A stretch of 64,000 bases of DNA from Comamonas sp. 26 (GTDB lineage: Bacteria; Pseudomonadota; Gammaproteobacteria; Burkholderiales; Burkholderiaceae_C), in contig NZ_PEFL01000003.1 in NCBI RefSeq assembly GCF_002754475.1, positions 248,001 to 312,000 of the forward strand, in the 5' to 3' direction. A program made the translations under genes and the position numbers. Within the stretch, counting starts at the first letter, position 1. The number at the start of each line of letters is the position of its first letter. The notes under the pieces are model-generated. The model saw nothing but the letters and a program-made list of their open reading frames with translations. It ran no database searches and was not told the origin of the DNA. Of the stretch, positions 1-64,000 are shown in pieces.

Positions 1-244
1 GGCTGCCTTCTACATAGACTTGGCTGCCCTTGCGCAGGTATTGACCGGCGATTTCAGCCAGGCGGCCATTGAAGGTCACGCGGTGCCATTCTGTGGCTTC
101 GCGGTTTTCGCCGGTGTTCTTGTCGCGCCAGCGGTCTGTCGTGGCGATGGTAACGTTGGCCACTTGGTCGCCGCTGGGAAAGCTGCGCATTTCAGGATCG
201 CGACCCAGATTACCTACGATGATGACTTTATTGACGGATGCCAT
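1..244 (-). CDS. ssb: Single-stranded DNA-binding protein, 5' part only
   Basis: This is the first 81 codons of SSB, cut by the window edge. The reverse strand reads [20 protein letters not shown], followed by an OB-fold with the usual ATTDRW and EWHRV segments. SSB coats single-stranded DNA during replication, recombination and repair and recruits partners through an acidic C-terminal tail, which lies outside the window. An MFS transporter gene lies 121 bp upstream on the same strand, with a hairpin terminator between them, so ssb probably has its own promoter. Identity is seen directly in the sequence; function follows from the family. Confidence 0.95.
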
Positions 245-258
245 AAATTTGCCTTTTC

Positions 259-296
259 AAAAAGTGGCTCGGGCGATTGATGATGAGTCCCGAGCC
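259..296 (-). terminator. Rho-independent terminator of the MFS gene
   Basis: A perfect 8-bp inverted repeat (GGCTCGGG at 266-273, CCCGAGCC at 289-296) has a 15-nt loop. On the minus strand it is followed by ACTTTTTG. It lies between the MFS stop and the ssb start and would separate the two transcripts. Confidence 0.6.
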
Positions 297-365
297 AATG
301 GAGTGCGCATTTTGCCCCAAGCGGGGTATGCCGAGCACGGGATTACCCTATGCCCGTCACGCCTG

Positions 366-1610
366 TCAGCCATGGCGGCCCACAGGGCGCAGCGGAAGGC
401 TGATCACCAGCCACAGCAACGTGAGCACGGCCGTCATGACAAACAGCCCCGGCACACCCGCCCACTTGGCCACTGCACCGCCAATAGCGCCGCCAGCGAA
501 CAAGCCCAGCGACTGCAGCGTGTTGTAAGCCCCCAGAGCTGCACCGCGCAGCGGCGCAGGCGCCATACGTGACACCAGGCTGGGCTGGGTCGCCTCCAGC
601 GCGTTAAAGCCACAGAAGAACAGAAACATCAGCAGCGCCATGCACCAGATGGTGGGGATGGTGCCACTGGCGGCCAGCATGCCCAGCCCAATTTGTACCA
701 GTAGTACCAGACCGATGGCACCCAGCAAAGCCTTGCGCAGTTTGCCCTTGCGCTCCATGGAGAACAGCATGCCCATGGCCACAAAAGACAGCAGCACCGC
801 CGGCAGATAGATATGCCAGTGCTGCTCTTTAACCAGCCCTGACTGCACCAGCATGGCGGGCACGGCCACCCACATGGACATCTGCACGGTGTGCAGGATG
901 AACACACCAAAGTTCAGGCGCAGCAGGTCACGGTGGCCTAGCAAGTCGCTGAACTTGCCCTTTGGCGCATTGGCATGCTGCTCAGGCTCAGGCGGCACCA
1001 CCCACAGCACCACGGCAACACCGGCCATGGCCAGTGCGCAAGTCAGGCCAAAAATGCCCGACAGGCCAATCCATGCATTCAGCAGCGGGGCCAGCACCAG
1101 CGCCAGCGCAAACATCAGCCCGATGCTTCCGCCCACCACGGCCATAGCCTTGGTGCGCACACCGTCGCGCGTCAGATCGGCCAGCAGCGCCGTGACGGCA
1201 GCCGACACGGCACCTGCGCCCTGAATGGCACGACCGACCATCAGCCCGGTCAGCGAATCGGCCATGGCAGCCATCAAGCTGCCCGCCGCAAACACCAGCA
1301 GGCCGGCCACGATGACGCGCTTGCGGCCAAAGCGGTCTGACGCCAGGCCAATAGGCAGCTGGAACAGGGCCTGCGTCAGCCCATACAGGCCCATGGCCAA
1401 GCCGATCATGGCCGGGTCATCGCCGCCGGGGTATTTACGCGCTTCCAGCATGAAGACGGGCAGAACCAGAAACAGGCCCAGCATGCGCAACGCAAAGATC
1501 AGCGCCAGCGCGCCGCTTGAGCGACGCTCCAGAGAAGTCATGGTGGTAGAGGATTTTTCCGCGCCCTGCGTGCCCGCACTAGGGGATGTATTGATTTTGT
1601 TCACGCTCAA
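366..1610 (-). CDS. MFS transporter, drug/metabolite efflux type
   Basis: A 414-residue major facilitator superfamily permease with about 12 hydrophobic segments. The loop between helices 2 and 3 carries the MFS signature (SDRFGRKR, near residue 90), and GRAIQGAGA follows in helix 4, as in proton-coupled drug antiporters. Nothing identifies the substrate. The start is uncertain: 1610 is TTG, GTG at 1604 or ATG at 1541 are alternatives, and none has a clear ribosome site. It is divergent from uvrA and upstream of ssb on the same strand; this neighbourhood is probably historical rather than functional. Confidence 0.85.
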   Translation of the reverse strand: MSVNKINTSPSAGTQGAEKSSTTMTSLERRSSGALALIFALRMLGLFLVLPVFMLEARKYPGGDDPAMIGLAMGLYGLTQALFQLPIGLASDRFGRKRVIVAGLLVFAAGSLMAAMADSLTGLMVGRAIQGAGAVSAAVTALLADLTRDGVRTKAMAVVGGSIGLMFALALVLAPLLNAWIGLSGIFGLTCALAMAGVAVVLWVVPPEPEQHANAPKGKFSDLLGHRDLLRLNFGVFILHTVQMSMWVAVPAMLVQSGLVKEQHWHIYLPAVLLSFVAMGMLFSMERKGKLRKALLGAIGLVLLVQIGLGMLAASGTIPTIWCMALLMFLFFCGFNALEATQPSLVSRMAPAPLRGAALGAYNTLQSLGLFAGGAIGGAVAKWAGVPGLFVMTAVLTLLWLVISLPLRPVGRHG

Positions 1611-1767
1611 ATTTTGCCAAGAGTCGGAGTCTTATGCCCACGTTAACTAAATCACTGCTGAGCAAAAGAGAAGAAATAGAACTGTAGATTGTCCGTGAAC
1701 CTGAATCCTCTAGTCACGAGCAGGCCCGTCTGACTATCATGGAGAGTTTTCCCCGCCTGGAGCGCCC
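1611..1767. promoter_or_regulatory. Divergent promoter region, MFS / uvrA
   Basis: This 157-bp gap separates the divergent MFS and uvrA starts and must hold both promoters. I looked for the LexA pattern CTGT-N8-ACAG and found no good match, so SOS control of uvrA is not supported here. A GGAG sits about 6 nt before the uvrA GTG. Confidence 0.4.
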
Positions 1768-4809
<3,042 letters not shown>

Positions 4810-4825
4810 TTTGAATGAAAAAGGC

Positions 4826-4867
4826 TGCTAGTGCTTATGAATCAAGCGTCAGCAGCTATCAAATTTG
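4826..4867 (-). repeat. Dispersed intergenic repeat, family B, copy 1
   Basis: On the minus strand this reads AAATTTGATAGCTGCTGACG followed by CTTGATTCATAAGCACTAGCAGCC. It matches the family B pattern (ATAGCTGCT-N-GCGCTTGAT...AAGNGCTAG..GCC) found in at least six other gaps of this window. It sits between the convergent ends of uvrA and the dehydrogenase gene. Confidence 0.65.
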
Positions 4868-4877
4868 AATCAATCCT

Positions 4878-6002
4878 CTAGGGCTGCAGACGAATCAGCT
4901 TGCCGTCCGGGCCATCTGTCAGCAAGTAAACAAGCCCATCTGCGCCCTGGCGTACATCCCGAATGCGGTCACCCGTCTGGGCGTAGAGCTTGTGCTCAGC
5001 CAGCACTTTGCCGTCCTTGATCTCCAGCCGCGCAAGGTGGCGGCCCTTGAGCGCACCAATCAGCAGATTGCCCTTCCAGGCCGCGCCATAGCGCTCGCCA
5101 CTCACAAAGGTCATGCCAGAAGGCGCAATGCTTGGCACCCAGTAATGCAGCGGCTGCTCCAGCCCTGCCTTCTGCGTGCTTTCGCCAATCTTGCCGCCGC
5201 CGTATTCCTCGCCATAGGTAATCACCGGCCAGCCGTAGTTTTTGCCGGGCTGCGGCAGGTTGATCTCATCGCCGCCCTGCGGGCCATGCTCATGCAGCCA
5301 CAGCTTGCCGTCAGGCGCGATGGTCAGACCCTGGCTGTTGCGGTGACCATGGCTGTAGATCTCTGGCAACGCGTCTTTGCGAGCCGCATACGGGTTGTCT
5401 GCAGGCACGCTACCGTCCTTGGCAATGCGGATGAGCTTGCCGTGGTGGTTATCCAGCGTCTGCGCATCATTGCGGCGCGAATAGCGGTCGCCCAGACTCA
5501 GGAACAACGTGCCGTCACGCGCCTCGGCAATGCGGCAGCCAAAGTGGGCGCTGCTTTTGACCTTGGGGCGCTGGCTGAACAGCACTTTTACGTCTTCCAG
5601 ACTGCGCTCATCACGGGCAATGCGGCCCGTAGCCAGCGCCGTGCTGTTCGTGCCCTTTTCACTACCGGGCTCGGCATAGCAAAAGTAGATGCGGCGGTTG
5701 CTGGCGAACTGACTGTCCGCCACCACATCCAGTAAACCGCCCTGCCCGCCAAAGTCTACGGGTGGCACGCCGCTCAACTCAGACTGCTTTTGCCCCTTGC
5801 CATCCAGCAGCCAGAGCTTGCCTGCGCGCTCGCTCAGCACAAAGCGCTGGTCGGGCAGCGGGGCAATGGCCCAGCCATTGGCAATACCCGTAGCCAGCAC
5901 CTCCTGCCTGGGAGCCGTGCCTTGCGCACAGGCGGCCAGCGCCAGCATGCCGGAGCCCGTCAGCGCTGCCAGCCTCAGACGTTGAAATGGTGAGCATGTC
6001 AT
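4878..6002 (-). CDS. PQQ-dependent sugar dehydrogenase-like lipoprotein (YliI/Asd type)
   Basis: A protein of about 374 residues of the glucose/sorbosone dehydrogenase beta-propeller family. Family hallmarks include the N-terminal propeller segment GGLLDVVADSQFA, HFGCRIAEARDG, SHGHRNSQGL, HEHGPQGGDEIN and NYGWPVITYGEEY. The last three resemble the PQQ- and calcium-binding loops of soluble aldose dehydrogenases. A signal peptide ends in a lipobox (LALAAC), so it is probably an envelope lipoprotein facing the periplasm. I chose the internal Met at 6002 because it starts directly before the basic signal-peptide region; an upstream in-frame start at 6020 is possible. The sugar substrate is unknown. 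Confidence 0.82.
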   Translation of the reverse strand: MTCSPFQRLRLAALTGSGMLALAACAQGTAPRQEVLATGIANGWAIAPLPDQRFVLSERAGKLWLLDGKGQKQSELSGVPPVDFGGQGGLLDVVADSQFASNRRIYFCYAEPGSEKGTNSTALATGRIARDERSLEDVKVLFSQRPKVKSSAHFGCRIAEARDGTLFLSLGDRYSRRNDAQTLDNHHGKLIRIAKDGSVPADNPYAARKDALPEIYSHGHRNSQGLTIAPDGKLWLHEHGPQGGDEINLPQPGKNYGWPVITYGEEYGGGKIGESTQKAGLEQPLHYWVPSIAPSGMTFVSGERYGAAWKGNLLIGALKGRHLARLEIKDGKVLAEHKLYAQTGDRIRDVRQGADGLVYLLTDGPDGKLIRLQP

Positions 6003-6040
6003 CACAAACGGGCCTTCCATGGTGTTTTGCAGACAGTACC

Positions 6041-7258
6041 ATGCAGGTCATGGATACCGCCAACCGCTCCCCCCTCGCCAGCCTCGCTCGCGCCCCTGAT
6101 GCCGTCTGGGATTTCGTCATCGTCGGTGCGGGCATGGCCGGCACCTCTACCGCCTGGCAACTGGCTCAGTCGGGCGGCGACGCCCCCCCTTCCGTGCTGG
6201 TGCTGGAGCGCGAATCCCAGCCCGGCTATCACACCACCGGCCGCTCCGCCGCGCTGTTTGAAGAGCATTACGGCCCCGCGCAAGTGCAGGCCCTGACCCG
6301 CGCCAGCCGCACCTTCTACGATGCGCCGCCCGCTGGCTTTGCCGACGCATCCATCCTCTCGCCACGCGGCGTGCTCTACGTGGGTACGGCCGAGCAAAAG
6401 CCACTGGTCGATACCGCCTATGCCGAAGCCGCCATCCACTACCCCTGCACACGACGCCTGAACGCCGAGCAGCTCAAGGCGCTGGTGCCCGTGCTGAACA
6501 CCGAAGTGCTGGTAGACGGTTTTCTGGATGACGGCGCACGTGACATTGACGTGCACGGCCTGCATCAGGGCTATATCCGCGGCCTGCGCCAGCGCGGGGG
6601 CGAGCTGTGGTGCAGCGCTGAAGTGCAGGGCATCACCCGCGCCAACAGCCTCTGGCACATCACCTTGCCGCAAGGCCGCAGCATTCAGGCCAAAACCCTT
6701 ATCAACGCCGCTGGCGCATGGGCCGATGTGCTGGCCGCCATGGCGGGTGCAGCCCCCATAGGCATCGTGCCCAAGCGCCGCAGCGCCTTCACCTTCCCCG
6801 CCCCACAAGGCATGGACGCCACGCACTGGCCCGCCATCATCAGCGCCGATGAAAACTGGTACATCAAGCCGGACGCGGGCCAGCTGCTGGGCTCGCCCGC
6901 CAATGCCGACCCCGTGGCACCACACGATGTGGTGCCCGAGGAGCTGGACATTGCCACCGGCATTTATCACATCGAAGAAGCCACGACGCTGCAAATTCGT
7001 CGCCCATCGCACACCTGGGCCGGGCTGCGCTCGTTTGTCGCAGATGGCGAGCTGGTAATCGGCTGGGATGCATCGCCCACACCTGTCGCGGGCTTCTTCT
7101 GGGTTGCCGGGCAGGGCGGCTACGGCATCCAGAGTGCAGCAGGCTACAGCTTGCTGGCGCGCAACCTGTTGCTAGGCGAGGCAATGGACCCTTTGCTGGC
7201 TGGGCAAGGTGTTCAGACCGAGCGACTCTCGCCCAAGCGCTGCCAGCAGCCCGACTAG
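6041..7258 (+). CDS. FAD-dependent oxidoreductase of the DAO family (D-arginine dehydrogenase-like)
   Basis: A 405-residue flavoprotein. The Rossmann motif FVIVGAGMAGTSTAWQLAQSG lies near residue 30, and an ERESQPGYHTTGRSAALFEE segment is like that of DauA/glycine-oxidase proteins. Near the C-terminus FFWVAGQGGYGIQSA contacts FAD. Family members oxidise amino acids or other amines; the substrate cannot be read from sequence, though the GRSAALF segment is typical of DauA-like enzymes. ATG at 6041 or 6050 fits the N-terminus better than the upstream 5987 start, which would overlap the divergent dehydrogenase gene. The two genes are divergent with about 40 bp between them. Confidence 0.82.
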   Translation: MQVMDTANRSPLASLARAPDAVWDFVIVGAGMAGTSTAWQLAQSGGDAPPSVLVLERESQPGYHTTGRSAALFEEHYGPAQVQALTRASRTFYDAPPAGFADASILSPRGVLYVGTAEQKPLVDTAYAEAAIHYPCTRRLNAEQLKALVPVLNTEVLVDGFLDDGARDIDVHGLHQGYIRGLRQRGGELWCSAEVQGITRANSLWHITLPQGRSIQAKTLINAAGAWADVLAAMAGAAPIGIVPKRRSAFTFPAPQGMDATHWPAIISADENWYIKPDAGQLLGSPANADPVAPHDVVPEELDIATGIYHIEEATTLQIRRPSHTWAGLRSFVADGELVIGWDASPTPVAGFFWVAGQGGYGIQSAAGYSLLARNLLLGEAMDPLLAGQGVQTERLSPKRCQQPD

Positions 7259-7277
7259 AAGTCTCGCTCTCAAAAGA

Positions 7278-7366
7278 AAAGCGGCTTGCGCTTGATTGGA
7301 GACAGTTTCAGATAGAAAACCACCTGAAACTCATAACCAACCCGCATAAGCCGCTTTGATTTTTTG
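7278..7366. terminator. Bidirectional terminator-like nested hairpin
   Basis: AAAGCGGCTT (7278-7287) is perfectly complementary to AAGCCGCTTT (7348-7357), which is followed by GATTTTTTG. An inner perfect pair GTTTCAG (7305-7311) / CTGAAAC (7324-7330) nests inside. It lies between the convergent oxidoreductase and Bug-protein genes. The long outer loop makes it less classical than the others in the window. Confidence 0.5.
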
Positions 7367-7409
7367 TGGCTACACCCGGCTATTCACAGGGGTGTAGCAC
7401 GCCAATTCA

Positions 7410-8399
7410 TCAGTTCTCGATCTTGGCGAACTGAACAATCTTGGTGTACTTGGCAATTTCGGCATGGATGTACTTGCCAGCGTCCACCTTGGGGTCGGCC
7501 ACCACGTTGCCGGTTTCTTCCATCTTCTTACGGAACTCGGGCGAAGCCAGGGTTTCGTCCAGCGCCTTCTTGAGCTTGGCGGCGATCGGTGCGGGCAGGC
7601 CCTTGGGTGCCATCATCGCGAACCAGACATTGATGTCCACGTTCTTGTACTGGGGCAGCTCGGACAGGGCCGGAATATCGGGGGTGATGGCCGAGCGCTT
7701 GGCTTCGGTCGTACCCAGGGCGATGACCTTGCCGGCCTTGATCTGGGGCAGACCACTGGAGAGCACGAACATGCCAAATTCGATGTTGTTGCCCACCAGA
7801 TCGGTGGTCAGTGGTGCCACGCCCTTGTAAGGCACATGCATCATCTGCAGCTTGCCCTGCTCCTTGATCATTTCACCGGCCAGATGCAGGGCTGTGCCCA
7901 CGCCGGAGCTGCCGTAGCTGAACTTCTCCGGGTTCTTGCTGACCAGGGCGGTGAACTCGGCGGCGTTCTTTACACCGGCCTTGGGCGAAGCCACCAGCAC
8001 CATGGGCTGCGAGCCGACCATGCCGATAGGCGTGAAGTCGCCAATGTTGTACTTCACGGCCTTGTTGATCAGCTTGGCAATGGCCAGCTCGTTATTGGCA
8101 CCCACCAGGACGGTGTAGCCGTCGGCAGGAGCTTTGGAGACTTTCTGCGCACCGATAACACCACCGGCGCCGCCCAGGTTCTCGACCACCACAGGCTGAC
8201 CCAGGCGCGAAGCCAGGCCATCGGCCACAAAACGGCCCACCAGATCGGTGCTGCCACCTGCGGGGTAGCCCACCACCATGGTGATGGCGCGGCTGGGGTA
8301 GTTGTCAGCCGCAACAGCGGTACCGGTCAGGCCCACAGTGGCGGCCATCAAGAAAGCTGCAGACAAAGCAGTACGGCGCATCGTGTTTGTGTTTTGCAT
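7410..8399 (-). CDS. Bug-family (TctC-like) periplasmic substrate-binding protein
   Basis: A 329-residue protein with a Sec signal peptide (MRRTALSAAFLMAATVGLTG, cleavage near AVAA-DNYP). The Bug fold is shown by YPSRAITMVVGYPAGGSTD, LGQPVVVENLGGAGG, HVPYKGVAP and LSELPQYKNVDINVWF. Bug proteins bind carboxylates or amides in the periplasm, often for tripartite tricarboxylate transporters. No TctA/TctB membrane genes are nearby, the usual orphan arrangement in Comamonadaceae. I used the Met at 8399, before the basic signal-peptide start; upstream reading is open but lacks a signal sequence. A LysR gene upstream on the same strand may regulate it. Confidence 0.88.
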   Translation of the reverse strand: MQNTNTMRRTALSAAFLMAATVGLTGTAVAADNYPSRAITMVVGYPAGGSTDLVGRFVADGLASRLGQPVVVENLGGAGGVIGAQKVSKAPADGYTVLVGANNELAIAKLINKAVKYNIGDFTPIGMVGSQPMVLVASPKAGVKNAAEFTALVSKNPEKFSYGSSGVGTALHLAGEMIKEQGKLQMMHVPYKGVAPLTTDLVGNNIEFGMFVLSSGLPQIKAGKVIALGTTEAKRSAITPDIPALSELPQYKNVDINVWFAMMAPKGLPAPIAAKLKKALDETLASPEFRKKMEETGNVVADPKVDAGKYIHAEIAKYTKIVQFAKIEN

Positions 8400-8624
8400 G
8401 GATCTATTCCAAATCTGTATGACGTCGATTGTGCGAAAAGCAGCAAAAACATTTGGTGCCGATCCGGCACATAGCCGTGCTATTTCAGCACACGTCAGAT
8501 TCAAAAGCAGTATTCCGCTCAACGGCCCTATTGAAACCCGTGCGGGGCTTTTACCAAACACCACCCAATACACCGAAAAAGTGAGCGCTTGCGCATTAAA
8601 TGGCAACAGTTGCCCTGAGTCCAC
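8400..8624 (-). promoter_or_regulatory. Leader of the Bug gene with a small palindrome
   Basis: A 225-bp gap between the LysR stop and the Bug start. It contains GTGCCG-ATC-CGGCAC (8456-8470), a possible regulator site 57-71 bp upstream of the Bug ATG. No LysR T-N11-A motif was identified with confidence. Confidence 0.3.
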
Positions 8625-9533
8625 CTAGGGCTTGGTGATATCCGCCCAGAACTGTTCAGCCGCTACGCCCAGATGGCGTTTGGGCCGGTAAAGGCGGATG
8701 TCGAAGTGCACGTCCAGGCTGTTGTCTCCGGCGATCGCCAGGCGCCCGGCCTGGCAATCGCCGCGCACCATGAACCAGGGCATCCAGGCCACGCCCAGGC
8801 CCTTGAGCACGTATTCGTAATTGGCGTCAGCCGAATCGCAGTCAATGCAGCGGCGCAGGCGCGGGGCCAGCGGGTGCTGGGTCAGGTGGTCTTCCACCAA
8901 CCGCCCCAGCGCCATGTGATGGGAAAAAGCCAGATACGGCACAGGCGGTGCGCCCGGGTGTGCAGCCTGGCTCAGATCATGTATCGGGCGGCCATGGGCA
9001 TCGGCTTTGGCCACGGGCACCAGCTTGTCGTGGGCCACGGTCAGGTGGCTGAACTGCCGGCCATCAAGCCGCACGGCAATGGCGGCGTGGTGATAGAGCA
9101 GGGAAAAACTCACCTCGCCGCGCTGCAGCATGACCACGGTTTCCTCGAGCGTGCGGGTGACGATGCGCATCTCCGCGCTTTGCAGCACGCTGCTGTAGCG
9201 CGCCAGCCAGTCGGCAACGATGGTGCGCGCCAGCGTGCGGCCCGTGGCCAGGGTAATGATGTGGGCTTGGCGGCCCGCCACGGCCTGCAGCTCGTCATGA
9301 GACTGGGCCAGGGTGCGAACCAACTGCTCTGCCGTGTCTTTAAAGGCCTCGCCTGCAGGCGTCAGGCGTACCGGGCCACTGCCGGACTCGATCAATGCCG
9401 TGCCCGCCCAAGCTTCAAGCGCACGAATGCGCCGACCAAAGGCGGGGTGGGTGACATGGCGCAGCTCTGCCGCACGGGTAAAGCTGCGCTCCTGGGCCAG
9501 GAGCAGAAAGTCTTCCAGCCATTTGCTTTGCAT
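8625..9533 (-). CDS. LysR-family transcriptional regulator
   Basis: 302 residues. The N-terminal winged helix-turn-helix is typical (FTRAAELRHVTHPAFGRRIR, residues 18-37) and is followed by a LysR substrate-binding domain. LysR proteins bind small metabolites and activate neighbouring operons. The Bug-protein gene lies 225 bp downstream on the same strand and is the likely target, though this is inference. Only 21 bp separate its start from the pyrF stop, so read-through from pyrF is possible. Confidence 0.87.
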   Translation of the reverse strand: MQSKWLEDFLLLAQERSFTRAAELRHVTHPAFGRRIRALEAWAGTALIESGSGPVRLTPAGEAFKDTAEQLVRTLAQSHDELQAVAGRQAHIITLATGRTLARTIVADWLARYSSVLQSAEMRIVTRTLEETVVMLQRGEVSFSLLYHHAAIAVRLDGRQFSHLTVAHDKLVPVAKADAHGRPIHDLSQAAHPGAPPVPYLAFSHHMALGRLVEDHLTQHPLAPRLRRCIDCDSADANYEYVLKGLGVAWMPWFMVRGDCQAGRLAIAGDNSLDVHFDIRLYRPKRHLGVAAEQFWADITKP

Positions 9534-9554
9534 GGCCAGAATTCCGATCCTGGC

Positions 9555-10382
9555 TTAGCCGCGTGCTGCAGCCTGCAGCGTGGCGCGGGTGGCGATCGCG
9601 GCGTCGCGCGCTGCCTTGGCAAAGTCATCACCCTGACCCGCGTAAAGAATAGCGCGCGAGGAATTGATGATGATGGGGCCGCCGCCAATGCGGGCCGCCT
9701 TCACGGTAGCCACGGCATCGCCGCCCTGTGCGCCCACACCGGGAATCAGCAAAGGCATCGTGGGAGCCACGGCGCGCACGCGCTCGATCTCGTTGGGACG
9801 GGTTGCGCCCACCACCAGACCCAGCTGGCCGTTGGTGTTCCACGGGCCCTGGGCCAGCTTGGCCACATGCTCAAACATGGCGGGGTTACCGGGCACATCG
9901 GCCAGATGCTGCGCCTGCAGATCGTCACCGCCGGGGTTGGAGGTACGGCACAGCAGAAAGGCGCCCTTGCCTTCGTACTTGAGGTAAGGCGTGATGGAGT
10001 CAAAGCCCATGAAGGGCGACAGGGTCACGGCATCGGCACCGTAGCGCTCGAAGGCTTCCTTGGCGTACTGCTCGGCGGTGGAGCCGATGTCGCCACGCTT
10101 GGCATCCAGAATCACGGGCACATGGGGTGCCACGCGGCGCATATGTTCCATCAGCTTTTCCAGCTGATCTTCAGCGCGGTGGGCGGCGAAGTAGGCAATC
10201 TGGGGCTTGAAGCTATTCACCAGATCGTGAGTGGCATCGACGATGGCTGCACAGAAGTCGTAAATCTTGGACGCATCGCCCTTCATTGCGCCAGGAAAAC
10301 GGCTGGGTTCAGGGTCCAGACCCACGCACAGCATGGAGTCATTGCGCGTGGACGCGTCGCGCAGCATGTCGAGAAAATTCAT
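9555..10382 (-). CDS. pyrF: Orotidine 5'-phosphate decarboxylase
   Basis: This 275-residue enzyme decarboxylates OMP to UMP, the last step of de novo pyrimidine synthesis. The catalytic Asp-Lys-x-x-Asp-type motif is visible as [20 protein letters not shown], typical of the longer type 2 Pyr[14 protein letters not shown] at the N-terminus and [11 protein letters not shown] near the phosphate site also fit. The start is the Met at 10382 ([11 protein letters not shown]), preceded on its strand by AAAATCTCCCTTT; the upstream open frame is not conserved-looking and lies partly in a repeat. Confidence 0.95.
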
Positions 10383-10474
10383 AAAGGGAGATTTTAATTG
10401 CTCGCCTCTTCCAAGCCCCGCTACAGGTCTTGCGCCAAGCCGCAAAACAAATCGCACGCACCAGCTCAGTGACA

Positions 10475-10560
10475 CCGAGGAAGCGCCGCCGCGCACCGAC
10501 GGTGTCGTCCCCATCCCGCGAAGCGAGTGAGGGGGAAGCGGCGCAGCCGCTCAGGGGGAG
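10475..10560 (+). repeat. GC-rich palindromic intergenic repeat, family A, copy 1
   Basis: This copy contains GTCGTCCCCATCCCGCGAAG, then GCGAGTGAGGGGGAAGCGGC and GCAGCCGCTCAGGGGGAG. The same layout (CCCCCTCC ... GAGGGGGAAGGCGC ... GCGCCTCAGGGGGA) recurs at 18560-18650 and 25688-25767. The arms can fold into two hairpins. It lies between pyrF and the DMT exporter start. Confidence 0.7.
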
Positions 10561-10589
10561 AAGATCATTCCGGGGGAGATAATCAGGTT

Positions 10590-11471
10590 ATGCCCTCGTT
10601 CACGCCCAAACAGCTCATTCTTCTTGTTCTTCTCACCATCGTCTGGGGCCTGAACTGGCCCGTGATGAAACTGGGCGTGCAGCACTTCCCCCCGCTGTCG
10701 TTCCGCATGGTCAGCATGTGGATAGGGCTGCCGATTCTGGCCATCTTTGTCGCCAGCAAAGGCCTGCCGCTGACCATTCCGCGCAGCTACTGGGGACAGC
10801 TGGCCAAGCTCACCCTCTTCAACATGGTGCTTTGGCACTGCCTGATCATCATCGCCATCCCCACACTCTCCAGCGGCCGCGCGGCGATTCTTGGCTACAC
10901 CATGCCTATCTTCTCGGCCGTCTTCGGCAGCCTGTTCTTCAAGGACAAGCTCGGCCCGCGCGCCTGGGCGGGCGTGGGCGCTGCTTTTTTAGGCGTTTTG
11001 CTGCTGCTGTGGCACGAAGTGGGCGCTTTAGGCAGCAAGCCCCTGGGCGTGATGCTGATGCTGATTGCCGCCGCTGGCTGGGCCTGGGGCACGCAACTAC
11101 TGCGCCGTACCGAAGCGCCCGTGCCTCTGATGACGCTGTCGCTGTGGATGGTGGCCATCACCACCGTGGTGCTGACCGTACTGGCCTTTACTTTTGAGAG
11201 AAAACAGTGGCACGCCCCCGACCAGAGCGCGATGGCTGCTATCGCTTTCAATGGCGTTCTGGTGCTGGGCTTTGCCCAGGCCGTCTGGTTTTATCTGGCC
11301 CGCAGCCTGCCGCCCGTGGCCTCCACGCTGAGCGTGATGATGATCCCGGTGCTGGGCGTATTTGTCGGTGCCTGGTGGCTGGGCGAAGTGCTGCACTGGC
11401 AGGACTGGACGGCCGTGTGCCTGATGGTGGGGGCGATTGCTTCTGTGCTGTGGCCTAGCAAGAAGGCTTGA
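10590..11471 (+). CDS. EamA/DMT-family transporter
   Basis: A 293-residue membrane protein with ten predicted helices and two EamA repeats. It starts LILLVLLTIVWGLNWPVMKL, the typical first helix of DMT exporters. The second repeat begins near residue 145 with LGVMLMLIAAAGWAWGTQLL. Such proteins export amino acids or metabolites; the substrate is unknown. ATG at 10590 has GGGGGAGA 12-14 nt upstream. The longer frame from 10527 begins inside the family A repeat and is unlikely. Confidence 0.83.
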   Translation: MPSFTPKQLILLVLLTIVWGLNWPVMKLGVQHFPPLSFRMVSMWIGLPILAIFVASKGLPLTIPRSYWGQLAKLTLFNMVLWHCLIIIAIPTLSSGRAAILGYTMPIFSAVFGSLFFKDKLGPRAWAGVGAAFLGVLLLLWHEVGALGSKPLGVMLMLIAAAGWAWGTQLLRRTEAPVPLMTLSLWMVAITTVVLTVLAFTFERKQWHAPDQSAMAAIAFNGVLVLGFAQAVWFYLARSLPPVASTLSVMMIPVLGVFVGAWWLGEVLHWQDWTAVCLMVGAIASVLWPSKKA

Positions 11472-11475
11472 GGTG

Positions 11476-11528
11476 TTTTGGCTGCTTTGTGCCGATGGGG
11501 TAAGCGGTAGCAGCTATCGATTTTGATA
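11476..11528 (-). repeat. Dispersed intergenic repeat, family B, copy 2
   Basis: On the minus strand it reads CAAAATCGATAGCTGCTACC then GCTTACCCCATCGGCACAAAGCAGCC. The outer parts match family B while the centre has diverged. It starts four bases after the DMT exporter stop codon. Confidence 0.6.
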
Positions 11529-11659
11529 AAGAGGCTATACCGCTTCCCTTGCCTGCCGGGGCCAGACCCAGCCTCTGCCCTGAAATCAAGCAAGCCTCAA
11601 AAATTGACTCAAACCGACACCCATCCCAATCACAGCAAGGGCCAGCAGCTACAAAAACA

Positions 11660-11697
11660 AAAGCGCACTGCGTTCCCACAGTGCGCTTTCTTCATCC
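11660..11697 (-). terminator. Terminator of terC
   Basis: A perfect 11-bp stem pairs AAAGCGCACTG (11660-11670) with CAGTGCGCTTT (11679-11689). On the minus strand it is followed by TGTTTTTGT. It lies just past the terC stop. Confidence 0.75.
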
Positions 11698-11710
11698 AGA
11701 GCCGAAAGGT

Positions 11711-12399
11711 TTAAGCCGCAGCTTCCTGCTTGCCCCCACGGGCCTGCATGAACTTGCCCAGACCGACCACCAGCACCGCGCCAGCGGCAGCCGCCACGTA
11801 GTGCAGCCAAGGATGAGCCATGGTGTAGCCGTGCAGCAGGTTGTCGTTGACGATGGTTTCACCGCCCACCCAGCCGATCAGCGCTGCACCCAGCGTGATG
11901 ATGACGGGGAAGCGTTCCATCAGCTTGATCATCAGCGTGGAGCCAAAAACCACCAGAGGGATGGAGATGGCCAGGCCCAGAATCAGCAGAACCATATTGC
12001 CCTGCGCAGTGGCGGCCACGGCGATCACGTTGTCCAGGCTCATCACCAGGTCGGCGATCAGAATGGTGCGAATGGCGACCATCATCGAGCCATTGCCCTT
12101 GGATTCGCCGTCGCCGTCTTCTTCGCCCGTCAGCAGCTGGTAGCCGATCCACAGCAGCAGCACGCCGCCGATGACCTGCAGGAAGGAGAGCTCCAGCAGC
12201 TTGGCTGCCACCACCGTCAGCACAATGCGCAGCACCACGGCTGCGCCAGAGCCAAACATGATGGCTTTTTTCTGCTGTTCAGGGGGAGTGAGCGTGCGGC
12301 GAGCGCAATCACGACGGCGTTGTCGCCGGAGAGGATGATGTTGATCCAGATGATCTTCACCAGACCGATCCAGAAATCGGCGCTATTGAGAAATTCCAT
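11711..12399 (-). pseudogene. TerC-family membrane protein (YjbE-type), frame broken by one base
   Basis: TerC/YjbE-type proteins are polytopic membrane proteins linked to metal-ion (manganese) homeostasis. The first frame gives MEFLNSADFWIGLVKIIW and the conserved metal-site stretch IILSGDNAVVIALAARSL, then goes out of frame. The second frame resumes with KKAIMFGSGAAVVLRIVLT and runs to the stop, including a second conserved segment DLVMSLDNVIAVA. The total of 689 nt is one short of 230 codons. The missing base fits a G5 run (12282-12286) where six would give RSLPPEQQKKAI, as in relatives. The start at 12399 has GGAG 6 nt upstream. An A AAA AAG heptamer in the first frame (minus strand of 12265-12271) could restore it by -1 slippage. 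Sequencing error is also possible. Confidence 0.82.
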
Positions 12400-12423
12400 T
12401 GATGACTCCACTGTTTTGAATAT

Positions 12424-12455
12424 GAAAGCGCCGCTTGAGGCGGCGCTTTCTTTTA
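12424..12455. terminator. Terminator between sucD and terC
   Basis: A perfect 11-bp stem pairs GAAAGCGCCGC (12424-12434) with GCGGCGCTTTC (12440-12450) across a TTGAG loop. It lies after the sucD stop on the minus strand. The T-tract (TTTT at 12451-12454) is on the plus side, so it may act weakly for sucD or mainly stabilise the 3' end. Confidence 0.6.
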
Positions 12456-12545
12456 AGAGTGGAGGCAGTTTAGGGGCCTGAGCCCACTTTGCCAGTTCGT
12501 AATACTGCGTAAATTCAGCGCAGCATTACGAACTCTGCACAGGAC

Positions 12546-13445
12546 TTACTTCTTCAGCAGGCCTTGCAGCAGGCGACCCATTTCGGATGGGTTGCGAGTG
12601 ATGGTGAAACCGCACTCTTCCATGACAGCCAGCTTGGCATCTGCAGTGTCAGCGCCACCGGAGATCAGGGCACCTGCGTGGCCCATGCGCTTGCCGGGAG
12701 GAGCAGTCACGCCAGCGATGAAGCCGACGATTGGTTTCTTCATATTGGCCTTGCACCACATGGCGGCTTCAGCTTCATCGGGACCGCCGATTTCACCGAT
12801 CATGATCACGGCATCGGTGTCGGGATCGTCGTTGAAAGCGCGCATCACGTCGATGTGCTTCAGGCCGTTGATGGGGTCGCCACCAATACCGACTGCGGAC
12901 GACTGGCCAATGCCCAGTTCGCTCAGCTGAGCCACGGCTTCGTAAGTCAGCGTGCCGGAGCGCGAGACCACGCCGATGCGGCCCTTCTTGTGGATGTGGC
13001 CGGGCATGATGCCGATCTTGATTTCGTCAGGCGTAATCAGACCGGGGCAGTTCGGGCCCAGCAGCAGAGTTTCCTTGCCGCCAGCCGCCACCTTGGCGCG
13101 CATTTTGTTGCGCACTTCCAGCATGTCACGGACAGGGATGCCTTCGGTAATGCAGATGGCCAGGTCCAGGTCGGCTTCAACCGCTTCCCAGATGGCAGCA
13201 GCAGCACCTGCGGGAGGCACATAGATCACGGACACGGTGGCGCCAGTTTCCTTGGCTGCGTCTTTGACGGAACCAAAGATTGGGATGTCGAAAATCTTTT
13301 CGCCAGCCTTCTTGGGGTTCACACCGGCGACGAAGCAGTTCTTGCCGTTCGCGTATTCCTGGCACTTTTCAGTGTGGAATTGACCAGTCTTGCCAGTAAT
13401 GCCCTGGGTAATGACTTTGGTGTCTTTATTGATAAAGATCGACAT
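12546..13445 (-). CDS. sucD: Succinate-CoA ligase, alpha subunit
   Basis: 299 residues. With SucC it converts succinyl-CoA to succinate with substrate-level phosphorylation in the TCA cycle. The CoA-binding N-terminus is seen as VITQGITGKTGQFHTEKCQE, and the phosphorylated-histidine loop as MGHAGALISGG near residue 250. It lies 20 bp downstream of sucC on the same strand, with GGAG before its ATG, forming a standard sucCD operon. Confidence 0.97.
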   Translation of the reverse strand: MSIFINKDTKVITQGITGKTGQFHTEKCQEYANGKNCFVAGVNPKKAGEKIFDIPIFGSVKDAAKETGATVSVIYVPPAGAAAAIWEAVEADLDLAICITEGIPVRDMLEVRNKMRAKVAAGGKETLLLGPNCPGLITPDEIKIGIMPGHIHKKGRIGVVSRSGTLTYEAVAQLSELGIGQSSAVGIGGDPINGLKHIDVMRAFNDDPDTDAVIMIGEIGGPDEAEAAMWCKANMKKPIVGFIAGVTAPPGKRMGHAGALISGGADTADAKLAVMEECGFTITRNPSEMGRLLQGLLKK

Positions 13446-13465
13446 GTGTGTATCTCCGGGGCGTA

Positions 13466-14626
<1,161 letters not shown>

Positions 14627-15108
14627 GACTTTGTCTCTCTGAACTGAGGGGAAATACCCGCTTGTCACAGACTCTGTAGAGCCTGGCCATCGGGTTCTTA
14701 TGACATGGCGAGGAGGAATGTACCATGCTGCACCGCGCAAAACGACCCCTCAATATGCGCAGAATCCACAATTTCGCGCATCTTTGTCGCGTTCACGAAA
14801 TTGCTGCAATGTATTGAATTCGTTGAAAAAATCATGTCTACACGATATTTTTTCTTCCCGCAACTTTCTTATGTCTTATATAAAAGTGAAGGGCCTTGGG
14901 CCCCTCGTGGCGGGCAGGCTGGCAATGTGCTGACAACCGGCAATAGTCACAGCATGAACTAGGCCATTTGTGGGTGATTTGCCTAAAACACAGGCAACGC
15001 GCATCCCACCTCAGATTCAAGGACAATCGACGCCGGAAAGCGGCAATGGTGCCGCAGGCAGCGGCATGAAAACAATCAAATGCGCGCGCCGGTGCAGGAG
15101 AAAATGCA
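14627..15108. promoter_or_regulatory. sucC/argC divergent intergenic region
   Basis: A 482-bp gap between divergent sucC and argC. It is AT-richer around 14815-14890, including TTATATAA (14876-14883), a plausible -10 region for either direction. A GGGCC..GGCCC pair at 14890-14903 can fold. I see no gene in it. Confidence 0.4.
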
Positions 15109-16041
15109 ATGGCAAAAGTCTTTATCGACGGTGAAGCAGGGACCACAGGTCTGCAAATCCGTGATCGTCTGGTAGATTTCGCAGGGGTAGAGCTGGTCAG
15201 TATCGACCCCGCACTGCGCAAAGACCCTGCCGCCAAACGTGCTCTGATTGCCGGTGTCGATCTGGTCATCCTGTGCCTGCACGACGATGCAGCCCGCGAA
15301 ACCGCCGCCGTGGTGGACTCCATCACCTTAGAGACTGGCCGCGCCATCAAGATCATTGATGCATCGACCGCCCACCGCACGGCGCCCGACTGGGTCTACG
15401 GCTTCCCCGAACTGCGCGCAGGCCAGCTCGACGCCGTGAAGACCGCCACCCGCGTCTCCAACCCCGGCTGCTACGCCACGGGTGCCATCGCCCTGCTGGC
15501 ACCTCTGGTGGCTGCGGGCCTGATTCCTGCGGACTTCCCTGTCAGCCTGCCTTCCGTGTCCGGTTATTCGGGCGGCGGCCGCCCCATGATTGAAGCCTAT
15601 GAGGCCGGCAACGCCGCGCCTTACGAGGCTTATGCACTGGGCCTGTCGCACAAGCACATCCCCGAAATCCTGCACTACACCGGTATGACACGCCGCCCCG
15701 TGTTCATCCCCGCAGTCAGCAACTTTGCCCAAGGCATGCTGGTGCAACTGCCGCTGCACCTCGACCTGCTGCCCAGCGCGCCCAAGGCCGTCGACCTGCA
15801 CGATGCCCTGGCCAGCCACTACTCCGCCACCAACACGCCCGCCAACTGGGTCAGCGTGCTGCCCCCGACAGACGACAACAAGCTGGCCGCCGACACCTTG
15901 GCCAATACCAACAAGCTGGAGCTGCGCGTGTTTGCCAACGAGCAATACCGCCAGGCCGTGCTGATTGCGCGCCTGGACAACCTGGGCAAAGGTGCCAGCG
16001 GCGCTGCCGTGCAGAACCTGCAGATCATGCTGGGCCTGTAA
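15109..16041 (+). CDS. argC: N-acetyl-gamma-glutamyl-phosphate reductase (short type)
   Basis: A 310-residue ArgC of the shorter type 2 class. It reduces N-acetylglutamyl phosphate to the semialdehyde with NADPH in arginine synthesis. The N-terminal nucleotide-binding stretch is [18 protein letters not shown], and the catalytic Cys is C121 in [12 protein letters not shown] at 15109 has AGGAG upstream (GTGCAGGAGAAAATGCA gives an ideal spacing). It stands alone, with a terminator immediately downstream. Confidence 0.95.
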
Positions 16042-16067
16042 GCCACCCGGATCAGTATCAGTACAGG

Positions 16068-16092
16068 AACGGCCCGCATGGGCCGTTTTTTT
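16068..16092 (+). terminator. argC terminator
   Basis: AACGGCCC (16068-16075), a GCAT loop and GGGCCGTT (16080-16087) form a perfect stem followed by a T-run to 16092. It lies 27 bp after the argC stop. Confidence 0.85.
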
Positions 16093-16228
16093 CGTCTACG
16101 CTTTGCTTCTGAAGCCAGAGCGGCCAGCGCACATCGATGGCTATATTTATGCAAAAAATGGCACGAAACCAAGTCAAGACAAGCGCAAACAGCTATGCAT
16201 TCAGGAGTGTCTTCTGGAGCGCACAGGT

Positions 16229-17140
16229 ATGACCAAAATGGACGCCACAGACAAAGCCACCCTCATCGGCCTGCTGGCCGTACTCTGCTGGAGCTGCACC
16301 ATAGGCCTGATGCGCGCTGTGGCCGAGCCATTGGGGGCCGTGGGCGGTGCCGCAGCGCTCTACACCACAGCTGCCATCTGCATTGCCGTGGCGCGCGGGC
16401 GCAAAGGCTGGCGTGAAGTGGCCCGCTGGCGCGAAATGCACCCGGTTTATCTTTGGGGCTGCGGCGTGCTGTTTGTGATTTATGAGGTCTGCCTGTCCGT
16501 CGCCGTGGGGCTGGCTCATGATCGCGCTCAGGCCATGGAAATCGGCGTTATCAACTACCTCTGGCCCAGCCTCACCATCGCCCTGGCCGTGCTCTGCCGC
16601 CAGCAATTCGCGCGCTGGTGGCTGTGGCCAGGCTTGCTGATTTGCCTGTGGGGTCTGGCCCGCGTGCTGGGTGGCGAAAGCTTCAGCCTGCCCACGCTGT
16701 GGGCCCATGTGCAAGGCAACCCGCTGGCCTACGGCATGGCCTTTGCCGCTGCCATGCTCTGGCCCACCTACTCGCTGCTGGCACGCCGCTATGGCGCAGG
16801 TTTTAACGCCGTGGGTTTGTTTGTAACCGGCACGGCCCTCGTGTTGTGGCTGCAATGGTTCAGGCTGGATGCTGCGCCCGTCATGCAATGGTCATGGACT
16901 GCTGGCGCGCAACTGTTCATAGCCGGCGCGCTGACGGCGCTGGGCTACAGCTGCTGGGAACACGGTATTCAGCATGGCAAGCTGGCCGTGCTGGCGGCGG
17001 CCTCGTATTTCACGCCCGTGCTCTCAGCACTCATGGCCAGCCTACTACTGCAAGTGCTGCCGGGCTGGAGCTTCTGGCAAGGCGTGGCGCTGGTTACGCT
17101 GGGGTCGTTGATCTGCTGGTGGGCGACGCGCAGTCAATAA
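16229..17140 (+). CDS. YddG-like DMT exporter
   Basis: A 303-residue ten-helix DMT protein. The N-terminus (KATLIGLLAVLCWSCTIGLM, then EPLGAVGGAAALYT) closely resembles E. coli YddG, an aromatic amino acid exporter of 293 residues. Two EamA halves are present, the second from about residue 170. The start at 16229 is chosen by alignment to YddG and has GGAG 11 nt upstream; the longer open frame runs back into argC and a family B repeat fragment (16178-16206). Substrate is inferred only by similarity. Confidence 0.82.
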   Translation: MTKMDATDKATLIGLLAVLCWSCTIGLMRAVAEPLGAVGGAAALYTTAAICIAVARGRKGWREVARWREMHPVYLWGCGVLFVIYEVCLSVAVGLAHDRAQAMEIGVINYLWPSLTIALAVLCRQQFARWWLWPGLLICLWGLARVLGGESFSLPTLWAHVQGNPLAYGMAFAAAMLWPTYSLLARRYGAGFNAVGLFVTGTALVLWLQWFRLDAAPVMQWSWTAGAQLFIAGALTALGYSCWEHGIQHGKLAVLAAASYFTPVLSALMASLLLQVLPGWSFWQGVALVTLGSLICWWATRSQ

Positions 17141-17159
17141 GGGGACGACTCTATGGCTA

Positions 17160-17208
17160 AAACAGGCATCCAGCGCCCAATGGTATTGCGCTAGCAGCTA
17201 TTAAATCA
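17160..17208 (-). repeat. Dispersed intergenic repeat, family B, copy 3
   Basis: On the minus strand it reads TTTAATAGCTGCTAGCGCAA then TACCATTGGGCGCTGGATGCC. It matches the family B ends and central GCGC blocks and lies between the convergent yddG-like gene and the membrane protein gene. Confidence 0.6.
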
Positions 17209-17229
17209 GGAGTCACTCTGATGTGACAG

Positions 17230-17955
17230 CTACGCCGTCAGCCAGATGCCTACGCCCAGCACCACGACGTGTACGCCCATCAAAAGCCACAGCAGCGTCC
17301 ACGATGGCTCGGCCATGTCTTCCAGTAAGCCGTGCACCTTGTCGCCCAGAAAAGCGCGCAGCGCCGGGTCGCCTTTGCTGGCCTCGGTGCCCCACTCGAT
17401 GCGGGTCTGCCCCCATTCGTCCATCAAATCAGACAGCGGCAGGCGGTTGAGAACCGTGCGCACCACCCACTGCACGGCGCGGCCGTCGCCAATCCACGGT
17501 TTCAGGTGCTCCATGGCGGTGCCCATGGTCAGCAGGTCCGCCGTTTTGTGCATGGCCTTGTGCGCGCGGGGCATGGATTCCACGCGCTGAGCCAGCATCT
17601 CGGCCAGCCGCTGCGACAGGCCCTGGCCGTAACGCGCCACCAGCTTGCCCGTGGCGCGAGCACGCCCGATCTGCAAGCCGATAAAGACGTAAGCCGGAAT
17701 GATGAACACCAGCAGCAAGGCCACCACCAGCGACGGTGAAAACAGCAGGGTAATAAAGGCCCCCGCTCCGCCCGCATGGGCCGCTGCGGGCATGCCCGGC
17801 CCGTTCAGCCGCGTGAAGTAGAACGCGGTCGTGGTGCAGCCCAGCACCAGCGCCAGTGCAAGACCGAGCATCAAGCCGCCCAGCAGGGATTTACCGGCAC
17901 TCAGGCCAACGCGCAGGGCGGATGGGGAATCTGTATTCGAGGCGGCAGCGGGCAT
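17230..17955 (-). CDS. Uncharacterised membrane protein
   Basis: A 241-residue protein I do not recognise. It has a hydrophobic helix at about 25-50 (LLGGLMLGLALALVLGCTTT), another at about 75-97 (LVVALLLVFIIPAYVFIGLQ) and a C-terminal helix (TLLWLLMGVHVVVLGVGIWL). Between the second and third is a soluble stretch of about 120 residues with charged helices. It lies 40 bp upstream of recX on the other gene's coding strand side and points away from recA/recX control; no function is proposed. Confidence 0.65.
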   Translation of the reverse strand: MPAAASNTDSPSALRVGLSAGKSLLGGLMLGLALALVLGCTTTAFYFTRLNGPGMPAAAHAGGAGAFITLLFSPSLVVALLLVFIIPAYVFIGLQIGRARATGKLVARYGQGLSQRLAEMLAQRVESMPRAHKAMHKTADLLTMGTAMEHLKPWIGDGRAVQWVVRTVLNRLPLSDLMDEWGQTRIEWGTEASKGDPALRAFLGDKVHGLLEDMAEPSWTLLWLLMGVHVVVLGVGIWLTA

Positions 17956-17995
17956 GCAGGGTCCTTTGCATCACAGAGTCAAACGGGTGGCTGAA

Positions 17996-18472
17996 TCAGT
18001 CAGCCTCATCACCTTCGTTGAGGTCCGAGTATGGTGCCTCTCGCAAAACTCGCGAAGCCACGCCCGAGGAAAAGCCCCGCGACGCCATAAAGCGCAGCTG
18101 TTTGGCTTTTTCCTTGATGTCGGCGGGCGGCATGCCAAAGCGCTTGCACCACAACTCGCGGGCGCGCTCCAGCTCGGTGTCGCGCAATTGCTCGCTGGCG
18201 TTGCGCACCATTTCATCGTCCAGCCCTTTGCTGCGCAGCTCCTGCACCAACCGCGCCATGCCAAAACGGCTGGCCTTGCTATGAATGACGGAGTCCACCA
18301 CCCGCTGCTCGCTGATGAAGCCGCGCTTTTCCAGCTCATCCAGAGTGGCGCGCAGATCGTCGCCCTCTTCCACATGCGGCGCCAGCTTGCGCTGCAACTC
18401 CAGCCGCGAATGCTCGCGCTGACTGAGCAGCTTCAAGGCGCGACCTTTGAGCGAGAGCTTGGCAAAGCTCAT
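17996..18472 (-). CDS. recX: RecA regulatory protein RecX
   Basis: 158 residues of three-helix RecX repeats (LKLLSQREHSRLELQRKLAP; EKRGFISEQRVVDSVIHSKA; AKQLRFMASRGFSSGVASRVL). RecX caps and inhibits RecA filaments. It lies 178 bp downstream of recA on the same strand, the standard position. The start at 18472 (MSFAKLSLKGRAL) is preferred over the longer frame from 18634, whose first part lies in the family A repeat. Confidence 0.92.
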   Translation of the reverse strand: MSFAKLSLKGRALKLLSQREHSRLELQRKLAPHVEEGDDLRATLDELEKRGFISEQRVVDSVIHSKASRFGMARLVQELRSKGLDDEMVRNASEQLRDTELERARELWCKRFGMPPADIKEKAKQLRFMASRGFSSGVASRVLREAPYSDLNEGDEAD

Positions 18473-18559
18473 GAACACATCTCCACAACAAAAAAGCGCA
18501 GGGGTTACCTGCGCAAAGATGGCAAACTTTTCAAAACAGGCACGATTCAGTCGAGGGAA

Positions 18560-18650
18560 GCTAGCAAGAGCCGCCCCCAGCGGAGCTATCCGTCCCCCTC
18601 CTTGGCGCGCAGCGCTTAGAGAGGGAGGGCGCACCGCGCCTCAGGGGGAA
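18560..18650 (-). repeat. GC-rich palindromic intergenic repeat, family A, copy 2
   Basis: It contains GCAAGAGCCGCCCCCAGCGG, GTCCCCCTCCTTGGCGCGC and GGGCGCACCGCGCCTCAGGG. The end GGGGGAA directly abuts the recA stop codon, as copy 3 abuts the SET-protein stop. On the recA transcript the arms can fold just after translation ends, between recA and recX. Confidence 0.7.
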
Positions 18651-19766
18651 TTAGCTGATCACACCGTCTTCATCCACGGCTGCATTCTTGTCAGCCTTCT
18701 TGCCCTTGGCGGGCTTGGCCGCTTCTTCACCCGCAGCACCGGGCAGCGGGGCAATGCCCAGACCGTCGCGCACCTTGTTTTCAATTTCAAAGGCCAGTGC
18801 GGGGTTCTCACGCAGGAATTCACGCGAATTGTCACGGCCTTGGCCGATTTTTTCGCCGTTGTAGGCATACCAGGCACCGCTCTTGTCCAGAATCTTGGCA
18901 GTCACACCCATGTCCAGAATTTCGCCTTCGCGGCTGATGCCTTCGCCGAACAGAATGTCGAACTCAGCGGTCTTGAAGGGAGGCGAAACCTTGTTCTTCA
19001 CGACCTTGACCTTGGTTTCGTTGCCGATAACCTCGTCACCCTTTTTGATGCTGCCGGTGCGGCGAATGTCCAGACGCACAGAGGCATAGAACTTCAGCGC
19101 ATTACCGCCGGTTGTGGTTTCTGGCGAACCAAACATCACGCCGATCTTCATACGAATCTGGTTGATGAAGATGACCATGCAGTTGGTCTTCTTGATGGTG
19201 GCGGTCAGCTTGCGCAGCGCCTGGCTCATCAGACGGGCTTGCAGGCCGGGCAGGGAATCACCCATTTCGCCTTCGATTTCAGCCTTGGGGGTCAGCGCAG
19301 CGACCGAGTCAATCACGATCAGGTCCACAGCACCAGAGCGCACCAGGCTGTCGCAAATTTCCAGTGCCTGCTCACCCGTGTCGGGCTGGCTGATCAGCAG
19401 CTCGTTGAGGTTCACACCCAGCTTCTGCGCGTAACCGGTGTCCAGGGCGTGCTCGGCATCAATAAAGGCGCAGGTGCCGGCCTGCTTTTGCATTTCGGCG
19501 ATGACCTGCAGCGTCAGCGTGGTCTTGCCCGACGATTCAGGGCCGTAGATTTCGATCACTCGGCCACGGGGCAGGCCACCTACGCCCAGCGCAATATCCA
19601 GACCCAGCGAACCGGTGGAAACCACCTGAATGTCCTGAATCGCTTCACCTTCACCCAGCTTCATGATGGTGCCTTTGCCAAACTGCTTTTCAATCTGGGC
19701 GAGGGCAGCCGCCAGCGCTTTGGATTTTTCGCTGTTGGCGTCGTTGGTCTTAGCGATGGCGTTCAT
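18651..19766 (-). CDS. recA: Recombinase A
   Basis: A 371-residue RecA, which forms the ATP-dependent strand-exchange filament and activates LexA self-cleavage. Walker A is GPESSGKTT, and loop and signature regions include [20 protein letters not shown] and [20 protein letters not shown]. The C-terminal tail is Lys/Ala-rich then acidic. Two LexA-like sites lie 42-74 bp before the start, and recX follows. Confidence 0.98.
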
Positions 19767-19807
19767 TTCAGGCTCCGGGTAGGTTGGGTGACTGTCTGTG
19801 ATTCAAC

Positions 19808-19840
19808 CTGTTTTTGCATTCAGGCTGGATGCTTGAACAG
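19808..19840 (-). promoter_or_regulatory. Candidate tandem LexA sites of recA
   Basis: Two adjacent 16-mers each differ by one base from CTGT-N8-ACAG: CTGTTTTTGCATTCAG (19808-19823) and CTGGATGCTTGAACAG (19825-19840). They lie 42-74 bp upstream of the recA start. SOS control of recA is general; these exact sites are my inference. Confidence 0.5.
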
Positions 19841-19903
19841 TAGTTTATGGGCTTGTACCGGCCTTATGTTTAAATATTTAGTCAGTTTGCCTTACTATTA
19901 TTC

Positions 19904-20395
19904 ATGAGCGAAATTTCCCCGGTCACCCCTCCTCAAGACGTCTGGCGGCAAACCCATCTGGGCCGTCTGCTGGGCCACGCCATGCGCCGCTTCGATGCGC
20001 GGGTGCTGCAGCTCATGGCCCGCGATGTAGAGGTGCCGCTGGCACTATCCAACCTCGCTGCGCGCGACAAGGTGGGGGCCGCTCATATCCACATCACGCG
20101 GCATCTGTCGCTGGCGGGCGACCGCATTACGGATCTGGCCGAGAAGGCCGGCATGACCAAGCAGGCCATGGCCGATCTGGTTCTGCAATGCGAGGCCTGG
20201 GGCCTGGTCACACGCGAAACCGACCCGCACGATGCGCGCGCCAAGCGTGTGCGTTTTACCGAGGCAGGGCTTGCCTGGCTGCACGCCTTTCATGCCGCTG
20301 TCACGCAGGCTGAAGCCGAGTTTCGCGAAGCCGTGGGAGACGATGTAGCGACCGTTGTAGCGTTGGGGCTGGAGGCTTACGCCGACGGTTACTGA
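19904..20395 (+). CDS. MarR-family transcriptional regulator
   Basis: 163 residues with a winged helix-turn-helix core. The recognition region reads GDRITDLAEKAGMTKQAMAD and is followed by a wing (LVTRETDPHDARAKRVRFTE) typical of MarR proteins. These usually repress nearby efflux or stress genes and release DNA on ligand binding. It is divergent from recA and 100 bp ahead of a response-regulator gene; its target is unknown. Confidence 0.85.
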   Translation: MSEISPVTPPQDVWRQTHLGRLLGHAMRRFDARVLQLMARDVEVPLALSNLAARDKVGAAHIHITRHLSLAGDRITDLAEKAGMTKQAMADLVLQCEAWGLVTRETDPHDARAKRVRFTEAGLAWLHAFHAAVTQAEAEFREAVGDDVATVVALGLEAYADGY

Positions 20396-20495
20396 CGCCC
20401 GCTGGCCGCTGCCAAAAATTCCGCATAGCAAGCAGAGCCCCTCTCTACAATGGCAGCAAAAGTGCAACCAGCACAGATAACAGCAGGAGACAGAG

Positions 20496-21170
20496 ATGCG
20501 CATACTGATTGCCGAAGACGACCAGGTGCTGGCCGATGGATTGCTGCGCACGCTGCGCAGCTCAGGCGCCGTTGTCAGCCATGTAGCCAATGGCAGCGAG
20601 GCCGATACCGCCTTGCTGACCAGCAGCGAATTTGATTTGCTGATTCTGGATCTGGGTCTGCCCAAGGTGCATGGGCTGGAGGTTCTCAGGCGCCTGCGCG
20701 GGCGCGGCGATGCGCTGCCGGTGCTGATTCTGACAGCCGCCGACTCCATTGAGGAACGCGTACAGGGCCTGGACTATGGCGCCGACGACTACATGGCCAA
20801 GCCCTTTGCCCTGTCCGAGCTGGAAGCGCGTGTGCGCGCTCTGACACGGCGCGGCATGGGAGGGGCCAGCTCCACCATCAAGCATGGCCCGCTGGTCTAT
20901 GACCAGACCGGCCGCGTGGCCACCATTGACGGCAAGATGATCGAGCTGTCTGCCCGTGAGCTAGGCCTGCTGGAAGTGTTGCTGCAGCGCGCGGGCCGTC
21001 TGGTCAGCAAAGACCAGCTGGTGGAGCGCCTGTGCGAGTGGGGCGAAGAGGTGAGCAACAACGCCATCGAGGTCTATATCCACCGCCTGCGCAAGAAGAT
21101 CGAGAAGGGGCCGATTCGCATCGCCACCGTACGCGGTCTGGGCTATTGCCTGGAAAAAATCCCTAGCTGA
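20496..21170 (+). CDS. OmpR-family response regulator (TctD-like)
   Basis: 224 residues: a receiver domain with acidic pocket (EDD, residues 7-9), phospho-acceptor D52 (LILDLGLP) and K102 (YMAKPF), then an OmpR-type winged helix (residues 125-220; VEVYIHRLRKKIE-type end). AGGAG precedes the ATG. A histidine kinase gene and a TctC-like binding-protein gene follow on the same strand. This matches TctD-TctE systems that control tricarboxylate uptake, so I infer carboxylate-responsive control of the binding protein. Confidence 0.9.
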   Translation: MRILIAEDDQVLADGLLRTLRSSGAVVSHVANGSEADTALLTSSEFDLLILDLGLPKVHGLEVLRRLRGRGDALPVLILTAADSIEERVQGLDYGADDYMAKPFALSELEARVRALTRRGMGGASSTIKHGPLVYDQTGRVATIDGKMIELSARELGLLEVLLQRAGRLVSKDQLVERLCEWGEEVSNNAIEVYIHRLRKKIEKGPIRIATVRGLGYCLEKIPS

Positions 21171-21183
21171 ACCGATTTCTCAA

Positions 21184-21231
21184 TTCATAGCTGCTAGCGC
21201 TTATTCAGAAAGGGCTAGCGGCCAAAAATGC
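21184..21231 (+). repeat. Dispersed intergenic repeat, family B, copy 4
   Basis: TCATAGCTGCTAGCGCTTAT then TCAGAAAGGGCTAGCGGCCAAAAA is a clear family B copy. It sits inside the two-component operon, in the 83-bp gap between the response regulator and the kinase. Confidence 0.7.
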
Positions 21232-21253
21232 TTAAAACCACCGAGCAGCCGTC

Positions 21254-22696
21254 TTGAAGATCTTTCAGCGTGAGCAGCGCTCCCTCTTTGGCGAGATCCT
21301 CGACTGGATGCTCACGCCCCTGCTGCTGCTGTGGCCCGTCAGTCTGGCTCTGACCTGGCTGGTGGCACAGGGCCTGGCCAACAAGCCGTTCGACCGTGCG
21401 CTGGAGTACAACGCTCAGGCGCTGGCGCAGCTGGTCATCGTGCAGCGCGGCAAGGTGCAGTTCAATCTGCCGCAGTCGGCCAGCGAGATTTTGCGCGCCG
21501 ATGAGTCGGACACCGTTTTCTTTCAGGTCAGCGGCACCAAGGGCGAATATCTGGCCGGCGAGCGCGACCTGCCCCGTCCGCCCGTCGCGGAGGAAGATCC
21601 GCCCACCGGCACCGTGCTGCTGCGCGATGAGGAGTACAAGGGCATTGATTTGCGCGTGGCCTATATCTGGGTGCGCATGCCCCTGCCTGGCGAGCCCAGC
21701 GCGCTGGTGCAAGTCGCCGAAACGCGTGAAAAACGCAGCGTGCTGGCTACAGAAATCATCAAGGGCGTGATGCTGCCGCAGTTCGTCATCTTGCCGCTGG
21801 CGGCTCTGCTGGTGTGGCTGGCGCTGGCGCGGGGCATCAAGCCGCTGCATCGGCTGGAGGAGCGCATCAGAGCCCGCAAGCCCGAAGACCTCTCGCCCAT
21901 CAACCACAAGGATGTGCCGCTGGAGGTGGTGCCGCTGGTCGATTCGGTCAACGACCTGCTCCAGCGACTCGATGGCTCCATCGTCACCCAAAAACGCTTT
22001 CTGGCCGATGCGGCGCACCAGCTCAAAACCCCCCTGGCAGGTCTGCGCATGCAGGCCGATCTGGCCCAGCGCGAGGGCACGAATACCGAGGATTTGAAGC
22101 GTTCGCTGGCGCAGATCGGCCGCTCATCCATGCGCGCCACCCACACCGTCAACCAGCTGCTGGCACTGGCGCGCGCCGAAAGCGCCGTGCCCGCCATGCA
22201 GGGCTGCAATCTGGTGCGCATCGTCACCGATGTGTTTCAGGACTGCCTGCCGCGCGCCATGGACAAGCATATTGACCTGGGTTACGAGGGCGCCAGCGCC
22301 AGCACGCCCGGCGTCTGGCTCAATGGCAATGCCACGCTGCTGACCGAGCTGGTGCGCAACTTGGTGGACAACGCCATTAACTACACGCCATCAAGCAGCG
22401 AACACCCCGGCATGGTCACCGTGCGTGTGCAGGCCGATCACTTTGGTCAGGTGCTGCTGCTACAGGTGGAAGACTCTGGCCCCGGCGTGCCGCAGTCTGA
22501 GCGCGAGCTGATTTTTCAACCCTTTTACCGCGCGTTGGGCACCGAGGCCGATGGCTCAGGACTGGGCCTGCCCATCGTCATGGAAATCGCACGCCAGCAT
22601 GGTGCGCAGGTGCTGCTGCAGGACACCAGACCCGGCCACACTCCGCCGGGCGCGCTGTTTACCGTGCGTTTCAAGGCCATGCCCGGACAGCGCTGA
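21254..22696 (+). CDS. Sensor histidine kinase (TctE-like)
   Basis: 480 residues: a membrane helix at 20-38, a periplasmic sensor of about 125 residues, a second helix near 170-195, then HisKA with H255 (DAAHQLKTPLAGLR). The HATPase domain has N box ELVRNLVDNAINYTP, VEDSGPGVPQSERELIFQPF and GSGLGLPIVMEIARQHG. The start is TTG at 21254, which gives MKIFQREQRSLFGEILDWML, the usual TctE-like N-terminus; the ribosome site is weak. A family B repeat separates it from its response regulator. Confidence 0.9.
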   Translation: MKIFQREQRSLFGEILDWMLTPLLLLWPVSLALTWLVAQGLANKPFDRALEYNAQALAQLVIVQRGKVQFNLPQSASEILRADESDTVFFQVSGTKGEYLAGERDLPRPPVAEEDPPTGTVLLRDEEYKGIDLRVAYIWVRMPLPGEPSALVQVAETREKRSVLATEIIKGVMLPQFVILPLAALLVWLALARGIKPLHRLEERIRARKPEDLSPINHKDVPLEVVPLVDSVNDLLQRLDGSIVTQKRFLADAAHQLKTPLAGLRMQADLAQREGTNTEDLKRSLAQIGRSSMRATHTVNQLLALARAESAVPAMQGCNLVRIVTDVFQDCLPRAMDKHIDLGYEGASASTPGVWLNGNATLLTELVRNLVDNAINYTPSSSEHPGMVTVRVQADHFGQVLLLQVEDSGPGVPQSERELIFQPFYRALGTEADGSGLGLPIVMEIARQHGAQVLLQDTRPGHTPPGALFTVRFKAMPGQR

Positions 22697-22761
22697 ACAG
22701 TGCTGCTCAGCCCTTATGCGCCCAATTGGCAGTGACCCGAGTAGCGGAAATTGCGTATTCC

Positions 22762-22777
22762 GTAACTAAACAGTTAC
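22762..22777. promoter_or_regulatory. Palindrome in the binding-protein promoter
   Basis: GTAACT-AAAC-AGTTAC is a perfect inverted repeat 97-112 bp upstream of the Bug/TctC-like start. It is a candidate site for the adjacent OmpR-type regulator or another factor. Not tested. Confidence 0.35.
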
Positions 22778-22873
22778 CCTAGAATGAATTTCACTATAGG
22801 TTGTGCCGTGAGTCAGCGCTAGCGCTCTTCGGATGTAATCAATTTGGAATCACCGGATCCTGGGAACATTTTC

Positions 22874-23851
22874 ATGCAACGTCGCCATTTCATCTGCTCC
22901 GCCACCGCTGCGGCCATCGCCTCTTCTTTCTCCGGCCTGAGCATGGCGCAGGAGGCATCACGCCCACTGCGCATCGTCGTGCCCTTCCCTGCCGGTGGCC
23001 CTACCGACATGGTGCCACGCAACATGCAGGACGTGCTGATCAAGCTGCTGGGCGGCCAGCCCGTGGTGATTGAAAATAAGGCCGGCGCAGGCGGCTCCAT
23101 CGGCATGGCCGAAGTGGCACGCACCACCGACGGCGTGACCTTCGGCATCGCCACCCTGTCCACCCACGGCGTGAACCCTGCCGTGTTCAAGAAGCTGCCC
23201 TACGACGCGATCAAAGACTTCGTCGGTGTGACCGAGATCGTCAAGGCACCCGGTGTGCTGGTGATCAACCCCAAGCTGATTCCTGCCAAGACCTTTGCCG
23301 AATTCGTGGCCTACCTGAAGGCCAACCCCGGCAAGGTGTCCTATGCCACGCCTGGCAACGGCACCATCGGCCACATGTGGGGCGCCCAGTTCCTCAAGAG
23401 CACGGGCACCGAGATGCACCACATCCCCTACCGTGGTTCCGCTCCGGCCATCAACGACGTGCTGGGCGGCCAAGTGCCCGTGTATTTCGACCAAGTGAAC
23501 TCTTCTCTGCCTCACATCAAGTCGGGTAAGGTGCGTGCGCTGGCCGTGTCCTGGCATGAACGCCTGGATGTGCTTCCCGATGTGCAGACCTATGCGCAAG
23601 CCGGTCACCCCGATCTGAACGAGCCATCCTGGTTTGGTCTGGTGGCCCCCAAGAACACGCCCGCCGCGCAAGTGGATCGCGTGCAAAAGGCCATCATCGC
23701 TGCACTCAAGGACCCAGCCGTCAAGCAGCGCATGGCTGATCAAGGCCTGTACCCTTCGGGCACATCGAGCGCCGACTTCACCAAGCAGATCGCCAGCGAA
23801 GTGACCAAAATGAAGAAGCTGGCTGCTGCCTCCAATATTCAGATGGATTAA
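22874..23851 (+). CDS. Bug/TctC-family tripartite tricarboxylate binding protein
   Basis: 325 residues with a signal peptide (MQRRHFICSATAAAIASSFS, cleavage near SMAQ-EASR). Bug motifs are PLRIVVPFPAGGPTDMVPRN, QPVVIENKAGAGGSIGMAEV and HIPYRGSAPAINDVLGGQV. It binds a carboxylate in the periplasm. Its place behind a TctDE-like regulatory pair, 177 bp downstream with its own promoter region, suggests that pair controls it. Membrane components are not nearby. The start at 22874 fits the signal peptide better than 22844. Confidence 0.9.
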   Translation: MQRRHFICSATAAAIASSFSGLSMAQEASRPLRIVVPFPAGGPTDMVPRNMQDVLIKLLGGQPVVIENKAGAGGSIGMAEVARTTDGVTFGIATLSTHGVNPAVFKKLPYDAIKDFVGVTEIVKAPGVLVINPKLIPAKTFAEFVAYLKANPGKVSYATPGNGTIGHMWGAQFLKSTGTEMHHIPYRGSAPAINDVLGGQVPVYFDQVNSSLPHIKSGKVRALAVSWHERLDVLPDVQTYAQAGHPDLNEPSWFGLVAPKNTPAAQVDRVQKAIIAALKDPAVKQRMADQGLYPSGTSSADFTKQIASEVTKMKKLAAASNIQMD

Positions 23852-23855
23852 AAAC

Positions 23856-23893
23856 AGGAGCTGCTTGCGCTTGTCGCAACTGCTTTTGAGAAC
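23856..23893 (+). repeat. Partial family B repeat, copy 5
   Basis: GGAGCTGCTTGCGCTTGTCG then CAACTGCTTTTGAGAAC matches the first half of family B and degenerates after it. It is followed directly by a terminator hairpin. Confidence 0.45.
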
Positions 23894-23921
23894 AAAAAGG
23901 CCTGCATCTGCAGGCCTTTTT
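23894..23921. terminator. Bidirectional terminator
   Basis: AAAAAGGCCTGCA (23894-23906) and TGCAGGCCTTTTT (23909-23921) form a perfect 13-bp stem with a 2-nt centre. It has A- and T-tracts on the two sides and lies between the convergent TctC-like gene and the SPOR-like gene. Confidence 0.88.
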
Positions 23922-23941
23922 ACGCTGACAGCTATCAAAAA

Positions 23942-24787
23942 TTACTTTGAGCAAGCCTGCAACGCTCTGGGCAGCAGGTTCTTGCCCACCAGCAGCGCCA
24001 CATCGTTCCTGAAGCTGGCTGTGGCCTTGGGCAGGCGCAGCGCATAGGTGGTCACTTCGGGGCGCTCCTGCACCACACGCGCGGTGCGCACGCCCTGGCG
24101 CGCAAAGCTGGCCAGTTGGCGCTGTGCCGCTTCTTCTGTAGAGAAGCGACCCAGCGACAGGCCTGGCTCCAGACTGCCGCCTGCGCGGTCAAAGTCGATG
24201 TTCATCAGGCGCAGTTCACCGCGTTTGCGGTCCAGAAACTCGGCATCGGGGAACTTGCCCATGTAGACCATCCAGCGGCCGTTCTGGTGACTGGGCACCA
24301 GCTCCCACTCGCCCTTGGCTTTGCTGGCCAGCGCGCGGCGAATGCTGTCGGCCTGACCTTCTTCAATATTGCCGGCCTGATAGCAGGTCTCGGGCTCCTT
24401 CGCCGCCTTGGCTTCCTTCAGCTCTTTCGCTTCTTTAGCCTCTTTGGCTTGCTTGGCCTCCTTGGCCGCTAAAGCAGCAGCCTCTGTCTTGCCGTCTTTG
24501 GCCTCGGGTTTGGCTTCTTGCTCGGGCTCTGGCTTGGGGGCAGGTGCGCTGTCGTCCACCACAGGCGGCTCAGCTTCTTGAGGTGCAGACTCGGAAGGCT
24601 CGCTGCTCTTGTCCTGCGGGGCATCCTGCTTTGGCAGCACCAGCGCATCGGGCTTGATCTGCTCTTGCGCACGCTGCGGCTCGGACTGCACTTCCGGAGC
24701 CAGCCCCATGCTGGCCAGATAGCCGTGGCTCCACATGTAGTAGCCCGCGTTACCCAGCAGCAGCAGCAAGAAAATGATTCTCAGCAT
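23942..24787 (-). CDS. SPOR-like domain membrane protein
   Basis: 281 residues: an N-terminal membrane helix (MLRIIFLLLLLGNAGYYMWS), then a long Pro/Glu/Ala/Lys-rich linker (about 35-130) with EAK/KEAK repeats, and a C-terminal domain of about 140 residues resembling a SPOR-type fold. SPOR domains bind peptidoglycan stripped of stem peptides at the septum. The domain assignment is from overall pattern and repeated beta-alpha segments (WMVYMGKFPDAEFLDRKRGE; LSLGRFSTEEAAQRQLASFA), so it is moderate. The gene lies 21 bp downstream of birA on the same strand. Confidence 0.7.
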   Translation of the reverse strand: MLRIIFLLLLLGNAGYYMWSHGYLASMGLAPEVQSEPQRAQEQIKPDALVLPKQDAPQDKSSEPSESAPQEAEPPVVDDSAPAPKPEPEQEAKPEAKDGKTEAAALAAKEAKQAKEAKEAKELKEAKAAKEPETCYQAGNIEEGQADSIRRALASKAKGEWELVPSHQNGRWMVYMGKFPDAEFLDRKRGELRLMNIDFDRAGGSLEPGLSLGRFSTEEAAQRQLASFARQGVRTARVVQERPEVTTYALRLPKATASFRNDVALLVGKNLLPRALQACSK

Positions 24788-24808
24788 AAAACTCCCTCGA
24801 ATGCCGTC

Positions 24809-25639
24809 TTAATTTTGCAGCGGACTGCTAGCCGGGCGCACGCTGATTTCAGAACTGGTCACCGCCTGCAGGCCCGTGGCTGTGCGCACCATGAAGCCGC
24901 CATCCGCCGCCACACCTTCGGCCATGCCGCTGGTGCCGTCGCTCAGATTCACCTCTCGGCCTGCCAGCAGGTCGCGCTGGGCAAAGCGGCGCAGCAAGGG
25001 CGCAAAGCCGTGCTGGGCAAAGGCCTGCACCTCAGCCACCAGCGCCGGCAGTATGCAGGCCAGTGCTGTGGGGGCGTCCAGCGCCATATCCAGCTCCTGC
25101 AAACAAGCCGGGGCCGTGCGCATGCCGTCGCCGGGGCGCGAGCGCACATTGATGCCAATGCCAATCACCACATAGCGCGGCGCACTCATATCGTGCTGGT
25201 GGGTGCCGACAAAACTGGCGGTCTCGATCAGAATGCCGGCCAGCTTGCGGTCGCCTTCCAACCACAGATCGTTAGGCCATTTGATGCCGATCTTGGGCGC
25301 ACGCCCTGCTGCGGGCAGGCGGGGCTGCAGGCTCTCGGCCACGCTCACACCCACAGCCAGCGACAGGCCCGACCAATCCTTGGGTGCCAGCGGCAAACCC
25401 AGAGAGAACATCAGCGAATCGCCCACGCCACTGACCCAATTGCGCCCCAGCCGTCCACGGCCTTGCGTTTGCTGCTCTGCAATCAGGAGTGCCGGATCGG
25501 TCAATCCATCACGCGCACGGCGCATGAGTTCAGTGTTGGAGGAATCGATGCTGGGCAGCACCTCGACCGTAAAGCCCGGTAACTGCGGTGCAATCGCTTC
25601 CCACAAAGCTTCGGCATTCCAGTGAATCGGCTGAGTCAT
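24809..25639 (-). CDS. birA: Biotin-[acetyl-CoA-carboxylase] ligase, monofunctional
   Basis: 276 residues. It activates biotin as biotinyl-AMP and attaches it to the carrier lysine of carboxylases. Motifs are the GRGRLGRNW biotin loop, IKWPNDLWLEGDRKLAGILIE, and a small C-terminal SH3-like domain. It begins directly with the catalytic domain, so it lacks the N-terminal helix-turn-helix of E. coli BirA and should not repress biotin genes. A coaX gene, often next to birA in related bacteria, is absent between it and the SPOR-like gene. Confidence 0.93.
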   Translation of the reverse strand: MTQPIHWNAEALWEAIAPQLPGFTVEVLPSIDSSNTELMRRARDGLTDPALLIAEQQTQGRGRLGRNWVSGVGDSLMFSLGLPLAPKDWSGLSLAVGVSVAESLQPRLPAAGRAPKIGIKWPNDLWLEGDRKLAGILIETASFVGTHQHDMSAPRYVVIGIGINVRSRPGDGMRTAPACLQELDMALDAPTALACILPALVAEVQAFAQHGFAPLLRRFAQRDLLAGREVNLSDGTSGMAEGVAADGGFMVRTATGLQAVTSSEISVRPASSPLQN

Positions 25640-25687
25640 TTCTTCTATCCAAATCTAAAAACTGGCGCACCCTACGTAAGGGATGCC

Positions 25688-25767
25688 GAGCAAGAGCCGC
25701 CTCGCGGCGAAGGCATCGTCCCCCTCCCGAAGAGAGAGGGGGAAGGCGCAAGGCGCCTCAGGGGGAG
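25688..25767 (-). repeat. GC-rich palindromic intergenic repeat, family A, copy 3
   Basis: It holds GAGCAAGAGCCGCCTCGCGG, GTCCCCCTCCCGAAGAGAGA and GGGGGAAGGCGCAAGGCGCC, then TCAGGGGGAG. The end abuts the stop codon of the SET-protein gene. Arms CCCCCTC/GAGGGGG and GGCGC/GCGCC can fold. Confidence 0.72.
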
Positions 25768-26271
25768 TTACTTCCCCTCCGGCATCGGCGGTCTCCAGCC
25801 CCGCTTGGGGGCCAGCATGGTGCCCCGGCAGTCGGCTGCACCGCAATAGCAGGCGTATTCGGCCTTGAGCTTGGCGGTGTAACGCTCTTCCACCATCAGG
25901 CCGTAGTCGTAGTTCAGCTCCTCGCCCACCGTAATATTGCGCAGCGCCACGATGTAGACACGGCCATCCATCTCGTCGGTATAGCAATTGGGCGCGCAGC
26001 TGTGGTTGATCCAGCGTGCGGAATTGCCCTTGTGCGTGGCGTCAATCACACGTTCATCATCGACCTGAAAATAAAAGGTGTGATTGGGCTGGCTGGGGTC
26101 ATGCGGGTGGCGGTCCTGGGCCTGCTGCCAGTCAATGACCTCTCCCACATACTCAATAATGGTTTCGCCCTCCGCAATATCCTGCACGGCGAAAACGCCT
26201 TTGCCGTGCACGCCGGAGCGTCTGGCCTGTATACGGCGGCCTGTTGATGGTGCCAAGGATGTGCGGGGCAT
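25768..26271 (-). CDS. SET-domain lysine methyltransferase-like protein
   Basis: 167 residues forming a compact SET domain. An N-terminal strand (GVHGKGVFAVQDIAEGETII) is followed by the SAM/pseudoknot motifs NHSCAPNC and GEELNYDYG, and a post-SET zinc cluster CYCGAADCRG. Bacterial SET proteins transfer methyl groups to lysines; the substrate is unknown, though eukaryotic relatives modify histones. I prefer the Met at 26271, with AGAGA upstream, over one at 26298. It is divergent from topB, whose C-terminal tail is Lys-rich. Confidence 0.85.
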   Translation of the reverse strand: MPRTSLAPSTGRRIQARRSGVHGKGVFAVQDIAEGETIIEYVGEVIDWQQAQDRHPHDPSQPNHTFYFQVDDERVIDATHKGNSARWINHSCAPNCYTDEMDGRVYIVALRNITVGEELNYDYGLMVEERYTAKLKAEYACYCGAADCRGTMLAPKRGWRPPMPEGK

Positions 26272-26290
26272 GTTTTCTCTGATACTTTGA

Positions 26291-26321
26291 ATATGCACAC
26301 ATGTGCGCGTACGCGCGCGTG
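26291..26321. other. Alternating purine-pyrimidine tract (Z-DNA-prone)
   Basis: Thirty-one consecutive bases alternate purine and pyrimidine, with CACATGTG and GCGCGTACGCGC palindromes inside. The tract lies in the divergent region between the SET gene and topB. Such sequences can adopt Z-DNA under negative supercoiling. Seen directly; function is speculative. Confidence 0.6.
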
Positions 26322-26388
26322 AGAAGCGAATTGTATGAGCCTGAGCACATGTTCAGACTCAGGTGGTTAATGACGACGAGAACACACA

Positions 26389-29328
26389 ATGAATAAAACC
26401 CTGGTGATTGCAGAAAAGCCTTCTGTCGCACAGGACATCGTCCGTGCGCTGACCCCTGTGGCAGGCAAGTTCGAGAAACACGATGACTATTTCGAATCCG
26501 ACAACTATGTGGTGACCAGCGCGGTCGGCCACCTGGTTGAGATTCAGGCGCCCGAGGAATTTGACGTCAAGCGCGGCAAATGGAGTTTTGCCAATCTGCC
26601 GGTCATTCCCCCGCGCTTTGACTTGAAGCCTGTGGACAAGACCAAGACCCGCCTGAACGCCGTGGTCAAGCAGGCCAAGCGCAAAGACGTCACCCAGCTC
26701 ATCAACGCCTGTGACGCGGGCCGCGAAGGTGAGCTGATCTTCCGCCTGATCGAGCAATACGCCGGTGGTGCCAAAGGCAGCCTGGGCAAGCCCGTACAGC
26801 GCCTGTGGCTGCAGTCGATGACGCCTCAAGCCATTCGTGACGGCTTCAACAACCTGCGCAGCGATGCACAGATGCAGGGCCTGGCCAGCGCCGCGCGCAG
26901 CCGCTCTGAAGCCGACTGGCTGGTGGGCATCAATGGCACGCGTGCCATGACGGCCTTCAACTCGCGTGATGGCGGCTTCTTCCTGACCACCGTGGGTCGC
27001 GTGCAGACGCCAACGCTGTCGCTGGTTGTGGAGCGCGAAGAAAAAATCCGCAAGTTCGTCAGCCGCGACTATTGGGAAGTGCACGGCACGTTCAACGCGC
27101 AGGCCGGCTCCTACCTGGGCAAGTGGTTCAACCCGCAGTGGAAGAAGAGCGACGACGCTGAAAGCCGTGCCGACCGCCTGTGGAACAAGGCCGAGGCCGA
27201 TGCCATCTCCGCCGCCGTGCAGGGCAAGCCCGCAACAGTGACAGAAGAAAGCAAGCCCACATCGCAAGCCTCGCCTCTGCTGTTCGACCTGACCAGCCTG
27301 CAGCGCGAGGCCAACGGCAAGTTCGGCTTCTCGGCCAAGACCACGCTAGCACTGGCCCAGAGCCTGTATGAGCGCCACAAGGCCCTGACCTACCCACGTA
27401 CCGATTCGCGCGCCCTGCCCGAAGACTATCTGCCGGTCGCAAAGCAGACCTTCGACATGCTGGCTACCAGCGGCATGCGCCATCTGGCTCCGTTTGCCCA
27501 GCAGGCCATCAACGACAACTACATCCGCCCTACCAAGCGCGTGTTTGACAACAGCAAGGTGTCGGATCACTTTGCCATCATCCCCACGCTACAAGCTCCC
27601 TCGGGCCTGTCTGAGGCCGAACAGAAGCTGTACGACCTGGTCGTGCGCCGCTTCATGGCCGTGTTCTTCCCCAGCGCTGAATACCAGGTCACCACCCGCA
27701 TCAGCAAGGTGCAGCAGCACTCCTTCAAGACCGAAGGCAAAGTGCTGGTCAAGCCGGGCTGGCTGGCCATTTACGGCAAGGAAGCCGCAGCTGAAGTCGA
27801 AGACGCAAAGGAAGGCGACAAGGGCCAGCCCCTGGTGGCCGTGCAACCGGGCGAACAGCCCCGCACCGACCACGCCGATGTGAAGGCCCTGAAGACCAAG
27901 CCCCCTGCCCGCTACTCTGAAGCGACTCTGCTGGGTGCCATGGAAAGCGCCGGCAAGCAGATCGACGACGAAGAGCTGCGCAGCGCCATGCAAGAAAAGG
28001 GTCTGGGTACGCCAGCCACGCGCGCATCCATCATCGAAGGCCTGATTACTGAAAAGTACATGCTGCGCGAAGGTCGCGAGATGATCCCCACGGCCAAGGC
28101 CTTCCAGCTGATGACACTGCTGCGCGGCCTGGAAGTGGAAGAGCTGTGCCGCGCCGACCTGACCGGCGAGTGGGAATACAAGCTGTCGCAGATGGAAAAG
28201 GGCGAGCTGTCGCGTGAAGCCTTCATGCAGCAGATCAAGGCCATGACCGAGAAACTGGTCAAAAAGGCCAAGGAATACGACCGCGACACCATCCCCGGTG
28301 ACTACGCCACGCTGGCCACGCCCTGCCCCAACTGCGGCGGCGTGGTCAAGGAAAACTACCGCCGCTACGCCTGCACGGGTGCCACAGGTGCCAGCGAGGG
28401 CTGCGGCTTCTCGTTCACCAAGTCGCCTGCGGGCCGTACGTTTGAAACCGCCGAGGCAGAGCAACTGCTGCGCGAGCGCCGCATCGGCCCGCTGGAAGGC
28501 TTCCGCTCCAAGGCGGGCTGGCCCTTCACGGCAGAAGTGGCCATCGTGCACGACGAAGAAGCCAAGAACTACAAGCTGGAATTCGACTTCGGCGACGACA
28601 AGGACTCCGAGGACACCGGCGAGATCGTGGACTTTGCCAGCCAGCAGTCCCTGGGCCCCTGCCCCAAGTGCGGCTCGCCCGTGTTTGAGCATGGCGCCAA
28701 CTACGTCTGCTCCAAGGCCGTGCCTACGCTGGATCAGGCCACGCCTAGCTGTGACTTCAAGAGCGGCCAGATCATCCTGCAGCAGCCCATTGAGCGCGAG
28801 CAGATGACCAAGCTGCTGCAGACCGGCAAGACCGATCTGCTGGAGAAATTTGTCTCCAACCGCACACGCCGCAACTTCAAGGCCTTCCTGGCCTGGGATG
28901 GTGCTGCTGGCAAGGTGAACTTCGAGTTCGAGCAGCGCGAGAGCAAGTACCCTGCACGCAAGACGGCTGGTGCAACTGCTACAAAAACAACAGCTGCGGC
29001 CGCAAAGAAGACGGGCGCTGCAGCCAAAAAAGTCGCGACAAAAACCGCCACTAAAACGGCGGCAGCCAAGACCCCTGCGGTCAAAAAGCCCCGCACCGTC
29101 AGCGCCACGCTGCAGCCCAGCGCTGACCTGGCAGCCGTGATTGGCGATGCAGCCACTTCGCGCCCCGAAGTCATCAAAAAGCTGTGGGATTACATCAAGG
29201 CCAACAGCCTGCAAGACGCCAAGGACAAGCGCGTCATCAATGCCGACGCCAAGCTCAAGCCGGTGTTTGGCAAGGATCAGGTCAATATGTTTGAGCTGGC
29301 TGGCATCGTGGGCAAGCACGTGAGCTGA
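26389..29328 (+). CDS. topB: DNA topoisomerase III with C-terminal SWIB domain
   Basis: A 979-residue type IA topoisomerase, which relaxes and decatenates DNA through a 5'-phosphotyrosine. It has an N-terminal Toprim domain (VIAEKPSVAQDIVRAL; CDAGREGELIFR) and catalytic Y335 (LTYPRTDSRALP). Two zinc-ribbon-like motifs follow (CPNCGG...; CPKCGS...). A Lys/Ala/Thr-rich stretch like histone H1 lies near 860-905 (TAAAAKKTGAAAKKVATKTA), then a C-terminal SWIB domain (EVIKKLWDYIKANSLQD... through FELAGIVGKHV). E. coli TopB has 653 residues, so the extra length is in these C-terminal modules. Confidence 0.95.
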   Translation: MNKTLVIAEKPSVAQDIVRALTPVAGKFEKHDDYFESDNYVVTSAVGHLVEIQAPEEFDVKRGKWSFANLPVIPPRFDLKPVDKTKTRLNAVVKQAKRKDVTQLINACDAGREGELIFRLIEQYAGGAKGSLGKPVQRLWLQSMTPQAIRDGFNNLRSDAQMQGLASAARSRSEADWLVGINGTRAMTAFNSRDGGFFLTTVGRVQTPTLSLVVEREEKIRKFVSRDYWEVHGTFNAQAGSYLGKWFNPQWKKSDDAESRADRLWNKAEADAISAAVQGKPATVTEESKPTSQASPLLFDLTSLQREANGKFGFSAKTTLALAQSLYERHKALTYPRTDSRALPEDYLPVAKQTFDMLATSGMRHLAPFAQQAINDNYIRPTKRVFDNSKVSDHFAIIPTLQAPSGLSEAEQKLYDLVVRRFMAVFFPSAEYQVTTRISKVQQHSFKTEGKVLVKPGWLAIYGKEAAAEVEDAKEGDKGQPLVAVQPGEQPRTDHADVKALKTKPPARYSEATLLGAMESAGKQIDDEELRSAMQEKGLGTPATRASIIEGLITEKYMLREGREMIPTAKAFQLMTLLRGLEVEELCRADLTGEWEYKLSQMEKGELSREAFMQQIKAMTEKLVKKAKEYDRDTIPGDYATLATPCPNCGGVVKENYRRYACTGATGASEGCGFSFTKSPAGRTFETAEAEQLLRERRIGPLEGFRSKAGWPFTAEVAIVHDEEAKNYKLEFDFGDDKDSEDTGEIVDFASQQSLGPCPKCGSPVFEHGANYVCSKAVPTLDQATPSCDFKSGQIILQQPIEREQMTKLLQTGKTDLLEKFVSNRTRRNFKAFLAWDGAAGKVNFEFEQRESKYPARKTAGATATKTTAAAAKKTGAAAKKVATKTATKTAAAKTPAVKKPRTVSATLQPSADLAAVIGDAATSRPEVIKKLWDYIKANSLQDAKDKRVINADAKLKPVFGKDQVNMFELAGIVGKHVS

Positions 29329-29345
29329 TCACCGCTGGCACCCGC

Positions 29346-29384
29346 AAAAAAGCCCGTGCAGCTTCTAGCTGCATGGGCTTTTTT
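29346..29384. terminator. topB terminator
   Basis: AAAAAAGCCCGTGCAGC, a TTCTA loop and GCTGCATGGGCTTTTTT form a 17-bp stem with one G-U pair and a T-run. It lies between convergent topB and the monooxygenase gene and can serve both. Confidence 0.88.
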
Positions 29385-29389
29385 ATGGA

Positions 29390-30862
29390 TCATGCGCAGT
29401 CGAAATGCGCAAAGTCTGGGGTGGTCATGACTTCGCGGAAATGCGCATAACTCCAGGGCCAGGTGGCAGGAATACCCTGGGCATCCAGATACCAGCTGCT
29501 GCAGCCCGATGCCCAGACCGTGTTTCTGGCGGCCTCTATGCGCGAGACCTCGTAGTCATCCATGGCAGTCTGCCCGACGCTGATTTGCTGATAGCGCCCC
29601 TCTCGCAATGGCTCCAGCAGCTGGGCGATGTAGTTCCACTGTGCTTCGGCCACATCAATGAGCGAGAAATTTCCGACCGGCCCGGAAGGGCCGTTGAGCA
29701 TGAAGAAGTTCGGGAAACCGGGAACCGACATGGCCAGATAGGCAAAAGACCGCTCAGCCCATACCTCGTTGAGCACCCGGCCATTGCTGCCCACCACATT
29801 CATATCACGCACAAATCGATCTGCGTGAAAGCCTGTGGCCAGCACCAGCACATCCAGTTCATGCAGCACACCGTCGCGGGTGCGAATACCACAGAACTCC
29901 ACGCACTCGATGCCATCGTTGACCAAGGCCACCTGTGGGTGCTGTATGGCCTGGTAGTAGTCCGGCGAAACAATCAGCCGCTTGCAGGCCGCGCGGTACT
30001 GGGGTCTGAGCTTTTCACGCAGCACGGGGTCTGTGATGCTGCGCTCCAGGTTCTCTTCCACGGCCGCCTGCAGATGGGCCAGCTCGGGGGAGTTGGCATC
30101 AATCACCGCCCGCGTGAAATGATCCACGATCGCCAGGTAAGACTCGCTGGCCTGGGCTTGTTTGAGCAGCTCTGGATCATCCCGCAACGCCTGTTTCTGC
30201 GCTTCCGTGAAAGCAGGGTTTTCCACCGGAAGAATCCACTGCGCAGTGCGCTGAAAGTGGGTGAGCTTGGCCGCACGCCCGGCCAGCGCCGAGATCAGCT
30301 GAGCCCCCGTCGAGCCATTGCCAATCACGCCTATGCGCTTGCCATCCAGCGCCGCACCGTGGTCCCAGCGCGCGCTGTGAAAGCAGTCACCCTCAAACTT
30401 CTGCAGCCCCTGCAGCTGCGGGTACTTGGGGTGGTGCAGCACACCAGCAGCCGCAATGACCACATCGGCCTCTTCAAACCCACAATCACGCGTGCCCAGC
30501 CGCCATGCATCACCCAGCCATTCACAGGCCGTCACTTCCTTGTTGAAGTGAATGCAGGAGGCAAGATCGTGCTGCTTCACCATGTGCTCGAAATAGGCCT
30601 GAATTTCCGGGCCGGGGGCCATATGCCGGCTCCATTCCGCATTGGGTGCAAACGAGTAGGTGTAGGCGTGTGCCGGCACATCACAGCTAAGCCCCGGATA
30701 GCTGTTGTCACGCCAGGTACCGCCTATGCGGCCCGCTTTTTCATAGATGGCTACATGTTGGTAGCCCGATTGGCGCAGCTTGATGGCCGCCAGAATTCCA
30801 GACATGCCAGCACCGATGATGACTACGCGCAGTTGGCGGTTGTGTTTCTCCGTCCCTGTCAT
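29390..30862 (-). CDS. FAD/NADPH-dependent Baeyer-Villiger-type monooxygenase
   Basis: A 490-residue flavin monooxygenase. The FAD motif VVIIGAGMSGILAAIKLRQS is at the N-terminus, followed by GRIGGTWRDNSYPGLSCDVP. FEGDCFHSARWDH matches the Baeyer-Villiger fingerprint FxGxxxHxxxW, and the NADPH motif is IGVIGNGSTGAQLISAL. Such enzymes insert oxygen next to ketones, converting ketones to esters; the substrate here is unknown. It overlaps the preceding lipocalin-like gene by 4 bp (ATGA), showing translational coupling, with a LuxR gene further upstream. Confidence 0.9.
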   Translation of the reverse strand: MTGTEKHNRQLRVVIIGAGMSGILAAIKLRQSGYQHVAIYEKAGRIGGTWRDNSYPGLSCDVPAHAYTYSFAPNAEWSRHMAPGPEIQAYFEHMVKQHDLASCIHFNKEVTACEWLGDAWRLGTRDCGFEEADVVIAAAGVLHHPKYPQLQGLQKFEGDCFHSARWDHGAALDGKRIGVIGNGSTGAQLISALAGRAAKLTHFQRTAQWILPVENPAFTEAQKQALRDDPELLKQAQASESYLAIVDHFTRAVIDANSPELAHLQAAVEENLERSITDPVLREKLRPQYRAACKRLIVSPDYYQAIQHPQVALVNDGIECVEFCGIRTRDGVLHELDVLVLATGFHADRFVRDMNVVGSNGRVLNEVWAERSFAYLAMSVPGFPNFFMLNGPSGPVGNFSLIDVAEAQWNYIAQLLEPLREGRYQQISVGQTAMDDYEVSRIEAARNTVWASGCSSWYLDAQGIPATWPWSYAHFREVMTTPDFAHFDCA

Positions 30863-31419
30863 TTCACGCGCCTCCAGATCAGATAGGAAATGCTGTTCGC
30901 AATGGGTAGCTTGTTGTACAAGGTCAGCTGGTCACCATCGATCTGGTAAATACGCGGCTGCTGCACGCCATTCCAGTTGGGAAAAGAGGAGACCTCGATG
31001 TGATGGATCACCGTGCTGTCTGCCTCCTGCACTTCGTAACGCCCTGCGTAGCCGGAAAAAAGATCAGAGACCGAGGCTTTTTCTTCCTGACTGGCCTCTC
31101 TGGCAATGCCCGACGCAAAAGGCTTGCGACCCGCCCATTGCATGTTCACGCTCATCATCCCGTCGCTGCCGTAGATCAGATAACCCTCGGGGTTCTGACC
31201 AAACGTCGCATGGCTGCTGCCATCGGTCATTCGGGTTTCGACAGAGAGCAACTTCCAGGAACCCACCAGCGCAGCAGCACTGCCTGCAGCCGCAGCCTGA
31301 CGGCCCTGAGCCACTTTCTGCGGCTGCGCTTGCGCTGATATCAGGCCACTCGCCATAAGACTGAGCAACGCCCTTGATGGCCAGCTGCCCAGCCCTGTTT
31401 TCCATGTCTGAATCATCAT
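30859..31419 (-). CDS. Secreted lipocalin-like domain protein
   Basis: 186 residues: a signal peptide (ALLSLMASGLISAQAQ) then a lipocalin-like beta-barrel (LVGSWKLLSVETRMTDGSSH; YLIYGSDGMMSVNMQ; YAGRYEVQ). Related domains are found in small proteins beside dehydrogenases and monooxygenases. It may bind a hydrophobic substrate in the periplasm. The stop overlaps the monooxygenase start, so both probably belong to one operon; the functional link is inferred. Confidence 0.75.
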   Translation of the reverse strand: MMIQTWKTGLGSWPSRALLSLMASGLISAQAQPQKVAQGRQAAAAGSAAALVGSWKLLSVETRMTDGSSHATFGQNPEGYLIYGSDGMMSVNMQWAGRKPFASGIAREASQEEKASVSDLFSGYAGRYEVQEADSTVIHHIEVSSFPNWNGVQQPRIYQIDGDQLTLYNKLPIANSISYLIWRRVK

Positions 31420-31524
31420 TGCTGCGCTCCTTCAATTTCTGTGTACCTGCCGCCTTGCTGCGGTGACTCACAAAAACTATAGAGACAGTCAAAGAAAATT
31501 GCGTACACCGTATGGTGTATGAAA

Positions 31525-32639
31525 TCAGTTCGTGAAAGCGCTACTGCCGAGTATGTTGCGCACCAGTTGCACCTGCCCAGAACAGCCGGTGCGGGCATAG
31601 ATTTTTTTGGTCTGCGTACGCACAGTGTGCTCGCTGACACCCAGCACCTCCGCCGCTGAACGCAGGCTGTGGCCATAGACCAGCAGCAAGGCCAGCTCAG
31701 CCTCAGCAGCAGAAAGCCCAAAGACCTGCGCAATGGCAGTCGAAGAGCCGCCGTCAGCCTGACCTCCCGCACCGATCAGCAACCTGATTTTGGGCGACGC
31801 CGTTTTGAGCAATGGCATCTCCGGCAACAACTGCACCGCGATGCTGCGACCATCTCGCGCACCTGCTCCTAGGCCAATATGCCCCAGCGTGCGTGGCTGG
31901 TTTTTGGAAAGCGACAAAGCCTTCAGGCCCTGTGCGATCAACATTTGCAACTGACTGTTAGCGTCCACTTCCTGCACAGAAATTCGACTCTCATGGGTTT
32001 TGATGAAAGGCATGCGCGCCAGCACTTTCAGGTTCTGCGCCAGGGGCAGCAGATAGCCCTGGCCATCCAACAGCAGACTTTGCAAGCCGCCTCCCGTCCA
32101 TTGCAGGCCCTGCAGCTGCGCCAGAACCAGCGCCTGATAACTGCGCAACGCCTGCTGCAGATGCGGCAGCATGGCGCGGCACTGCGCCAGGTCGGTGGCG
32201 GTGAAATTGCCCTGCTCCTTGCTGCGCCCGCACAGCAAAGAAGCCAGCCCCCTTCATCGCTACAGATCACGGCCCGCATGCCGTGCAGCGCGCCATGCTC
32301 ATGCATGAACTCGCGAAAAAACGGTGTGCTGCGCAATACGTCCAGCGTAATCACCTTGTCCATGGTGGTCACATCGCCCGCCATCATTGGATGGGTATGC
32401 CAGGGGTCTTGCCGGAAATACGTCTGGCGATACTGCGCAATATGCCGGGGATCCGTGGCACCGTCATGCAGCCACACCAGAGTCTGGCCCAGCTGGGGAA
32501 TACGGATGCTCATGCCCAGGTCCAACGCCTTCAATTGCTCGCGATAGCGCTGAAGAAATCCATGCCAGGGATCGGCCTCCAGCGGGCCCGCATAAATGGC
32601 CAGAAGCAGTGACTCGTCCAGCCCGTTTTCTATCGCCAT
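31525..32639 (-). pseudogene. LuxR-family regulator, frame broken by one base
   Basis: The first frame (from MAIENGLDESLLLAIYAG) runs well to AVICSDEGG, then loses resemblance. The second frame continues with LCGRSKEQGNFTATDLAQCR, a middle ligand-type region and a C-terminal LuxR HTH (FGLSAAEAELALLLVYGHSL; SEHTVRTQTKKIYARTGCSG). The 1115 nt are one short of 372 codons. One extra G in the G5 run at 32248-32252 (minus strand) would join them as DEGGLASLLCGRSKE. It is either a recent deletion or a sequencing error. It lies 105 bp upstream of the lipocalin-monooxygenase pair and is its likely regulator. Confidence 0.82.
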
Positions 32640-32717
32640 GGTGTGCCTGAGCTCAAAACACCCAGCTTAAAGCCAAGTTGCGGCCAAACCGGCCTTCGAT
32701 GCGTCATCGTGAAAATG

Positions 32718-32751
32718 AAAGCGCTGGGCTGCAAAGCCTGCAGCGCTTTTT
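32718..32751 (+). terminator. Terminator-like hairpin with no plus-strand gene upstream
   Basis: AAAGCGCTG (32718-32726) pairs with CAGCGCTTT (32741-32749), with an inner GGCT-GCAA-AGCC stem and a TT tail. It lies upstream of the phosphatase gene, while the gene on its left is transcribed away from it. It could be a leader attenuator, or end a short unannotated transcript. Confidence 0.5.
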
Positions 32752-32820
32752 CGTGGCCTGCGCATCTCAGGTAACTCCAAAGACATGCCTTTTTTGCGGC
32801 AATCCGCTATAAGCATTGAT

Positions 32821-33615
32821 ATGAATGCAAACGATGACCTGATCATGGCCACCGGCCTCGAAGCGCAAGCCCCCCACTTCAGCCGCCCCATTGCCCTGGA
32901 GGGCGCATCCAACTTTCGCGACCTGGGTGGCTACCAGGGCCAGGATGGTCGCCACTTGCAGTGGCGCAAGTTGTACCGCTCGGCCCATCTGGCCCATCTG
33001 ACACAAGATGACCTGAACCAGCTCAAAGCCCTGGGCGTGAGCCGCAGCGCAGACTTTCGCGGCCTGGGGGAAAGCGCACATCTGGCCTACAACTGGCCCC
33101 AGCTCAGCCGCCATGCGTTGACCGTGGAGCCCACCGTGGTGCAGCGCGCCCAATCCATGATTGAAAAAGGCCAGGACCTGACGGCAGGCGACACCGTGGA
33201 GCTGATGCATGACACCTACCGCAGCTTTGTGAATGTCTATGGCCAGCGCTTTGCCGAGTTCTTCACTCTGCTGCAAAGCAGCGATGCGCCGCTGGTCTTT
33301 CACTGCACCGCCGGCAAGGACCGTACCGGCTGGGCCGCCGCCCTGCTGCTCACAGCCCTTGGCGTGGACGAGGAGCAGATCATGGATGACTACCTGCTGA
33401 CCAATCAGCTCTTTCGCCGCCCCCCAGCCTCCATGCTGGGCCAGATATCCGAAGAGGCGCTGGATGCACTGTGGCGCGTACAGCCTTCCTATTTGATGGC
33501 GTCGGTCGATACCGTTCGCAACCAGTACGACAGCCTGGACAGCTATCTGACCCAGGCTCTGGGTGTGGACCGCGCGGCCCGGGAGCGGTTGGCCGATCTT
33601 TACCTCTCCGAGTAA
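32821..33615 (+). CDS. Protein-tyrosine phosphatase of the Y_phosphatase3 type
   Basis: 264 residues. The catalytic P-loop HCTAGKDRTG (Cys162) matches the HCxxGxxRT signature of bacterial tyrosine/lipid phosphatases. The N-terminal ASNFRDLGGY and KLYRSAHLAHLT are typical of the family. The protein would be cytoplasmic, with no signal peptide. The start at 32821 is chosen because the frame from 32785 adds only an unsupported 12 residues. Natural substrates (phosphotyrosine or phosphoinositide) are unknown. Confidence 0.88.
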   Translation: MNANDDLIMATGLEAQAPHFSRPIALEGASNFRDLGGYQGQDGRHLQWRKLYRSAHLAHLTQDDLNQLKALGVSRSADFRGLGESAHLAYNWPQLSRHALTVEPTVVQRAQSMIEKGQDLTAGDTVELMHDTYRSFVNVYGQRFAEFFTLLQSSDAPLVFHCTAGKDRTGWAAALLLTALGVDEEQIMDDYLLTNQLFRRPPASMLGQISEEALDALWRVQPSYLMASVDTVRNQYDSLDSYLTQALGVDRAARERLADLYLSE

Positions 33616-33616
33616 T

Positions 33617-33667
33617 CAAAAAGCATAGCTGCAAGCGCTTGATATTCAAGCGCTACAGGCATATTTC
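33617..33667 (+). repeat. Dispersed intergenic repeat, family B, copy 6
   Basis: AAAAAGCATAGCTGCAAGCG then CTTGATATTCAAGCGCTACAGGCATATTTC is a clear family B copy. It begins directly after the phosphatase stop. Confidence 0.68.
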
Positions 33668-33752
33668 GCGCATAACCGCCTCTGACCAGCGGGCATCCGC
33701 CACGCGCTACCATGAAGCATGGCCCGCGCTGCTTGCGGGCAAGGAGTGGACT

Positions 33753-33905
33753 ATGCGCAAATGGCTAACTCTGGCTGCAACCGTCGCAGCGATGGCGCTG
33801 AGCGCCTGCTCGGGCACCATGCCAAGCTCTTCCAGCAGCTCTGGCAGCACCAGCGGCGTAGAGGTGTTTGGCACCATTGATGCCGGCGTCACCCGCACCT
33901 GGTAA
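33753..33905 (+). CDS. Small predicted lipoprotein
   Basis: A 50-residue gene. ATG at 33753 has AAGGAG 6 nt upstream. The protein starts MRKWLTLAATVAAMALSAC, a lipoprotein signal with lipobox LSAC (Cys at 19), then a Ser-rich spacer and the end GVEVFGTIDAGVTRTW. That end resembles the first strand of porins but is too short to be one. A strong terminator follows. The family is not identified. Confidence 0.7.
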   Translation: MRKWLTLAATVAAMALSACSGTMPSSSSSSGSTSGVEVFGTIDAGVTRTW

Positions 33906-33919
33906 ACCAGCCCAGATGC

Positions 33920-33956
33920 AAAAAGCCCGCAGCACTAAGGTGCTGCGGGCTTTTTT
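33920..33956. terminator. Bidirectional terminator between the small lipoprotein and maeB
   Basis: AAAAAGCCCGCAGCAC, TAAG and GTGCTGCGGGCTTTTT form a perfect stem of about 16 bp with a T-run to 33956. Confidence 0.9.
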
Positions 33957-33967
33957 GTTGAGAGCGC

Positions 33968-36277
33968 TTAGCGGCTCACATTCGCATCGGCGACGGTCAG
34001 CGCCGTCATGTTCACAATGCGGCGCACCGTGGTGCTGGGGGTCAGCACGTGCACTGGCTGGGCGGCACCCAGCAGAACCGGGCCAACCGCAATGCCGCCG
34101 CCAGCTGCCTGCTTGAGCAGGTTGTAGCTAATGTTGGCTGCATCAATATTGGGCAGCACCAGCAGGTTGGCATCACCCAGCAGCGTGCTGTTGGGCATGA
34201 GCTTGGCGCGGGCCTTGCCGTCCAGAGCCACATCGCCGTGCATCTCGCCATCAACTTCCAGCCACGGGGCCTGCTCGCGTAACAGCTCCAGAGTCTGGCG
34301 CATCTTGACGGCGCTAGGCTGGTTGCTGGAACCAAAGTTGGAATGGCTCAGCAGCGCGGCCTTGGGCTTGATGCCAAAGCGCATCATTTCCTCGGCAGCC
34401 ATGATGGTGATCTCGGCCAGCTGCTCGGCAGTCGGATCGTAGTTGACATGGGTGTCGACCAAGAAGACCTGACGCTCAGGCAGCAGCAGACCGTTCATGC
34501 AGGCATAGGTGGTCACGCCGCTGCGCTTGCCGATGACCTGATCGATGTAGTTCAGGTGCACATTGGTGTTGTTCCAGGTGCCGCAGATCAGGCCGTCGAC
34601 CTCGCCCTTGTGCAGCAGCATGGAGCCGATCAACGTCAGGCGGCGGCGCATTTCGATCTTGGCAATGGGCTCGGTGATGCCCTTGCGCTCCGTCATGCGG
34701 TGGTAGGTCTTCCAGAAGTCGCGGTAGCGCTCGTCATGCTCGACGTTGACCACGTCGTAGTCCTGACCTTCCTTCAGGCGCAGGCCAAACTTCTCGATGC
34801 GCTGGGCAATGATGCTGGGGCGACCAATCAAGGTGGGACGTGCAATGCGCTCGTCCACCACGATCTGGGCGGCACGCAGGATGCGCTCTTCTTCGCCTTC
34901 CGCATAGGCCACGCGCTTCTTGGCGGCTTTCTTGGCGGCCATGACGATGGGCTTCATCATGGTGCCCGATGCGTAGACGAAAGTCTTCAGGTGCTCGCGG
35001 TAAGCGTCCATGTCCTCGATGGGGCGCTTGGCCACACCGGCTTCTGCAGCAGCCTTGGCCACGGCAGGAGCCACGATCAGCATCAGGCGCGGATCGAAAG
35101 GCTTGGGAATCAGGTACTCAGGGCCGAAGCTCAGGGCTTCACCCACATAGGCGGCGGCCACTTCTTCGGACTGCTCGGCCTGCGCCAGATCAGCGATGGC
35201 ATACACGCAGGCGATTTCCATCGAGGTGGTGATGGTGGTCGCACCGCAATCAAGCGCGCCGCGGAAGATATAGGGGAAGCACAGGACGTTGTTAACCTGG
35301 TTAGGGTAGTCCGTACGGCCGGTGGCGATGATGGCATCGTCACGCACCGCCTTCACATCTTCGGGAGTGATTTCGGGGTTGGGGTTGGCCAGCGCAAAGA
35401 TGATGGGCTTGGCGGCCATCTTCTTGACCATGTCCTGCTTGAGCACATTGCCAGCCGACAGACCCAGGAAGGCGTCAGCGCCTTCAATCACTTCACCCAG
35501 CGTACGCAGCTCGGTCTTCTGGGCAAACAGCGCCTTGTCCGGATCCATCAGCTCGGTACGGCCTTCGTAGACCACGCCGGCGATGTCGGTCACAAACACG
35601 TTTTCGCGCTTCAGGCCCACTTCCAGCAGCAGATTCAGGCAGGCCAGAGCCGCAGCGCCAGCGCCCGAAGACACCAGCTTGATCTCTTCAATCTTCTTGC
35701 CCGCAACCTTCAGCGCGTTGACCATGGCAGCCGCCACGGTGATGGCTGTGCCATGCTGGTCGTCGTGGAAGACGGGAATGTTCATGCGCTTGCGCAGCTC
35801 GCGCTCGACATAGAAGCACTCAGGCGCCTTGATGTCTTCGAGGTTGATGGCGCCAAAGGTAGGCTCCAGCGCGGCAATGACTTCAACCAGCTTCTGCGGG
35901 TCTTTTTCATCGATTTCGATATCGAACACATCGACGCCGGCGAACTTCTTGAACAGAACGCCCTTGCCTTCCATCACCGGCTTGGAAGCCAGAGCGCCAA
36001 TGTCGCCCAGACCCAGCACAGCCGTGCCGTTAGAGATCACGCCCACCAGATTGCCGCGGCTGGTGTACTTGTAGGCCGCAGCGGGGTCCTTGACGATTTC
36101 TTCGCAAGGTGCAGCCACGCCGGGTGAGTAAGCCAGTGCCAGATCATGCTGGTTGGCCATGGGCTTGGTCGCCGTGATGGCCACTTTGCCGGGCTTGGGG
36201 AACTCGTGATACTCCAATGCGGCCTGACGCAGCAGAGCACGTTTATCAATCGAGGTAATGGGCTTGGTTTCGGACAT
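33968..36277 (-). CDS. maeB: NADP-dependent malic enzyme with phosphotransacetylase-like domain
   Basis: 769 residues. The N-terminal malic enzyme domain ([59 protein letters not shown]) converts malate to pyruvate and CO2. The C-terminal 330 residues form a phosphotransacetylase-like regulatory domain (from about residue 430), as in E. coli MaeB. The start at 36277 has GGAG upstream; the earlier Met at 36307 adds ten residues of no family resemblance. It is transcribed convergently with the small lipoprotein. Confidence 0.95.
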
Positions 36278-36558
36278 CAGCGGTCTCCAGCTCGCAAAGT
36301 AAGTCATCCGCAGTAAGGACTCTCTATGGGTGCACTACCCGGCCCCTGTGCTCTTGCGGACGATGAAATCGGATTTTGGATTGTAGGCCGAGCGCTATCA
36401 AAAAAAGAGGGGTTGCAGCTCGGCGTTTAAGGTCAAACAGCCATGACTGTTCAATAACAATGCAAACGAAATCATAGCATTATGCAAATAATGCATGACT
36501 CGCAAGGATATGATCCTTGCTGACCTTTATTTCCCTGCATCTCTGAAAGCTACCGCCC
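36278..36558. promoter_or_regulatory. maeB/mnmE divergent region with a palindrome
   Basis: A 281-bp gap, AT-rich near 36450-36500. GCATTAT-GCAA-ATAATGC (36477-36494) is a perfect inverted repeat 65-82 bp before mnmE and could be a regulator site. I see no gene in the gap. Confidence 0.4.
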
Positions 36559-37992
36559 ATGCTGCCCCGCCACAACGACCCGATTGCCGCCATTGCCACC
36601 GCCCCAGGGCGCGGAGCCGTGGGCATTGTGCGGGTCTCCGGCAAAGGCATTGGAGCATTGGTGCGGACGCTGTGCGGCAAGGATCTGAAACCGCGTGAAG
36701 CGACCTATCTGCCCATCAAGGATGCAGCAGGCTCACCCATTGATCACGGTCTGGCAATCTACTTCCATGGCCCGCACAGCTATACCGGCGAAGACGTGCT
36801 GGAGCTGCAGGCCCACGGTGGTCCTGTCGTGCTGCAACTGCTGCTGGCACGCTGCCTTGAGGCTGCGCAGACTGCTGATACCGATGGAAAAACCGTGCTG
36901 AACGGCCTGCGTCTGGCCCAGCCCGGTGAATTTACCGAGCGCGCTTTTCTCAACGACAAAATCGATCTGGCCCAGGCCGAAGCCATTGCTGACCTGATCG
37001 ACGCCAGTACCGAGGCCGCTGCGCGCAGCGCCAGCCGCTCGCTGTCAGGCGCTTTCTCACAAGAAATTCATGTGCTGCGCGATGCCCTGGTGCATCTGCG
37101 CATGCTGGTGGAGGCCACACTGGACTTCCCCGAAGAAGAAATCGACTTTCTGCAAAAAGCCGATGCCTTTGGCCAGCTCGAACGCCTGCGCGCCCAGGTT
37201 GCCGCCGTGCTGGCCCGCGCCCATCAGGGTGCGCTGCTGCGCGAAGGTATCAAGGTGGTGATTGCCGGCCAGCCCAATGCCGGCAAAAGCTCGCTGCTCA
37301 ATGCCTTGGCAGGGGCAGAGCTGGCCATCGTCACCCCGATTGCTGGCACCACGCGTGACAAGGTGCAGCAAACCATTCAGATTGAGGGCGTGCCCCTGCA
37401 CGTGATCGACACCGCAGGCCTGCGCGACAGCGACGACGAAGTGGAACGCATTGGCATTGCCCGCGCCTGGGACGAGATTACAGCGGCCGATGCAGTGCTG
37501 TTTCTGCATGACCTGACCCGCGTGGAGCAGGCCGACTATGCCGCCGCCGATACCGAGATTGCCGCCACCCTGCAGCAAAAGCTGCCAGCTCTGGTGCCCG
37601 TCATCCATGTCTGGAACAAGACCGATATGGCGCAAGCTGATGTGCAGGCCCGCCACACGGCCCAGCTGGCTTCGGATTCGGGCCAGATTGCTCTGTCGGC
37701 CCGCACAGGCGATGGTCTCGATGCTTTGCGTAAGCGCCTGCTGGAAGTCGCTGGCTGGCAATCTGCCCCCGAAGGTCTGTATCTGGCCCGCGCCCGCCAT
37801 GTGGAAGCGCTGCAGTCCGTAGAAGCACATCTGGAGATGGCCGATGAGCAACTGGCCGCACAGGCTGCGCATCTGGATTTGCTGGCCGAGGAACTGCGCC
37901 TGGCCCAGATTTCGCTGAACTCCATTACCGGCGAATTCAGCTCCGATGATTTGCTGGGTGTGATCTTCTCCAGCTTCTGCATCGGCAAATAA
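36559..37992 (+). CDS. mnmE: tRNA uridine-5-carboxymethylaminomethyl modification GTPase
   Basis: 477 residues. With MnmG it modifies the wobble uridine of certain tRNAs. The N-terminal tetrahydrofolate-binding domain starts [20 protein letters not shown]. The inserted GTPase domain has G1 [15 protein letters not shown] and NKTD, and the C-terminus is the conserved FCIGK. The length is near the usual 450-480. It lies near yidC and rnpA, the typical origin-proximal location. Confidence 0.97.
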
Positions 37993-38022
37993 GCGCTCTC
38001 TTTCTCCCATCAAGCACCCATA

Positions 38023-38056
38023 AAAAAACCGCCACCCGAAAGGATGGCGGTTTTTT
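38023..38056. terminator. Bidirectional terminator, mnmE / yidC
   Basis: AAAAAACCGCCACCC and GGATGGCGGTTTTTT form a 15-bp stem with one G-U pair, between the convergent mnmE and yidC ends. Confidence 0.9.
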
Positions 38057-38071
38057 GTTTCAGCGCTCGGC

Positions 38072-39793
38072 TTACTTGCCTTCAGCAGCCTTGCCAAACT
38101 TGGGCAGGTTGAACTGAGGTGGTACGCCCATGCGCTTGTTGATGATCCACTGCTGGGCGATCGACAAGATGTTGTTCGTCAGCCAGTACAGCACCAGACC
38201 CGAGGGGAAGAAGAAGAACATCACGCTGAACATCAGCGGCATGATCCACATCATCTTGGCCTGCATGGGATCAGGAGGAGCGGGGTTCAGAGCCGTCTGC
38301 AGCAGCGAGGACAGAGTCATCAGCAGCGGCAGAATGAAGAACGGGTCAGGCATCGACAGATCGTGAATCCAGCCAATCCAAGGCGCGTTGCGAATTTCAA
38401 CGCTGGATTGCAGCACCCAGTAAAGAGCCATGAACACAGGCATCTGAATGATGATGGGGAAGCAACCACCCATGGGGTTGACCTTCTCCTCGCGGTAGAT
38501 GCGCATCATCTCCTGCTGCATCTGCTGAGGCTTGTCCTTCAGGCGCTCGCGCATTTCCTGAATCTTGGGGTTGATAGCCTTCATCTTGGCCATCGACGAG
38601 TAAGCCTTGGCGTTCAACCAGTAGAAAGCGATCTTCAGCAGCACCACCAGTGCCACGATAGACCAGCCCCAGTTGTTGATGAAGCTATGCAGCTCAGACA
38701 GCAACCAGTACAGAGGCTTGGCCAGAATCGTCAGCCAGCCATAGTCCTTGACCAGCTCCAGACCAGGCGACAGCTTTTCCAGCATGGGCTCGATCTGAGG
38801 GCCGGAGAACAGGCGCGAGTTCACGCTCTTGGTCTGGCCGGGTTCTACCGTACCCACGGGCGTGATCATGCCCACGGCGTACAGGTTGTCGCCCACCTTG
38901 CGCACGAAGTTGTCGCGCTGTGTGCCATCGGCCAGCAACCAGGCGCTCGCGAAGTAGTGCTGCACCATGGCCACATAGCCACTGGTGGAGGACTTATCGA
39001 CTTCGGCCTTGCCGCTTTCAATGTCCTTGAACTCAACCTTGTGGTATTTCTTGGCTTCGGTGTAAACCGCTGGGCCCGTGAAGGTGGAGTAGAAGCTGGA
39101 CTCGTGCTCAGGCTTGTTGCCATCGCGCACCAGCTGCATGTACAGCTGGGGGTTCACAGCGGCGGTGCCGGTGTTGACCACATCGTGCTGCACGTCCACA
39201 GCGTAAGAGCCGCGCTTGAGTGTGAAGGTCTTGACCAGCTTCACGCCACCCATGTCGGCGGACTCGAAGCGCACTTGCACGCTGTCTTGGCCGTCCTTGA
39301 GTTCACGTGCGCCGGGCATCACGGTCATCGGTGTCTTGTGGGTGGGGAAATTGCCACCAATCAGACCCGTCTGGCCCATGTACACGCGCTTGGCGTTCTC
39401 TTCAAACACCTGCATGAGCTTTTTCTCATCCACGGTGTCGGAGTACTTGAGCAGCTCGGAATGCTTGATGGTGCCGCCTTCGCTGTCGAAGGTCAGGCTC
39501 ATCACATCGCTGGTCACGGTCACGTTCTGACGTGGCGTGGCGGGTGCAGCAGGCTGAGCCGCAGCGCCAGCAGCCGCGGCGGTGCCGGGCACATCACCGG
39601 CAGAACCGGTGGCTGCCGCCTGAGGCACGCTGACATCAGCGGGCTTGACGTCATCAGCCGCAGGCGCACTGACGGTTTGCGGCGAAGGGAAGAAAGTGGG
39701 CTTTTTGCCGTTATGGATTTGCCACTTGTCCCAGAGCAAAACCATGGAAAAGCCAAATATCACCCACAGTATGGTGCGGCGAATATCGTTCAT
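38072..39793 (-). CDS. yidC: Membrane protein insertase
   Basis: 573 residues. YidC inserts and folds inner-membrane proteins alone or with SecYEG. An N-terminal anchor (RRTILWVIFGFSMVLLWDKW) is followed by an Ala/Pro-rich linker, a large periplasmic beta domain (about 90-340) and the conserved insertase core with helices from about 360 (MQMPVFMALYWVL-type segment seen as IIQMPVFMALYWVL). The final part has SGLVLYWLTNNILSIAQQ. Its start overlaps the yidD stop by 4 bp. Confidence 0.97.
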   Translation of the reverse strand: MNDIRRTILWVIFGFSMVLLWDKWQIHNGKKPTFFPSPQTVSAPAADDVKPADVSVPQAAATGSAGDVPGTAAAAGAAAQPAAPATPRQNVTVTSDVMSLTFDSEGGTIKHSELLKYSDTVDEKKLMQVFEENAKRVYMGQTGLIGGNFPTHKTPMTVMPGARELKDGQDSVQVRFESADMGGVKLVKTFTLKRGSYAVDVQHDVVNTGTAAVNPQLYMQLVRDGNKPEHESSFYSTFTGPAVYTEAKKYHKVEFKDIESGKAEVDKSSTSGYVAMVQHYFASAWLLADGTQRDNFVRKVGDNLYAVGMITPVGTVEPGQTKSVNSRLFSGPQIEPMLEKLSPGLELVKDYGWLTILAKPLYWLLSELHSFINNWGWSIVALVVLLKIAFYWLNAKAYSSMAKMKAINPKIQEMRERLKDKPQQMQQEMMRIYREEKVNPMGGCFPIIIQMPVFMALYWVLQSSVEIRNAPWIGWIHDLSMPDPFFILPLLMTLSSLLQTALNPAPPDPMQAKMMWIMPLMFSVMFFFFPSGLVLYWLTNNILSIAQQWIINKRMGVPPQFNLPKFGKAAEGK

Positions 39794-40089
39794 GAAGACT
39801 TCTTAGGTGAGGAAGGTTGGGTGGTCGCGGAAGAGTCCGAAGCGTTTTCCAGAAAGGAAAACAGCCTGGGCTTTTGCTGTGGCACGGGATCATGCCCTCC
39901 GTCACACCACGGATGACAACGTGCCAGACGGCACAGTGTCAGATAAGAGCCTACAGCAGCGCCGTGTTGCTCCAGCGCTTGAAGGGAATAAGCCGAGCAA
40001 GTCGGCTCAAAGCGGCAGGCCGAGCCCAGCCAGGGGCTGAGCAGCAACCTGTAGCCGCGCACCAGGGCCATGAGCAATCGCTGCATCAT
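39790..40089 (-). CDS. yidD: Membrane protein insertion efficiency factor
   Basis: 99 residues. The family core is YRLLLSPWLGSACRFEPTCS followed by AYSLQALEQHGA and RLARCHPWCDGGHDPVP, with conserved cysteines. YidD is a small membrane-associated helper of YidC insertion. It is translationally coupled on both sides: overlapping rnpA's stop upstream and yidC's start downstream by 4 bp each. Confidence 0.95.
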   Translation of the reverse strand: MMQRLLMALVRGYRLLLSPWLGSACRFEPTCSAYSLQALEQHGAAVGSYLTLCRLARCHPWCDGGHDPVPQQKPRLFSFLENASDSSATTQPSSPKKSS

Positions 40090-40643
40090 GGCTGGTGCTC
40101 CGCCTGATTTACTATTAAATCAGTAGCTGCTTGCGCTTGATTATCAAGGGCTTGAGGCTTTATTTTCTTAAAACCCGTCTCACCCTCAGTCGCTTGACGC
40201 GGCTGCGTCAGGCGGCGTGCGGCCGAGGCAAAAAGCTGCTGCAACTCCTGACGAACGGCTGCACTGAGCAGCTCCGAAGTTGCACTGACGAATTGCTTAC
40301 GGTCAAACCCCGAACGCAGTCGCACCACATAAGAAGCACGCAACAAAGCCGCCTCGTAATCCGTGGCCACCGCGTAAATCTGGCGTTTGATGGTATGGCG
40401 CGTGACCGAGCGTTTCGCCCAGCGCTTGGGCACCATAGCGCCCAGCCAAGCCTGCTCTCGTACGACACCAATGCCAAACAGGGCCTGCGGATCATTCGAT
40501 CCGGGCCCTGTCTTGGGGTTGGCAACCATCTCCGCCACCTCAGCCACCAGCTCCATACGGTGCAAGGCGAAATGAGGCGTGCGGGCAATCGTGCCCGCTG
40601 ACATGGTGGCCTGGAATTGCGGACGCGTTTTCAGCCTTTGCAT
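40086..40643 (-). CDS. rnpA: Ribonuclease P protein component, with long C-terminal extension
   Basis: 185 residues; RnpA is usually about 110-140. It supports the RNase P RNA in maturing tRNA 5' ends. The RNR motif region is seen as KRWAKRSVTRHTIKRQIY near residue 75. The last 30 or so residues (from about TGFKKIKPQ) are encoded by a family B repeat (40104-40164), so the extension probably arose by repeat insertion at the gene's 3' end. It is the second gene of the rpmH-rnpA-yidD-yidC cluster. Confidence 0.93.
   Translation of the reverse strand: MQRLKTRPQFQATMSAGTIARTPHFALHRMELVAEVAEMVANPKTGPGSNDPQALFGIGVVREQAWLGAMVPKRWAKRSVTRHTIKRQIYAVATDYEAALLRASYVVRLRSGFDRKQFVSATSELLSAAVRQELQQLFASAARRLTQPRQATEGETGFKKIKPQALDNQAQAATDLIVNQAEHQP
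40104..40164 (+). repeat. Dispersed repeat, family B, copy 7, inside the rnpA coding end
   Basis: ATTAAATCAGTAGCTGCTTG then CGCTTGATTATCAAGGGCTTGAGGCTTTATTTTC is one of the best family B copies. It lies wholly within the 3' end of rnpA, antisense to it, and is translated as part of RnpA. Confidence 0.72.
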
Positions 40644-40707
40644 AAGAGAACCTCCAGTCAGAGGCCTTCAGCGCAGCGAAGGTGCAGACCGCTAACCAAC
40701 TCTGGCC

Positions 40708-40842
40708 TTAGACGGCCAGACGCTTGCGGCCCTTGGCGCGACGTGCGTTGATCACGGCACGGCCACCCTTGGTCTTCATGCGGACCAGGAAACCGTGGGT
40801 ACGGGCGCGGCGAATCTTGGAAGGTTGGTAAGTACGTTTCAT
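40708..40842 (-). CDS. rpmH: 50S ribosomal protein L34
   Basis: A 44-residue gene. The minus strand encodes [20 protein letters not shown] and ends in [13 protein letters not shown], the invariant L34 pattern. It lies 64 bp upstream of rnpA and faces dnaA across the probable origin. Confidence 0.98.
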
Positions 40843-41336
40843 GTTGGTTCCTTGAGAAGGTTCAGTATTTGCGTCGGCAAGGCGCTATATCCGCGCCCGA
40901 CCATCCAGGTTTTGCGCCGCACACTCTCACCGTCAAGTCCGATATTTTTTCACATGTCGAGCATGTCATCAGGCTTGCAGGAAATAAACGGTACAAAGCA
41001 CTCGCCTCAGCGCAAAAGCCACTGGGCGCGCGCGCACAAAAATTGGCACCCGGTTCATATCACCCTGAACACATTCAGGGAAACCTGCGATTATCACAGT
41101 GTTGGGCCTTTGATGCAATGACCTTTGAAATCGCCATGGACTCACGGGTCATTACGGCCCGCGCGCGGTCGCGTCAGAGATTCTTTACAAACAGCGGACT
41201 GCCAATCTATTAGGATGTGCAGCCTATCACGCACCGGAGCCGGGGATAGCCTTCTGATATTTTGTGGATAACTTCCGCAAAAGCTACAATACAAGCCCCG
41301 CAACTGTTCCTCCTATCCACAATTAGACTTTTGACA
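40843..41336. other. oriC: Probable chromosomal origin region (rpmH-dnaA gap)
   Basis: A 494-bp gap between rpmH and dnaA, the usual oriC site in betaproteobacteria. It contains a perfect DnaA box (TGTGGATAA, 41263-41271, TTATCCACA on the minus strand) and a one-mismatch box CTATCCACA (41313-41321). A hairpin CCCTGAA-CACA-TTCAGGG sits at 41063-41080. I found only these two good boxes by eye, so the unwinding region is not defined. It must also hold the rpmH and dnaA promoters. Confidence 0.55.
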
Positions 41337-42743
41337 ATGACAGAGGAACCAACCAATGATGCAGGCCAGGCCCTGTGGCAGGTCTGCGTGGAGCAACTGG
41401 GCCAGGAAATGCCCGAGCAGCAATTCAACACCTGGATCAAGCCGCTTACCGCTCTAGTTGCAGAAGATTTTTCCAAGGTCACCGTCTATGTGGCCAATCG
41501 CTTCAAACTGGACTGGATCCGCGCCCAGTACGCAGGCCGCATCTCGGCCATGCTGGAGTCGCTGTACGGCCAGCCAGTCACCCTTGAGTTAGCACTTGCT
41601 CAGCGAGAAAGCGTTGTGCGTACTTATGTACGCCCTCCTTCATCTTCACAACAGTCGGCACCCCAGACACACAATGTGTCGGTGCCCACGGTGACGAATG
41701 AAGAAGCCAGCGCCCCGGTTTTTCGCACGCGCCTGAACCCAGCTCTCACTTTCGAGACACTGGTGGAAGGTACGGCCAACCGCATGGCACGCTCGGCGGC
41801 CATGCACGTGGCGGGCTCGCCCGGTCATCTGTACAACCCGCTGTTCATTTATGGTGGTGTCGGTCTGGGTAAGACCCATCTGGTGCACGCTGTGGGTAAC
41901 CAGTTGCTCAAGGACAAGCCGGACGCCAAGATTCTCTACATCCACGCAGAGCAATTTGTGTCGGATGTGGTCAAGGCTTACCAGCGCCGCACTTTTGATG
42001 AGTTCAAAGAGCGTTACCACTCGCTCGATCTGCTGCTGATCGACGATGTGCAGTTCTTTGCCAACAAAGACCGCACGCAGGAAGAATTCTTCAACGCCTT
42101 TGAAGCCCTGCTGGCCAAAAAGAGCCACATCGTGATGACGTCGGACACTTATCCCAAGGGTCTGGCCAATATTCACGAGCGCCTGGTTTCGCGCTTCGAT
42201 TCGGGCTTGACGGTCGCCATCGAGCCGCCCGAGCTGGAAATGCGCGTGGCGATTCTGATCAACAAGGCCCGCGCCGAGAACGCCGACATGCCCGAGGAAG
42301 TCGCCTTCTTCGTGGCCAAGAACGTGCGCTCCAACGTGCGTGAGCTGGAAGGCGCGCTGCGCAAAATTCTGGCTTATTCGCGCTTCAATCAGAAGGAAGT
42401 GTCGATTCAGTTGGCCCGCGAGGCGCTGCGCGATCTGCTCAGTATTCAGAACCGCCAGATTTCTGTGGAAAACATCCAGAAAACGGTGGCTGATTACTAC
42501 AAGATCAAGGTCGCCGACATGTACAGCAAGAAGCGCCCGGCCAGTATTGCCCGCCCGCGCCAGATTGCCATGTACCTGGCCAAGGAGCTGACGCAAAAGA
42601 GCCTGCCCGAGATTGGCGAGCTGTTTGGCGGCCGCGACCATACGACGGTGCTGCATGCGGTACGCAAGATCGCAGGCGAGCGCCAGACCAATACCGAGCT
42701 GAACCAGCAATTGCATGTGCTGGAGCAAACGCTCAAGGGTTGA
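41337..42743 (+). CDS. dnaA: Chromosomal replication initiator
   Basis: A 468-residue DnaA. Domain I is N-terminal ([20 protein letters not shown]). The AAA+ domain has Walker [18 protein letters not shown] and Walker [11 protein letters not shown], and the DnaA-box-binding helix-turn-helix is near the end ([15 protein letters not shown]). The start at 41337 ([10 protein letters not shown]) is chosen over an upstream in-frame start because it matches the usual N-terminus. A DnaA box lies 16 bp before it, consistent with autoregulation. Confidence 0.97.
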
Positions 42744-42792
42744 TGAAAACTCCCCCATGGATGTCACTCACACACGGCAAAATGGGGAATTC

Positions 42793-42839
42793 ACGCGGCA
42801 TGAGGGAGCGTCCGCTCCGCCCTGCGGACGCCGCCGCGT
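42793..42839. repeat. Nested hairpin between dnaA and dnaN
   Basis: Outer arms ACGCGGC (42793-42799) / GCCGCGT (42833-42839) enclose a perfect inner stem GCGTCCGC (42808-42815) / GCGGACGC (42824-42831). There is no T-tract, so it is not a classical terminator. It may tune dnaN expression or RNA stability. Confidence 0.5.
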
Positions 42840-42874
42840 CAAAACAAATGCGCACTTAATTCACTGAGGTTGAC

Positions 42875-43996
42875 ATGATCGTCCTGAAAGCCACACAAGA
42901 CAAAGTTCTCGCGGTCCTGCAATCGGTGGCCGGCATTGTTGAACGCCGCCACACGCTGCCCATTCTGGCCAATGTGCTGATCAAGAAGACAGGCAACGCG
43001 CTGCAACTGACGACCAGCGATCTGGAAATCCAGATCCGCACCACCGCCGAGCTGGGCGGCGACGCTGGCGACTTCACCACCACCATTGGTGCCCGCAAGC
43101 TGATCGACATTCTGAAGACCATGCCCGGCGACCAGACCGTGAGCCTGGAGACGCAGCAAGCCAAGATGATTCTCAAGGGCGGCAAGAGCCGCTTTACGCT
43201 GCAGACCCTGCCCGCAGAAGACTTCCCGCTGGTGCAGGAATCGGCTGCGTTTGGCCCCGCTTTCAGCGTGCCGCAAAAGGTGCTGAAGGACTTGCTGGGT
43301 CAGGTGTCCTTCTCCATGGCGGTGCAGGACATTCGCTACTACCTGAACGGCATTCTGTTCGTGGCCGAAGGCAACACACTGAGCCTGGTGGCCACCGACG
43401 GTCACCGTCTGGCCTGGGCCAGCGCCACGCTGGATGTGGAAGTGCCCATCAAGCAGGAAGTGATTCTGCCACGCAAGACCGTGCTGGAGCTGCAACGCCT
43501 GCTGTCAGACGCCAGCGGTGACAACCAGCCCGTCATCGAGATGCAGTTCGCCAGCAATCAAGCCAAGTTCACCTTTGGCGGCATGGAGTTCGTGACCAAG
43601 CTGGTCGAGGGCAAGTTCCCCGACTACAACCGCGTCATCCCGCGCAACCATACGAACAGCGTGACTCTGGGCCGCGCACCGCTGCTGGCATCGCTGCAGC
43701 GCACGGCCATCATGACCAGCGACAAGTTCAAGGGCGTACGCCTGTCGGTCGAACCCGGCACGCTGCGCGTCGCATCCAATAACGCCGAGCAGGAAGAAGC
43801 GATGGATGAACTCGATATCGACTACGGTGGCGACACCATTGAGATCGGTTTCAACGTGACCTATCTGATCGACGTGCTCACCAATATGAGCCAGGACATG
43901 GTCAAGATCGATCTGCAGGATGGCAACAGCTCCGCGCTGGTCTCCATCCCTGAGAACGAAAGCTTCAAGTACGTCGTGATGCCCATGCGCATCTAA
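42875..43996 (+). CDS. dnaN: DNA polymerase III beta sliding clamp
   Basis: A 373-residue clamp of three similar domains that encircles DNA and tethers polymerases. Typical segments are VVERRHTLPILANVL-type text (seen as GIVERRHTLPILANVLI), FLVATDGHRLA-type text (LVATDGHRLAWASATL), and the C-terminal VVMPMRI. It is the second gene of dnaA-dnaN-gyrB. Confidence 0.98.
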   Translation: MIVLKATQDKVLAVLQSVAGIVERRHTLPILANVLIKKTGNALQLTTSDLEIQIRTTAELGGDAGDFTTTIGARKLIDILKTMPGDQTVSLETQQAKMILKGGKSRFTLQTLPAEDFPLVQESAAFGPAFSVPQKVLKDLLGQVSFSMAVQDIRYYLNGILFVAEGNTLSLVATDGHRLAWASATLDVEVPIKQEVILPRKTVLELQRLLSDASGDNQPVIEMQFASNQAKFTFGGMEFVTKLVEGKFPDYNRVIPRNHTNSVTLGRAPLLASLQRTAIMTSDKFKGVRLSVEPGTLRVASNNAEQEEAMDELDIDYGGDTIEIGFNVTYLIDVLTNMSQDMVKIDLQDGNSSALVSIPENESFKYVVMPMRI

Positions 43997-44128
43997 GCAG
44001 ACCGAACGCAGCCAGCCATTCCATTGCCTGAAAAACATGAGCAGCTACCGCTGGTCAGATATGGTTTTCAGGCAAGTATTCATTTGAAAGTTATGCAAGT
44101 CAGGCGCCAGCAGCTTCTGACTTTGTAG

Positions 44129-46711
<2,583 letters not shown>

Positions 46712-47017
46712 AGTTGTGTAGGTGGATGCAATAAGCGGGATTTTTGATGGCAAAAGTCGGGATTTTTATGACTAATTAAATCTCGATTGAAGCAAGCTGC
46801 CTATGCCCGCCATTGCTAAACAAGATTAGGTTCTACGTCTCATAAAAACAGCTGCCTTCGCAGCTGTTTTTACGTCATCTGGGTGCTGTTCGAACTCTCA
46901 TCTTTGGTTCACAACCAGAGTCCGAGTCCTCGCTACATCAATGTCTTCGCATTGAAAAGCAAAACAAACACAAAATATGCCTGCACAGCTGGCGAGATAC
47001 CTTCCAAGGAGACAGCT
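46712..47017 (+). promoter_or_regulatory. Leader region of the RT operon after gyrB
   Basis: This 306-bp gap contains the gyrB terminator, two direct repeats CGGGATTTTT (46736-46745 and 46758-46767) and the promoter region for the downstream reverse transcriptase. Some RT-based defence systems carry a structured non-coding RNA beside the RT; this is the place to look, but I cannot show one. An anticodon-loop-like stem at about 46901-46919 lacks the rest of a tRNA. Confidence 0.45.
46844..46871 (+). terminator. gyrB terminator
   Basis: AAAAACAGCTGC (46844-46855), CTTC loop and GCAGCTGTTTTT (46860-46871) form a perfect 12-bp stem, 133 bp after the gyrB stop. Confidence 0.88.
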
Positions 47018-48685
47018 TTGTTCAAACCGACATTTCATCACTTCCGACGTGCTGCTTGCGAAATCGCAAAACATGGCGATAACGACACGTTGCCGTTCGA
47101 CATTGACGTTAAATTTTGTGGTGAGAAGGCTGACGCTCTTGCCTCCATCGCCTACGGCTTTTATTCAAAACTTCGAGACAGTCAAGATATTCAAGAGAAC
47201 CGTGAGCGCATTACAGAGCTACACGTTCACAGTGAACGGCTGCTCGCCCCTTCTGGTCCTGCCGGATTCCGGGTAGTAACGAAGATTCATCTGTTCTGGA
47301 ACATATACCTTAATGGATTGGCAATCGCCATTGCAGAGGTACTTGAACCACATCGCTCCCCGAATGCCCACTCATACCGCTTCCTACCATCAGGTAATGA
47401 ACAGCTTTTCGATGAAAATAGGTCATGGCGTGCCTTCAAGGAAGCGACCATAAGTGATGTAACCAATGCTGGTGATGAGGCGGTTGTTGTTCAAACAGAC
47501 ATCTCGAGCTTTTACGAACACATTTCTCATCACTACATCGAAAACTTCATTCAAGCCCTAGGCGGCGATGCAGGGCCTGTTTCGAGGCAAGTCAACACCA
47601 TTCTTAGCAAGCTCTTCGCAGGACGCTCCTTTGGACTCCCGGTCGGTGGCCAAGGAGCACGCATACTTGCGGAATTATTTCTGGCTCAAGTAGACGCGGC
47701 GCTTACGACTCATGGAGTGCAGTGGCACCGCTATGTTGACGACTATGTGCTGATTGCAAAGGACACGACAGAAGCATACCGAGCGCTTGGCCTACTTGCG
47801 CAAGTCCTAATGGACTATGGCTTGAGCTTGAATAAGACCAAAACTGTTTTCCTCTCGGCAAAACACTATAAAGACTACGTGGCTTCACAACTCGGCGGCG
47901 AAGACGTAGAGGCAGCAAAGCTACGCAGCATCGACCTGAAATTCGACCCATACTCGGATAGTCCTCATGAGGACTACGAGTCGCTCGTGGAAACCGTCGA
48001 AACACTTGAAGTACGACAGCTTTTGAATCGTGAGCTGGAGAAGGCACTACCAGACTCTTTCTTGGTAACCCAGATTGGTCGGACTATGCGGCTTCATCAG
48101 CCAGTCGCAGCACTCGATATAGCTGCAACGCTGTTAAAGCAGCAAAACCTGCATGCGTTCCGCTCATCGTTTTCCACCATCATGAGAGGAATTGCCAACC
48201 TCCGAAACGATGCACGGTTTTCCAGCATTCACTCGCGCCTCGACTCATTGCTTGATGCCATCCCAACTCACTCTGCGCATCTATTGAAGGCAGACACCAA
48301 TCTGCTCCACTACCTGCGTTGCTTGCGCTTTCAAAGTACACCGACACGCACACAATTCGTGCGCCATCTCTTCGATACGACGCCATTGGATACAGTACGT
48401 CGTAGTTGCATTGATTGCTGGCGTGGTTGGCGCGACAGAGCGGCGTTTAACCATCTGCGCAACCGTTGGCAACAAATGACTCCCGAGTGCCAGCGACTCT
48501 ACTGGCTCGCATCCTATGAATTTGACGATGAGGGAAACAAGGCACGAATCCAAGCGAAACGTGCGGTACAGCAATACTGGGCTCTCGGGGTAGAGCAGCC
48601 CAGCGGCGAAGAAAAGAGCAAGGCAGAACACTTATTTGCGTCGGTGTTCATAAAGTGGGCTGAAGAGGTAAGTAATGCAGTTTGA
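47018..48685 (+). CDS. Reverse transcriptase, Abi/unknown-group (defence) type
   Basis: A protein of 555 residues from TTG at 47018, which has AAGGAGA 5 nt before it; a GTG at 46883 would add 45 doubtful residues. RT motifs are seen: A with D161 in VVVQTDISSFYEHISH, B GLPVGGQGARILAELFLAQV (206-225), C YVDD (239-242), and D K273 in SLNKTKT. The variant B motif without QG.P.SP resembles Abi and unknown-group RTs, not group II introns or retrons. The last 270 residues look all-helical, as in Abi-type RTs. It overlaps the nuclease gene by 11 bp. Defence is inferred; the subgroup is not assigned. Confidence 0.85.
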   Translation: MFKPTFHHFRRAACEIAKHGDNDTLPFDIDVKFCGEKADALASIAYGFYSKLRDSQDIQENRERITELHVHSERLLAPSGPAGFRVVTKIHLFWNIYLNGLAIAIAEVLEPHRSPNAHSYRFLPSGNEQLFDENRSWRAFKEATISDVTNAGDEAVVVQTDISSFYEHISHHYIENFIQALGGDAGPVSRQVNTILSKLFAGRSFGLPVGGQGARILAELFLAQVDAALTTHGVQWHRYVDDYVLIAKDTTEAYRALGLLAQVLMDYGLSLNKTKTVFLSAKHYKDYVASQLGGEDVEAAKLRSIDLKFDPYSDSPHEDYESLVETVETLEVRQLLNRELEKALPDSFLVTQIGRTMRLHQPVAALDIAATLLKQQNLHAFRSSFSTIMRGIANLRNDARFSSIHSRLDSLLDAIPTHSAHLLKADTNLLHYLRCLRFQSTPTRTQFVRHLFDTTPLDTVRRSCIDCWRGWRDRAAFNHLRNRWQQMTPECQRLYWLASYEFDDEGNKARIQAKRAVQQYWALGVEQPSGEEKSKAEHLFASVFIKWAEEVSNAV

Positions 48686-49400
48686 CCCACGCACAGTCGC
48701 GCACGAAATTCCAGGCATTTTCGATGAGATATTTCCTCAGCTAACGCCAAGCATCGTCACGCATCTCAACAACTCCGCGTGCTTCATTCCAGTCCAACCA
48801 CTTCAACAGGAGCTGCTACGTCAGTCAGAGTTGCAGCGGGCTATGCTTTTCGAACTTGGCTACACCGCAGGTGAACGATTGATACGAGGGGAGACTTCTA
48901 TTGATTGGCCCAGCTGCTTTGAGGACACACTCCGCCGGCAGCGTGCTTATTTTGACGCAAAGCTACCTGACCAACTGACCGCCTGGGACCAAGCCTTAGC
49001 CGAAACGGTTGGAAAAAATCTTGCGAACTCGATGGCGGAATTAAGTCGTGCAAGTGGGCACCCTGTTCTCATTCGGCCTCAAATTCCAGGTCTTGAATGG
49101 ATTGCCAGTGGTCACGGAGATTTCGCTCTCGGAAGTACTTTGGTTGAGGTAAAGTGCACCGCCAAACGCTTCTCCTCTGCCGACTATCGTCAAGTGGCTA
49201 TCTATTGGCTGCTTAGTTACGCAACATCTCTCGAGGGGCGTGGTTCTGAGTGGCAAGACTTCGTGCTACTTAACCCACGGAGAGGTGAGAAAGTTTCGAT
49301 GAAGTTCGATACTTTCTTGTCAATCATCAGTAGCGGTCGCACGAAAGTAGACATCCTCCAACTCTTTCAAGCCCTTATCGGCTCCCGTCTCACACGCTGA
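48675..49400 (+). CDS. PD-(D/E)XK-like nuclease paired with the RT
   Basis: 241 residues. The core GHGDFALGSTLVEVKCTAKR gives D149, E158 and K160, followed by a conserved-looking Q173 in DYRQVAIYWLLSYA. This is the arrangement of PD-(D/E)XK restriction-type nucleases. The N-terminal 120 residues are helical and unrecognised. Its ATG lies inside the end of the RT gene, so the two are co-translated. I infer that the proteins act together, the nuclease being the likely effector. The assignment rests on motif spacing alone. Confidence 0.72.
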   Translation: MQFDPRTVAHEIPGIFDEIFPQLTPSIVTHLNNSACFIPVQPLQQELLRQSELQRAMLFELGYTAGERLIRGETSIDWPSCFEDTLRRQRAYFDAKLPDQLTAWDQALAETVGKNLANSMAELSRASGHPVLIRPQIPGLEWIASGHGDFALGSTLVEVKCTAKRFSSADYRQVAIYWLLSYATSLEGRGSEWQDFVLLNPRRGEKVSMKFDTFLSIISSGRTKVDILQLFQALIGSRLTR

Positions 49401-49991
49401 AGCACCAGAGCAGCGACAAGCAAATACGGGCATCTTTCTTGCGAAAAAACCTAGTCAATGCAGGGTTGTGCCATCCGCGATGGTGAAAACGTTGGAATTG
49501 GCCGGCTCAGGCCCTTCATACGCGCTAAGTATTAGCTGGACTCAGTTGAACGATGAGAGGTTGAGGTTTTTAATCAACTGGAAAGCAAGATTTCGCTGAG
49601 GCTGCGTAGCGCATCCTGCGGATGTACTGCAGGGGCTGGAGCACCATGCAAGGGAGTTGTTGCCACATCGTTGACTGCTTGAGGACGACGCAGCAAGCTG
49701 AGTGCCTCGGCATTCAAGCGGGGATGGACAGACGCTTTCGGCAGCATTACCACTTTGCACTTCAGACTCTACCCCTACGCCCCCCGCCTACAGCGGAAGG
49801 TGGAGAACCTCAAGGTCGAGCCGTGTTCCGCCAACCTCCAGAGCACGAGTCCGCACCGGAATGGCCGTACTGTGTCGAAGAGACCGAAGAATGGTGCCAG
49901 TCGGTCACGATGCGGAAGTTGCGCCGAATATAAAGTCACTAAGTAAACATGAGAAACGAAAATTATCTCTATAGGTGATGGCCGTTTGGGC
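49401..49991. other. Gap between convergent operons, no recognised gene
   Basis: 591 bp between the nuclease and the SMC-like gene stops. A 39-codon frame (49480-49599) and a frame to 49933 exist, but neither resembles a known family and both carry neighbouring stops. It may be decayed mobile or gene-remnant DNA. No terminator or RNA was recognised. Confidence 0.4.
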
Positions 49992-52900
49992 TCAATTGCC
50001 TGTGACTGCCTCCGCAGGCCGAGGCTCACGGGCCAGGGAGATAGTCTTGAAGTCATCGCCAAGGAAACTGAATTTCTTTGAGAAGAGCGACGCAACCTTC
50101 GTGTCCGCGGTAGCAAAGAAGATTTGGCGACCAGAGTTCACAGCAAGGTCCCGTAGGTAGTCCAAGAAGGACAACGCGTTCAGGTCATCGATGTGGGCTA
50201 TGGGGTCGTCAATAAGTAATATGGGAGGCGCATTTGTCGCAGTGCGATTCCTAGCTAGGAAGATTGATAGCGCGAACGCAGCGCGCTGTCCGGTACTCAC
50301 CTGAGCCAGGGTTCGTGTTTCCCGTGTCTCGACTGACCTCAGAAGCACATCGGAGCTACCTACGTATTCGTATTCCTTAGGTGAATGGATGCGAGAAAAG
50401 ACTTCGTTGATTTGGCTGCCAATTGCCTCCAAGACCTCTTGGGTAGCACTTTCGAGCGAAGCGTTGGAAACCAGGTCACCCAATAGATTCTGGGCAGCGC
50501 CCAAAGCATCCGCTTCACCACGAGCAGTGCTGAGTTTTAGCTGCTGAGCCTCAATTGCAGGAGGAAGAACCCGCAGCTCTTCCGAGTTGCTCACCTCACT
50601 GTGCCAGGCATTAACAGCCTCACTGCAGGCTGATGCTACAGCGGCAACACGAGCTTGAAGTTCAGCGAGCGAGGCATCATCAGACACATGCAGATAAGAA
50701 CGTAACCTCTCAACGTTGTCCGCAGCCGGGATGAACTCGTCTTTTAGTGTGATGAGCGACGCGAAGGAGTTGATGGGCTGAACACGTGTTGACCAACTAT
50801 CTGAATCGATGGCTCGGCAGATTGCACGGATTTCCTCAGCTACAGCGTCAATCTGCCGCCGAAGGGCCTCAAGCTCATTACGCTTGCCTTCCGCCGCCTC
50901 ATTCTGGGAACGCAGCACTTCCGCTGCGCCATTGGTCGCATGACCGCTTGAGGTCGACTCAAAGAAATGACTGACTCGGCTCCAGAGACGGTCGTGCTCA
51001 TCGCTGGTAAGCCCAGCCTCTCTCAGAGCCTTCCCCTCCTGGGTGAGTCGCTGGAGTTCAAGTCGAGCTTTGTCAGCTTCAAGCCGCAGCCCAGCAAGCT
51101 CATCCAGTATCTCTTTAGGAGTTTCGCCCTTCAGGCCCACAAGGCTCGCAGTGCTCTGGCAATACTCCAAGCCAGTCGCAATCTTCTTGGCCTCGTTTGC
51201 ATCATGTTCAGCTTGGCTCGACACGTGAACGAGAGCATTGAGCTCTGCAGAGGAATCGTTGCCAGAATTCAGTTCTTCGATGAGGTGAACCAAAGCGCCA
51301 TCCGGATGGACTGTTTGACAAACGGGGCAAGCATTCGGGTGTTGAGACTGCTGGAGCACCTTGAAGGCAGCGCTCTTAAGGCTTTCGAATGCGGCGGCAC
51401 GCGCTGACGCTGCTTTCCCATGCAGGTCCAGAGCCTTCTTCGCACCTCCAAACCTCTCCTCGGCATCGCGTACAGCCTGGTTGGCCGATTGAAGTGCCAC
51501 CCCGATAGGAAGCTCCGCATAGCGAACCGGAATTTCTGGGGCCTCGCCTGAAAGTTGGCTCTTGAGCCGCTCCGCAAGTGCGTCCACTACACCACGTGCG
51601 TCAAAGTACCGAGTCCGCACATCTAGGAATCCCGAAGACTCGTAGACGAGCCTACGGCTAAGCAGCTCAGCATTTCTTTCATGCGCCTCGATATGTTCTA
51701 CAAGGTCATTTTCCAGCTTATTCAACTCTGAGAGACGCTCTTGGTGGGGCCGAGCGGCTTCAAGCGCGGTGTTAAGTTCGGTGAAGCGATACTCGATGTC
51801 ACTTAACGTCCGAGCAGCATCGCCTAAGGAGGAGAGGGCTTGGATATGTCCCAACGCCGCCAACAGTTGCGGTTCTTCGTCTAGCTGAGAAACACCGGCG
51901 TTAGGGGAACTCTTCCATCCGAGAGAGACGAGCACGGCGCGATACGACTCCGCAAGGGTCATTGCGATTGAAGGCCTGCTCTGCAACTCTCGCAAACGCT
52001 TCTCAAGCTGAATCAAGTCCTCTTGTAGCTTATCGGCGTTGGCCTCTGCTTTGTCGAACGCCTTTTCCACGTCCCCGTGGATTTTCTGGAGGTAGTCAAA
52101 CGTCGTCGCAGCGGTCGCGCCTACGAGCAGTCGACTAAGCTCGGTGGCGACATCCGCTGGCTGGAGCTGGGCCGAAAGGCGGAAAGCGGCGTCTGTGTCC
52201 AGGAAGTTGTACTGCGAGAAACTATCGACGATGGCGTCGACGGCGAACTCTTTGCGGTTGTACCAAGCTAAGCAACGAGCCTTGAGACGCGGGCCGTCTG
52301 ACGTGGATTGGAGGTCAATGCCATCTCCACCCTCGTTAGGCGCAAGCTTGCCCTTGAGGCGAACTACTCCAGTGTTCTTACTTCTTAAATTGTTCCCGCA
52401 ATAAAACCGTTCGATAGCCTCAAGCAATGATGTTTTGCCAGTGCCGTTTGCGCCCGTGACGAGTGTGACCTTGCCAAAATCGTAGGTCTTACCGTCATGC
52501 ACAGGACGAAAACTGCTGATGGTCAAACTGAGCAGTTTGGACTTCGCAAGCGGTATGTCTGCGCGATTAAGGTCGCTAATGCGTTGACGACTACTTGCCG
52601 GCGTTCCTGCCTCGCGTTTGGCAATCTTCGCCACCACCCCCGTTCGAGGGGTGACGCAATCGAGCAGAAGTTCTAGCTGACCTGAGGCAAGCCTGCGTCT
52701 CCAATCTGCGAGCACATCAGGCGACACGCTGCCATCCGTCGCCTCGAAGAGTTCGGCAGCGCCCAGCAGCGATTTGAGGTCTTCCGCTGATACGACACGC
52801 TTTCGCGCGTAGTCCCTGTCTTCCTCAATCGCTGCTTTCGCCGCAGCGAACTGAGGATTTGATGTGGAGTTTGGACCAGCAACGAGATAAAGGTATTTGT

Positions 52901-53129
52901 TCCAGCGCAGGTCACCTGGCGAATCGAAAAAGTCGTCGCCGAGAATTCGCTCCTGAAAGTCGCGTAGATGCTGCGAGCGTTGCACCACCTCATCAGCAAA
53001 GTCTACGTAGGCTACGGCGTAAGCATGTGGCCCAAACCTCTTTTCTCCACGCACAACGCTCTCATCCACAGCTTTTAGTCCGACGAGGAGGTGTGAGAGC
53101 GAGTCACGAGCCGTTTGCATTTCTAGCAT
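49992..53129 (-). CDS. Rad50/SMC-like ABC ATPase with CPxC hook
   Basis: 1045 residues. The Walker A motif GANGTGKT is at 226-233 after a distinct N-terminal region of about 200 residues. Two coiled-coil stretches flank CPVC near residue 600, a Rad50-like zinc hook. The ABC signature is STGQRAAFALSIFLA near 943, and Walker B is ILLIDDPIAHIDD near 975. Such ATPases clamp DNA and often drive nuclease or toxic partners in defence systems. It starts 4 bp after the stop of the 392-residue gene, so the two form an operon. Similarity to Lamassu- or ABC-three-component-type systems is possible but unproven. Confidence 0.88.
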   Translation of the reverse strand: MLEMQTARDSLSHLLVGLKAVDESVVRGEKRFGPHAYAVAYVDFADEVVQRSQHLRDFQERILGDDFFDSPGDLRWNKYLYLVAGPNSTSNPQFAAAKAAIEEDRDYARKRVVSAEDLKSLLGAAELFEATDGSVSPDVLADWRRRLASGQLELLLDCVTPRTGVVAKIAKREAGTPASSRQRISDLNRADIPLAKSKLLSLTISSFRPVHDGKTYDFGKVTLVTGANGTGKTSLLEAIERFYCGNNLRSKNTGVVRLKGKLAPNEGGDGIDLQSTSDGPRLKARCLAWYNRKEFAVDAIVDSFSQYNFLDTDAAFRLSAQLQPADVATELSRLLVGATAATTFDYLQKIHGDVEKAFDKAEANADKLQEDLIQLEKRLRELQSRPSIAMTLAESYRAVLVSLGWKSSPNAGVSQLDEEPQLLAALGHIQALSSLGDAARTLSDIEYRFTELNTALEAARPHQERLSELNKLENDLVEHIEAHERNAELLSRRLVYESSGFLDVRTRYFDARGVVDALAERLKSQLSGEAPEIPVRYAELPIGVALQSANQAVRDAEERFGGAKKALDLHGKAASARAAAFESLKSAAFKVLQQSQHPNACPVCQTVHPDGALVHLIEELNSGNDSSAELNALVHVSSQAEHDANEAKKIATGLEYCQSTASLVGLKGETPKEILDELAGLRLEADKARLELQRLTQEGKALREAGLTSDEHDRLWSRVSHFFESTSSGHATNGAAEVLRSQNEAAEGKRNELEALRRQIDAVAEEIRAICRAIDSDSWSTRVQPINSFASLITLKDEFIPAADNVERLRSYLHVSDDASLAELQARVAAVASACSEAVNAWHSEVSNSEELRVLPPAIEAQQLKLSTARGEADALGAAQNLLGDLVSNASLESATQEVLEAIGSQINEVFSRIHSPKEYEYVGSSDVLLRSVETRETRTLAQVSTGQRAAFALSIFLARNRTATNAPPILLIDDPIAHIDDLNALSFLDYLRDLAVNSGRQIFFATADTKVASLFSKKFSFLGDDFKTISLAREPRPAEAVTGN

Positions 53130-53133
53130 CTCA

Positions 53134-54312
53134 CTATCCCCCTGTGATGGACGTCATGCTGGACCCATCGAAAGCAATGTCTGTTTGCGCCTTGATATCG
53201 GCGAACTTTATGTTTCCGGCGGCTGTCCGGAAACATACTGCCACCCGATTTTTGTGAGCTTTGTTTTCCTTACGGAGCAACTCAAATGCTGCGTCGCCAA
53301 TGTTCTTCACAACGTCGGGCGCCGGACTCTCACCTAGATAGGCGACCAGCGCTGGACGAACTCCTGCCTTGGTCACGTTGGTGTTAGGCGAGTCTGGACT
53401 CCAGGATATAGAAGCACCTCCACCTCCTAAGTCCTTGATAGGTAAAGGTAGCTTTTCATTCCGAAGGATGTTCCCAAGAACGGCGACCTTCCCAAGTCGT
53501 CTCTGCCGATTTTCCTTAGCGACTGCGTTTCGGTCTAGTTGCAGGGTCGCTCGCCCAACAACTTCAGACTCCTGGATTTGACAGACGTCCAACTTGTCTA
53601 CGCGATGCCATTGCTCGCTTATCTTGTGAGGACCACATGAAAGAGAGATAGCTCGTTCTACATACAGGCGGTTTTGGACGTCCTGGAGGTTCTCGAACCC
53701 AGCTGCAAAATCCGGGTCCGCGTTGATGATGGAGGACCACCCTGTTTCGGGGCAATCATTAGTTTCAACCCAGGCTGCGGTGGTTTCATCCCAGATGAGG
53801 CGAGCATCGACTATCGGCCCCACCAAGACGTCATGCACAGCAGGGCCGTCCTGCACCACCTTCGGTACGGTTAGCGCGAAAACAGCCTCGTCATAGTGGA
53901 AGTGCAATACGTGGCGCTTCTTATCATGCCGCGTGTAGTAGAGACCCTTTGCCTCATTGCTGATGACCTCGGCATCCTTGACCGAGCACCGACCGTCTGG
54001 CAAGTACCAAGCCGACCCGCTCTCGTTATCCCACTTTGCGGGCGTCTTACTGTCCGCTTCATACTGCTCCATGTCTTGAGCCCAGTTCAGGCAAACAATG
54101 TCGCAGTTAGTCAAATTTGCGCTGCGGCTGAAAACATCTGTTCGATACCGGCGATAGTCGTCGTGCTTAGGCTTCGGATTCAACTGCACGTGGATGAGAA
54201 TCGTACGGTCAGACAGTTTTTTCGTGGTCGCTGCGTCCACCCTCCACATCTCTAATGAGAACTGGCACCGTTCCTCCCGAAGAAACTTTTGCAACTTCTC
54301 AAATAGTATCAA
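53134..54312 (-). CDS. Unrecognised 392-residue protein, partner of the SMC-like ATPase
   Basis: 392 residues from a TTG at 54312 with no ribosome site; an ATG start at M22 (MWRVDAATTKKLSDR) is the alternative. I do not recognise the family. No clear nuclease, protease or membrane motif is visible; the sequence is mixed alpha/beta with segments such as TILIHVQLNPKPKHDDYRRY and VVGRATLQLDRNAVAKENRQ. It lies 4 bp upstream of the SMC-like gene. An hsdM remnant ends 16 bp before it, so a deletion may have trimmed its 5' end or placed it under the hsdM promoter. Confidence 0.75.
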   Translation of the reverse strand: MILFEKLQKFLREERCQFSLEMWRVDAATTKKLSDRTILIHVQLNPKPKHDDYRRYRTDVFSRSANLTNCDIVCLNWAQDMEQYEADSKTPAKWDNESGSAWYLPDGRCSVKDAEVISNEAKGLYYTRHDKKRHVLHFHYDEAVFALTVPKVVQDGPAVHDVLVGPIVDARLIWDETTAAWVETNDCPETGWSSIINADPDFAAGFENLQDVQNRLYVERAISLSCGPHKISEQWHRVDKLDVCQIQESEVVGRATLQLDRNAVAKENRQRRLGKVAVLGNILRNEKLPLPIKDLGGGGASISWSPDSPNTNVTKAGVRPALVAYLGESPAPDVVKNIGDAAFELLRKENKAHKNRVAVCFRTAAGNIKFADIKAQTDIAFDGSSMTSITGG

Positions 54313-54328
54313 TTTGTTGCAGCATAAA

Positions 54329-54463
54329 TCAGAGCAAGGTTACCGACCAGTACATCGAGACTGTGAAGGGAGGAATGACGCGTCCGTATTCGGACTGCTT
54401 GTAATCGCCACGCAGCAGGTCCGCTACTGACCAGATGAAAGAAGAAAGTACTTGGTGATTCAT
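54329..54463 (-). pseudogene. hsdM: 5' remnant of type I restriction methylase hsdM
   Basis: A 44-codon frame begins [20 protein letters not shown], then [15 protein letters not shown], which is the start of type I HsdM proteins. After residue 35 the match ends (SMYWSVTLL and a stop). The rest of hsdM, with hsdS and hsdR, is absent. The break lies just upstream of the 392-aa gene on the same strand, so an internal deletion joined the two regions. The methylase is certainly non-functional. Confidence 0.8.
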
Positions 54464-54910
54464 AACTTCGCCTACAGCGAGGCATTATTTTTTCTTGGTC
54501 AATTTACAAAAGTCATTTTTTAATACTGCACCGCAATTTAAAAGCAATGACTTTAAATATTCAATTTATCTCAATAATAGTTCATCTCAATATAAAAATC
54601 TTAAATTCAATCCATTTAATTACTACTCAGAAAATTCTCAAGATGAAAAAACAATCATCTATTAAATAGAATGAATTAATATTTCAGCAAGATTCATTAA
54701 TGATTCATCTCACATTGGAACGGAAAATCGGCATTGCATTGCTGTAGCACCTGACCAAGCCGCTTTCATCAAGCTCACTACAAACAAGTTGCAAGCACTC
54801 ACTTCAACTTATCAACAGACCTAATGTCGGTAGTGAACAACGGATTTTTACCGCGTCTTGACTTTTGTAATGCCTCTAAAAAATAACATTAGAGAAAATT
54901 CGAGGTGTAA

Positions 54911-54959
54911 CGTCCTATTTAAGTCGCATTAGAAATCTTTAATCACTCAAAATAGGACG
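54911..54959. repeat. Inverted repeat, possible TnsB-site pair
   Basis: CGTCCTATTT and AAATAGGACG are perfect inverse copies separated by 29 nt. The similarity extends weakly past both cores. They may be facing transposase-binding sites or an operator. Confidence 0.5.
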
Positions 54960-55150
54960 ATTAATCCCATCAAGCCATACTGGTAATTTTTTGTCGTTCT
55001 TGATGTTTTTTTGGTTATCTCATCCAATGACATATAAAACCAATCCCATCAATCTATAGGAGCCTCATCAGATACCACCCTTCCTTGTTGATTTTTTAAA
55101 TTGAATATATGCAAGCTGAAATGAAACGAACCAAATTCGACCACTCTTGC

Positions 55151-55175
55151 GCCTGTGAGCCTTGTTCTCACAGGC
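55151..55175 (+). terminator. Hairpin upstream of tnsA
   Basis: GCCTGTGAG (55151-55159) and CTCACAGGC (55167-55175) form a perfect 9-bp stem, followed by CCAGGTTTTTAC. It could shield tnsA from outside transcription or belong to the transposon end. Confidence 0.45.
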
Positions 55176-55192
55176 CCAGGTTTTTACAACCC

Positions 55193-55239
55193 CAGAACGG
55201 CTGGAGGTACGTCCATACCTCGTAGCTTCAACCGTTCTG
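55193..55239 (+). promoter_or_regulatory. Nested leader hairpin before tnsA
   Basis: Outer arms CAGAACGG (55193-55200) / CCGTTCTG (55232-55239) enclose GAGGTA (55204-55209) / TACCTC (55216-55221). It ends 21 bp before the tnsA ATG and just before the GGAAAGG ribosome site (55247-55253). It could limit transposase translation; not shown. Confidence 0.4.
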
Positions 55240-55260
55240 TAGCCTTGGAAAGGATTTGCC

Positions 55261-56022
55261 ATGTTGGCTACAGGCACGTATGGGCGGCGCGGCCGTCTTG
55301 GACAACTCGAGACCGGCATCCGCCTGGTTTCACCCACGTATGGGCGCTCACGCATACGCACGTACAGTGCCAGCAGCGGCGAAATCATCGTCGACAGCCA
55401 AGCCGAACGCTTGGTATCCCAGATGCTGGCCATCGACCCCAGTGTCAGCAGCTATCGTCCCCAGCCTTTCACGATTGACCTGAACGCTCAAAGACTGCTG
55501 ACGACTCGAGAGCAAGTCAAAGAAGTTCTGGACCGCTATAGCCGGCACCTGGGACCTCGCCTCTATACCCCCGACTTCTGCATCCACTGGCAAGGCGCCA
55601 GGAAAACCGCCGTAGAAGTCAAAACCGAGTCCTACCCTGGCGACGCACGCGACCAGGAGCGTTGGACCCGTGCAGCAGCGATTCTGGCCGCCTATGGCTA
55701 CGAATTTGCCAACGTGGTGGTGCCGAACCGTATGTTGGGTCCGCTCAAACAGAATGTGCAGCTATTGCAACAGGCCAAGCGTTTGCAATGCAGCTTACTG
55801 AGCCCTGAGCTTGCCAAGCAACTCGACCGCCTGGAGGGTCGCGCACTTACCTTAGGTGAGGTCTGCGCCCATCTCGCCCTTCCGCTGCCGCTGGCACCGA
55901 CACTGCTGCTCTCTGGTGCGGTTTCCCTGGACCTGTTGCATCACCCGATGCACGCCGAGACACCCGTCGAGCTGGCCTATGGCGAACTTGAGCATCTGCG
56001 CCTTGTGGAAAGGATGTGGTGA
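55261..56022 (+). CDS. tnsA: Tn7-like transposon endonuclease TnsA
   Basis: 253 residues. The catalytic set of TnsA-type nucleases is visible: E49 (SQAERLVSQML), D105 (YTPDFCIHW) and E119/K121 (AVEVKTES). TnsA cuts the 5' strands at the element ends so that transposition can be cut-and-paste. The C-terminal half would contact TnsC. GGAAAGG lies 7 nt before the ATG, and the stop overlaps the tnsB ATG (TGATG). Confidence 0.85.
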   Translation: MLATGTYGRRGRLGQLETGIRLVSPTYGRSRIRTYSASSGEIIVDSQAERLVSQMLAIDPSVSSYRPQPFTIDLNAQRLLTTREQVKEVLDRYSRHLGPRLYTPDFCIHWQGARKTAVEVKTESYPGDARDQERWTRAAAILAAYGYEFANVVVPNRMLGPLKQNVQLLQQAKRLQCSLLSPELAKQLDRLEGRALTLGEVCAHLALPLPLAPTLLLSGAVSLDLLHHPMHAETPVELAYGELEHLRLVERMW

Positions 56023-57965
56023 TGCTTCAAGGACTCAAAAAGGGTGACGCACTCACCGACATCACATCCAGCATTGAGTACTTCGTTGTGGACTCTCAAC
56101 TGGTCGATGGCTGCATTGCCCTGCTGGACCGCAGCAGCCGCGAGCCCAAGTTTTGGCCGCTGCATGAGGTTTACGAAGGTATTTCCCAGCAGCGCATCAA
56201 ACTGCACCGAGCAGACACGGCCTTCGTGCCGGTACACGCTCATGACAGTCCAGCATTTCTACAGCGCCTGAACTGGGCCACGAAATGCCTGCGCCAAGTG
56301 CTCGACACCACCGACGAGCTGGGGATGAGTTTTGACAGAGCTTTTCATCTGGTGCGTGACGAACATCGAGGCCAGCCGTTTCCCACCCGCTCCTCGATGT
56401 ACCGCTTCAAAGCCCGCCATCTGGCCGGTCTTCCCGTGCTCAAGGGCGACAAAAACAAGGGCTGCAGAAAAGCGCGTTACCAACTCGAGGTTTACGAGCT
56501 CATCACGCAACACGCCCCCTTGTACTGCAGCCCCCATTCACGCTGGCAAATGCCCGCGTTTGTGCGATTTATCAACCAGCAAGCCAGAGACAAGGGCTAC
56601 ATCGAAGCCACCCAAAGCGTTAGCTTGAGACATGTGCGTGACACCTTGAAGCAGCAGGGCTACATCGACACAGGCTCCTACCGGATGGAGCGCAAGAACG
56701 TCGCTGCAGCGCGCTCTATGGGTGCCCGCCGTATTCACACGACCTACCCGTTTGAACGCGTGGAGATGGATGGCGTGCATCTGCCATTCCTGGTGCAAAC
56801 AGACCATGGCGTGAGCTCCAACATCTGGTGTGTGCATGCTATCGAAGTCAAAACCGGCATGGTTCTGGGTTGGAAACTGGTGGTGGGAAGCCCGTCAGAA
56901 AACGATGGCCTCGACTGCATTCAGTCGATGCTGTTTTCCAAGAAGACGGCATTTCGACTCTTGGGACTGAACTACAGCTTCGACATCTATGGCACGCCGG
57001 GCCTGATTGTTTTTGACAACGGCGCCGAAGGCAAAGGTGAGCGCATGGAAAAGCTCTTGCTGCTGGGTATCGATACCGAACATTGCCCGGCACGCCATCC
57101 GCACAAAAAGCCCTATATCGAACGTCTCAACCGCAGTTTGAAAACCGCCCTTGAGACGCTTCCCGGCTGCACCCGAATGGATGGTATCGATGGCAAACGC
57201 ACCATGGCTGCCGAGCGCGAAACCCCCTTGAGCTTGCTCGAAATCGAGCAGTTCATGGTGCGCTGGTATTACGAACAATGGGGCAACCAAACACTGGAGC
57301 GGCACCAGTACACCGACCCCGAGTGCGGAGTCACCCCCATGGAGCGCTGGAAGTATTTCACCGAGACATCAGGCCATGTCATGCCCATACCAGTGACTCA
57401 GGACGAATGGCGCAAAGTGACCTTGGTGAGAAGCCAGCGCAAGCTGTCTTCCAAAACAGGTATTACCTATGAAGGCCTCAGCTACAAGGGCTCCAATCTG
57501 CCGCATCTGCTGCAACGCTTTCACGAAGCTCCTGTCTCGGTTTATGCAGACCCGAGGGACTATCGCTTTATCTATGTCGATGACGGCAGCCAGTTGGTCG
57601 AGCTGGCAGAAGAGTTCGTGCATTCTGACTCTCCAGCTTTCACGCTGGAGCAATGCAAAGTGCAGCGCAAGGCCCTGCGTGAGCAGCTCAAACCTGGCGA
57701 AGCGAGCCAGTTTGAACGCGACATTTGGAGCCAATCTCTGCAGACAACGACCAGAAAGACTCCCGAAAAAACTGCGCAAAGAAATCGCACTACGGCCAAA
57801 AAACACAAGGAGTCGCAAGCTATCCAGCGCGCGATTGCGAAGCCGCTAAAAGCCTCGAGCCTGCTTGGTGAATCGGTCAACAAGGTTCATGACGCAACGA
57901 TGACTTTTGACAACCTGCCGACTTTCGATGTCGTGGACCGCCGTAACGAGGGTGGCAAAGCATGA
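56022..57965 (+). CDS. tnsB: Tn7-like transposase TnsB
   Basis: 647 residues. An rve-type DDE integrase core has D250 (VEMDGVHLPF), D332 (IVFDNGAEG) and E367 (KKPYIERLNRS). The D332-E367 spacing is 35, as in active DDE enzymes. N-terminal helix-turn-helix regions precede it, and a mu-type C-terminal barrel and Lys-rich tail follow. It joins the 3' ends of the element to target DNA. The module of TnsA/B/C/TniQ type is reminiscent of Tn6022-like elements. The start shares bases with the tnsA stop and the end with the tnsC start. Confidence 0.9.
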   Translation: MLQGLKKGDALTDITSSIEYFVVDSQLVDGCIALLDRSSREPKFWPLHEVYEGISQQRIKLHRADTAFVPVHAHDSPAFLQRLNWATKCLRQVLDTTDELGMSFDRAFHLVRDEHRGQPFPTRSSMYRFKARHLAGLPVLKGDKNKGCRKARYQLEVYELITQHAPLYCSPHSRWQMPAFVRFINQQARDKGYIEATQSVSLRHVRDTLKQQGYIDTGSYRMERKNVAAARSMGARRIHTTYPFERVEMDGVHLPFLVQTDHGVSSNIWCVHAIEVKTGMVLGWKLVVGSPSENDGLDCIQSMLFSKKTAFRLLGLNYSFDIYGTPGLIVFDNGAEGKGERMEKLLLLGIDTEHCPARHPHKKPYIERLNRSLKTALETLPGCTRMDGIDGKRTMAAERETPLSLLEIEQFMVRWYYEQWGNQTLERHQYTDPECGVTPMERWKYFTETSGHVMPIPVTQDEWRKVTLVRSQRKLSSKTGITYEGLSYKGSNLPHLLQRFHEAPVSVYADPRDYRFIYVDDGSQLVELAEEFVHSDSPAFTLEQCKVQRKALREQLKPGEASQFERDIWSQSLQTTTRKTPEKTAQRNRTTAKKHKESQAIQRAIAKPLKASSLLGESVNKVHDATMTFDNLPTFDVVDRRNEGGKA

Positions 57966-58516
57966 ACAACGCCCAAGAACTTCGCCAAGCCATTGAACAC
58001 TGCGTGATTCAGCATCCTGAATTTCGCAAACACGCCGACAGCCTGCAACAGCGCATTGACGATGCCATTGCCGGCTATTCGCCGCGTATCGAGTGGCTGA
58101 TTGGACCGCCCCAAGTGGGCAAACATGTGCTGTGCAACATGCTGTCGCGCCAATACCCATCGCAACGCATCAACGGCAAACTACAAATCCCAGTGCTGGC
58201 GGCCAACCTCCCCTCCAGCATCACCCCGGAAATGCTGCCCACTATGTTGCTAAGCAAGCTGGGCCAACCTCTACCGCAAAAAACCAGCGAAAACGATGTG
58301 ATGTTCAAACGCCTGTGTGACTGGCTTCATCTGGCCGGAACCAAGGTGGTGATTTTTGAGAACGCCAGTTACCTGGTCAACCCTAGGGCTCGCATGCAAC
58401 CACTGGGTGCCGGTGACTGGTTCAAATCGCTGGTGCACATCACCGGCGTGACCGTGGTGCTGATGGGTCTTCCTCGTCTTGAGCAGCTTTTTACCTGTAA
58501 CCCAGAGCTTCGCTCA
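57962..58516 (+). pseudogene. tnsC: TnsC-like ATPase, 3' end lost
   Basis: About 184 residues have TnsC/TniB character: P-loop GPPQVGKH (48-55), a Walker-B-like VVIFENASYL (129-138) and a sensor region LMGLPRLEQLFTCNPELR. After NPELR the frame runs into the downstream gene in a foreign frame and stops at 58801. So the last third is missing. The P-loop has His where Ser/Thr is normal and Walker B has Glu-Asn for Asp-Glu. Both may be subfamily traits. TnsC normally links target selection to transposase. Confidence 0.75.
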
Positions 58517-59546
58517 TCCGCCGCTGAAGCCATTTTTAGACATCACACTGGATGTCTGTCAGCGGCATTTCAACGGACGCCTTGGTGCACAGGACCAGAC
58601 AAACGCCCCTGCGGAGCAAAACTTCAAACATTTGGCAGTGGCCGCCAAGCAGATGGGCGTCTCGCGCGCCCTGCTTATCAAGGCCATTGCTCAGGGGGAA
58701 TGCGCGCATCGAACTATGCGTTACGGCACAAAAGGCGAGACCTTCGAGGTTTCACTAGAAGAGATTTCCCGTATCCAGGTCGCCCGCCAAGACTGGATTG
58801 ACGAGGTCTCGGCATGCACTCTAACCGGCGTTACGCCAGCCATTCTTCAAAACATGGCAGCTGCAGGAATTCTGCAATCGGACCTCAAGTGGCGCGGAAA
58901 TATCTTCAGAGCCGGGGCGTTTTATCAGCCCTCGTTGGTACAGCTCCATAAGGCGCTGAAGGAGTTCAGCAATCCATTCAAAACGGATGAAGAAACGGTG
59001 ACATGGTCTGCACTGACCAGCCGCCGTATGGGCGATAAAGCGGCGATTGCATCCGCCATGATGGCCGCCTCCTTGGGTGAAATCCGGGCAGTCAAAGTCG
59101 GCAAAAAGCTTGGCGACTATGCGTTCTTGCTCTCCGATGTGCGGCGTTATTTCGGCACCCCACTGCTGGAATCGGGGATGTCCATTGCCCAGTTGTCCAA
59201 AGCGACCGGGTGGAAGAATGAATCCATCGCCCACTGGATAGACGAACAGTTGCTCGAGGCGGAACAAATTCAGCTGCGCGGCCAGCTTTGCCGAGTCATT
59301 ACGCCCGCGCAATTGCTGCGTTTTCGGCGCAGCTACATACCGCTGGCGGACTTGGCAAAGGTCATGGAGAGCAGGCCTTCGTCTCTCATCGACAAGCTCG
59401 CAGATGTCGATGTCGTTGGTGCCAAAAAACTTCCCAATGGAGCTCAGCGTGGTGCCCTTATACGCATGGCGGACCTTGGCAAGTGGGCCATGGTTGGACT
59501 GCAGGTTTCACGTGGCGGACTGTTCAAGCTGCAGGACTATTCATGA
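58510..59546 (+). pseudogene. tniQ: TniQ/TnsD-like target-selection protein, 5' end lost
   Basis: An open frame of about 345 codons after the junction resembles the C-terminal part of a TniQ/TnsD-like protein: repeated helix-turn-helix-like segments such as AAKQMGVSRALLIKAIAQGE, MSIAQLSKATGWKNESIAHW and YIPLADLAKVMESRPSSLID. The N-terminal TniQ domain is absent, and the first codons overlap the broken end of tnsC in another frame. The apparent start at 58479 is TTG inside tnsC. A deletion between tnsC and tniQ explains both truncations. Identification is by context and pattern, so moderate. Confidence 0.6.
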
Positions 59547-59564
59547 GCATGGTGGAGACCCCAA

Positions 59565-59948
59565 ATGACACCTGAATTCAGCGAATACCAGCCACAGGCA
59601 ACGATTCCGAAAGATTTTCCTAGGAGTGCAGAGCGCGGTGCTGCAGGCGGTGCGGCTACCAAGTTCCTTGCGAGATACATGGACGGGAAGTATGTGGTCG
59701 GCGATACCCCGGCCGAGCATCAGGAACGCTACCTCGCTTGCTGCTCGCTCGTTTCTGACCTCATTGCCTACTGTCGTAGAAAGCAAAAGCAGGACGTGGC
59801 CTGGACCGCTCAAAGCTTGCGCCAACGGGTCATAGAAGGCCTCAAAGAATCGCCGCAGCTCGAGCTGACAGGCAAGGAGTTGGCTTGGGTTCTGCGCGAG
59901 CTATCCATATGCATGGACTGGACGACTCCGGAAGGAGAGCCGCGATAG
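59565..59948 (+). CDS. Small protein of the Tn7-like module (tniE-like position)
   Basis: 127 residues, not recognised by family. It is charged, soluble and helical (AWTAQSLRQRVIEGLKESPQ; ELTGKELAWVLRELSICMDW). It follows tniQ by 18 bp with GGAG before its ATG. Tn6022-type elements have a small gene in this position (tniE), so it may be that; this is inference from order only. Confidence 0.55.
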   Translation: MTPEFSEYQPQATIPKDFPRSAERGAAGGAATKFLARYMDGKYVVGDTPAEHQERYLACCSLVSDLIAYCRRKQKQDVAWTAQSLRQRVIEGLKESPQLELTGKELAWVLRELSICMDWTTPEGEPR

Positions 59949-60050
59949 CTACATGCGTCTGGCTAAGCCAGACGCATTGCCCACCATCACTTGGTACCGA
60001 ATTCCCCATCAGCGAAGTCAGCGTCCAGTTTTCTGGTCCAGGAGCACGCA

Positions 60051-60401
60051 ATGCAAAGAGTGAATATTCAGGCAATCGAGCAGCAGGCCACCGTAACGCT
60101 CGCGGCATGGAGCGTCTTTGAAGTACAGCTCCCGCATGAAGCTGCGCCCACTTGGCATCTCTGTGGGTTCCGTTTAGAGACAAATCGCGGCAAGGTCAGC
60201 TCCGCGATTTCTGCGTTTGACCCATACACGGCGCGGTGCATTACACGCAGTGGCAATGTCTATGAGCTGTATGGCAACCCGGGCGCAAATGCCGATGCGC
60301 TAGCCACTCGTGGTGTGTGGCTTCGGATGAACCAGGTTCAGCATGACCTGGATGTCACTCCTGCGTTCTTGGCATACCTGCAGCAAGGCGGCCAGTCATG
60401 A
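60051..60401 (+). CDS. Hypothetical protein upstream of the HAD-like gene
   Basis: 116 residues. GGAG sits 7 nt before ATG at 60051; the longer frame from 59991 lacks a ribosome site. It starts MQRVNIQAIEQQATVTLAAW and contains LCGFRLETNRGKVSSAISAF and AFDPYTARCITRSGNVYELY. I do not recognise a domain. Its stop overlaps the next start by 4 bp, so it is probably co-expressed with the HAD-like gene. Confidence 0.6.
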   Translation: MQRVNIQAIEQQATVTLAAWSVFEVQLPHEAAPTWHLCGFRLETNRGKVSSAISAFDPYTARCITRSGNVYELYGNPGANADALATRGVWLRMNQVQHDLDVTPAFLAYLQQGGQS

Positions 60402-60937
60402 ATCAATCTCAACGTCCCGTGATTTTTCTCGATTTCGACGACGTCATCTGCTTAAACAGACCCTACGGCGGCTATGACGCCAAGCTTGCAATCCACGATG
60501 AATCCTCCGAGGTTTGGGCCCGCTTGTTTGACGCAAAGGCCAAACAGCACCTGGAGATGCTCCATGAAAAATTCACGCCCTGGTTCGTGATTTCCAGTAG
60601 TTGGTGGTGGCTTTTTGACAGGGAAGAGCTAGTCGAAGTCATGCAGCGCAGCGGGCTCAGCTTTGTCTCGGACAGCTTGCACTCCGCATGGGCAACACCC
60701 AAGCAATCACGCCAAGGAATGCGTGCGACAGAAGTGAAAAGTTGGCTTGCGCTCCACCCTGAGTTTTCCAACGCGTGGGTTGTCATCGACGACAAACTTT
60801 CAGGCACTGGCTTCAAGAATTGGAGCCGTGAAGCCTTGTCATACGTAGTTCTCTGCCAGCTGGAAGTTGGTCTTCAAACTTTGGAAGTTGCACAACTACA
60901 TGATGCTCTCGAGCGCAGGATGAACATCAAGAGTTAG
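60398..60937 (+). CDS. HAD-superfamily protein of the SAK (RNA repair-associated) type
   Basis: 179 residues. The N-terminal motif VIFLDFDDVICLNRPYGGYD carries the HAD nucleophile/acid pair (DxD), with SSSWWW as the second motif and VVIDDKLSG as the acidic motif IV. This pattern resembles the HAD domain found with RNA-repair proteins and as a stand-alone gene in mobile elements. It would be a phosphatase or phosphotransferase; substrate unknown. It is the last gene of the module before a run of fragments. Confidence 0.7.
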   Translation: MNQSQRPVIFLDFDDVICLNRPYGGYDAKLAIHDESSEVWARLFDAKAKQHLEMLHEKFTPWFVISSSWWWLFDREELVEVMQRSGLSFVSDSLHSAWATPKQSRQGMRATEVKSWLALHPEFSNAWVVIDDKLSGTGFKNWSREALSYVVLCQLEVGLQTLEVAQLHDALERRMNIKS

Positions 60938-61094
60938 GAATTCGCTGCCGTTTTAGATACGGCTCAGCAAAGAAACAGCATGACCTCACTAACATGCTAG
61001 GGGTCAAGGTGTTAAGTAACTAAGGAATCCAAGTGTTCGAAGCCGCAGGCGATGAAACACTACAGTCATAAAACAAGCAGAAGAAGGGAGCAGC
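60938..61094. other. Gap after the HAD-like gene, possible element end
   Basis: 157 bp with GCCG-TTTTAGATA-CGGC near 60946-60963 and AGCATG...CATGCT near 60977-61000. Neither has a T-run. The right end of the Tn7-like element could lie here, but I found no copy of the left-side repeats. Confidence 0.35.
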
Positions 61095-61313
61095 GTGAGC
61101 ACGACCGTGTTTTTTGAAGCAGAGCGGTTCAGATTCTTTCGGCCACTGGCAGGCTCCAGGCGCGAACTCATTGCCGCCTGCCTGCGGGTGGCCTTGGCTA
61201 CAGGTGCGCGACTCGCAAGCTATCCGAGAAGCGACAGGCCGACTTACACGACAAAAGACATCAGCTCAACTCTGGCGAGAAGCGGTACAGACAACATTGC
61301 ACGCCTCCGATGA
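61095..61313 (+). pseudogene. 5' fragment of an unidentified conserved protein
   Basis: GTG at 61095 begins MSTTVFFEAERFRFFRPLAG then SRRELIAACLR, which reads like a conserved N-terminus. After about residue 32 the frame turns low-complexity and stops at 61313, while another frame (to 61425) continues. I cannot name the family with confidence; a protein linked to condensin-like systems is one possibility. Confidence 0.4.
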
Positions 61314-61402
61314 GGCCAAGAAGTCCATAGGCAGCTATCTCATCGACATCCCGGGCCGCACAATGACCGACGTGATGGCACGCTTGAATCTTCTCAGCGG
61401 AC

Positions 61403-61654
61403 TCAACGGTCACCTGCAAAGGTAGAAGTCTCCTTGCTTCCGGTGCGGTATTGAAAGTCGGTGCTCAGGGGAAGGTCCGGAGACAGTGCGAAGCAATCTG
61501 GATTACTGAGCCAAGCAGGGGAGTACCGGAATGCCGAGACCTCCTTTTGCCCCTGTCTGGAAAATTGCAGTTCGCCCACTTCCAGTCCCGTGTCGCCCAG
61601 ATAGACGAGCAGCGTCCGCGTTGTGCTGGTTTTTGCTTTTTTTGTCGTTGCCAT
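61403..61654 (-). pseudogene. hipA: 5' fragment of hipA toxin gene
   Basis: 83 codons: TLLVYLGDTGLEVGELQFSR and FALSPDLPLSTDFQYRTGSK then ETSTFAGDR and stop. This is the N-terminal HipA domain; the kinase domain (about 350 residues) is absent, so no toxin kinase can be made. The match ends at STFAG near 61412, a likely deletion or insertion junction. It overlaps the hipB stop (ATGA-type). Confidence 0.78.
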
Positions 61655-62034
61655 TACAGGGCTCCACTGTCCGGGTTGGTTTTGCGTACCCGGATGCGTT
61701 TGGCTACCGCCTTGTTCATGAGCGCTAGGCCGAGCGCATCATTGGTGGTGTTCAGTGCCTTGTTGAGTTCGGGCAGGAGGTTCAGGATGTTCAGGACCCG
61801 AACCACAGCGCCCCACGACACCCCGGGGTCGCCCTGTTCCAGCCGGTAGAGAGTCTTTTTTGAGATGCCCGCCCGCTCCGCCATGGATGACGTAGAAAGC
61901 CCTCGGCGTCGGCGGGCCAGCGCAAGGTCATCTCCGGCAGCAACCAGCGCACGCTCGACCGGTAAGGGCATCGGTCTTTCGGTGATGCGGCCGGAAAGCT
62001 TGGGGGTCGCCGCTGCTTTCACTTTATCGGTCAT
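61654..62034 (-). CDS. hipB: HipB-like antitoxin, XRE-family repressor
   Basis: 126 residues. It has a Cro/CI helix-turn-helix: LALARRRRGLSTSSMAERAG then ISKKTLYRLEQGDPGVSWGA. HipB binds and silences HipA and represses the operon. The start at 62034 has AAGGG 8 nt upstream and fits better than an ATG at 62064. Three palindromic boxes lie at and upstream of the start. It is intact although its toxin is broken, so it may persist as an orphan repressor. Confidence 0.78.
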   Translation of the reverse strand: MTDKVKAAATPKLSGRITERPMPLPVERALVAAGDDLALARRRRGLSTSSMAERAGISKKTLYRLEQGDPGVSWGAVVRVLNILNLLPELNKALNTTNDALGLALMNKAVAKRIRVRKTNPDSGAL

Positions 62035-62162
62035 ATCTGAACCCTTATCGAGTAAAAAGGTCATATTTGACCGTCATACGAAATTTCTCAGCTGGATACC
62101 AGTGCGTTGTTAAAAACGGCCAGATAAGGGACAGTATTTAGATTAAGAAGTCATAACTGACT
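62029..62162 (-). promoter_or_regulatory. Three palindromic boxes, candidate HipB operators
   Basis: The boxes are GGTCATATCTGAAC (62029-62042, imperfect), GGTCATATTTGACC (62059-62072, perfect) and AGTCATAACTGACT (62149-62162, perfect). The shared form is RGTCA-N4-TGACY. They surround the hipB start and its upstream region, as expected for autoregulation. Confidence 0.6.
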
Positions 62163-62409
62163 CTTTGTTGTAGAGTCGGGCGCGAGACCTCAAATGGAGA
62201 TTGCCACGCCCCCCCTAGCTCAAAGCCCCTAGATGCTCGGACCAGCTGTTCTCTTCGGCTTGCTCCCGCTTGACCGCAGGCAGGACTCGTGACCTAGGTA
62301 GTGCCTGCGCTTCCTGGTCGAAAGAGCGCCCTGCACCGTGTTGACTCCGCCGAAGATTTCTTCGGCAAAGAAAAGACCACAGCAGCTTGCGCTACCGTGG
62401 TCTGGGCGT
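62163..62409. other. Gap between hipB operators and IS remnant
   Basis: 247 bp without a recognised gene. It contains GCCGAAGA-TT-TCTTCGGC (62349-62366) and GACCAC...GTGGTC (62376-62403), possibly tied to the neighbouring IS end. Confidence 0.35.
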
Positions 62410-62438
62410 GTCCGAATTTTTGTGTAAACGGTTCGGAC
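62410..62438. repeat. Terminal inverted-repeat-like end of the IS256 remnant
   Basis: GTCCGAATTTTTGTGTAAAC with a following GGTTCGGAC. The GTGT..TTTTTGTGT pattern resembles IS256-family ends and lies just outside the transposase stop codon. Inner arms GTCCGAA/TTCGGAC pair. Confidence 0.5.
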
Positions 62439-62440
62439 TA

Positions 62441-62584
62441 TCAGTTGATAGAGATGCGGTCTGCGAACTCAATGGTAAAGCGTGTCAGTGCAGCTTTCCA
62501 ATCCCGGATGGGCATGCTCCACTTCTGGCTGATGTTGCGCAAAGCCAGGTAAAACAGCTTGGTCAGCGCTTCGTCGCTAGGGAA
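62441..62584 (-). pseudogene. 3' remnant of an IS256-family transposase
   Basis: The last 47 codons of a mutator-type transposase: FPSDEALTKLFYLALRNISQ then KWSMPIRDWKAALTRFTIEF. This is the usual IS256-family C-terminus. The 5' part is missing; upstream sequence changes at about 62590. Confidence 0.8.
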
Positions 62585-62666
62585 GTCTCGTTGCAAGAGA
62601 CAGCCATATCCGACGGGTACTTCCAATGATGCGCTTGTACCATCCTCGCTTTTGCTCAAGTGCGTA

Positions 62667-62706
62667 TTCCGGTTGAATTGACCGCCTGTTCCGGTTGCGA
62701 CTGACC
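62667..62706. repeat. Tandem TTCCGGTTG...TGACC repeats, possible IS21-type end
   Basis: TTCCGGTTGAATTGACC (62667-62683) and TTCCGGTTGCGACTGACC (62689-62706) are direct repeats 22 bp apart. IS21-family elements carry such repeats at their ends. No istAB genes are present, so this is a remnant end. Confidence 0.5.
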
Positions 62707-62826
62707 AGGCTGCTGGTCGTGACCGGCTGAGTTCGGACGGGAGCAGTCCTTCAACGGCTCCCGGCAAGCGACTGCTTCGGACCTGAAAGCGGCGGCGCTA
62801 TCGTCCAGTTTTGCAACTATCAGAGG

Positions 62827-64000
62827 TCACTCAGACTGCGTCACCAGCTTGGACAACTCATCAATGCCTACCGGCGGTTTTGCAAGCCATTGCAATGCAA
62901 ATACTTTCTTGGCCAGCCGTTCGGAAACACGTGCAATTTGTTTTGCTTCTCCGGATAGGCGGGCAGTTAGCAGCGGGTCCCTGGTTCCGGTTGCCAGAAT
63001 GCTCTTGTTAATTACCCAGGCGAAAGGCTCAACCTTGGCTCTGCGCAAATCCTCTTGTAATGCCTCAGCCTGCGACACAGGCGTCGTTTCGGGAAGTGTG
63101 ACGAGAATGATTTTGGTGTACTCGGGGTCTTGCAGCCTCATCAATGGGGTAACAACCCGAGCGGAGGTTTTTCCTTTAAACTCCTGCATCATTTGACGGT
63201 GATAAGCCCCCGTGGCATCCATGAGCAACATGGAATGCCCGGTCGGTGCAGTATCCAGAACAACGAAGGAATTGCGCGCTTCACTCACCACGTGTGAAAA
63301 CGCATGAAATACAGCGACTTCCTCTGTACAAGGTGAACGCAAGTCTTCCTGCAACAAGGCGCGCTCTTGTTCGTTCAATCCCGCGCCCTTGGACGCCATG
63401 ATTTTCTCGACATAGCGCTGGGTTTCAATGGTGGGGTCGATGCGGTCCACACGCAGACCGTCAACGGCACCGTCCAGGGTAGCCGCCAAGTGTGAGGCCG
63501 GGTCAGTCGTGCTCAAATGCACGGACTTTCCGCGCTGGACCAGACCCAAGGCCAGGGCAGCCGCGATGGTCGTTTTTCCAACCCCGCCTTTTCCCATCAC
63601 CATGATGAGTCCTTTGTCGGCGTGAGCCAGCTCGTCCACCAGGGCATCCAGGCCCATGCCTTGCTTCATCGTGGGAAAGTGCTCGGCTGTCATGCCTGAA
63701 ACAATTGACGTGCCGGGATGAAGAAGTGCCCGTAAGGCCGGTAAGCCAACCGTGTCAAAAGCTCGCAGCGGGACTTGGTCCTGATGCAGCGCACGCAGGT
63801 TCTGAGGCATTTCATCGATGGCTTGCTGACCCAGCGATTCCATAGCACTGGCGACAGCGTCTTGTTTGTCGGTCGCTCTGAACAAACCGTTGACGATGAG
63901 CCACTGGTTACTCAAACCCAAAGCCTTGAGCTCCTCGGATGTTCGTGACGCTTCCACTATCGCCCCCTTTTCTGGGCGGGTGACCAGAACAACCGTCGTG
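62827..64000 (-). CDS. arsA: Arsenical pump-driving ATPase, C-terminal half, partial
   Basis: About 390 codons, open to the window edge. The second ATPase half has P-loop MGKGGVGKTTIAAALA, TTDPASHLAATLDG and the ArsA signature VLDTAPTGHSMLL. The segment before it (TTVVLVTRPEKGAIVEASRT) is the end of the first half. ArsA hydrolyses ATP to power arsenite export through ArsB. This is the 3' end of the gene, at LVTQSE. An arsenic operon (arsD, arsB and others) is expected further right. Confidence 0.93.
   Translation of the reverse strand, partial: TTVVLVTRPEKGAIVEASRTSEELKALGLSNQWLIVNGLFRATDKQDAVASAMESLGQQAIDEMPQNLRALHQDQVPLRAFDTVGLPALRALLHPGTSIVSGMTAEHFPTMKQGMGLDALVDELAHADKGLIMVMGKGGVGKTTIAAALALGLVQRGKSVHLSTTDPASHLAATLDGAVDGLRVDRIDPTIETQRYVEKIMASKGAGLNEQERALLQEDLRSPCTEEVAVFHAFSHVVSEARNSFVVLDTAPTGHSMLLMDATGAYHRQMMQEFKGKTSARVVTPLMRLQDPEYTKIILVTLPETTPVSQAEALQEDLRRAKVEPFAWVINKSILATGTRDPLLTARLSGEAKQIARVSERLAKKVFALQWLAKPPVGIDELSKLVTQSE

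Follow-up and report, generated by a model that had tools for sequence, protein, structure and literature searches.

The two overlapping genes at positions 47018-49400 of the window (the whole 64,000-nucleotide stretch of the Comamonas sp. 26 genome analysed here) are, almost certainly, a DRT8 (UG7) anti-phage system of a nuclease-bearing lineage. Taken as a whole, the locus is best explained as a nuclease-bearing DRT8 system that combines a Class 1-type reverse transcriptase (RT) with a nuclease effector, a reading to which we assign a probability of about 0.5. The features of the pair are as follows:

47006-47011, + strand: Shine-Dalgarno site AAGGAG before the RT start, as read from the sequence
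47018-48685, + strand: Drt8 (UG7) reverse transcriptase, 555 aa, TTG start, RT core followed by a C-terminal helical domain
47732-47743, + strand: YVDD catalytic motif, residues 239-242, invariant in 45/45 aligned RTs
47951-47953, + strand: Tyr312, candidate priming residue, present in 45/45 RTs, in the loop 307-315 (pLDDT under 50)
48675-49400, + strand: RTasPDDEXK nuclease, 241 aa, overlapping the RT gene by 11 bp
49119-49205, + strand: nuclease core D149, E158-V-K160, Q173-V-A-I-Y177, invariant in 37/37 nucleases and unchanged in the divergent loci L092 and L093

Assignment to DRT8

Among the PADLOC models, the RT matched Drt8 (UG7) with 506 bits (3.6e-152), the next best being UG22 with 108 bits, and the nuclease matched RTasPDDEXK (250.8 bits, 3.1e-75). 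Both marks of DRT8 membership, Drt8/UG7 as the top-scoring model for the RT and an adjacent PD-(D/E)XK protein, are present. The types DRT6-9 were reportedly covered by Mestre et al. in 2022. An earlier note, made from the sequence of the window, had recognised a defence-type RT of the Abi/unknown group with a dedicated PD-(D/E)XK partner, and in this it was right; the RT falls into a known group, UG7/DRT8, with the same kind of partner. That note took the pairing to be undescribed, which the PADLOC matches and PMC12596737, where DRT8 is described by a PD-(D/E)XK domain, rule out: the system already has a name. Anti-phage activity is reported for the DRT8 type in PMC13213688 and PMC13314766, where the mechanism is called not established or unresolved as of 2026. 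Our literature search, which most subscription papers lay beyond, found no publication on the DRT8 mechanism.

The reverse transcriptase and its candidate priming residue

The frames of the RT and the nuclease are both intact and open in the ORF reading of the window. The mechanically called RT ORF begins with a GTG at 46883, upstream of the TTG at 47018, which is the likely true start because it is preceded by AAGGAG (47006-47011), the start of the Drt8 profile match is no more than 2 residues away, and close homologues have the same start. When 15 rows were compared (the window and 14 loci with RT identity of at least 64%), TTG was found at the equivalent place in 14, with GTG in L030, and an in-frame stop lies 3-24 bases upstream of the start in 7 of the 15. 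The retention of the rare TTG together with the Shine-Dalgarno site in 14 of these 15 closest rows hints at selection for low RT translation.

The RT contains the motifs VVVQTDISSFYEHISH, LPVGGQGARILAEL and YVDD that had been read from it earlier, with D161 as the motif A aspartate, and matches Pfam RVT_1 (5e-15). In protein searches, which for the RT were restricted to scoring the 7994 candidates with the most words in common and which list the best 120 matches for each of the two proteins, the RT was matched by 1015 proteins at E <= 0.001 and the nuclease by 480, numbers that exclude chance for the observation. The predicted structure bears out the all-helical C-terminus claimed in the earlier note: the model combines an RT core with a large C-terminal helical domain like that of AbiK and DRT4, a feature of Class 1 UG/Abi RTs. 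The full-length predicted fold matches DRT6, DRT4, AbiK and Abi-P2, with DRT6 and DRT4 best, and the best Foldseek hits of the model were Abi-P2 (1.1e-10) and DRT6 (1.6e-10). Two segments of the model, 307-315 and 529-537, have pLDDT <50; the latter is not conserved, and nine residues near 529 that are present in close homologues are missing from the window RT in this region of low model confidence.

Five tyrosines, Y120, Y166, Y239, Y312 and Y320, are invariant in 45/45 RTs. Tyr312 lies between the RT core and the helical domain and is part of the motif FDPYS, kept exactly in L092 and L093; a tyrosine is found at about the same place in 14/14 UG7 rows, as judged by eye in printed segments, the automatic alignment having placed the equivalent in only some of the divergent RTs. 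We regard Tyr312 as a candidate priming residue. AbiK and Abi-P2, according to published accounts, prime from N-terminal tyrosines (Y44 and Y61), that of AbiK being on a mobile loop, whereas the candidate in the window RT is at position 312.

The nuclease and its conservation beside the RT

The 11-bp overlap between the two genes (48675-48685) is as described in the earlier note, and D149, E158xK160 and Q173 sit where that note placed them and are invariant in 37/37 nucleases; so is Y177, which completes Q173-x3-Y177. The arrangement D...(D/E)xK...QxxxY is the core motif of PD-(D/E)XK nucleases of the RecB/Cas4/MGME1 type, and the window nuclease has it in full (D149, E158, K160, Q173, Y177; 37/37). 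The predicted fold appears to resemble AdnA/AddB/MGME1; searches of Pfam and NCBIfam gave no match for this protein. Unlike its RecB-like counterparts (AdnA/AddB, MGME1, Dna2, Cas4), the window nuclease comes without a helicase part. Cas4, Dna2 and AddB carry a four-cysteine Fe-S cluster, of which the window nuclease shows no sign, since only two cysteines, C81 and C161, are conserved.

The scan for related loci yielded 43, of which 42 came from genome contigs and one from viral contigs. The pairing is shown to be obligate in this clade: the nuclease gene lies directly downstream of the RT in 39 of the 43 loci, including all 37 with an intact RT frame, so that the conservation beside RT relatives on which the earlier note made its claim depend is there. 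As for the other four, in L016 and L023 the contig ends first, hence the nuclease is not seen; in L042 the RT frame is shortened close to the contig end, with no nuclease seen; and L039 has a broken RT and no nuclease within 5 kb of sequence. In L026 and L036, the RT and the nuclease are each split between two frames, and in L043, an in-frame stop breaks the nuclease. The nuclease was also found in four plasmid records, the same four that contain an RT with at least 48% identity, and is adjacent to it in each (in record H4, the match to the RT is confined to residues 249-555); phage records contained no match to the window RT at E <= 1e-5. The divergence of the RT and that of the nuclease are correlated (0.93 over 37 pairs; 0/2000 permutations as high), and of the 12 proteins of the window island, only these two recur in the 43 loci.

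Breadth of UG7

When whole genomes were sampled with the Drt8 model, hits came to 4/369 (E <= 1e-40), 4/398 and 6/376 (both E <= 1e-60); after removal of the genome of the window, which was in the first two samples, and of a repeat of G538 in the third, 11 loci remained. Two of these, L092 and L093, encode RTs 27-28% identical to the window RT together with a diverged form of the nuclease (7e-12 and 2e-10) in which D149, E158, K160, Q173 and Y177 are all unchanged. Beside the other nine, the nuclease was not found within about 1.4 kb downstream (0.56 kb for L003). One of the nine, L004, has a PD-Lambda-3_A nuclease frame (5e-51) directly behind the RT stop.

Two of these loci are worth describing in their own right. 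L004:1489-3630 consists of a Drt8-type RT (3.8e-116) followed by the PD-Lambda-3_A ORF in the same frame, with possible starts from 3136 on, and so shows a UG7 RT next to a further nuclease that is not homologous to the one in the window. Such a partner is absent beside the related plasmid RT L091 (56% identical to that of L004), so the pairing rests on one locus; viral contigs contained no relative of it. L003:559-3045 (- strand) encodes a Drt8-type RT in an 829-aa frame with a long C-terminal extension, in which one hydrophobic stretch (524-542) is possibly membrane-associated.

In a 50-row RT tree, one branch (98/96) splits 40 nuclease-bearing RTs from 10 others. Because long branches meet there (L092 and L093 versus the rest), and because 38 of the 40 nuclease-bearing rows consist of the window plus loci retrieved with queries from its own clade, the single change of the nuclease label on this tree is suggestive only, and so is the split of UG7 RTs into a lineage that carries the nuclease and others that lack it.

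Flanking DNA

Flanks of 700 nt were compared by blastn (E <= 0.001) among loci with an intact RT, 37 upstream and 36 downstream, the window included. Upstream sequence is shared by 7/10 pairs with RT identity of at least 90%, by 1/13 at 80-90% (71 nt) and by 1/44 at 70-80% (44 nt), and then by 0/66 at 60-70%, 0/332 at 50-60% and 0/201 below. Downstream, 5/6 pairs share sequence at RT identity of at least 90%, and 0/12, 0/35, 0/62, 0/326 (50-60%) and 0/189 do in the successively lower ranges. In a first comparison, the window matched no other locus upstream or downstream, and sharing was observed among other loci, including 217 nt between L010 and L039, which do not form a pair in the second comparison because the RT of L039 is broken.

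As a control, three DRT2 loci (L087, L089, L090) were compared under nearly the same settings and have 193 nt of upstream sequence in common at 50-52% RT identity (2/2 pairs, E 1e-22 and 6e-20; the E-values are not strictly comparable with those of the DRT8 comparison, as the searched sets differ in size, and the two pairs are not independent, as two of the loci are 86% identical). The control rests on these three loci, viral contigs having yielded nothing for it. The RT of L087 (381.7 bits) is just below the Drt2 cut-off of 390; L089 is annotated as drt2, with an annotated start about 116 bases before the assumed flank end, so that part of its shared stretch, unlike those of L087 and L090, may be annotated as coding.

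An adjacent sequence-conserved ncRNA was thus not found in a comparison in which the DRT2 control was positive, and Rfam gave no family match in 46500-50000. The absence of an associated ncRNA that marks Class 1 is therefore observed here for sequence-conserved flanks, conservation in structure alone being outside the reach of the comparison. A retron was considered and rejected on the lack of a sequence-conserved flank and of an Rfam match and on the best match of the RT to Drt8; the only listed retron model scored 35.8 bits with the window RT, the cut-off being 235.

Genomic setting

The pair belongs to a strain-specific island that starts at the stop codon of gyrB, the gene that the earlier note had correctly placed upstream. 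The main neighbours are:

44144-46711, + strand: gyrB (NCBIfam TIGR01059, 926 bits, cut-off 882), its stop codon being the island edge
49992-53129, - strand: SMC/RecN-like (LmuB-like) ATPase gene (PADLOC LmuB, 6e-35)
55261-58801, + strand: Tn7-like tnsA-tnsB-tnsC set, downstream in the same island as DRT8

Of 40 same-genus genomes with a gyrB match, six were compared with the window; homology with them ends at 46706-46713, the gyrB stop, and none of the 12 window proteins from 47018 on was found in the next 19 kb of the six. The common backbone directly follows gyrB in three of these (L082, L083, L086), whereas in L081 and L085 other inserts intervene and it resumes about 14 kb and about 10 kb after the gene, respectively; in L084, no shared backbone reappears in the 19 kb compared. 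The site right after gyrB (46712) is, accordingly, an insertion hotspot in the genus. According to a Pseudomonas syringae survey, DRT8 is horizontally spread, with 14% of it in prophages.

Next to the ATPase gene lies one for a 392-aa protein that matched nothing in PADLOC, Pfam or NCBIfam, and the two (49992-54312, - strand) are possibly another Lamassu-like or ABC-type defence pair. The Tn7-like set consists of a TnsA-like endonuclease (PF08722, 2e-8), a TnsB-like transposase (PADLOC TnsB, 4e-13; Mu-transpos_C below the cut-off) and a TniB/TnsC-like ATPase (PF05621, 2e-9). An HTH-like protein is encoded after it, and a protein with a HAD_SAK_2 domain at 60398-60937 on the + strand (PF18143, 1.7e-15).

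Possible mechanisms

DRT8 in this locus looks like an untemplated Class 1 enzyme rather than an ncRNA system, because the full-length predicted fold matches DRT6, DRT4, AbiK and Abi-P2 and no conserved flank was found. The mechanism that we favour, at somewhat short of even odds, is that the RT makes untemplated, protein-primed DNA and the nuclease is a gated effector. Under this proposal, the RT, possibly as a homo-oligomer, would use no RNA template for its DNA synthesis and would prime it on its own protein, probably at Tyr312; the RecB/Cas4/MGME1-type nuclease from the overlapping gene would be bound by the RT and its DNA product, which together would keep it inactive; and a phage that disturbs this DNA would release or activate the nuclease, causing abortive infection. 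The effector role is suggested by the apparent exchangeability of UG7 RT partners, namely, the nuclease of L004 and the PNP effector that a review lists with DRT8, and by the example of DRT1.

Many nucleases of the AdnA/AddB/MGME1/Cas4 group, whose fold and QxxxY motif the window nuclease appears to have, act on ssDNA ends. It might, then, be a processing or control enzyme that continually trims ssDNA made by the RT, with infection allowing toxic ssDNA to accumulate, for example, when a phage ssDNA-binding protein shields the ends. This is an unlikely though serious alternative. It would resemble the logic of DRT4 with host exonucleases, where, according to PMC13213688 and PMC13314766, ORF55 protects the product from exonucleases, and over its full length the modelled RT is closest in fold to DRT6 and DRT4; however, DRT4 works without a nuclease gene of its own, and the non-homologous nuclease of L004 and the PNP effector fit exchangeable effectors better. 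More doubtful still is a make-and-destroy module, in which an untemplated RT would grow protein-linked ssDNA and its own RecB-type exonuclease would remove it; phage proteins protecting DNA ends would upset the idle balance, or the cycle would itself drain dNTPs. Were this the case, the polymerase and the nuclease together would be the infection sensor, a regulatory logic that we did not find described for any DRT in the literature covered.

That the RT copies an ncRNA encoded beside it, as DRT2, DRT3, DRT9 and DRT10 copy theirs according to the literature, is improbable: at 50-60% RT identity, a range in which the DRT2 control was positive, none of the 332 upstream and 326 downstream pairs had a common flank, Rfam gave no match, and the predicted helical domain is Class 1-like, although an RNA conserved in structure only, located inside the ORFs or encoded elsewhere would be compatible with these results. 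Least probable is a decayed remnant without function. The island does carry mobile-element genes, and the RT or the nuclease is broken in 4 of the 43 relatives (L026, L036, L039, L043), with the RT frame of L042 ending early near the contig end; in the window, however, both frames are intact, the catalytic residues are present, and the start site and the overlap are conserved.

Comparison with known systems

The locus itself is an ordinary, intact member of DRT8. PMC13213688 and PMC13314766 count DRT8 with those named DRT types whose mechanism has yet to be explained; the apparent lineage split, the Class 1-like RT, the probable RecB/MGME1-like character of the nuclease and Tyr312 now make it testable. 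The system has been named before; new here are the conservation of the pair, the type of the nuclease, the Class 1-like RT, the lack of a conserved flank and the candidate Tyr312.

The window pair has the RT family, the nuclease family and the adjacency of DRT8/UG7 as represented by PADLOC Drt8 and RTasPDDEXK, with no difference in anything tested, whereas 9 of the 11 other sampled UG7 matches are without this nuclease. AbiK and Abi-P2 apparently have the same two-lobe architecture as the modelled window RT; we know of no nuclease partner for them. DRT4 (UG15) and DRT6, only 12-14% identical to the window RT in structural alignments, are single-gene systems without a dedicated nuclease according to PMC13213688, whereas the window RT is paired. 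DRT1 (Class 3), for which untemplated protein-primed synthesis is reported, also combines an RT with an enzymatic effector, but its effector, a nitrilase domain, is part of the RT protein itself, whereas the candidate effector in the window is a separate nuclease.
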